The notes under the pieces were generated by a model, which worked only from the letters and a program-made list of their open reading frames with translations, made no database searches and was not told the origin of the DNA. 39,848 bases of DNA from Solirubrobacterales bacterium (GTDB taxonomy: Bacteria > Actinomycetota > Thermoleophilia > Solirubrobacterales > Solirubrobacteraceae). This document shows, piece by piece, positions 1 through 39,848 of the stretch (positions are counted from its first letter, which is position 1; every line of letters starts with the position of its first letter). The position numbers and the translations under genes were made by a program. The stretch covers positions 1 to 39,848 of the forward strand of contig JACDGG010000007.1 in assembly GCA_013815355.1 (NCBI GenBank), read 5' to 3'.

Positions 1-1053
1 TCGCAGGCGTCCCCTGCCGGTGCCGTCGAGCAGCTGCGCCGAGCAGCCGGCGACGGTGAAGGCGACGGCGACTCCGACGAGCGCGTGGGGCCCGACGCGG
101 TAGCAGCGCCCCCGCAGCGCGGGTGCCCCAGCGCCAGCCGCCGTCACGTAGAGGATCGTGCGCGCTGCGAGGCGCTGCCCGAGCCGGGGTGGGCTCGAAC
201 TGGGGTGAACGAGCGCGAGGCGGGCGTGCAGCGTCGGCCAGCCGCGGAGGTCGGGCTCAACCACGGCCGCCCGCCGCTCCCCTGGCAGCAGCAGCCGGCA
301 GCCTCCTCGCCGCGCCAGGTGAACGCACAGCGAAGCGACGGCGCGCAGAGCCTGATCGAGCGAGTCCTCGCCGGCCGGGTCGCTCGCGTCGAGCACCACG
401 AGGCTCGGCTCCTGACCCTCGGCGCTCACGCCGCGCTCCATCAGCGCACCGGTTCGCGCCACCGTCGGCCAGTGGATTCGCGAGGAGGCCCCACCGAGCG
501 TGTAGGGGCGCAGGGCGTCGAGCTCCAACACCGATTGGCGAGCTCTCCCCATGGCCGTGTCGCGAGCGTCCCTCGGCGCAAGCGACGGTGCGTTGACCGG
601 GTGGATGCGCGGCAGCACCAGCAGCTCGTGCCGGGCGGAGGTCAGCTCGCGCGCACAGATGCCGAGCGGATCGGCGACTCGCAGCCGAGCCGGACCGAGC
701 GAATGCAGGCCCCTGCGCGTGAGCACCGCGGAGAGCTCGAGCGCTCCGCGGCGAGCGCTCGGGAGCGCAACCGCCGCGGCGCCCGGCCAGGGAATGAGCT
801 GTGCGTCAGGAAACGGCAGTCTCCCGCGACGCAGCTCGAGCGTGAGCGCCACGCTCTCACCCTCGTAGGCCATCGCGACAGCGCTGCACAGTGTGAGCGT
901 GGCGCGCGCGGCGCTGAGCGCCACCCATGCGGGCGCGACGATCGCCCCGAGCAGCAGCGCGATGCCCGGAACGTTCAGCGCGGGCGTGCCGAGGAGCACC
1001 GCAAGCGCACACAGCAGCGCCCCGGCGAGCCCCAGCTCCCGCGCCCGCCTCAC
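1..1053 (-). CDS. DUF58 domain protein (partial, runs off the left edge)
   Basis: Not in the ORF track because its stop lies outside the window. GTG start at 1053 overlaps the MoxR stop (GTGA). Hand translation is open to base 1: VRRARELGLAGALLCALAVLLG...LRPYTLGGASSRIHWPTVARTGALMERGVSAEGQEPSLVVLDAS, a DUF58-type motif next to MoxR. Confidence 0.85.
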   Translation of the reverse strand, partial: MRRARELGLAGALLCALAVLLGTPALNVPGIALLLGAIVAPAWVALSAARATLTLCSAVAMAYEGESVALTLELRRGRLPFPDAQLIPWPGAAAVALPSARRGALELSAVLTRRGLHSLGPARLRVADPLGICARELTSARHELLVLPRIHPVNAPSLAPRDARDTAMGRARQSVLELDALRPYTLGGASSRIHWPTVARTGALMERGVSAEGQEPSLVVLDASDPAGEDSLDQALRAVASLCVHLARRGGCRLLLPGERRAAVVEPDLRGWPTLHARLALVHPSSSPPRLGQRLAARTILYVTAAGAGAPALRGRCYRVGPHALVGVAVAFTVAGCSAQLLDGTGRGRLR

Positions 1054-2003
1054 AAGGCCGAGACCCTCGCCAGCGCGTCTCGGACAACGTCGAGCGGACC
1101 CGCGCCGAAGGCGCTCGGCGCGAGCGCCAGCCTGTGGGCGAGCACGGCCGCGGCGATCGCCTGAACGTCGTCGGGGAGCGCGTGGTCGCGTCCCTCCAAT
1201 GCCGCGGCGGCCTTTGCGGCCTTCAGCAGCATCAGCCCCGCCCGCGGGCTGGCGCCCAGCTCGGTGCGCGGGTCCTCGCGCGTGCGCGTGAGCACGGCGA
1301 CGACGTAGTCACGCAGTGACGCGCTCGCGTGCACCTCGCGTGCAGCCTGCTGCGCACGGCGCAGCTCATCGATCGAGCTGACGGACCGGAGGTCCAGGAC
1401 GTGATCGCCGGCGGCATGAGCGGCCAGCATCTCGGCCTCCTGTCCGGCCGACGGATAGCCGAGCGAGACCCGCACCATGAAGCGGTCGAGCTGGGCCTCG
1501 GGAAGCGGGTAGGTGCCCTCGTACTCGACGGGGTTCTGCGTCGCGAGCACCATGAACGGGCGCGCGAGCGCATGGCTCGTTCCATCGATCGTCACGTGCC
1601 CCTCCTGCATCGCCTCCAACAGGCCCGACTGGGTCTTGGGCGAGGCGCGGTTGATCTCATCGACGAGCACGAGATGAGCGAAGACCGGGCCCGGGCGAAA
1701 CTCGAAGCGGGCCTGCGGCTGGTTGAACACATTGGCTCCGACCACGTCGGAGGGCAGCAGATCCGAAGTGCACTGGATGCGCGAGTAATCCGCGTCGATC
1801 GAGCGCGCCAGGGCTCGCGCGAGAGCGGTCTTGCCGACGCCGGGGTGGTCCTCGATCAGCACGTGGCCGTCTGCCAGGAGCGCGATCAGGACCTCCCGAA
1901 GCACGCCAGAAGGCACCTTCACGGCATCCGCGACGTTGGCGGCCAGGCGCTCGCCCAGGGCCGCCACGTCGGCCGGGCCGAGCTGGTCGATGGTCGCGCC
2001 CAT
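1050..2003 (-). CDS. MoxR family AAA+ ATPase
   Basis: Walker A EDHPGVGKTALA, Walker B LVLVDEINRASPKTQSGLLEAMQE, ATQNPVEYEGTYPLPEAQLDRF. Start MGATIDQ chosen over the ORF-track start at 2045. Confidence 0.93.
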   Translation of the reverse strand: MGATIDQLGPADVAALGERLAANVADAVKVPSGVLREVLIALLADGHVLIEDHPGVGKTALARALARSIDADYSRIQCTSDLLPSDVVGANVFNQPQARFEFRPGPVFAHLVLVDEINRASPKTQSGLLEAMQEGHVTIDGTSHALARPFMVLATQNPVEYEGTYPLPEAQLDRFMVRVSLGYPSAGQEAEMLAAHAAGDHVLDLRSVSSIDELRRAQQAAREVHASASLRDYVVAVLTRTREDPRTELGASPRAGLMLLKAAKAAAALEGRDHALPDDVQAIAAAVLAHRLALAPSAFGAGPLDVVRDALARVSAL

Positions 2004-2131
2004 CTCGTGTGATGTTACGGCCCGCGCGCCCCAACCGGGCCACATCGCACGGATCAGCAGGAGTCGCCGCGGGCGAGGCTCAAGCTCCGCTCGCGGGCGA
2101 CGCCCGCGTCAGCTCCTCGGCGGCGCTCTGC

Positions 2132-2503
2132 TCAGAGCGAGGGCAGCGCCGTGCTGGCCGCTGCGCGCGCTGCGCGCGCTGCGGCCGCGTGCGCCTCGCG
2201 ACGGTGGCGCAGTTTGTCACGATGGCGCTTGACCTGGCGCGCCAGCTCGTCGACCATCAGGTTGAGCGAGTGCAGCATCTCCGGAGATGCATCGTGGGCA
2301 CGCAGAGTGACGCCCTTCAGGTAGAGCGTGCCCTCTGCGACCTGACAGTTGGCGACTCGCGGGTTGGGCTCCTTGAAGATCTCTATCTCCAAGCGGGCGA
2401 GCTCCGAGACCTGGCGCGTGACCTTCGTCAGCCGGCGCTCAGCGTGGGTACGCAGCTCGTCGGTGACCGGGACGTTGCGACCCTTGATGTCGATTTGCAT
2501 CAC
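2132..2503 (-). CDS. hpf: Ribosome hibernation promoting factor HPF/RaiA (short form, Ala-rich tail)
   Basis: MMQIDIKGRNVPVTDELRTHAERRLTKVTRQ...; S30AE N-terminal domain; no C-terminal dimerisation domain visible. Confidence 0.85.
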   Translation of the reverse strand: MMQIDIKGRNVPVTDELRTHAERRLTKVTRQVSELARLEIEIFKEPNPRVANCQVAEGTLYLKGVTLRAHDASPEMLHSLNLMVDELARQVKRHRDKLRHRREAHAAAARAARAAASTALPSL

Positions 2504-2675
2504 AGGCTCCTTCGGTCGGCCTTTTCTCTGGCTATGGGATCGATGCTACGCCCGTTTACGGCGGATGTAAATGGCCCTACATCGAATGTCCGTCCTAGCC
2601 ACGTCGTTGCTGCGGCCTTTCCGGTGCGCGCGAGGTTCATCGTCTCGCACGGCGATGGTGGGAGAATCACCGTGG

Positions 2676-3491
2676 ATGAAGGCTGATTTGTCCTGGACGT
2701 TCAGCCCCGGAGTGCTGATCGGCGTGGCGATCGTCTCCGGCGCCTATGTGCGCCGCTGGCGAGCGGTGCGCTCAGGCGACTCGCCGCGTCGTGAGAGCGA
2801 GGCACCGGTGTGGCGGCTGTGCTGCTTCATGGCCTCCGTTGCGGTCGTGCTGGTGGCGCTCGTCTCGCCGATCGACGCGCTCGCCGATCAGCTCTTCTTC
2901 GCGCACATGATCCAGCACACGCTGCTGCTGGACCTTGCCCCTGTGCTCGCGATACTGGGGCTCACCAAGGTGATCCTGCGTCCGCTCACGCGCGCCGTCA
3001 GCGATCTCGAGCGCCGCGCCGGCGCGCTCGCACATCCAGCCTTCGCGGTCCTGCTCTACGTAGCTGTGATCTGGGCCTGGCACGTCCCCGCGGCGTATGA
3101 CTTCGCGGTGCGCCACCCGCTCGTGCACGTGCTCGAGCACCTCAGCTTCGTGCTCGTGGGCTCGCTGTACTGGTGGCATCTGCTCTCGCCGATCCGCGCC
3201 CGTCTGCGCCTCGACGGCATGGGTCCGGTGATCTACATGCTCTCCACGAAGCTGTTCGTGGGCGCGCTCGGCATGGGACTGGCCTTCGCACCCTCCGCGC
3301 TGTATCCCTACTACGAGCATCACGCCCGCGTATGGGGCCTCTCAGCGCACTCCGACCAGTCGATCGCCGGTCTGGTCATGGCCGTCGAGCAGTCGCTCGT
3401 GATGGGCGTCGCGCTGGCCGTGCTGTTCATGCGCGCGTTGAACGAGTCCGAGCAGGCACAGAAAAGACGCGAGCGCTTCGAAGCAGTGTGA
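2676..3491 (+). CDS. ctaG: Cytochrome c oxidase assembly protein, CtaG/caa3_CtaG family
   Basis: SPIDALADQLFFAHMIQHTLLLDLAPVLAILG...HHARVWGLSAHSDQSIAGLVMAVEQS; multi-TM. In-frame ATG at 2676. Confidence 0.85.
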   Translation: MKADLSWTFSPGVLIGVAIVSGAYVRRWRAVRSGDSPRRESEAPVWRLCCFMASVAVVLVALVSPIDALADQLFFAHMIQHTLLLDLAPVLAILGLTKVILRPLTRAVSDLERRAGALAHPAFAVLLYVAVIWAWHVPAAYDFAVRHPLVHVLEHLSFVLVGSLYWWHLLSPIRARLRLDGMGPVIYMLSTKLFVGALGMGLAFAPSALYPYYEHHARVWGLSAHSDQSIAGLVMAVEQSLVMGVALAVLFMRALNESEQAQKRRERFEAV

Positions 3492-3626
3492 GGCTCCACG
3501 CCTCCCCCTGCGACGGGTGCGCGCACCTGGTCGCCACCACGCGTGGCGAAGTGCGTCAGGCGCGGTGTCGCTGCTGGATCAGCATCAGCCAGCTACCGGC
3601 AGCAGACAGCTAGATAGATGCTATGC

Positions 3627-3660
3627 TGACTATTGTCATAATAATATACTTGACTCACCT
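3627..3660 (+). repeat. Left terminal inverted repeat
   Basis: Inverted match to 6643-6676, 28/34 positions; inner core ATATACTTG(A/G)CTCACCT 16/17. Confidence 0.75.
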
Positions 3661-3684
3661 GCTCTGACGTAGTAAGCTCACCTT

Positions 3685-4604
3685 ATGAGCACTTCCGAGC
3701 AGCGCCCCACCAGCCTTCTTGAGGCGATCCGCTACTTCTCCGACCTCGACATCTGCACCGAGTTCGTTGCGAAGCTCCGCTGGCCCGAGGGGCCGGTCTG
3801 TCCGCGATGCGGCTGCATGGAATACAGCTACCTGAGCACTCGTCGCGTCTGGAAGTGCAAAGCCTGCAAGCGCCAGTACTCGGTCAAGGTCGGGACGATC
3901 TTCGAGGACTCGCCGCTCGGCCTCGACAAGTGGCTCCCCGCGGTGTGGCTGGCCGCGAACACCAAGAACGGGATCTCGTCCCATGAGCTTGGCCGGGCGC
4001 TCGGGATCACGCAGAAGTCGAGCTGGTTCATGCTCCACCGGATCAGGCTCGCCATGCAGACCAAGAGCTTCCTCAAGCTCTCCGGTGAGGTGGAGGCGGA
4101 CGAGACGTTCATCGGCGGGAAGGGCCGCAACAAGCTTCCGCACGAAAAGAAGCGCAAACCGCGCGGCGGACCGGGCGGCAAGACGCCCGTGTTCGGTCTC
4201 AAGGAACGCGACGGCCGCGTCCACGCCGAGGTCGTGCCGAATGTCAAAGGCGACACTCTCAAGCTCCGTGTAGCCCGCGCGGTCGAGCAAGGCTCCAACG
4301 TCTACACCGACCAGGCGCCCGTCTAGCGGGGCTCGGCTACGACCATGCGACCGTCAACCACCTTGAGCGCTACGTGGACGGGCGCGTCCACACGAACGGG
4401 CTAGAGAACTTCTGGTCGCTCCTCAAGCGAGGACTCCACGGAACCTACGTCAGCGTGGACGCCGACCACCTGTTCCGCTACGTCGATGAGCGCGTGTTTG
4501 CCTACAACCTCCGCGAGCGCACCGACTACGGCCGGTTTGAGACGTTGCTCGGAGCGGTCCAAGGCCGCAGGCTGACGTACGCCGAAGTAACCGGCTCTCG
4601 ATAG
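3685..4604 (+). pseudogene. IS1595-family (ISXO2-like DDE) transposase, frameshifted
   Basis: First part MSTSEQRPTSLLEAIRYFSDLDICTEFVAKLRWPEGPVCPRCGCMEYSYLSTRRVWKCKACKRQYSVKVGTIFEDSPLGLDKW...VEADETFIGGKGRNK...VYTDQAPV then TAG at 4324. It continues in another frame as GLGYDHATVNHLERYVDGRVHTNGLENFWSLLKRGLHGTYVSVDADHLFRYVDERVFAYNLRER. Zn-ribbon, DDE motifs and C-terminal ENFWSLLKRGLHGTY are typical of ISXO2/IS1595. Confidence 0.9.
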
Positions 4605-4885
4605 TCGAGGCTTCCGCCGGGTCCGCCTTTAGGATCTCATCGCTGGTCTAGTGAGCTGAGGGACGCCGCCTGCCGGCACAGCCCAAGAGCTTCTGCGGAG
4701 ACATCGCGCCACGATGCTCCGGCCGGGACTTCTACCCCTCTAGATCGGCGCCTCTGTCGAAGGGCTTCAAGGTAACCATGTTCACCCATCGGCCGGACAG
4801 AATCACTGCATTGTGCGACATCGATGCATCATCTTCTTGGATTTCGGCGCGAACCCTGCCTGTTGCGGTGCTCTGACGCCAATAT

Positions 4886-5119
4886 TCAGGCCGTGGCTTC
4901 GATGGCTTCGACGAGGTCTGCGAGCGAGATATCGAGCGCTTTGGCGATGCTGCGAACTGTGTCCCATCCCGGCGTCGATTGGACGAGTTCGATGCGCGCG
5001 AGCGAGCCGGTCGTGATCCCGGCATGGAAGGCCAGCGCTTCTCGCGTGACGCCTCGATCCTCGCGGAGACGACGGACCGCTGCCGCGAGCTGAGGGTCGG
5101 GTTTGGGCGAGCGCGCCAT
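4886..5119 (-). CDS. XRE-family helix-turn-helix regulator
   Basis: LAAAVRRLREDRGVTREALAFHAGITTGSLARIELVQSTPGWDTVRSIAKALDISLADLVEAIEA. Confidence 0.85.
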   Translation of the reverse strand: MARSPKPDPQLAAAVRRLREDRGVTREALAFHAGITTGSLARIELVQSTPGWDTVRSIAKALDISLADLVEAIEATA

Positions 5120-5174
5120 GCCGGAAACATCGCACGCCGCATGTGTCTAAGTCCATGCATTCCACCATATGCCA

Positions 5175-5205
5175 TTGACTGCCAGTCGTAGAGCGCTATA
5201 CGCTC
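5175..5205 (+). promoter_or_regulatory. Putative promoter/operator of the RHH-like gene
   Basis: TTGACT (5175-5180), 16 nt, TATACG (5197-5202), ATG at 5212. Palindromes GACTG-C-CAGTC (5177-5187) and GAGCG-CTATA-CGCTC (5191-5205) overlap both promoter elements. Confidence 0.5.
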
Positions 5206-5211
5206 CACGAT

Positions 5212-5400
5212 ATGCCGGGCTTTGCGCATGTGGTTCCGCTACGCCTCACACGTCAGGAGTGGCGCCAGATCAACGAGATGGCTCAACTGCGCGGCATCAC
5301 AGCCGAGGAACTACTCAGGGAGGCTCTACGGCTCACGCCGCCCGATCTCCAAACGCCGGTTAGCCCACGGCGTCATCTGCGCGTCGTGCAGTCCGGCTAG
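5212..5400 (+). CDS. Small ribbon-helix-helix-like protein
   Basis: MPGFAHVVPLRLTRQEWRQINEMAQLRGITAEELLREALRLTPPD: strand then two helices, CopG/RHH-like. Confidence 0.5.
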   Translation: MPGFAHVVPLRLTRQEWRQINEMAQLRGITAEELLREALRLTPPDLQTPVSPRRHLRVVQSG

Positions 5401-5615
5401 CTCTTGGCGTCGGGCTTCGGCGCATTGACGAGCTTCCGGGTCAAGTCCTCGAAGCGCTCGAACTCCGCCCCGTCGCCGGAGGGACGCTTGACGGCGACAT
5501 CCCGCCAGAAGTCCTTCGTCGTATAGCCCGGCGTGGGAGTGCTCGTTAGCTCGCTACGTGGGATCGAGATTGTGCTGGCGCGGCCACTACTTGCCTTTGC
5601 CTTTGAGGACTTCAT
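5397..5615 (-). CDS. Small hypothetical protein downstream of HicA-like gene
   Basis: 72 aa, ends FERFEDLTRKLVNAPKPDAKS; start overlaps the HicA-like ORF by 29 bp, indicating operon context. Confidence 0.5.
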   Translation of the reverse strand: MKSSKAKASSGRASTISIPRSELTSTPTPGYTTKDFWRDVAVKRPSGDGAEFERFEDLTRKLVNAPKPDAKS

Positions 5616-5826
5616 AGAAGTGCTCCTCCGTCTTTTGACATTGCCTGAGTAGTGCCTTGAAGAGGGTTTTGTCTCTTATCTGCGCGTTGCCGTGCGACAC
5701 GCTGGTGTGTGCCAGAACGCTGCCGTCGTCGTCGTGCTTGACCCAAGTCTCGTGCTTCTTGGAACGAACGAGCGTGAATCCATTCCGGCGGATGACCTTG
5801 CGGTACTCATTCCACCGAGGGGGCAT
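5587..5826 (-). CDS. HicA/YcfA-like toxin
   Basis: MPPRWNEYRKVIRRNGFTLVRSKKHETWVKHDDDGSVLAHTSVSHGNAQIRDKTLFKALLRQ: dsRBD-like HicA layout with the conserved His (KKHETW) and TLFKALLRQ helix. Confidence 0.75.
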   Translation of the reverse strand: MPPRWNEYRKVIRRNGFTLVRSKKHETWVKHDDDGSVLAHTSVSHGNAQIRDKTLFKALLRQCQKTEEHFYEVLKGKGK

Positions 5827-6214
5827 CCACGCTCACTGACGCGAACCAGAGCTCACGGGGCGTAGCGAGAAGTCCGACAAACCCCGAGTGATGGGAAATG
5901 GCCCGCGCGAGAGATGGGCGGTCATCTCGGACGTACTCCAAATACTGCTCGACCTCATCCTTCAGGCTGTCCATCGCCGCCTGCCAGGTGTCGCCGTGGC
6001 CGAGGGCATCAACCTCGGGCGCACGCGCGATCCAGCCCGTCTCACTGCGGGTCAGGACGGCGCTCAGGCGCGGGAAAACCGGGACCGGATAGGAGTGCGC
6101 GCCCTCTAGTGGCTCCGGCTTGGCATAGCGAAGCGTGATCGTCAGCGGACCGTCTGCCGCGACCTCGACGTTGTCGTGGTCACCGATGGGACCTATCAGG
6201 GTCGTCGCCGTCAT
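5807..6214 (-). CDS. HicB-like antitoxin
   Basis: FPRLSAVLTRSETGWIARAPEVDALGHGDTWQAAMDSLKDEVEQYLEYVRDD matches the HicB partial RNase-H-like fold pattern; overlaps HicA-like start by 20 bp. Confidence 0.7.
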   Translation of the reverse strand: MTATTLIGPIGDHDNVEVAADGPLTITLRYAKPEPLEGAHSYPVPVFPRLSAVLTRSETGWIARAPEVDALGHGDTWQAAMDSLKDEVEQYLEYVRDDRPSLARAISHHSGFVGLLATPRELWFASVSVDAPSVE

Positions 6215-6594
6215 GCCTGCTCCTCCGAATCTGGCGGCGTTTCGATGGACTGCTCAAGCTGTTGGGAAAGCTCCTCATGCATGGTCAGGTGGCTGCTGAG
6301 GGCTTGCATCAAGGGCATGATAAAGCTCGGCGAGAGCTTCAACCGAGCGACCACAATGGGCAGCGGCACACCGCCGCCCGGCACAAGCTGGATGAAGTCG
6401 AGTGTGACGTCGTGAGGCGCCTGGCTGGACACGGCGGCCTGGTTCGCATAGACGCCGACCTGAAGCTCCGGCGGCACAACAACGTCAACAGATTGTGGTG
6501 TCTCGTCATCGGCCATAGCAGGGATGCGGCGTCTACCTTCCAGTGATTGGCGGTCGCCCTGTCGCGCTTGAGCGGTGGGTTCTACGATGCCCAT
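6211..6594 (-). CDS. DUF3467 domain protein
   Basis: VVPPELQVGVYANQAAVSSQAPHDVTLDFIQLVPGGGVPLPIVVARLKLSPSFIMPLMQALSSHLTMHEE; ATGA overlap with the HicB-like gene. Start may be the internal Met of MADDETPQ. Confidence 0.7.
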   Translation of the reverse strand: MGIVEPTAQARQGDRQSLEGRRRIPAMADDETPQSVDVVVPPELQVGVYANQAAVSSQAPHDVTLDFIQLVPGGGVPLPIVVARLKLSPSFIMPLMQALSSHLTMHEELSQQLEQSIETPPDSEEQA

Positions 6595-6642
6595 GATACG
6601 GGCGGGACGCCGTCGTTGCGGCGGTTTGGCCGCTCTTTATTG

Positions 6643-6676
6643 AGGTGAGCCAAGTATATCAATACGACGATTGTCA
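6643..6676 (-). repeat. Right terminal inverted repeat
   Basis: Inverted match to 3627-3660, 28/34 positions. Confidence 0.75.
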
Positions 6677-6691
6677 TAGTCTCACTTTCCG

Positions 6692-6719
6692 GAAGGGGCT
6701 CGCTTCGGCGGGCCTCTTC
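6692..6719. terminator. Stem-loop between ctaG side and the minus-strand nucleotidyltransferase (putative bidirectional terminator)
   Basis: GAAGGGGCTCGC-TTCG-GCGGGCCTCTTC: 12-bp stem (two G-U wobbles on + strand) with UUCG loop, 5 nt from the stop at 6725. No clear U tract. Confidence 0.45.
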
Positions 6720-6724
6720 GCGTT

Positions 6725-7717
6725 CTAGGAGCGTGAGCGCAGGCTCTCGAGGATGCCGCTGTGGCCGGCTATCGCCCCGATCGTGATCGAGCCGGCGGCG
6801 AGCTCGGTGCCGGGAAAGACGATGCTCTCGCGCAGTTGCGCGCCGTCGCCTACGCGTGCACCGTCGCCGAGCACGACCGGTCCCATCAGGCGCACGCCCG
6901 CGCCGATCGTCACGTCGCGTCCGATCCACACGGGTCCTTCGACCTCGGCGTCGCCCGGTGGCGGCGCGCCGTCGGCGACGATCACGCCGGGGCTCGTCTC
7001 CTCGCCTTCGATGTCGAGGTGCAGCTCTCCACGCAGCGCGTCGAATGTCCCCTGGCGCAGCTCGCTGAGCGAGCCGACGTCGTTCCAGTACTCCCCCACC
7101 TCGTGGATGTGAAACGGCAGGTCGTTCTCGAGCAGCGCCGGGAAGACGTCCTGGGCCCAGTCGACGAAGGGCCGCTCAGGGAAGTAGTCGAAGATCTGCG
7201 GAGAGAAGACGTAGATGCCGCAGTTGCCGAGGTCCGACAGCGCCTCCTCGGGCGCCGGCTTCTCCTGAAAGCCCGTGATCCGGCCGTCGCTGTCGTGCAG
7301 CACGACGCCGTACTCGCGCGTGTCGGCGACCTTCTTGACCGCCAGCGTCGCGATTCCGCCAGAGTCGCGGTGACGCTTCGCGAGCGCCGTGAGGTCGATG
7401 TCGGTGAGCGCGTCCCCGGAGATCACGAGGAAGGCGTCATCGCCGAAGAACTCCGCGCACGCGCGCACCCCGCCGGCGGTGCCGAGCAGCTCTGCCTCGA
7501 AGCGATATGAGATTCGCTCCCCGAAGTACTCGCGGATCGAGTCCGGGAAGTAGTGCAGGTTCGCGATCACCTGCTCGAAGCCGTGCTTCGCCAGCAGATC
7601 GACGATGTGCTCCATCACCGGGCGGTCGAGCACCGGCACCATCGGCTTCGTTATCTCGTAGGTGAGCGGACGCAGCCGGGTCCCCAGCCCGGCCGCGAGG
7701 ACCATCGCTCTCATCAA
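6725..7717 (-). CDS. Sugar nucleotidyltransferase (mannose-1-phosphate guanylyltransferase/glucose-1-P thymidylyltransferase-like) with left-handed beta-helix tail
   Basis: MVLAAGLGTRLRPLTYEITKPMVPVLDRPVMEHI...ISGDALTDIDL...hexapeptide-type C-terminus. Confidence 0.9.
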   Translation of the reverse strand: MMRAMVLAAGLGTRLRPLTYEITKPMVPVLDRPVMEHIVDLLAKHGFEQVIANLHYFPDSIREYFGERISYRFEAELLGTAGGVRACAEFFGDDAFLVISGDALTDIDLTALAKRHRDSGGIATLAVKKVADTREYGVVLHDSDGRITGFQEKPAPEEALSDLGNCGIYVFSPQIFDYFPERPFVDWAQDVFPALLENDLPFHIHEVGEYWNDVGSLSELRQGTFDALRGELHLDIEGEETSPGVIVADGAPPPGDAEVEGPVWIGRDVTIGAGVRLMGPVVLGDGARVGDGAQLRESIVFPGTELAAGSITIGAIAGHSGILESLRSRS

Positions 7718-7721
7718 TTGA

Positions 7722-9185
7722 CTAGTACCTGTAGTGGTCGGGCTTGTAGGGGCCCTCGACGGGCACGCCGATGTAGGCGGCCTGCTCCGCGGAGAGCTGC
7801 GTGAGCTTCACGCCGAGCGCGTCGAGGTGTAGGCGCGCGACCTTCTCGTCGAGATGCTTGGGCAGGACGTAGACGCGCTTTTCGTACTCGTCGTTCTTTG
7901 AGAACAGCTCGATCTGGGCGATCGTCTGGTTGCTGAAGGAGTTGCTCATCACGAAGCTCGGGTGGCCTGTGGCGTTGCCGAGGTTCAGCAGGCGTCCCTC
8001 GGAGAGCATGATGATCGCGTGGCCGTCGGGGAAGACCCACTTGTCGACCTGCGGCTTGATGTTGATGCGCTCGATGCCCGAGATGCGTCCGAGCCCGGCG
8101 ATGTCGATCTCGTTGTCGAAGTGCCCGATGTTGCCGACGACGGCCTGGTGCTTCATGCGCTCCATGTCCGACGCGGTGATGATGTCCTTGTTGCCTGTCG
8201 TCGTGATGAAGATGTCGCCGCTGTCGATCACGTCCTCGAGCGTGTTTACCTCATATCCCTGCATCGCGGCCTGCAGCGCGCAGATCGGGTCGATCTCGGT
8301 GATGATCACGCGCGCGCCCTGCCCGCGCAGCGATTCCGCACAGCCCTTGCCGACGTCGCCGAAGCCGCAGACGACAGCGACCTTGCCGCCGATCATCACG
8401 TCTGTCGCGCGGTTGATGCCGTCGATCAGCGAATGGCGGCAGCCGTAGAGGTTGTCGAACTTGGACTTCGTGACCGAGTCGTTGACGTTGATCGCCGGGA
8501 ACAGCAGCTCGCCGCTCTCGACCATCTCATAGAGGCGGTGCACGCCTGTGGTGGTCTCCTCGGTGACGCCTTTGATGCCCGCGCCGATGCGCGTCCAGCG
8601 CTTCGGGTCCTCGGCCAGCGAGCGCGTGAGTACGTTCAGGATCACCTCGTGCTCCTCAGATTCCCCACCCGCCGGGTCCGGCACCGCGCCGGCCTTCTCG
8701 TACTCGGTGCCCTTGTGCACGAGCAGCGTCGCATCGCCGCCGTCGTCGAGGATCATGTTTGGCCCACCCTCGGCGTCCGGCCAGCGCAGCACCTGCTCGG
8801 TGCACCACCAGTACTCCTCTAGCGTCTCACCCTTCCAGGCGAAGACCGGCACGCCGCGGGGGCTCTCGGGGGTCCCGTCGGGACCCACGGCCACTGCTGC
8901 GGCGGCATGGTCCTGCGTGGAGAAGATGTTGCAGCTGCACCAGCGCACCTCGGCGCCGAGCGCCCTCAGCGTCTCGATCAAGACGGCCGTCTGGATCGTC
9001 ATGTGCAGCGAGCCGGTGATGCGCGCACCGGCGAGCGGCTGCGCGTCGGCATACTCGCGGCGGATCGCCATCAGGCCGGGCATCTCGTGCTCGGCGAGCA
9101 CGATCTCCTTGCGGCCGAACTCGGCGAGAGAGAGGTCGGCGACCCTGAAGTCGTTGGCTACGGCGGTGGGTGTCATGGCGGACAT
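7722..9185 (-). CDS. ahcY: Adenosylhomocysteinase
   Basis: [45 protein letters not shown]...[20 protein letters not shown]...[14 protein letters not shown]...PYKPDHYRY. Confidence 0.98.
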
Positions 9186-9209
9186 AACGAATCCTCCTGT
9201 CCGGTCAGG

Positions 9210-9276
9210 TGAGCGCCCTTGCTGCAGAGAGGCCGAGCGTGGCGGATCGGTGCCCGTCGCAGCGCTCCTCGGCCGG
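9210..9276 (-). ncRNA. SAH (S-adenosylhomocysteine) riboswitch, ahcY leader
   Basis: Minus strand GCCGAGGAGCGCTGCGACGGGCACCGATCCGCCACGCTCGGCCTCTCTGCAGCAAGGGCGCTCAC: conserved GAGGAGCGCUGCRACG, paired GCUCGGC, and terminal GGCGCUC; directly precedes ahcY. Confidence 0.93.
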
Positions 9277-9306
9277 CCTCGACCGTATCACACAGCTCAG
9301 AGCCGC

Positions 9307-10389
9307 TCAGCGTGCGGCCAGCGCAGCCTTGAGCTCGTCGATCACCTTTACGGGCCCCGGATCGACGCCGCGCAGGGCGGCGAGATAGATCGAGACGAGG
9401 TCGCCCAGAAGCACGAGCGAGATCACGCGCTCGATCGCCGTCTGCCCGCGAGTCTCCAGGCGGAAGCTCGCAAAAGCGTTGCCTGCGATCAGGCGCTCGG
9501 TGATGTCCATGCGCTCCTTCACGCGCGGGTGCGCGTCGGAGTCATCCAGGAACACGGCCGAGAAGCGCCCTACATCGCCCGCGCCCTCCCAGCCGACGAT
9601 CTCGTTGTGGTCGAGCTCGGGCAGTTCGTGCCAGAAAGCGGGCTGCTTGGCGTTCTCGTTGATCTGCGTCTTCCAGCGGTAGGCGATCGGCGTCGTCAGG
9701 CCGGCGCCGGCAATCACGGGCGTTGAGCCGAGCAGCCCACGCGCGAGGCTCTTGGCAAGCGAGTCCTCGGCGGCGTCGGGGCCCCACTCGGTCACGAGCT
9801 GCTCGATGTGCGAGGCGGCGACGTCGATCTCTGAGGTCAGACGCGGGCCGGCGCCGCACAGCGCGGCCACCTCGAGCGCCGCGACGATCATGTAGGCGAC
9901 CGCGGCGCGCGGCTGAAAGCCACCCGGCAGCGGGATCACGGGCACGCCGTCGGCGCGCGCCATCTCGGCGAGGCGCCCGCCGGTCGTGACCACCGTGCGC
10001 TTGGCGCCGAGAGCTCCCGCCGACTCATAGCAGGCGAGCGTCTCCTCCGTCTCCCCCGAGTAGCTTGCGCACAGCACCATCGTGTCGGGCGTCGTCCATG
10101 TCGGCAGCCCGTAGGCGCGCGTCACGAAGATCGGCCGCGAGGCGTGGTCGCCCAGTGCCGCCCGTGCCAGCGCCCCGCCGATCGCAGAGCCGCCCATGCC
10201 CGCGACGACGAGCCCGGCGGTCGTGTCCCAGTCCTGCATGATCGCCGACTCCACGCGCCACAGGGCATCGCGCAGGTGCTCGGGCAGCGCCAGCACGTCG
10301 CCCAGCTGGTCGGAGGGGTCGACGCGTGCAATCGCGGCGCGTGAGAGGTCCTCGGCGATCGGTGTGGCGGTCGCGCCGCTGTCGCTCAT
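9307..10389 (-). CDS. Bifunctional phosphoglucose/phosphomannose isomerase (SIS domain)
   Basis: LVVAGMGGSAIGGALAR...VLCASYSGETEETLACYESA...NENAKQPAFWHELPELDHNEIVGWEG. Confidence 0.92.
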   Translation of the reverse strand: MSDSGATATPIAEDLSRAAIARVDPSDQLGDVLALPEHLRDALWRVESAIMQDWDTTAGLVVAGMGGSAIGGALARAALGDHASRPIFVTRAYGLPTWTTPDTMVLCASYSGETEETLACYESAGALGAKRTVVTTGGRLAEMARADGVPVIPLPGGFQPRAAVAYMIVAALEVAALCGAGPRLTSEIDVAASHIEQLVTEWGPDAAEDSLAKSLARGLLGSTPVIAGAGLTTPIAYRWKTQINENAKQPAFWHELPELDHNEIVGWEGAGDVGRFSAVFLDDSDAHPRVKERMDITERLIAGNAFASFRLETRGQTAIERVISLVLLGDLVSIYLAALRGVDPGPVKVIDELKAALAAR

Positions 10390-10469
10390 CTGCTCGCCTC
10401 CTGGGCTGCCGGGGTCATGGTTGGCATAACTGAAGTTCTCCTGCGCTGCTGGCTTGGTGGCTGTGCCTG

Positions 10470-11561
10470 CTAGAAGGCGATCGCCCCGTCGGGCACCTGG
10501 ACACCAGGGAAGATACGCGCCCCGCGCGTGATCACGTTGTCAGCCCCGATGCTCACACCCTCGCCGAGCACCGCACCGCCTGTGATCTTGGAGCCTGCTC
10601 CCACGAAGCAGTCCGCGGCGACGATGCAGTCGCGCAGCTCGCAGCCGGCGCCGATCTCTGTGCCTTTAAGGATAACGGCTCGCTCGACGACGCTTCCCAC
10701 ACCGATCGTGACGTCCTCGCCGAGCACCACGAGACTGCCGATGAGAGCGCCCTCGGCGACGCGCACGCCACGCTCGATCAGGGCAGGTGGGATCGCGCGG
10801 CCGCGCACCTCGGCGCCCTCGTCGATCGCCAGCCAGTCGCTGCCTAGACGGTCGCGCACGCCGCTTTGCACGTTGCCCTGGATGATGTCGAAGGTGCCCT
10901 GCAGATAGCGCGCGGGCGTGCCGATGTCGAGCCAATAGCTCTCGCAGGCGAAGCCGTAGAGGCCGTCTCCCACCAACCGCGGCCAGACCTCGCGCTCGAT
11001 CGAGACGTTGCGCTCGGGCGCCACGAGGTCGAGGATCTCGCGCTCGAGCACGTAGGCGCCGGCGCTGATCAGCTTGCTGTCGAGCTCACCGGGAGCGGGC
11101 TTCTCGACGAAGTCGCGCACCGAGCCGTCGGGCTCGAGGATCACGACGCCGTAGGCCGAAGGGTCCTCGACCGGCACGAGCGCGAGCGTCGCGCGCGCGC
11201 CGGTGCGCTCGTGCTGTGCGATCTGGCTGGTGAGGTCGATGTCGGTGAGCACGTCCCCGTTGAGCATCAGAAAGCGCTCCTCGAGCATTGGCTCGGCGAG
11301 CTTCAGCGCACCGGCGGTGCCGAGCGGCTCGGGCTCCTCCACGAAGCGCAGGCGGATGCCGAGCGCCGAGCCGTCGCCGAGCACGTCGCGCACGCTGTCG
11401 GCGAGGAAGCCGCAGGACATGATCACGTCCTCGATGCCGTGGCCGCGCAGCCACTCGAGCATGAACGTCATGAAGGGCCTGTCGACGAGCTGCACGACGG
11501 GCTTGGGGATCGTGGAGGTGAGCGGGCGAAGGCGCGTGCCCTGCCCGCCGACGAGGATCAC
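10470..11561 (-). CDS. Sugar nucleotidyltransferase (mannose-1-phosphate guanylyltransferase-like) with beta-helix domain
   Basis: MILVGGQGTRLRPLTSTIPKPVVQLVDRPFMTFMLEWL...LNGDVLTDIDL...ISAGAYVLE...hexapeptide repeats; GTG start. Confidence 0.9.
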   Translation of the reverse strand: MILVGGQGTRLRPLTSTIPKPVVQLVDRPFMTFMLEWLRGHGIEDVIMSCGFLADSVRDVLGDGSALGIRLRFVEEPEPLGTAGALKLAEPMLEERFLMLNGDVLTDIDLTSQIAQHERTGARATLALVPVEDPSAYGVVILEPDGSVRDFVEKPAPGELDSKLISAGAYVLEREILDLVAPERNVSIEREVWPRLVGDGLYGFACESYWLDIGTPARYLQGTFDIIQGNVQSGVRDRLGSDWLAIDEGAEVRGRAIPPALIERGVRVAEGALIGSLVVLGEDVTIGVGSVVERAVILKGTEIGAGCELRDCIVAADCFVGAGSKITGGAVLGEGVSIGADNVITRGARIFPGVQVPDGAIAF

Positions 11562-11574
11562 CGCCTGGATGGGC

Positions 11575-12864
11575 TCACCGCCTCCCGATGCCCTCGTAGG
11601 TCAGGCCCGCGGCACGTACGGCGACGGGGTCCAGGGCGTTGCGTCCGTCGATCACGAGGCTGCCCGCCATCGCTGCGGCGCCCTGCGCCCAATCGAGCTC
11701 GAGCAGCTCCTGCCACTCGGTCACGAGCACGGCGGCATCTGCGCCCTGCAGGGCAGCCATCGGCGAGTCGGCGAAGGCGATGCCGGAGACGAGCTTGCGT
11801 GCCTGCTCCTCGGCGACGGGGTCATAGGCGCTGACGCTCGCGCCGTCGGCCTGCAGGCGCGCGGAGAGCACGAGCGAGGAGGCCTCGCGCATGTCGTCGG
11901 TGTTGGGCTTGAAGGCGAGGCCGAGCAGCGCGATGCGCTTGCCTGCGAGGCCGCCGAGATGGCGCTGCAGCTTGCCGATCACGCGGCGCTTCTGCAGATC
12001 GTTGACCTCGATCACGGCTGTCAGCAGCTGGAAGTGATAGCCGGAGTTGCCGGCGAGCTGCTTGAGCGCGTCGACGTCCTTGGGAAAACAGCTGCCGCCG
12101 AAGCCGATGCCGGCCTGCAGGAACTTCTTGCCGATGCGGTCGTCCAGTCCCATCCCGCGAGCCACCTCGACCACGTCTGCGCCGGTCTCCTCGCACACGT
12201 TGGCGATCTCGTTGATGAAGGAGATCTTCGTCGCCAGGAAAGCGTTTGAGGCGAGCTTGACCATCTCTGCGCTCGCGACGTCGGTGCGCACCAGCGGCGC
12301 CTGCAGCGGCTCATACAGCGCGACCACCGCATCGCCCGCCCAGCCGCCGTCGTCGCCGACTACGACGCGGTCGGGGTGCAGGAAGTCCTCGACGGCCGAG
12401 CCCTCCTTGAGGAACTCAGGGCAGGACACGTAGCCGAGGCTGCCCTTGCCGTTCTCACCGAACACGCGCTGCAGCGATGTGCCCGTCCCGCAGGGCACGG
12501 TCGACTTCATCACGAGCGCCCGATCCTCCGCGGCCGGGATCGCAGCGACGACGGCATGCACCGCCGAGAGATCGGCATCGCCCGAGTAGGTGGGCGGCGT
12601 GCCCACCGCGACGAACAGCAGCCGCGCGTGCTCGAGCGCATCGGCGATGTCGGTGGAGAAGTGCAGGCGCTCGGAGTTGCGTGCCAGCAGCTCCTGGAGG
12701 CCCGGCTCGTAGATCGGGACCTCGCCGCGGCGCAGCCGCTCGATCTTGGCCGCGTCGATGTCCACGCACCACACGTCGCTGCCGAGCTCGGCGAAGCCAG
12801 CGGCCGTCACGAGCCCGACGTAGCCGGTACCGATCACTCCGATGGGCTCTGGGGAGGCGCTCAT
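11575..12864 (-). CDS. UDP-glucose/GDP-mannose 6-dehydrogenase family
   Basis: IGVIGTGYVGLVTAAGFAELGSDVWCVDIDAAKI...GIGFGGSCFPKDVDAL...LGLAFKPNTDDMREA. Confidence 0.95.
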   Translation of the reverse strand: MSASPEPIGVIGTGYVGLVTAAGFAELGSDVWCVDIDAAKIERLRRGEVPIYEPGLQELLARNSERLHFSTDIADALEHARLLFVAVGTPPTYSGDADLSAVHAVVAAIPAAEDRALVMKSTVPCGTGTSLQRVFGENGKGSLGYVSCPEFLKEGSAVEDFLHPDRVVVGDDGGWAGDAVVALYEPLQAPLVRTDVASAEMVKLASNAFLATKISFINEIANVCEETGADVVEVARGMGLDDRIGKKFLQAGIGFGGSCFPKDVDALKQLAGNSGYHFQLLTAVIEVNDLQKRRVIGKLQRHLGGLAGKRIALLGLAFKPNTDDMREASSLVLSARLQADGASVSAYDPVAEEQARKLVSGIAFADSPMAALQGADAAVLVTEWQELLELDWAQGAAAMAGSLVIDGRNALDPVAVRAAGLTYEGIGRR

Positions 12865-12906
12865 GAGGCCGAGAAGGCTAGTGGGTGGCGGCGGGAAACG
12901 GTGTGT

Positions 12907-13314
12907 CTAGCTGCCGACGGCCAGAAACGCCTCGTAGCGGCGGATGTCGCGCTCGGCGCGGGCCTTTTCCTCGCTGTCGGGCTCGGCCTGCTCGGCCGCG
13001 GTGCGCGCCTCGGAGAGCTTCGTCTCGAAGGTGGCACGGTCGAGCGCCTCGGGGGCGATCGCCTCCTCGACGAGCACGAGCGCCCGGTTCTCGGCGAACT
13101 GCAGATAGCCCTCCGCCTGGGCGAAGCGCACGATGTCCGTCTCGGAGCGGTAGAGGCGCAGCTCGGTCGGTTCGAGCATCGCGAGGATCGGCTCGTGCCC
13201 CGCGAGGATGCCGATCGAGCCCACGGCGGTGCGCGTGGAGAGCATCTCGATCTCCTCCGAGAACACCTCGCCCTCGGGGGTCAGCACTTCAGCTGGGAAT
13301 CGCGTGCGGGCCAT
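12907..13314 (-). CDS. atpC: ATP synthase F1 epsilon subunit
   Basis: FPAEVLTPEGEVFSEEIEMLSTRTAVGSIGILAGHEPILAMLEP; follows atpD. Confidence 0.95.
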   Translation of the reverse strand: MARTRFPAEVLTPEGEVFSEEIEMLSTRTAVGSIGILAGHEPILAMLEPTELRLYRSETDIVRFAQAEGYLQFAENRALVLVEEAIAPEALDRATFETKLSEARTAAEQAEPDSEEKARAERDIRRYEAFLAVGS

Positions 13315-13317
13315 CGG

Positions 13318-14817
<1,500 letters not shown>

Positions 14818-14873
14818 CTAGTCATTCTGTTCAAGTTCTGGTGTTGGATCGCACCGACGGGCGGTCGTTGGTC

Positions 14874-15782
14874 CTAGCTGAGGCCCTCGGCGCCGGCTAC
14901 TACCTCCATGATCTCCTGGGTGATCTCGGCCTGTCGGGCGCGGTTCATCTGCAGCGTGTAGTCGGTGATGATTTCCCCGGCGTTCTCGGAGGCGCTGCGC
15001 ATCGCGGTCATCTGCGCGCCGAAGAAGCCCGCGGTGGACTCCACGAGCGCGCGGTAGATCGAGATCTCCACGTAGTCGGGCACGAGTCGCTTGAGGATCT
15101 CTTCGGGATCGGGCTCGTAGTCGACCAGCGCTTTCGGGCCGCTCTGCTCGCCCTCCTCGGAGTCCTCGCCCTCCTCCTCGCCGGTGATCGTCGCTTGGGA
15201 GATCGGCAGCAGCCGCTCGTGGGTCACCTTCTGCGTGAGCGGGGATACGTAGGAGTTGTAGACCATCTCCACGCGGTCGAGCTCACCGTCGATGTAGGCC
15301 TGGATCAGGTCGTCGGCAATGCTGCGCGCGTCCGCGTAGGCGGGACGGTCGGCGAAGCCGGTGTAGGAGCCACTGAGGTCATATCCGCGGAAGCTGAGCG
15401 AGGAGACGCCGCGCCTGCCGGTCGCATACCACTCGCTTTTCAGGCCCTCTTCGCCGAGCTCGCCGGAGATACGCACGCCGGCGCGGACGATCTGCGAGTT
15501 GAAGCCGCCCGCGAGCCCGCGATCGCCGGTGACGAGCAGCAGCCCGACCTTCTCGACGTTCTCGTGCTCGCTGAGCAGCGGCAGCCTGCTGGCCTCGGCG
15601 CCCGCGGCCTGCGCGGCCTGGCGCGTCATCCGTCGCAGCGCATCGGCGTAGGGCCGCAGCGCTTCGATGCGCTGCTCGGCGCGGCGCAGGCGCGCGGCGG
15701 CCACCATCTCCATCGCACGGGTGATCTTCTGAATGTTCTTGACCGATGCGATCTTGTTCTTGACGTCGCGCTGAGATGCCAT
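14874..15782 (-). CDS. atpG: ATP synthase F1 gamma subunit
   Basis: MASQRDVKNKIASVKNIQKITRAMEMVAAARLRRAEQR...MTAMRSASENAGEIITDYTLQMNRARQAEITQEIMEVVAGAEGL. Confidence 0.97.
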   Translation of the reverse strand: MASQRDVKNKIASVKNIQKITRAMEMVAAARLRRAEQRIEALRPYADALRRMTRQAAQAAGAEASRLPLLSEHENVEKVGLLLVTGDRGLAGGFNSQIVRAGVRISGELGEEGLKSEWYATGRRGVSSLSFRGYDLSGSYTGFADRPAYADARSIADDLIQAYIDGELDRVEMVYNSYVSPLTQKVTHERLLPISQATITGEEEGEDSEEGEQSGPKALVDYEPDPEEILKRLVPDYVEISIYRALVESTAGFFGAQMTAMRSASENAGEIITDYTLQMNRARQAEITQEIMEVVAGAEGLS

Positions 15783-15803
15783 GGCAGTACCCGTTGGGCG
15801 GCG

Positions 15804-17357
<1,554 letters not shown>

Positions 17358-17365
17358 GTCTTTTC

Positions 17366-17902
17366 CTAGAAAGCTCCTTGGGCAACGTGCCTGCGCAGCT
17401 GCTCCAGTCGGTTACGTATTGAGGAATCGAGAATCGAGTTGCCGACCCGGACCACGATGCCGCCCAGGATGTCGGGGTCCACGCGCGCGGTCAGCGTGAC
17501 CTTGCGCCCTGCGCGTTCGCCGATCGTCTTGCCGAGGCTCTCGGTCGTCGCTTCATCAAGCTCGATAGCGCTCGTGATCTCGACCGGCAGCGTGCGGTTC
17601 TCCTCGTCCCACAGCCGCTCGAACTCGTGGCGGATGCGGAAGATCACGGGCATGCGGTGGTTTTCGATCAGCAGGCTGAGGAAGTTCAGCAACACCTCAT
17701 CAGCGCCGTCGAGCAAGCCTCTGAGCGCCTTCTGCTTCTCGGCAGTCGAGAAGTAGGGCGAGAAGAAGAAGACGGCAAGGTCGCGGTTCTGATCCAGCGC
17801 GTCGGCGAACTGCGCGATCTGCTCGCGCAGCTCGTCGAGCTTGCCCTGCTCGCGGGCGACCTCGAACACCGAGCGCGCATATACCTGGGCGAGCTCCTCC
17901 AT
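17366..17902 (-). CDS. atpH: ATP synthase F1 delta subunit
   Basis: [32 protein letters not shown]...[33 protein letters not shown]. Confidence 0.95.
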
Positions 17903-18480
17903 CAGTTCTGCTGGGCCCCGGAGGAGATGCCCGAGAAGTCGAGCTCGCTAAGCGCCTCCTCGACCAGGCGCCGCTGATCCTCGTCGGTGAGCGTCTTTCG
18001 CGTGACCTTCTCGGTGGCCATGATCGTCAGCTCGGCGATCTCCTTGCGGATGTCCTGGAGCGCGCGCTCGGTGGCGGCCTCGATGTCCCGCTCGGCCCGT
18101 TTGGCAGCCTCGGCGAGCGTCTCCTGGCCGCGTTCTTTGGCCTCGCGGTCGTGCACCTCGGCAGCCTGGCGCGCGCGCTGGACGATCTCATCGGACTGCT
18201 CGCGGGCCTCCTTCAGCCGCTCGCGATATTCCGAGAGGATCTCATCGGCTTCGGCGCGGGTGCGCTCGGCGGTGTCGATCGAGTCCTCGATCGCAGCCTG
18301 ACGGCGCCCGAGCGCCTCTGAGATCCGCGGGAAGGCGAGCTTCGAGAGCAGGAACATCGTCGCCCCGAACACGAGCAGCGTCCAGATCATCAGCCCGATA
18401 CCGGGTTCGATCAGGAAGCCGCCGCTCGAGGCGATCACGTGCGCGTGAGACGCGGAGAGGTTTGCGAGCGAAGCGAGCAT
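17902..18480 (-). CDS. atpF: ATP synthase Fo b subunit
   Basis: N-terminal TM IEPGIGLMIWTLLVFGATMFLLSKLAFPRISEAL then long helical stalk; in the atp operon. Confidence 0.95.
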   Translation of the reverse strand: MLASLANLSASHAHVIASSGGFLIEPGIGLMIWTLLVFGATMFLLSKLAFPRISEALGRRQAAIEDSIDTAERTRAEADEILSEYRERLKEAREQSDEIVQRARQAAEVHDREAKERGQETLAEAAKRAERDIEAATERALQDIRKEIAELTIMATEKVTRKTLTDEDQRRLVEEALSELDFSGISSGAQQN

Positions 18481-18484
18481 CGGC

Positions 18485-18757
18485 TCAGACGATGAACGCG
18501 GCGAGCAGCCCGGCCACGAGCCCGTAGAAGAAGCATGCCTCGGTCAGAGCGAAGCCCAGCCACTGCAGCTGCGTGATCTCGTCGCGCATCTCGGGCTGGC
18601 GTGTGATCGCCTCGATCGCCTTGCCGAAGATGATGCCGATGCCGACTCCGGCGCCCACGGCGCCGAGGCCACCGCCGACTCCGAGGCCGATCGACTTGCC
18701 GGCCTTGGCGGTTTCTTCGGTGACTGCCGCCAGGAGGGTGATGAAAGCAATATGCAC
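18485..18757 (-). CDS. atpE: ATP synthase Fo c subunit
   Basis: GLGVGGGLGAVGAGVGIGIIFGKAIEAITRQPEMRDEITQLQWLGFALTEACFFYGLVAGLLAAF. Confidence 0.95.
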   Translation of the reverse strand: MHIAFITLLAAVTEETAKAGKSIGLGVGGGLGAVGAGVGIGIIFGKAIEAITRQPEMRDEITQLQWLGFALTEACFFYGLVAGLLAAFIV

Positions 18758-18771
18758 GACGATTGGCTCCT

Positions 18772-19716
18772 TTAGTGGTCTTCGGCGACGGCGCCGCCGA
18801 GGTAGATAGCTGTGAGGGTGGCGAAGATGAACGCCTGCAGGGCGGCCACAAGGCCGACCTCGAACGCGAACAGCAGGATGCCGAACGGGATCGTGAACCA
18901 GGCCAGCGCGGAGACGCCGAGGATCACGGCGAGCGCGCCCGCCATGAACAGGATGATCAGGTGGCCCGCGAGGATGTTCGCGAACAGACGAATCGAGAGC
19001 GACATCAGGCGCATGAAGTTCGAGAGAAGCTCAAGGCCGAAGATGAACACCGCCATACCGCCGGTGACGCCTCCGGGAACGAGCCCTTTGAGGTAGCCGA
19101 TCGGGCCCTTGGCGCGAATGCCTTCGAAGGTGTAGGAGATGAACACGAGCAGCGCGAGCACCAGGGGGATCGAGAGGTTAGCCGTCGCCGCGTACAGCGA
19201 GAAGGACGGGATGTGCAGACCGAGCACGTCGATCTTGTGCTCGGTATTCGTCGGCAGCGGGATGTAGCCGACGAGGTTCGAGAACATGATGAACAGGAAC
19301 AGCGTGGCAATGAACGGGAACCAGCGCTTGGCCATCTTCTCGTCGAGGTTGCCGCCGGTGATGTTGTCGCGCATCAGCTGGTAGAGCATCTCGACGGCGG
19401 TCTGCACCTTGTTCGGCCGTGACTGCATGCGCTTGGCGATGTAGATCATGCTCGCGCAGGTGGCGATCGCGGCGAGGAGCAGGTACAGCACTGCCTTGTT
19501 GATCGAGAAGACGCCGAGATGCACCCAGTTGTCGAGCTTGAACTCGTTCTGCGGCTGGTAGGTGCTGTTGCGCCCGCCGCTGCCGAAGATCACGAACAGC
19601 ACGATCATGCCGCCGATCCACACGCCGGCCATGATCAGCAGCGTGCGTTTGAGGTTCGAGGAGGGCGCGGGCGCCGGCGCTCCGGCGGGCGCGGAGGAGG
19701 AGGAGACGGCGCTCAT
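18772..19716 (-). CDS. atpB: ATP synthase Fo a subunit
   Basis: FSNLVGYIPLPTN...LSIRLFANILAGHLIILFMAG...FEVGLVAALQAFIFATLTAIYLGGAVAEDH. Start set at MSAVSSSS (19716); the ORF-track extension to 20076 is out-of-frame read-through of the upstream gene. Confidence 0.95.
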   Translation of the reverse strand: MSAVSSSSAPAGAPAPAPSSNLKRTLLIMAGVWIGGMIVLFVIFGSGGRNSTYQPQNEFKLDNWVHLGVFSINKAVLYLLLAAIATCASMIYIAKRMQSRPNKVQTAVEMLYQLMRDNITGGNLDEKMAKRWFPFIATLFLFIMFSNLVGYIPLPTNTEHKIDVLGLHIPSFSLYAATANLSIPLVLALLVFISYTFEGIRAKGPIGYLKGLVPGGVTGGMAVFIFGLELLSNFMRLMSLSIRLFANILAGHLIILFMAGALAVILGVSALAWFTIPFGILLFAFEVGLVAALQAFIFATLTAIYLGGAVAEDH

Positions 19717-20102
19717 GAGGTGCTCGGCCTCCCCGACGTGCGCGCAGCGCCCTGGATCGGGCCTTCGCGCGTGACGAATGACATCGCGAGATACACCGTG
19801 AAGGCCGCCAGCAGCAGCGCAGCCGCCATGATCCCGTCGTCCTTGCCGCCTGCGTAGCGCGCCAGGATGATCGCCAGGGCCACGAGCCACACGCGTCCGA
19901 GCAGCGCTGCGACCATCAGACCGGCGCGCACCTTGGCCTCGCCGGCGCGGCGCGCCTGGGCGTGTAGGAAGGCGGTCCCGCCTCGTGTCAGCAGCCAGGC
20001 GCCGGCGCCGATCGCGTAGCCGAGCGTCGGCATGCCGCCGACGAGCACAAACGGGGCTGTCGCGAGCACCAGGCACACGTCGAGATAACGGAGGTAGAGC
20101 AC
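19713..20102 (-). CDS. Small membrane protein upstream of atpB (AtpI position)
   Basis: Several TM-like segments, GTG start at 20102; 4-bp overlap with atpB; position typical of atpI. Confidence 0.65.
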   Translation of the reverse strand: MLYLRYLDVCLVLATAPFVLVGGMPTLGYAIGAGAWLLTRGGTAFLHAQARRAGEAKVRAGLMVAALLGRVWLVALAIILARYAGGKDDGIMAAALLLAAFTVYLAMSFVTREGPIQGAARTSGRPSTS

Positions 20103-20103
20103 G

Positions 20104-20403
20104 TCAGCTCCGAGATCCGGGGGGCTGAGCGCCGCTGGTCGTCCAGCGACGGCGGCGGCGTGCCGGTGGGGCGCCGAGACAGCAGCGCGGCCGACGGGCG
20201 CGGCAGCGCGGCCCCTGCCCGGACTGGCGGCGCTCCGAAGGCTGGATCTCCATGCGCCACCCGCGCCTGCTGCGAGTCACGCGCGACCATTCCGGAGCAC
20301 GGCCGGACGCGGGTGCCTCGTATCCGTCGGAGGGTTCGCGCGGGCCACCCGAGCCGGAGCCGGGCAGGCAGCTGAGATCCTCGTTGGCATCGAAATCTGG
20401 CAT
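20104..20403 (-). CDS. Hypothetical short ORF upstream of the AtpI-position gene
   Basis: MPDFDANEDLSCLPGSGSGG...; stop is 1 nt from the next GTG. Composition is Arg/Cys-rich and no Shine-Dalgarno was seen, so it is doubtful. Confidence 0.25.
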   Translation of the reverse strand: MPDFDANEDLSCLPGSGSGGPREPSDGYEAPASGRAPEWSRVTRSRRGWRMEIQPSERRQSGQGPRCRARRPRCCLGAPPARRRRRWTTSGAQPPGSRS

Positions 20404-20494
20404 GTGGTAGGGCCACCCTACAGACGAGAAAGTCCCCGCGCTGAGTCGCGACGGGGGCCGTCGAAGTGTCCCTCAACTGTCTGCGGCGGCGCGC

Positions 20495-21361
20495 CTAGTC
20501 TACCTGGTCTCGGACTTCGTAACAAGTTTGTGACATGCGGTACGCGGGATTTGCGGAGTTTGCGATAAACGGCCGCCTTCCGAGCATGCCAATCCGCAAG
20601 CGTGCAGCCCAGCCGCTGAAAAGCGCGACGAGCGCGAACGCCGCGGCCATCACCACCACGCCCGCGAAGATGTCCAGCACGAAGTGATTGCCCGTCGCCA
20701 GCACAGCCGCCGCGGTCATGCAGGGATAGAGGATCCCGAGGACCCTGACCCAGATGCGCGCGGAGATCCTCCACAGCGCGACCGTGCACCACGCCGCCCA
20801 GGCGATGTGCAGCGAGGGCATCGCCGCAAGCTGGTTTGCCTGCGAGGCGAGCGCGCCGCTGTGCCAGGAGCCAATTGCGTGCGTCGAGGCGACGATGTCG
20901 GTGAAGCCCGGGAGCATCCGCGGCGGGGCGACCGGGTATCGCCAGAAGACGATGAACGCCAGCAGGTTGACCAGCACGAGCGCGTTGCGCAACGGGCGAT
21001 AGAGATCGGCCCGTCGCCACCACAGCCAGCCGAGCAGCGAGAGCGTGACCACGAAGTGCGCGTTGTCGTAGTAGTCGGCGATCGCCAGCCCGAGCGAATG
21101 ATGCGCGGCCAGCCAGCCGTCCAGCGCGTGCTCGGGGTCGATGTGCAGGGTGCGCTCGAGACCGAGCACGTCGCCGGCGTGCGCGAGCGCCGCGTTCAGA
21201 CGCAGCGGGGCCAGGTTCGTGATCGCGTCATAGACCCAGCCCAGCCATACGATCGCGAGCGCCTCGACCCACCAGTGCGAGCGCTTCTGGACCGGCTCCA
21301 GTACGTGCATTGAGGGCAGCGTCGCCGAGCGCCCCCCGTCGATCGAAACCGCGGTGCTCAA
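20495..21361 (-). CDS. PAP2-superfamily membrane protein (inositol phosphotransferase/AUR1-like)
   Basis: YPVAPPRMLPGFTDIV...NQLAAMPSLHIAWAAWCTVAL...ATGNHFVLDIFAGVVVM. Confidence 0.85.
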   Translation of the reverse strand: MSTAVSIDGGRSATLPSMHVLEPVQKRSHWWVEALAIVWLGWVYDAITNLAPLRLNAALAHAGDVLGLERTLHIDPEHALDGWLAAHHSLGLAIADYYDNAHFVVTLSLLGWLWWRRADLYRPLRNALVLVNLLAFIVFWRYPVAPPRMLPGFTDIVASTHAIGSWHSGALASQANQLAAMPSLHIAWAAWCTVALWRISARIWVRVLGILYPCMTAAAVLATGNHFVLDIFAGVVVMAAAFALVALFSGWAARLRIGMLGRRPFIANSANPAYRMSQTCYEVRDQVD

Positions 21362-21420
21362 GCGTCTGATGCTATCGACAGATCCAGATCGCCCCGTGGC
21401 GCGGGTCCCAGGATCCGCGC

Positions 21421-22182
21421 TCAGGCGGAGGTGGCGCGGAGGCCGCGCTGCGCGAGCGTGTCCAGCACCCGCGGCAGCGCGGCCACCGTACGCCGCCAGG
21501 AGCCGGCGGCCGAGTAGTCATCGGCGTCGTGGAGCAGCAGCACCGCCCCCGCGCCAACGCCGTCGGTGACGCCCGCGGCGATCGACTCGGCGCTCGCGCG
21601 CTGCTCCCAATCCCGTCCCCAGTGGCTCCACAGCAGGGTGCGCCAGCCCTGTGAGCGCGCGAGGTGCAGCGCTGCGGCGTTGAGCACGCCGTAGGGCGGG
21701 CGGTAGAGATCGAGCGCCGCCCCGGTCGTGCTCGTGATCGTATCCGCGGCTCGCAGGATGTCCTGGCGTGTCTGGGATGGGGTCAGGCGCAGCAGGTTGC
21801 GGTGACGGTCGCAGTGCAGCGCGATCTCGTGGCCCGCCGCGACGATCTCGCGAGCGAGGCCCGGGTTGCGCCGAACCTGCTCGCCGACCAGGAAGAAGGT
21901 CGCCCGCACGCGCTCGCGCGCGAGAATCTCGAGCACCGCCGGCGTGCCCTCGGCGTGAGGGCCGTCGTCGAAGGTGAGCGCATAGCCCTCGCCGCTGGCC
22001 GTGTGATCCTCGACACCCAGCGCCCGGCGCAAACCCGAGGAGATGGGCGCCGGCGAGCCGGGCCAGCCGACGGGACGAGGACCCGCGAGCACCGGAAGAA
22101 CGTATCCCAGCAGCGCCGCGCCCGCGAGAGCTCCCGGGACGCGAGTGCGCCGAGTGCGATGATCGGTGGTGGACATGGTCAA
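21421..22182 (-). CDS. NodB-type polysaccharide deacetylase
   Basis: YALTFDDGPHAEGTPAVLEILARERVRATFFLVGEQ...AGHEIALHCDRHRNLLRL...LYRPPYGVLN...VLLLHDAD. Confidence 0.93.
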   Translation of the reverse strand: MTMSTTDHRTRRTRVPGALAGAALLGYVLPVLAGPRPVGWPGSPAPISSGLRRALGVEDHTASGEGYALTFDDGPHAEGTPAVLEILARERVRATFFLVGEQVRRNPGLAREIVAAGHEIALHCDRHRNLLRLTPSQTRQDILRAADTITSTTGAALDLYRPPYGVLNAAALHLARSQGWRTLLWSHWGRDWEQRASAESIAAGVTDGVGAGAVLLLHDADDYSAAGSWRRTVAALPRVLDTLAQRGLRATSA

Positions 22183-23170
22183 TCTGGTGCTGGGAATCGG
22201 GGCGGCGATCGGGGCTTCGACGCTCTACAGCCTAGGGATCGCCCTGCAGGCGATGGACGCCAAGCAGGCGCCCCACGAGGAGCATCTGCGCCTGGCGCTC
22301 GCCTGGGGCCTGATCCGCCGCGCGCGCTGGCTGCTCGGCACGGGCCTGTCGATCCTCGGCTGGCCGCTGCAGGTGCTCGCGCTGCTGCTCGCGCCGCTGG
22401 TCGTGGTGCAGCCCGCGCTGGCCGCGGGGCTGCTCGTGCTGATGCTGCTCGCCGAGCGCATGCTGGGCGAGCACGCTGGGCGCTATGAGTACATGGCGAT
22501 CGGGGCAATCGTGGTCGGCGTGATCGGCGCCGGGCTGTTTGCCCCCCCGCGCAGCACCACCCACACCTCCGAGGAGCTCACGATCACGGTCGTGCTCGCC
22601 GCGCTCGCGCTCGCCAGCCTGATCCCCTACGTGCTGCGCGTGCTCGGCCGTTCGCGCGCCGAGGTGACGATGATCGGAGCCGGGCTCGCGTTCGGCTGGA
22701 GCGGCGTGGCGACGAAGCTCGCCTCCGACGATCTCTCCGGGCACCACCTGCTCGCCGCCGGGCTCTGGGCGCTCGGCACCGCCGCGGCCTCGGGCGTCGG
22801 CGTGCTCAGCGAGATGAGCGCGCTGCAGTCGCGCCCCGCGATCCAGGTCGCACCGGTCGTGTTCGTGACTCAGACGGTGATACCGGTGGTGCTCGCGCCG
22901 CTCCTGCTGGGCGAGCGCTTCAGCGCCACGCCGCTGGGAGGCGCGCCGCTGATCGCCTCACTGCTGGCGCTCGTCACCGGTGCGGCGCTGCTCGCACGCT
23001 CGCCGTTGCTGCTGGCGCTGATGGAAGGCGAGCGCGTCAACCATGTCAGCGGCGCGGCGCCAAGCCTGTCCGATGCCAGCCAGGAGACGATGCGCTCGAG
23101 TCCCGCCACGGAGGCCGAGGAGCCGTCGAGCTCGACGACGAGCACGTCGCCCGCCCGCATCGGACGCTGA
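22175..23170 (+). CDS. DMT/EamA-like multi-TM transporter
   Basis: [40 protein letters not shown]...; about 9-10 hydrophobic segments; Ser/Thr-rich C-terminus overlaps the opposite-strand gene. Confidence 0.75.
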
Positions 23171-24846
23171 GGCAGCGGCGCGGTCGCGCTCAGGCGCAGC
23201 TGGCCCCTGACGGGCGTGGCCCCGGCGGTGCGGCCGAGCACCAGTTGCCCCACCGATAGGCCGCCCGGGGGCTGCAGGTAGTAGAAGCGGTGGTGCAGGC
23301 CGAGCGCGCGCGCCTGTTTGCGCAGCACACCGCGCGTGCGCTCCCAGCGCAGCAGCGTGGAGCCTGGCACTTCGGGCACGAGCTCATCGCCGAGCGCACG
23401 CAGCTCCTCGATTCGCTGTCGCGAGGGCACGCCGGCGTCGTCGGCGAAGGTCACATGGATCCCCCGCCCCGCGAGCTGCGCGGCGATCGCCGGGATCGCG
23501 CCGGATGGCGCGTGCACGATCAGCGCGACGTCGGGGCGGTTCGTCTCGACGTGCACCAGCGGATGCACCTGCAGGAGCTTGGCCGCGACGACGGTCACCT
23601 CGTCGGTGGACATCAGCCACGAGCCCACGCCCACGAGCAGCGCGACCCATGTCGCGACGGCCGCGAGGCGCAGCTGCCACATCGGGATCGGGCGCACGCG
23701 CCGCGGCGCCGCCAGCACCGCGTCGACGGCGGTGGGTCCTTGCTCCGGTGAGGGCAGCGCGAGCGGCTCCTCGTCGCCGGGCTCCTCGGCCAGGAAGCTC
23801 GCCTGCACGTGCTGGCGCAGCTCATCGGTGTCGTTGGCCAGGCGCAGCAGGTCGAGCGCCGCCATCGCCCGCGTGTTCAGCCGCGCGTGACCGACCGGCA
23901 GCCCGTAGGAGACGACGGGCGTGCCCGCAGCCTTGGCCTCCAGGCAGGTGACGCCGCCGGTGGAGTGCACGAGCACGTCGGCCGCGGCCAGCAGGTCGGG
24001 CATCATGTCGGTGAACCCGTAGATGTGAACGCGCGGCTCATCGGTGAAAGCGCTGCGCAGCTTCGCCGCGAGCTGCTCGTTGCGCCCGGCGAGGCAGACG
24101 ATGCTCGAGACCTCCGCCACCCTCGTGAACTCGCCCACGGCGCCCGCAATGTCGCCCACGCCCCAGCCACCACCCGAGACGACGACCATGCGCCCCTGCT
24201 CGGGCAGGCCGAGCGCTCGGCGGGCGTCGGTCGGGCAGCGCGGCTCGAGAAACTCGGCCGAGATCAGCGGGCGCACGAGCTGCACGCTGCCGGCGCCGGC
24301 GATGCGCTCGACCGAGCTCATCGACTCGCCGTACATGACGAGGTGCGTGTCGATCCCCGGCTGGGCCCAGAAGAACAGGCCCGTCAGGTCGGTGATCGTC
24401 GCGACGGTCGGGCAGTCCACTACGCGCCTGCGCCGCAGATGCGCGAGCACGACCGTGACCGCCGGGTAGGTGGAGACGATCACGTCGGGGTCGTGCTCTG
24501 CAATCGCGCGCGCCAACGGCCGCGCGCCGAGCATGCACAGGAGCCGCCGCACGAGCATCCGAATCGGCAGCACGTGCTCGAGCAGCCAGTAGACGACCGT
24601 GTAGGTCCAGGGGAAGAAGCGCAACTGCACGCGGTAGCCGTCCTCGACGACGGGACGCAGGAACGGGCCCATCGCGGCCAGGCCGTCGATGATCGTGACT
24701 TCGGCGTGCTCCGGCGAGGCGTTGATCTGCTGGGCGAGCGCGCGCGCGGCAGCGGCGTGGCCCTCGCCGACGTCGGCGGACAGAATCAGGACGCGACTCG
24801 GCCCGGAAACCCGGCGCGAATCACGTTTGCGGTTACGGCGTCGCAT
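22870..24846 (-). CDS. MGDG synthase-like glycosyltransferase fused via a TM helix to a degenerate NodB-like domain
   Basis: [25 protein letters not shown]...VVSTYPAV...[57 protein letters not shown]-terminal [31 protein letters not shown]. Start set at [12 protein letters not shown]. Confidence 0.85.
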
Positions 24847-24976
24847 AAAGGATGGCCGCGCCCGGTCGGGGCGCTCCAGCGCAGCTCCCGTCCGCGCGCG
24901 GGGGCCCCCGGCGGACGCAGCTCTGTACTGAGAGTAGCGTTCATGCAAGAGACTCGCAGCCCTGCCAGACGTAACA

Positions 24977-26470
24977 ATGGGCGACATCCAGCTCACAACC
25001 CCCATACCCCGCACGCGGGATAAGGGCACAGCACGGGCGGCCAGCGGCGGCGAGCGTGCGCACCTGCGGCCCGCCGTCGCGCGCACGCTGGGTGCCACGG
25101 GCATGCTCGGCGTGCTCGCCACGCTCTTTCTGATCAGCGCCGGTGCCGCGTCTGCCCCCTCGCAATACGTGCCCGCACGTGTCGGTGGCTGGCCGGGCTG
25201 GCTCGCGGGACCGCTGGCCGGGCTGCACGTGGGCCTCGGCAGCTCGAGCTTCCAGGTCCTGATGCTGATCATGTGCGCCAGCTACCTGCTCGTGCTCGGG
25301 GGCGCCCGCGAGCTGGCGCTCGCGCCGCTGGCGGGCGCGATAGTGCTCGCACACGTGATCCTCGTGCTCGGGCCGCCGCTGATCTCACAGGACGTGTTCG
25401 GCTACCTCGCGTTCGCTCGAATGGGCGCCCTGCACGGCCTGGACCCCTACACGCACGTCGCCGCCGAAGCGTCGCGCGATCCGGTGTTCGCCTTCGTCGG
25501 CTGGCCCTTCAAGCACTCGCCCTACGGTCCGCTGTTCACGCTTGCCAGCTACCTGACCGCGCCGCTCGGCCCGGCCGGCGGGTTGTGGCTGTTGAAGATC
25601 CTCGCCGCTGCTGCGAGCCTCGGAGCGCTCGCCCTGATCGCGCGGGCGGCGAGGGGACTCGGGCACAGCGCCACCACGGCCGCGGCCTTCGTCGGGCTGA
25701 ACCCGGTGATGCTCGTGCTGGCCGTCGGAGGCGCCCACAACGACACGCTGCTGCTGCTCTCGCTGGCCGGCGCCCTGGCGCTCACCGCCGTCTCACCGCG
25801 GCCGCGCGCCGCCTCGGCGGCGCTCGTCGCCGGCGTCGGCGTGAAGCTGAGCGCCGGGATCGTGCTGCCGTTCCTCGTGCTCTCAGCGCCGCGCGTCCGC
25901 GAGCGCCTTGCGATACTCGCCGCCGCGCTGCTCAGCCTGCTCGCACTCGCGCTGCTCGGCGTGCTCGGCTTCGGCGTGCACGCGCTCGGCTTCCTCGGCG
26001 CGCTCGGGGAGCAGCAACAGCTCGTGGCGACCCACAGCATCCCGGCCGAGACGGCGCGGCTGTTCAGCCTGAGCGGCACGCCCGCCTGGTGGCGTCACCT
26101 GTTCGCCGCCGGGTTCCTCGTGGCGCTCGCAGCCACGCTCTGGCGCACGGCGCGCGGCTCGGACTGGCGGGTCTGCGCGGGCTGGGCAACCGTCGCGCTG
26201 CTCGCCTCGACCGCGTGGTTGTTGCCCTGGTATGCGATCTGGCTGCTACCGCTGGCGGCCGTCAGCGGGGATCGGCGCCTGCGCACCGCCACGCTTCTGA
26301 TCTGCGCCTATGCCATCCTGATCCACCTGCCGCTGGCCGACGGGCTGCTCAGCCCCGGGCGCCAGCGCAGTGTCACGCACCTGCACCTCGCCGTGCCCGG
26401 ACTGCGCCACCGCATGGAATTCGCCAGTTTCGAGATCCTTCACGACGTGCACGTCGATCTCCGCTGGTGA
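24977..26470 (+). CDS. Polyprenol-phosphate-mannose-dependent mannosyltransferase-like integral membrane GT (MptA/B, GT87-like)
   Basis: [63 protein letters not shown]...; multi-TM GT-C fold pattern. Confidence 0.8.
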
Positions 26471-27601
26471 TGCCTCGGGGCGCAGCCTGCGCAGCCGCAT
26501 CGCATCGAGGCGTCTGAACTTGAGGATCTCGAGCACGTAGACGAGGTACACGCTGGCCGCGATTGCGAGCAGGCCGAGGCCGAGCATCACGAGTGTCCAG
26601 CCGGTGCGCAGGTGCCCTTTGTGGTCGCTGTAGGGCACGAAGCGAAGCGCCAGCGCGACGCCCGCGAGCATCAGCGTCCAGCCATAGAAGTAGGCGATCG
26701 TGCGCCGGCTGGAGAAGCCGATGCGCGCCATGCGGTGATGGAAGTGCTCGCTGTCGGGGCGGTAGATCGGCTGCTTGTACTTCAGGCGCTTGAGCACCAC
26801 GAAGGTCGTGTCCAAGAACGGCACCGCGAGCAGGATCAAGGGCAGCACGAAAGACACGACGGCCGCGGTCTTGACGGCGGCCTCGACCGTGATCACGCCC
26901 ATCAACAGGCCGAGCAGGTTCGCGCCGCAGTCGCCCATGAAGCTTGTGGCAGGCGGGAAGTTGAAGATCAGAAAGCCGAGCGCCGCCCCGGCAGTGAGCG
27001 CCGCGAGCACGCCGGGCTGCTGGCGGCCGAGGTCGAAGGCGATCACCGCCATCGCGGCGGCGATGATCACGCACACGCCCGCCGCGAGGCCGTCGACGCC
27101 GTCGGAGAAGTTGACGACGTTCATCATCACGACGAGGCCGAGCACCGTCAGCACCGGCCCGGCGTTCGTGACGCCGGCGTTGGGGAACGCGAGTTCGCCG
27201 ATGAACGGCAGCGTGATGTGCTTGACGGCCACCCCGGCGTTGACGACGATCACGGCCGCGAGGATCTGGCCGATCAGCTTCAGCGCCGGGTGCAGGTCCA
27301 AGCGATCGTCGAGCGCCCCGACGAGCGTGATCACCGCCGCCGCGAGGAGCACCCCGTGCCACAGCTCGTGGTCTTTTCCGTAGCCGGCCGGCAGCACCGC
27401 CAGCGCCGCCACGAGCGCGCCGGCGAAGATCGCAAGGCCGCCGAGCAGCGGCGTCGGACGGTCTGAGAGGCCGCGCTCGCGAGGCTCGTCGATCGCGCCG
27501 ACCCTGCGCGCCAGACCCATGCTCAGCGGGGTCAGCAGCGCGGTCACGCCGGCGGCGATCAGGAAGGCGTAAAGCGCTTCGAGCTCGGTTGGATGCGCCA
27601 T
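26246..27601 (-). CDS. WecA/TagO-like UDP-HexNAc:polyprenyl-phosphate 1-phosphate transferase
   Basis: LSDRPTPLLGGLAIF...GALDDRLDLHPALKLIGQ...NVVNFSDGVDGLAAG...FNFPPATSFMGDCGANLLGLLMG...YRPDSEHFHHRMARIGFSSRRT. Confidence 0.92.
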   Translation of the reverse strand: MAHPTELEALYAFLIAAGVTALLTPLSMGLARRVGAIDEPRERGLSDRPTPLLGGLAIFAGALVAALAVLPAGYGKDHELWHGVLLAAAVITLVGALDDRLDLHPALKLIGQILAAVIVVNAGVAVKHITLPFIGELAFPNAGVTNAGPVLTVLGLVVMMNVVNFSDGVDGLAAGVCVIIAAAMAVIAFDLGRQQPGVLAALTAGAALGFLIFNFPPATSFMGDCGANLLGLLMGVITVEAAVKTAAVVSFVLPLILLAVPFLDTTFVVLKRLKYKQPIYRPDSEHFHHRMARIGFSSRRTIAYFYGWTLMLAGVALALRFVPYSDHKGHLRTGWTLVMLGLGLLAIAASVYLVYVLEILKFRRLDAMRLRRLRPEASPAEIDVHVVKDLETGEFHAVAQSGHGEVQVRDTALAPGAEQPVGQRQVDQDGIGADQKRGGAQAPIPADGRQR

Positions 27602-27641
27602 CTGCTCGCGACAGCATCGCAGGCGCGGGGGTCACGGTGAG

Positions 27642-28940
27642 CTAAACCGGCGCGGGCGCTCCCAGGTTCTCATACAGCGGGTAGCGCTCCACGATCGCGC
27701 CGACGCGCTCGGCGAGCTCACCGGCGCGGCTCTCATACTCGGGCGTCAGCGCGAGCGCGAGCACCTTGCCGATCTCCGTGAAGTCCTCCGCCTGCAGGCC
27801 GCGCGTGGCCAGCGCGGGGGTTCCGATGCGCAGGCCGGAGGCTTCCATCGGCGGGCGCGGGTCGAACGGCACCGCGTTGCGGTTGACCGTGATCTGGATC
27901 TCGTGCAGGCGATCCTCGGCCTGCTTTCCGCTCAGCGCCGGATCGCACTCGCGCAGGTCGACGAGCAGCAGGTGCACGTCGGTGCCTCCGGTGAGCACGT
28001 TGACGCCGTGCCCGGCCGCGAGCAGCTCCTGCGCGAGCGCCCGCGCACCCTCGATCGTGCGCTGTTGGCGCTCCACGAACAGCTCGCTGGCTGCGATCTT
28101 GAAGGCCACGGCCTTCGCGGCGATCACGTGCTCGAGCGGGCCGCCCTGCTGGCCGGGGAACACTGCGGAGTCGATCTTCTTGGCGTACTCCTCCTTGCAG
28201 AGGATCACGCCGGCGCGCGGGCCGCCGAGCGTCTTGTGCGTCGTGGTCGTGACGACGTCGGCGCCGAGCTCGAGCGGGTTGGGGTGAAGGCCCGCGGCGA
28301 CGAGCCCCGCGAAGTGGGCCATGTCGACCATCAGCAGCGCGCCCACTTCGTCGGCGATCTCGCGGAAGCGCGCGAAGTCGAGCTGGCGCGAGTAGGCCGA
28401 CCAGCCCGCGAGCAGCAGCTTCGGACGACGCTCGTGCGCCTGGCGGGCGAGCTCGTCCATGTCGATCAGCGAGCTCTCGCGGTCGACCTCGTAGGCGGCG
28501 ATGTCATACAGCCGCCCCGACACGTTCAGCTTCATGCCGTGCGTGAGGTGCCCGCCGTGGGCGAGCGACATGCCCATGATCGTTTCGCCCGGTGCGAGCA
28601 GCGCGTGGTAGACGGCGGCGTTGGCCTGCGAGCCGGAGTGCGGCTGCACGTTTGCGTGCTCTGCACCGAACAGCGCCTTGGCGCGATCGATCGCGAGCTG
28701 CTCGGAGACGTCGACCCACTCGCAGCCGCCGTAGTAGCGGCGGCCGGGATAGCCCTCGGCGTACTTGTTCGTCAGCACCGAGCCCTGGCATTCGAGCACG
28801 GCGCGCGGCACGAAGTTCTCCGAGGCGATCATCTCGAGCGTGCCCTGCTCGCGCTCCAGCTCGCCGCGCAGGACCTCGGCGATCTCGGGGTCCACCTCGG
28901 CGAGGGGGCGGTTGAAATAGTCGGGGCTAAGGTCGTTCAC
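27642..28940 (-). CDS. glyA: Serine hydroxymethyltransferase
   Basis: [65 protein letters not shown]...[19 protein letters not shown] start. Confidence 0.98.
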
Positions 28941-28974
28941 GGCGCTCTCCTTGGCAGGCGGTGTCGGACTTCGG

Positions 28975-29044
28975 TGCCCAGGCGCGCGGCGGGTTAGCTG
29001 ACCGCTTCCCGGTGGTCGCTTCCACCTCAGGCGCCAGTCGCGGC
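28975..29044 (-). ncRNA. ZTP (pfl) riboswitch, glyA leader
   Basis: Minus strand GCCGCGACTGGCGCCTGAGGTGGAAGCGACCACCGGGAAGCGGTCAGCTAACCCGCCGCGCGCCTGGGCA: conserved GACUGGCG, GUGGAA...ACCACCGGG, and CCGCC...GCCUGGGCA of the pfl motif; precedes glyA, a known ZTP regulon member. Confidence 0.92.
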
Positions 29045-29083
29045 AGCTCTCACGAGGCTAGCACTCACCGCAGCGTCGCGGGC

Positions 29084-29719
29084 TCAACGCGCGGCCTGCA
29101 GCGCCTCCTCGACAGCGCTCGCGGGGAGCGCACCCTCGCGCAGCACGAGCCAGCGGCGGTGCCGCTCCCAGTCGCGCAGATCGATGACCGTCGAGGGCGT
29201 GCCCGCGAGCTCTCCCCCGTCGATCGCGAGATCGACGCCCTCGCGCAGGCTGGGCGGCACCTCGGCGAGCGTGCGCGCGTCGGGCTCTCCCGAGCGGTTG
29301 GCGCTGCTCTGCATCAGCGCTGAGCTCACGCCGGTGAACGCCGAAAGCGCCGCCGGCAGTCGCGGCACGCGCAGCCCGAGCGTCTCTGGATCGGTGCGGC
29401 AGGCCGCCGCGAAGCGATGTGAGCGGTTTGCGAGCAGCAGCGTAAGCGGCCCCGGCAAGAGCGCGCGCAGGACGGCGCGCTCTCCCTCTCCCAGCTCCGC
29501 GAGCGTCTCGAGCGCCCGCTCGAGCGTGAAGAACATCACGGCCGCCGGCTGCGCGGCCGGGCGGCCCTTGAGGGCGTAGAGCCGGCGCGCCGCGCGCTCG
29601 TCGTCGGGGTCACAGCAGATGCCATAGACGGTGTCGGTCGGATACACGGCGACGCCGCCGCCGCTCACACAACGCTCCAGGCGCTCGGCGTCCTGCTGCA
29701 CGAGACACACAGCACTCAT
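29084..29719 (-). CDS. tsaC: L-threonylcarbamoyladenylate synthase (Sua5/YrdC/TsaC)
   Basis: GGVAVYPTDTVYGICCDPDDERAARRLYALKGRP...LGLRVPRLP...SSANRSGEPDA. Start MSAVCLVQQ (29719); the ORF-track extension is antiphase read-through of prmC. Confidence 0.93.
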   Translation of the reverse strand: MSAVCLVQQDAERLERCVSGGGVAVYPTDTVYGICCDPDDERAARRLYALKGRPAAQPAAVMFFTLERALETLAELGEGERAVLRALLPGPLTLLLANRSHRFAAACRTDPETLGLRVPRLPAALSAFTGVSSALMQSSANRSGEPDARTLAEVPPSLREGVDLAIDGGELAGTPSTVIDLRDWERHRRWLVLREGALPASAVEEALQAAR

Positions 29720-30555
29720 CGGCGGCGCGCTCCGAGCACGACCCTCTCGATGCCCGCCAGGTCGCTGCGGCACTCGACGTGACCGAACCCCGCCGTCCGC
29801 ATCCGCTGCGCGACGGCGGTGTGCTGTCCGGCGCCGATCTCGATCGCCACACTGGCGACCCGCGGACGTCCGGCCAGCTGGCACAACAGCTCCTCGATCA
29901 CCGCCAGCCCGTCGGTGCCGGCGAACAGCGCCGCCGCGGGCTCGTGGCGCAGGATCTCCGGCGCGAGCGAGCCACGCTCGGAGTCGGCCACATACGGCGG
30001 GTTGGCGAGCACCGCGTCGAAGTCGTCGGGGATGCCGTCGAGCAGGTCGGCATGCAGCCAGCGCACCTCGAGGCCGAGGCGCTCGGCGTTGGCGCGCGCG
30101 AGCGCGAGTGCCTCTTCTGAGAGCTCGCTGGCGCTCACCTGCAGATCCGGGCGCTCGTCCTTGAGCGCGAGCGCAACGGCGCCGCTGCCCGTGCACACGT
30201 CAAGCACACGCGCGCCCTGCTCGAGCTCGAGCGCCGCCTCGACGAGCAGCTCCGTCTCCGGGCGGGGGATCAGCGCGCGGCGGTCGACGTCCAGCTCGAG
30301 GCGGCGAAAGCCGCGCGTGCCTGTGATGTAGGCGACCGGCTCGCGCTCGACGGCGCGCCGGCGCACCGCGTTCTGGAAGGCGCGCACCGCCGGGCCCTCG
30401 ACCGACAGCTCGCGGTCGCTCAAGAGCCGCGCGCGCCCGACGCCGAGCACGTGCGCGAGCATCACTTCGGCGTCGAGCCGTGGCGTCTCGCAGCCCGCCG
30501 CGGCGATCGCGGTGATCGCACCGTCGAGCGCATCGCGAGCGGGGGTACCCCTCAT
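29716..30555 (-). CDS. prmC: Release factor glutamine N5-methyltransferase
   Basis: EPVAYITGTRGFRRLELDVDRRALIPRPETELLVEAAL...VLDVCTGSGAVALALK...DAVLANPPYVADSE. Confidence 0.96.
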   Translation of the reverse strand: MRGTPARDALDGAITAIAAAGCETPRLDAEVMLAHVLGVGRARLLSDRELSVEGPAVRAFQNAVRRRAVEREPVAYITGTRGFRRLELDVDRRALIPRPETELLVEAALELEQGARVLDVCTGSGAVALALKDERPDLQVSASELSEEALALARANAERLGLEVRWLHADLLDGIPDDFDAVLANPPYVADSERGSLAPEILRHEPAAALFAGTDGLAVIEELLCQLAGRPRVASVAIEIGAGQHTAVAQRMRTAGFGHVECRSDLAGIERVVLGARRR

Positions 30556-31601
30556 GCCGCCGCCTGTGCCTCCAGACGGCGGCGCTTCTCATCGCCCTGC
30601 AGCGCGTCGGTGAGCTCGTCGAGCTCGCCTTCGAGCACCTGGTCGAGGTTATGCACGGTGAACTTGATGCGATGGTCGGTGACGCGCCGCTCGCCGTAGT
30701 TGTAGGTGCGAATCTTCTCCGCGCGATCGCCCGTGCCGACCTGCGAGCGCCGGTCGGCCGCCAGCTCGGCCTGCTGTTCGGCGAGCGCCCGCTCGTAGAG
30801 GCGCGCGCGCAGCACGCGCAGCGCGCGCTCGCGGTTCTGCAGCTGGGACTTCTCGTCCTGCATCGAGACGACGATGCCGCTCGGCTTGTGCGTTATGCGC
30901 ACGGCCGAGTCGGTCGTGTTGACCGACTGCCCGCCCGGGCCCGAGGAGCGGTAGACGTCGATCTGCAGGTCATTGGCCTCGATCTGCACGTCGACGTCCT
31001 CGGCCTCGGGCAGCACCGCGACGGTCGCGGTGGAGGTGTGGATGCGGCCCTGGGACTCGGTCTGGGGAACGCGCTGCACGCGGTGGGTGCCGCCCTCGAA
31101 CTTGAACACCGAGTAGGCGCCGTCACCCTTGACGGCGAAGGTGTACTTGCCCTCGCTCGTCTCCAGGGGCTCGGCGGTCCAGCCGCGTCGCTCGGCGTAG
31201 CGCGTGAGCATGCGGTAGAGGTCTCCCGCCCACAGCCCGGCCTCGTCTCCCCCGGCGCCGCCCTGGATTTCGACGATCACGCTCTTCTCGTCGTTGGGGT
31301 CGCGCTCGACCATCGCCAGACGGATCTCCTCCTCGACCTCCTCGATGCGCGCGCGTGCGCTGCCCAGTTCCTCGCGCAGCTCTGCGTCCTCCCCCATCTC
31401 CGCGAGCAGTTCTTCGGCGCCCGCGGCGTCGTCGGAGGCGTGGCGCCAGCTCGCCGCGAGCTTGGCAGCGGGCTCGAGCTGGCTGTAGGCGCGCCCGACC
31501 GCCGCATAGCGTTCGCGGTCGGAGATCACCTCGGCATCGGTCATCTGCTCGCCGAGCTCGGCGAAGCGCGACTCGATCTGCTTGACGAGCTCTTCGATCA
31601 T
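30552..31601 (-). CDS. prfA: Peptide chain release factor 1
   Basis: QGGAGGDEAGLWAGDLYRML...HRVQRVPQTESQGRIHTSTATVAVLPE...SSGPGGQSVNTTDSAVRITHKPSGIVVSMQDEKSQ. Confidence 0.98.
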   Translation of the reverse strand: MIEELVKQIESRFAELGEQMTDAEVISDRERYAAVGRAYSQLEPAAKLAASWRHASDDAAGAEELLAEMGEDAELREELGSARARIEEVEEEIRLAMVERDPNDEKSVIVEIQGGAGGDEAGLWAGDLYRMLTRYAERRGWTAEPLETSEGKYTFAVKGDGAYSVFKFEGGTHRVQRVPQTESQGRIHTSTATVAVLPEAEDVDVQIEANDLQIDVYRSSGPGGQSVNTTDSAVRITHKPSGIVVSMQDEKSQLQNRERALRVLRARLYERALAEQQAELAADRRSQVGTGDRAEKIRTYNYGERRVTDHRIKFTVHNLDQVLEGELDELTDALQGDEKRRRLEAQAAA

Positions 31602-31641
31602 GCGGCCAGTCTAAGCGGCCGCGGCCGCGCGCCGGCCGGCG

Positions 31642-32193
31642 TCAGGCGGCGAGCTCGTGCGGAGCCGCGAGCTCGAGTAGCTCGTCGAGCATCGCCGAGA
31701 GCTCCTCGACGGCCTCGCGCTCGCGTGGCAGCCCACTCTCATCGAGTGCCTCCTCGGCTTGACCGATCGGCAGCTCGCGGTCGACGACGCGCGCCCCGAT
31801 CGCGCCCAGCACCTTGCGCGTCTCGGCCTGCGCCCAGACCGCGCCGAACAGTCCCGTGCTGGCGCCGAGAACGGCTGCCGGCTTGCCGCGCAGCGGCGTG
31901 TCGGCCACAGGCCGCGAGACCCAGTCGAGCGCGTTCTTGAGCACGCCCGGAATCGAGGAGTTGTACTCGGGCGTCGCCACGAGCACCGCGTCGGCCTCGG
32001 CGATCGCCACCTTCAATGCGGCGACCGCCGGCGGCGTGGAGTGCTCGCCGTCCTCGTTGAACGGCGGGATCGCCGCCAGCTCGTCGAAGAGGACGAGCTC
32101 CACCCCGGACGGCAGCAGCCCGCGCGCCCCGGCGAGCAGCCGGGCGTTGTAGGAGTCATGGCGCAGGCTGCCCGCCAGTCCGAGGACGCGCAT
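31642..32193 (-). CDS. NADPH-dependent FMN reductase family
   Basis: MRVLGLAGSLRHDSYNARLLAGARGLL...ADAVLVATPEYNSSIPGVLKNALDWVSRP. Confidence 0.9.
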   Translation of the reverse strand: MRVLGLAGSLRHDSYNARLLAGARGLLPSGVELVLFDELAAIPPFNEDGEHSTPPAVAALKVAIAEADAVLVATPEYNSSIPGVLKNALDWVSRPVADTPLRGKPAAVLGASTGLFGAVWAQAETRKVLGAIGARVVDRELPIGQAEEALDESGLPREREAVEELSAMLDELLELAAPHELAA

Positions 32194-32198
32194 CTCGC

Positions 32199-32750
32199 TT
32201 ACGCCTCCTTCGCGAGCTCGAGGGAGACCTCGAGCTTGACGTCGTTGTCCAGCGCGAAGCCGCCTTTGGGCAGCGGCGCATTCCACTCCAAGCCGAACTC
32301 GCGCCGGTCGATGACGACCTCCAGCTCGACGCCGAGCTTATCGTTGCCGGCGATGTCGACGTGCGGTCCTGAGATGCTGCCGCGCGCGGTCACGCGGTGG
32401 GTGTGGCCCTTGATCGTGAGATCGCCCTCGACCTCGATCGTGCCATCCTCGCCGAGCGTCAGATCCTGCGAGACGAAGCTGATGCGGGGGTGATTTGCGC
32501 TGTCGAAGAAGTCGGGCGACTTCAAATGACCGGCGAGGTTCTCGTCCTTGACGACGATCGAGTCGACCTCGACTGAGCCCTCCAGGCGGGGCGTGCCGTC
32601 CTCGGCGGCCCTCAGCGAGCCGCTGTAGTCCTCGAAGCGGCCGCGGAACGTCGAGACGACCATGTGCTTGACCGCGAAGCCGACGTGGGAGTGGATGGTG
32701 TCGATCTGCCAGGTGCCGATGGCGATCGGCTGAGTGGTTGCTGTGCTCAT
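32199..32750 (-). CDS. YceI-family protein
   Basis: GTWQIDTIHSHVGFAVKHMVVSTFRGRFEDYSGSLRAAEDG...; start at MSTATTQPIAIG. Confidence 0.92.
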   Translation of the reverse strand: MSTATTQPIAIGTWQIDTIHSHVGFAVKHMVVSTFRGRFEDYSGSLRAAEDGTPRLEGSVEVDSIVVKDENLAGHLKSPDFFDSANHPRISFVSQDLTLGEDGTIEVEGDLTIKGHTHRVTARGSISGPHVDIAGNDKLGVELEVVIDRREFGLEWNAPLPKGGFALDNDVKLEVSLELAKEA

Positions 32751-32775
32751 CGTGAGCTCCTCGTCGTAGATGTTT

Positions 32776-32834
32776 CGGACCGCAGTCCGTTTGTACCCGG
32801 AACGCAGGATAACACACAACCGGACCACGGTCCG
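32776..32834. promoter_or_regulatory. Twin palindromic operator between divergent YceI and TetR genes
   Basis: CGGAC-CGCA-GTCCG (32776-32789) and CGGAC-CACG-GTCCG (32821-32834), both followed by TTT; centres 45 bp apart. Confidence 0.8.
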
Positions 32835-32852
32835 TTTAGTACACTCCTGCAC

Positions 32853-33479
32853 ATGGACACACAACCGGGCCTGCCGATGTTCGATCTGCCGCTGCTCGAG
32901 GAGACGCCGATCGCCCGCGCCGATGCGACGCGCAACCGCGCCCGCATCCTGGCGGCGGCCGAGCGTTTGTTCGCTGCCCGCGGCGCCGCCTGCGTCTCGA
33001 TGGACGAGGTGGCCGAGGCGGCCGGCGTCGGCAAGGGCACGCTGTTTCGCCGGTTCGGCTCGCGGGCCGCGCTCGCGCTCGCGCTGCTCTCAGAGCACGA
33101 GAGCTGCTTTCAGGAATCGTTTATCCGCGGCGAGCCCCCGCTCGGGCCGGGCGCCTGCCCGACCGACCGCATGAGCGCCTTCGGGGAAGCGCGGCTGGAT
33201 CTGCTCGACGAGCATGCAGAAGTGCTCGCCGCCGCCGAGGTCGGCCCCGCGCGCTTCTCCTCCCCTCCCTACGCGGTCCACCGCCTGCACCTGACGCTGC
33301 TCCTGCGCGAGGCCGATCCGGACTGCGACGCGGAGTACATCGCCGAGGTCCTCCTCGCGAGCCTCGGCAGCGACGTGTTCATGTATCTGCGCGAGGGCCG
33401 GGGCCTGTCGCTCGAGCAGCTGAAGTCCGGCTGGCGCCAGCTCGTGCAGCGGGTCGTGCCCGCCGCCGCAGTGAGCTAG
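32853..33479 (+). CDS. TetR/AcrR-family transcriptional regulator
   Basis: ADATRNRARILAAAERLFAARGAACVSMDEVAEAAGVGKGTLFRRFGSRAALALALL; ATG at 32853. Confidence 0.92.
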   Translation: MDTQPGLPMFDLPLLEETPIARADATRNRARILAAAERLFAARGAACVSMDEVAEAAGVGKGTLFRRFGSRAALALALLSEHESCFQESFIRGEPPLGPGACPTDRMSAFGEARLDLLDEHAEVLAAAEVGPARFSSPPYAVHRLHLTLLLREADPDCDAEYIAEVLLASLGSDVFMYLREGRGLSLEQLKSGWRQLVQRVVPAAAVS

Positions 33480-33481
33480 AG

Positions 33482-34630
33482 CTAGGCCACGACCTCGACG
33501 CCGACGAGGTCGGCCGCCGAGAGATCGCCCGGAGTCTCCAGGGCGAGCACCGCCTCGAGCGCCGCGATCGAGACCTCGAGCTGTGCGAGATCGGGCTCGC
33601 GCGTGGTCAGTAGCTGCAGCTTCAGGCCCGGCCACATCACGGCACGCACCCACGGGCGGCTGCGGTTGCGCCCGGCGAACTTGATCAGCTCGAAGGAAAT
33701 ACCCGCGATCAGCGGCACGCCGAGGATGCGCGTCGCCATCAGCCAGTACCAGGCCGGCAGGCCGATCGGCGCGAACACGAAGATCGCGACGATCATTACC
33801 ACCAGCAGGAAGCTCGTGCCACAGCGCGGGTGCAGGCGCGAGAAGCGCTGTGCGTTCACCGGCGTAAGCGGCAGCCCGGCCTCATAGCAGGAGATCGTCT
33901 TGTGCTCGGCGCCGTGGTACTCGAACACGCGGCGCAGATCGCGCACGCGTGAGAGCAGCAGCATGTAACCGAGGAAGATGCTCGTGCGCACGACGCCCTC
34001 GACGAGCCAGAACAGGAACGAGGAGCCGAGCTGATGCTTGATCAGGCTTGTCAGGCCCACCGGGATCAAAAAGAACAGCACGATCGCGAGCACGAGCGCC
34101 ACGATCACGGTGCCGGCCCACACCACACGCGGTATCTCCTGCGCCTCGGCGGCGGCGCCCTCGTCGCCATCCTTCTGCTCCTCCGGCGGAAGCTGCGCGT
34201 TGGCGGAGACCTCAAGCGCGCGAAACCCGATCGCCATCGAGCCGCCGAGCGCGACCACGCCGCGGATGATCGGCAGGCGCAGCACGCGGTGGCGCTTCAT
34301 GGCGGAGTCCAGCGGGAACGTGCTGAGCTCGATCTCGCCTTCGGCGGCCTGCTCGGGCGAGAGCTCGCCGTCGCTGAGCTGCTCGGGGCTCGGCTTGCGC
34401 ACCGCGACCGCCCAGTTGGCGACGCCGCGCATCATCACGCCCTCGAGCACGGCCTGACCGCCGACGGGAGCGTCGCGCTGGGCGTTCAGCTCCCCGTCGG
34501 CGCCGGCTTGCACGAGTGGCGCGGTATCGGGCTCGCTCGTGGCGACACCCGCCTGCAGCGGTGCAACGGTCGGCGACGCCGGGCTCATCGCGGCTGGCGT
34601 CGGTGAACCCGCGGCCAGTCGCGTGGACAT
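33482..34630 (-). CDS. DUF1385 membrane protein
   Basis: VGGQAVLEGVMMRGVANWAVAVRKP...FEYHGAEHKTISCYEAG...SRLHPRCGTSFLLVVMIV. Confidence 0.9.
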   Translation of the reverse strand: MSTRLAAGSPTPAAMSPASPTVAPLQAGVATSEPDTAPLVQAGADGELNAQRDAPVGGQAVLEGVMMRGVANWAVAVRKPSPEQLSDGELSPEQAAEGEIELSTFPLDSAMKRHRVLRLPIIRGVVALGGSMAIGFRALEVSANAQLPPEEQKDGDEGAAAEAQEIPRVVWAGTVIVALVLAIVLFFLIPVGLTSLIKHQLGSSFLFWLVEGVVRTSIFLGYMLLLSRVRDLRRVFEYHGAEHKTISCYEAGLPLTPVNAQRFSRLHPRCGTSFLLVVMIVAIFVFAPIGLPAWYWLMATRILGVPLIAGISFELIKFAGRNRSRPWVRAVMWPGLKLQLLTTREPDLAQLEVSIAALEAVLALETPGDLSAADLVGVEVVA

Positions 34631-34634
34631 CGAG

Positions 34635-34868
34635 CTACTGCGCGGACCGGGCTTGTGCTGTGTGCAGACGACCCTTGGCGACTCTGCGCTGGAAGCGCTC
34701 GACGCGGCCGCCCGTGTCCATCAGCTTCTGCTTGCCGGTGTAGAACGGGTGACAGTTCGAGCAGACCTCGACATGCAGCTCGTCCTTGGTGGCCCGGGTC
34801 ATGAACTCGTTGCCACAGGTGCAGCGCACGTGGGCTGCGGCGTATGTGGGATGGATCTTGGTCTTCAT
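34635..34868 (-). CDS. rpmE: 50S ribosomal protein L31 (zinc-binding form)
   Basis: [62 protein letters not shown]. Confidence 0.97.
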
Positions 34869-34944
34869 CGTTCGATCATTCTAGCGGCATACCCCAGCCC
34901 CCTGTGGCGGGAGCCGGCATCCGTGCATGCTCCGAACGCGCGGA

Positions 34945-35490
34945 TCAGGCGCTCGGCGCAGGCGGCGAGCCGGCAGTGGAGCCGGTGGTGGGAGCTTCGG
35001 TTTCAGGCTGTTCGCAGCGCTTTGTGCGCTGGATGCTCGTGGCCAGCAGCCGGCCCTTGCCGTTGAGCCAGCGGTAGCGCACCACCCCGCGGTAGAAGGC
35101 CGGCCCAGCGAGGTTCGTGACCTGCTTGAGGTAGCGGTAGCTCTTGACCCCGGGCGCCGATCCGCGCCAGACGCCGAGGCCGGGGGCGATGACCGTGTGG
35201 TAGGCGATGTCGCCGGGCATGCGCTCGATCACGTCGATGCGCATCTCCATCCGTGCGCTGCCGGGGATGCCCGCCATTTCGCCGGCGAAGGTGGCCGAGC
35301 GTTCGGCCTGTTCGCCTTCGTTCATGCACTGCTCGAGGGTCGCGGTGACGCCCGTCTTCGGGGTGCCCGCAGCCGCACTGAGCGACGGGAGCAGCGCTGC
35401 CGGGCAGAGCGCGCAGAGCACGCCGAGCAGCATGGTCCTCGCGGGTAGGTGCAAAGGGTGGACACTCATCACAACCCCATAACACTGCAA
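34945..35490 (-). CDS. Secreted hypothetical protein
   Basis: Signal-peptide-like N-terminus MLLGVLCALCPAALLPSLSAAAG; no recognised domain. Confidence 0.6.
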   Translation of the reverse strand: MQCYGVVMSVHPLHLPARTMLLGVLCALCPAALLPSLSAAAGTPKTGVTATLEQCMNEGEQAERSATFAGEMAGIPGSARMEMRIDVIERMPGDIAYHTVIAPGLGVWRGSAPGVKSYRYLKQVTNLAGPAFYRGVVRYRWLNGKGRLLATSIQRTKRCEQPETEAPTTGSTAGSPPAPSA

Positions 35491-35541
35491 ATGCGCCGAG
35501 GTTTCGCGACGCGGTGTTTCTGTCTGGCGTTTCGGCGGCGC

Positions 35542-37296
35542 TCAGGTGATTTGGTAGAGCGGCCCATCGCCGCCCTCGGGCGTCGTCAGGCGCCCGCCCT
35601 TGGCCGTGATCGCCCCGCACTGCACGCAGTTGGTGTAGTTGACGATCACGTCGACATCCCCTGATTGATCCCCACCCTCCCCGTCGTCGGGGATCTCATA
35701 GACCCCGGCGGGACACATCCAGCGCCATGTCTCTGCGATCTCTCGCGGTACGTGTTTCTGAACGCGGATGTGGTTGGGCGCATCATCGCGGGTCGCGTTG
35801 CCGGTGATGAAGACCGAGGAGAGCTTGTCGAAGGTGTACTTGCCGTCGGGCTTGGGATAGCCCTCCTTGGTCTTGCCGATGAACATGCCCCTGGCGTCGT
35901 TGCGGTGCCAGGAGAGCCGGCCGGGGGGCAGCTTGCCTTTCGTCGCGATCGCGAGGTTGACAAGCGGCGCGCCGAGCACGAAGCCTTTCTGGAAGGGCTG
36001 GCGCGTGTTGCGCTCCTGGTAGAGCTCCTTGCCGACACACGACTCTTCGATCGCCTGTTCGTAGGACTCGAAGGAGGACTCCCCGCGCACGAGCGCCGCG
36101 TAGATCGACTCGGCCGCCAGCTTGCCCGACATCACGGAGTGGTGCACGCCCTTCAGCGCGACCGTGTCGACCATGCCGGCGGCGTCTCCGACCAGCACCG
36201 CGCCGGGCATCGAGAGCTTCGGCATCGACCAGAATCCTCCGCCGGGAAGCGCCTTGGCGCCCCAGGCGACGCGCTCGCCACCCTCGAGGATGCCTTTCAC
36301 GAGCGGGTGCATCTTGAACTGCTGCAGCAGGTCGTGTGCGGAGGTCGTGGCGTCGGCGTACTCGAGATCGATCACGAAGCCGATGCTGACGAGGTCCTCG
36401 CCGGTCTTCTCGTCCTTCATCGGATACAGCCACGTGCCGCCGATCTGCCCGTACTTTGCCGACAGCTTCAGCGGCCACGGCCCGATCGTGTGGATCACGC
36501 GATCGAGGGGCGTTGAGACCTTCCAGACCTCCTTGACGCCGAGCTCCCAGACCTGCGGTTCGCGACCGTCGGCAAGGTCGAACTCCTTGATCGCCGCGCC
36601 GGTGATGTGTCCCCAGCAGCCCTCGGCGAGCACGGTGGCGTGCGCCTTGATGTCGGTGCCCGGCTCGAAGTTTCCGAGCGGCTGGCCGTCCTTGCCGCGC
36701 CCCTTGTCGCCGGAGCGCACGCCCACGACGCGACCGTCCTCGACGATCAGCTGCGTCGCCGATGTCTCGGTGAGCACGTAGGCGCCGCGCTCTTCGGCCT
36801 GGCGCTGCTGGAAGCGCGCCATCGAGGAGACAGAGATCACCTCGTTGCCGTGGTTCTTGAAGTTGGGTGGCGTCGGGATGCGGATCTTCGTCCTGGCCGA
36901 GGGCGTCATGTAGACCGCCTCCTTGGTGACCTCGCCGTAGGCAAAGCCCTCCTTGCGCCAGTCCTCGCGGCTCAGCTCAGGAAACAGCTCCTGCAGCGGG
37001 CCAGGGCGCATGACCGCGCCTGAGAGGTTGTGTCCGCCGCAGGTCTTCGCCTTCTCGATGACCGCCACGGGCACTTCCCCGAGGCGCTCCATCGTCTCGG
37101 GATCCTCGCCCAGCAGCTGCAGCAGACGGTTGGCGCAGGACAGTCCGGCGGTGCCGCCGCCGACAATCGCGACGCCGACCTCGATCAACTCGTCCTCGGC
37201 GTCGAGGCCGCGCTTGATGAACTCCTTGCGCGAGTCGACCGGTGGCGGGAAGGCCGCGGGCGCGACCTTCCCCTCTGCGGAGCCGTTACTGGACAT
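35542..37296 (-). CDS. Electron transfer flavoprotein-ubiquinone oxidoreductase-like FAD protein
   Basis: VAIVGGGTAGLSCANRL...KTCGGHNLSGAVMRPGPLQELFPE...VLVGDAAGMVDTVALKGVHHSVMSGKLAAESI...CPAGVYEI...NCVQCGAITAKGGRLTTPEGGDGPLYQ. Confidence 0.88.
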   Translation of the reverse strand: MSSNGSAEGKVAPAAFPPPVDSRKEFIKRGLDAEDELIEVGVAIVGGGTAGLSCANRLLQLLGEDPETMERLGEVPVAVIEKAKTCGGHNLSGAVMRPGPLQELFPELSREDWRKEGFAYGEVTKEAVYMTPSARTKIRIPTPPNFKNHGNEVISVSSMARFQQRQAEERGAYVLTETSATQLIVEDGRVVGVRSGDKGRGKDGQPLGNFEPGTDIKAHATVLAEGCWGHITGAAIKEFDLADGREPQVWELGVKEVWKVSTPLDRVIHTIGPWPLKLSAKYGQIGGTWLYPMKDEKTGEDLVSIGFVIDLEYADATTSAHDLLQQFKMHPLVKGILEGGERVAWGAKALPGGGFWSMPKLSMPGAVLVGDAAGMVDTVALKGVHHSVMSGKLAAESIYAALVRGESSFESYEQAIEESCVGKELYQERNTRQPFQKGFVLGAPLVNLAIATKGKLPPGRLSWHRNDARGMFIGKTKEGYPKPDGKYTFDKLSSVFITGNATRDDAPNHIRVQKHVPREIAETWRWMCPAGVYEIPDDGEGGDQSGDVDVIVNYTNCVQCGAITAKGGRLTTPEGGDGPLYQIT

Positions 37297-37357
37297 CGCC
37301 AGACCTCCTGCGCTCGGTGGGCCGATTCAGTGCGGGTGCAGCGGCTCCCCTCATCCT

Positions 37358-38338
37358 CTAGCTGCCCTTCTTCGCCTTCACAGCCTCAGTGAGCTTGGGA
37401 AGGATCTTGTTGAGGTCTCCGACGATGCCGAGGTCGGAGAATTCGAAGATCGGCGCGTTCGCATCCTTGTTGATCGCGACGATGTTCTCCGAGGCCTGCA
37501 TGCCGACCTTGTGCTGGATCGCGCCCGAGATGCCGGCCGCGAGATACAGCTTCGGAGCGACCGTCTTGCCCGTCTGGCCGATCTGCGCCGCGTAGGGGTA
37601 CCAGCCCGCATCGACGACCGCACGGGTCGCCGCGACGGCGCTGTTGCCGCCGAAGGCCTTGGCCAGATCCTCGGCGAGCTCGAAGCCCTCCGCCTTGCCG
37701 AGACCGCGACCGCCCGCGATCAGGATGTTCGCGCCCTCGATGTCGACGTCGGCGCCGCGCTGTTCTCCGCGCGTGAGCATCGTCGCCTGCGAGGCGTGCG
37801 CGCTCAGCTCGAAGCTGAGCTGCTCGACGGGAGCGTCCCCGCCACCGCTCTGCTTGATCTCAAACGCATTCAGCCGTCCGATGATGATGCCGACATCGGA
37901 GCGGTACTTGATCTCTGAGATCGCCGAGTCGCCGAGGATCGGGCGCTCTGCGATCAGCTCGCCGCCCTCCGCACGCACCGCCGTGATCTCCATCGCCACA
38001 CCGGCGCCGAGACGCGCCGCGAGACCCGCGCCGATCTCGAAGCCGAGCAGTCCGCCGCCGAACAGCGCGTAGGAGTAGCCGCCGTCGGTGATCGCCTTGG
38101 CCATCGCGTCGACCAGCGGCTGGGCCAGGCCCTCGGGACCCTCGGCGACGAGCACCTTCTTGGCGCCGTAGTTGCCGAGCGAGGCGGCCAGATCCTGCGA
38201 GACGTTCTCGCCGAGCAGGATCGCGTGGGCCTCGCCGCCCAGTTCGGCGGCGAGCTTGGCGCCCTCGGAGACGGCGCCAAGCGAGTTCTTGTTGATCGCG
38301 CCGTCGTAGTGCAGCGCGTAAACCAGGATGTTCGCCAT
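37358..38338 (-). CDS. etfA: Electron transfer flavoprotein alpha subunit
   Basis: [106 protein letters not shown]. Confidence 0.97.
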
Positions 38339-38339
38339 C

Positions 38340-39131
38340 TCAGATCAGCTTCCTCTCGTCGAGCCAGGCGATGATTTTTTCGACCGTCTCGCCGGTGTCC
38401 TCGTCCTCGATGATCTCGCCGGCGGCCTTCGCCGGCGGCGCCTTCGCGGCGACCCACTGCGCGGCGGAGTTCTCGCCACCGACCTTCGAGGCGTCGATCT
38501 CCGCGTCGGCGGCCGTGATGCTGTCGAGCGGCTTCTTCTTGGCGCCCATGATCGCCTTCAGCGACGGGTAGCGCGGCTCGTTGATCGCGTCACCAACCGA
38601 GATCACGGCGGGCAGCTTGATCTGGACCGTGTCGTAGCCGTACTCGGCCTGACGCTCGCAACGCAGCGCGTCGGACTCGACGTCCATCTTGATCACCTGC
38701 GTCAGCGAGGGCATGCCCAGGTGCTCGGCCACAACCGCGCCGATCGTGTAGCACTCGCCGTCGTCTGACTGCTGGCCGAGCAGCACCAGGTCGGGGCTCT
38801 CGCGCTGCAGTGTCTTTGCCAGCGCGTAGCCGGTGGCCGCCACGTCGGAGCCGGCGACGACGGCGTCTGAGAGGTGCACAGAGCGGTCCGCGCCCAGCGA
38901 GACGGCCTTGTGCAGCGCGCGCACTGCGCTTTCGGGGCCCATCGTCACGGCGACGATCTCCTCGACGGGCACCGCGCCGCCCTCCTTGATCTGCATCGCA
39001 GCCTCGATGGCGTGCGTGTCATACGGGTTGAGGTTCTTCTCCCCGCTGCGGTCCATACGCCCCGTCGATGGGTCGATCCGCTTCTCGACGGCGGCGTCCG
39101 GGACCTCCTTCACCAGGACGCATATCTTCAT
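38340..39131 (-). CDS. etfB: Electron transfer flavoprotein beta subunit
   Basis: MKICVLVKEVPDAAVEKRIDPSTGRMDR...LNPYDTHAIEAAMQIKE...PDLVLLGQQSDDGECYTIGAVVAEHLGMPSLTQV. Confidence 0.96.
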   Translation of the reverse strand: MKICVLVKEVPDAAVEKRIDPSTGRMDRSGEKNLNPYDTHAIEAAMQIKEGGAVPVEEIVAVTMGPESAVRALHKAVSLGADRSVHLSDAVVAGSDVAATGYALAKTLQRESPDLVLLGQQSDDGECYTIGAVVAEHLGMPSLTQVIKMDVESDALRCERQAEYGYDTVQIKLPAVISVGDAINEPRYPSLKAIMGAKKKPLDSITAADAEIDASKVGGENSAAQWVAAKAPPAKAAGEIIEDEDTGETVEKIIAWLDERKLI

Positions 39132-39185
39132 GTCTTCAGGCTTCTCCTTGGGGTCTGTTGAGTGCGATCCTACCGCTTTCAGCGG

Positions 39186-39204
39186 TTGACTGACGAGTCA
39201 ATCA
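39186..39204. promoter_or_regulatory. FadR-like palindromic operator upstream of etfBA (putative)
   Basis: TTGACT-GACG-AGTCAA (39186-39201, perfect 6-4-6) within TGACTGAC-GA-GTCAATCA (39187-39204, 7/8 half-site match); about 55 bp upstream of etfB. Confidence 0.5.
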
Positions 39205-39633
39205 GCTGATCGGCGCGCGTCCGCCGGTGGCGCCGCGGATGAAGTCCACGATCGCCTGCGTGGGCGCACCGGGCGTGAACACCTCGGCTACGCCGAGACG
39301 CTTGAGCTCGGGGATGTCCTCTGCCGGGATCGTGCCGCCGACGGTGATCACGACGTCGTCGACGCCCTGCTCGTGCAACAGCTCCACGACGCGCGGCACG
39401 AGCGTCATGTGCGCGCCGGAGAGGATCGAGAGCCCGACCGCGTCGGCGTCCTCCTGGATCACCGTCTCGACGATCTGCTCGGGCGTCTGATGCAGGCCGG
39501 TGTAGATGACCTCCATGCCCGCGTCGCGCAGGGCGCGCGCGATGATCTTGGCGCCGCGGTCGTGGCCGTCCAGGCCAGGCTTGGCGACGACGACTCGAAT
39601 CTTGCTCCTGGTGCTTGCGGCGGTTGATGCCAT
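39202..39633 (-). CDS. Standalone B12-binding protein, methylmalonyl-CoA mutase C-terminal/small-subunit type
   Basis: [76 protein letters not shown]. Confidence 0.93.
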
Positions 39634-39848
39634 CAGCGCGACACGCTCTCTCGCTCGTTGGACTCTTCGCGGAAGCGACCGCGAGCGCGAACCTTACGCG
39701 CTCACCGCCGGCCTGGCCAGCAACGCAGCCGGACCGGGCGGGCTCCCGTCATCGCCGCCGCCGGCGCGATCCCTCACCGCCGCGACGGCGCGAGGCCCGC
39801 GATTGTAGGGTGCGCGGCGCCTGCGTGGCGATCCGCCCGGCCGAGCGC

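Follow-up and report, generated by a model that had tools for sequence, protein, structure and literature searches.

Between the convergent ctaG and nucleotidyltransferase genes of a Solirubrobacterales bacterium (contig JACDGG010000007.1), a transposase gene and a row of small genes lie within one inverted repeat. The question raised by this locus is whether the whole segment is a single IS1595-type transposon around passenger genes, as the original prediction from the DNA letters had it, and which part of such a system would be new. The window analysed was the 39,848-nucleotide stretch covering positions 1 to 39,848 of this contig.

Element ends and insertion site

The top inverted repeat found by repeat search of the region consists of two 34-nt arms at 3627-3660 and 6643-6676 (82%, 28/34). 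Allowing up to two mismatches, the core of the arms (TATACTTGRCTCACCT) was found in the 3.2-Mb genome to which the window belongs at two places only, the two arms, with no further copies of the ends elsewhere; the reversed control pattern of the core gave 0 matches in the same genome. As had been predicted, no copy of the end sequence follows directly after the transposase (end, 4604).

Convergent ctaG and nucleotidyltransferase genes without an insert, the empty sites that the original prediction had proposed as a check, were found in ten same-genus genomes, and the intergenic target was retained in two of these, L103 (CTATGACAACTGTCATAGTCTCACTTTCC) and L102 (CTATGCTGACAACTGTCATATGCCTCACTTTCC). 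The occupied site of the window reads CTATGCTG-ACTATTGT-[CATAATAATATAC ... GTATATCAATACG]-ACGATTGT-CATAGTCTCACTTTCC. By comparison with the two empty sites, 9 nt at the outside of each arm (TGACTATTG and TGACAATCG) are palindromic chromosomal target (TGACAACTGTCA in L103), and the element is flanked by an 8-bp target duplication, ACTATTGT and ACGATTGT (7/8 identical). A duplication of 8 bp is the value of the IS1595 family. The same comparison sets the bounds of the element at 3637-6666 (3,030 bp). Because the duplication is itself palindromic, it also resembles an inverted repeat; thus the predicted 34-bp ends are real as a repeat and at those positions, but a 34-bp terminal inverted repeat (TIR) was rejected in favor of a TIR proper of about 25 bp, the outer 9 bp being target. 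Neither of two findings that would speak against the prediction was encountered, namely relatives with the cargo at this locus and no TIRs, or complete IS copies ending near 4610-4700. Both tips of the window element depart from the GG consensus of the family, and together with a duplication of 7/8 instead of 8/8 this makes the window copy look old.

A near-palindrome (TATGACAACTGTCATA in L103) lies just ahead of a terminator-like hairpin in the ctaG/nucleotidyltransferase intergenic region. It is largely retained at the insertion site in L102 and L103, and is possibly an operator.

Table 1. Positions, strands and basis of assignment of the features of the window element
Feature	Position	Strand	Basis
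Left 8-bp target duplication, ACTATTGT	3629..3636	.	Empty sites L102, L103; 7/8 against right copy
Left TIR, CATAATAATATACTTGACTCACCT	3637..3660	+	Family consensus tip GG[C/T]AATAATATACTTGACT; here GG replaced by CA
IS1595-family transposase, zinc ribbon and DDE domain, two ORFs (3685-4326, 4374-4604)	3685..4604	+	IS1595 zinc ribbon PF12760, 2e-14; ISXO2-like DDE PF12762, 3.5e-18; NCBIfam NF033547, 6e-33
XRE/HTH_31 regulator (additional gene, between the transposase and small genes)	4886..5119	-	Pfam
Short ribbon-helix-helix (RHH)-like protein	5212..5400	+	RHH_1, E = 0.0017, below cut-off
Small companion protein, FERFEDLTRKLVNAPK motif	5397..5615	-	Family comparison, profile A2
HicA-like toxin gene	5587..5826	-	PF07927, E = 3.4e-4, 21.1 bits, below cut-off of 27; phrog_353 toxin, 1.5e-5; 1whz, E = 0.023; 68% relative in L165
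HicB-like antitoxin gene	5807..6214	-	Position and sequence look only
DUF3467 protein	6211..6594	-	PF11950, E = 4e-7
Right TIR	6643..6666	-	Repeat search, empty sites, TIRs of relatives
Right 8-bp target duplication, ACGATTGT	6667..6674	.	Empty-site comparison

Genes of the window element

The window element has the zinc ribbon and DDE domains, the TIRs and the 8-bp duplication (7/8) of the IS1595 family, and genes unrelated to transposition lie inside its TIRs, as in a 'transporter IS' (tIS). We are highly confident that 3637-6666 is a passenger-carrying transposon of the IS1595 family with the anatomy given in Table 1; the transposase domains, the empty sites and the distant right TIRs with 8-bp duplications of the relatives described below all uphold this part of the original prediction. 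Since the transposase ORF is split by a frameshift, which concerns its activity and not its membership in IS1595, the gene is probably a pseudogene and the window copy, judged by this reading frame, probably inactive or dead.

The HicA-like and HicB-like genes resemble a HicAB toxin-antitoxin pair in that a small HicA-like gene overlaps a HicB-like gene and has a histidine region, KKHETW, retained as RKHETW at a second locus, L165. They differ from HicAB in their weak scores, in a HicB-like protein that had no match in Pfam, NCBIfam or PHROG, and in sharing an operon with a DUF3467 gene. Of the 232 genomes of the order, only 2 had the HicB-like gene; in each it stands with HicA and DUF3467 in an IS1595 element, and the two elements belong to different subgroups. 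In the second case (genome G186, locus L165), the HicA, HicB-like and DUF3467 proteins are 68%, 45% and 69% identical, respectively, in the same gene order, and the three-gene set is convergent to another IS1595 transposase, 31% identical to that of the window. This element has 26-bp TIRs (24/26; 5675-5700 and 8775-8800) and, read by eye from the flanks, a perfect 8-bp duplication (CGGGGCAG, 8/8). Two IS1595 elements that are distantly related thus carry the set, and its recurrence in L165, together with the absence of the segment from the empty sites, marks it as genuine mobile cargo, as had been proposed for HicBA/DUF3467.

If these were instead resident chromosomal genes beside which an IS had inserted, the right repeat having arisen by chance, a DUF3467 gene would be no surprise, its relatives being common in the order (89/232 genomes). 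However, the entire segment is missing from the empty sites, the right end has a TIR and a target duplication, and the only other occurrence of the HicB-like gene in the order is in another IS1595 element, so a resident origin is extremely improbable and the genes are treated here as cargo. A resident chromosomal version of DUF3467 may exist beside the transposon-borne one. The L165 element (L165:5675-8800) also holds, by a look at its sequence, an HNH-like gene at 7972-8715.

Relatives and the small companion gene

Scanning genome contigs for the transposase brought 35 relatives, drawn from many phyla. In most of them the TIR has the form GG[C/T]AATAATATACTTGACTNACC and the right end lies far past the transposase. 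Among 41 TIR-bounded elements (1.6-5.0 kb), 38 have an 8-bp duplication matching at 7/8 or better, perfect in most, which establishes the anatomy of the family independently of the window. In the compiled elements the target duplications tend to begin with C and end with G (positions 1 and 8) and are mildly palindromic; a strong palindromic target preference was considered and dropped, the effect being modest (p ~0.006, letters shuffled within duplications).

All-against-all BLAST of the cargo brought out one small-protein family common to elements with otherwise unrelated cargo (62 distinct sequences, 45-60 aa), the member in the window element being a 72-aa ORF with the motif FxxFxxxxxKLLxVP[K/H]xE and without the basic C-terminal tail present in most relatives. 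One F is conserved in 62/62 and one V in 60/62 of the distinct sequences. The pN/pS of 0.23-0.66 in close pairs indicates purifying selection, and hence a selected protein. Searches against Pfam, NCBIfam and PHROG yielded no match for the small protein, the sole exception being a sub-threshold one to DUF7416 in one member.

The profile of the family (A2) was searched in six frames with no transposase required. The window protein matches it at E = 4e-9, its own sequence being among the 11 rows of the profile. The first scan covered genomes of the class of the window (matches in 6/399), the second 15 genomes of known elements, and the third genomes of the class to which the genome of L029 belongs (matches in 59/299). 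In the first two scans, this transposase was present within the fetched flanks at 17 of 18 loci examined; the eighteenth (L078) has a TIR, and its longer sequence (L093) showed the transposase and a TIR pair. In the third scan, the transposase is present at 27 of 29 loci and a TIR at the remaining two; these 29 are the stronger matches of that scan. The counts are therefore not exhaustive, nor fully independent, since a few loci are profile members found again (e.g., L051 = L016, L068 = L026). In these scans the small gene was found almost only inside such elements. IS1595 relatives of other subgroups (L006-L015, L040-L050) gave no small-protein match, with flanks that are short for some, and the small gene is therefore not generally needed for transposition. 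On this distribution, the small ORF can be taken as the mark of a whole transposon lineage. In L021, L042 and L043 the small motif had seemed, by eye, to be fused C-terminally to the cargo; this was rejected after the refined profile gave E = 5 for L021 and no match for the others.

The AlphaFold model predicts a helical hairpin (helices 19-31 and 35-59; mean pLDDT, 83; pTM, 0.43). Structure search of the model against the PDB gave no fold match, which is unsurprising for only two helices, and sequence search with the small-protein profile found no solved structure.

Gene order and cargo exchange

The small gene lies directly downstream of a cargo gene, often overlapping it. Among 61 cases, the small and transposase genes converge in 49 and are codirectional in 12; 25 of the 49 show a stop-codon overlap of exactly 4 nt. 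In some cases 0.1-1 kb separates the two genes; the window is among these, with the XRE and RHH genes in between, and here it is the RHH stop that overlaps the small-gene stop by 4 nt (CTAG, 5397-5400). The exact overlap would suit an arrangement in which the peptide is of little weight and the convergent layout runs cargo transcription antisense into the transposase gene, damping transposition. We regard this as quite improbable, as the protein is under purifying selection with nearly invariant F and V residues, and as there are codirectional and widely spaced cases, the window among the latter.

The closest pairs of elements resemble each other at the nucleotide level from the left TIR across the transposase and small genes, up to the cargo start; in more distant pairs the similarity ends earlier. 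It ends at or before the start of the small gene in 29 of the 30 closest pairs, and L123/L133 alone continues through the cargo. L124 and L125 have a core 81% identical and cargo of different families, and the same-genus L081 shares with the window 81% of transposase nucleotides and 93% over 44 nt of the small gene, and has aspartic-protease-like cargo (L081:3542-4066, in an element that is decayed). The plan of the lineage, as read from these alignments, is a left unit of left TIR, transposase gene and opposing small gene, followed by an exchangeable cargo, transcribed toward the small gene, and then by the right TIR.

Cargo of the relatives

Scanning of 53 cargo proteins, those of the window included, showed DUF3800 in 12, by far the commonest recognizable cargo; its setting hints at a toxin or at a part in defence. 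Further domains were RelA/SpoT, PIN, SIR2, RhuM, KilA-N, HicA, DUF6932 and N6-methylase, as well as trypsin-like and aspartic-protease-like domains. The cargo also matched PADLOC models of candidate or known defence proteins (PDC-S33, S05, S22, S23, type IIG and type I enzymes), and many of the 53 proteins had no match in the domain and PADLOC scans. Two further clusters we take, from a look at their sequences, to be putatively 'HEPN-like'. By these matches, recognizable cargo is mostly toxin- or defence-like. The cargo region of one IS1595 element holds a second, unrelated transposase gene (L029:8672-9766, sequence look).

Such cargo, which includes restriction-modification enzymes, the place of the small gene straight downstream of it, and the lack of any cargo-free element with the small gene among the 41 would fit a small protein that acts on the cargo as a general antidote, chaperone or translational brake, retained since every cargo endangers the host. 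This reading is doubtful: unrelated cargo folds share one small family, which makes neutralization by binding with one antitoxin unlikely, inheritance of the small gene tracks the transposase and not the cargo, and the HicA of the window already has a HicB-like partner. A putative accessory or regulator of the element itself, specific to the lineage and with its gene last in the cargo operon, is the preferred role, though a tentative one; the predicted hairpin protein might, for example, bind the transposase or the ends.

Proposed history and relation to known systems

The window element inserted into the palindromic site between the two convergent genes, duplicating 8 bp and carrying the HicA/HicB-like/DUF3467 operon with the XRE and RHH genes, and later probably lost transposase function by frameshift. 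By analogy with the family, the transposase would mobilize the whole TIR-bounded unit, inserting it with an 8-bp stagger; the similarity breakpoints suggest that cargo is replaced by recombination between the small-gene start and the right TIR. We give about an even chance to the full proposal that this many-phyla IS1595 lineage is a shuttle of defence and toxin genes, with a fixed left TIR, transposase and helical-hairpin protein and an exchangeable cargo operon by the right TIR, the task of the small protein being control over transposition or over the expression or exchange of cargo.

The name tIS has been given to members of the IS1595 family that hold passenger genes (Siguier et al. 2009, through passages of PMC8496243 and PMC3129680 that cite it). 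The present elements share with tIS the IS1595 transposase, TIRs around transposase and passenger genes, and the 8-bp duplication; unlike tIS as the same passages characterize them, by passenger genes in general, they have a companion gene, a 4-nt convergent stop overlap and wholesale cargo exchange. Larger mobilizable IS1595-type units with passenger genes, tISCpe8 and MTnSag1, are named in a passage of PMC5704250, in which an IS1595-type transposase likewise moves the larger unit; tISCpe8 has, by a title cited there, lincomycin resistance, whereas the window element holds toxin-antitoxin-like genes. The titles, abstracts and passages of the open papers searched, a scope outside which Siguier et al. 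2009 and ISfinder lie, held no description of the companion gene, the 4-nt stop overlap or the cargo exchange. The 'undescribed mobile system' of the original prediction is accordingly narrowed: cargo-bearing tIS are already described, the exchangeable-cargo design with a companion gene appears to be new, and the most novel part is the small ORF as lineage marker.

Single-gene defence and toxin candidates are scattered in bacterial genomes without a clear vehicle, and a common, compact transposon lineage with a fixed core and swapped cargo would be one. The TIRs together with the small gene offer a simple search key for uncharacterized defence or toxin genes, and the role of the small protein, which forms a conserved family so far unnamed, is directly testable.
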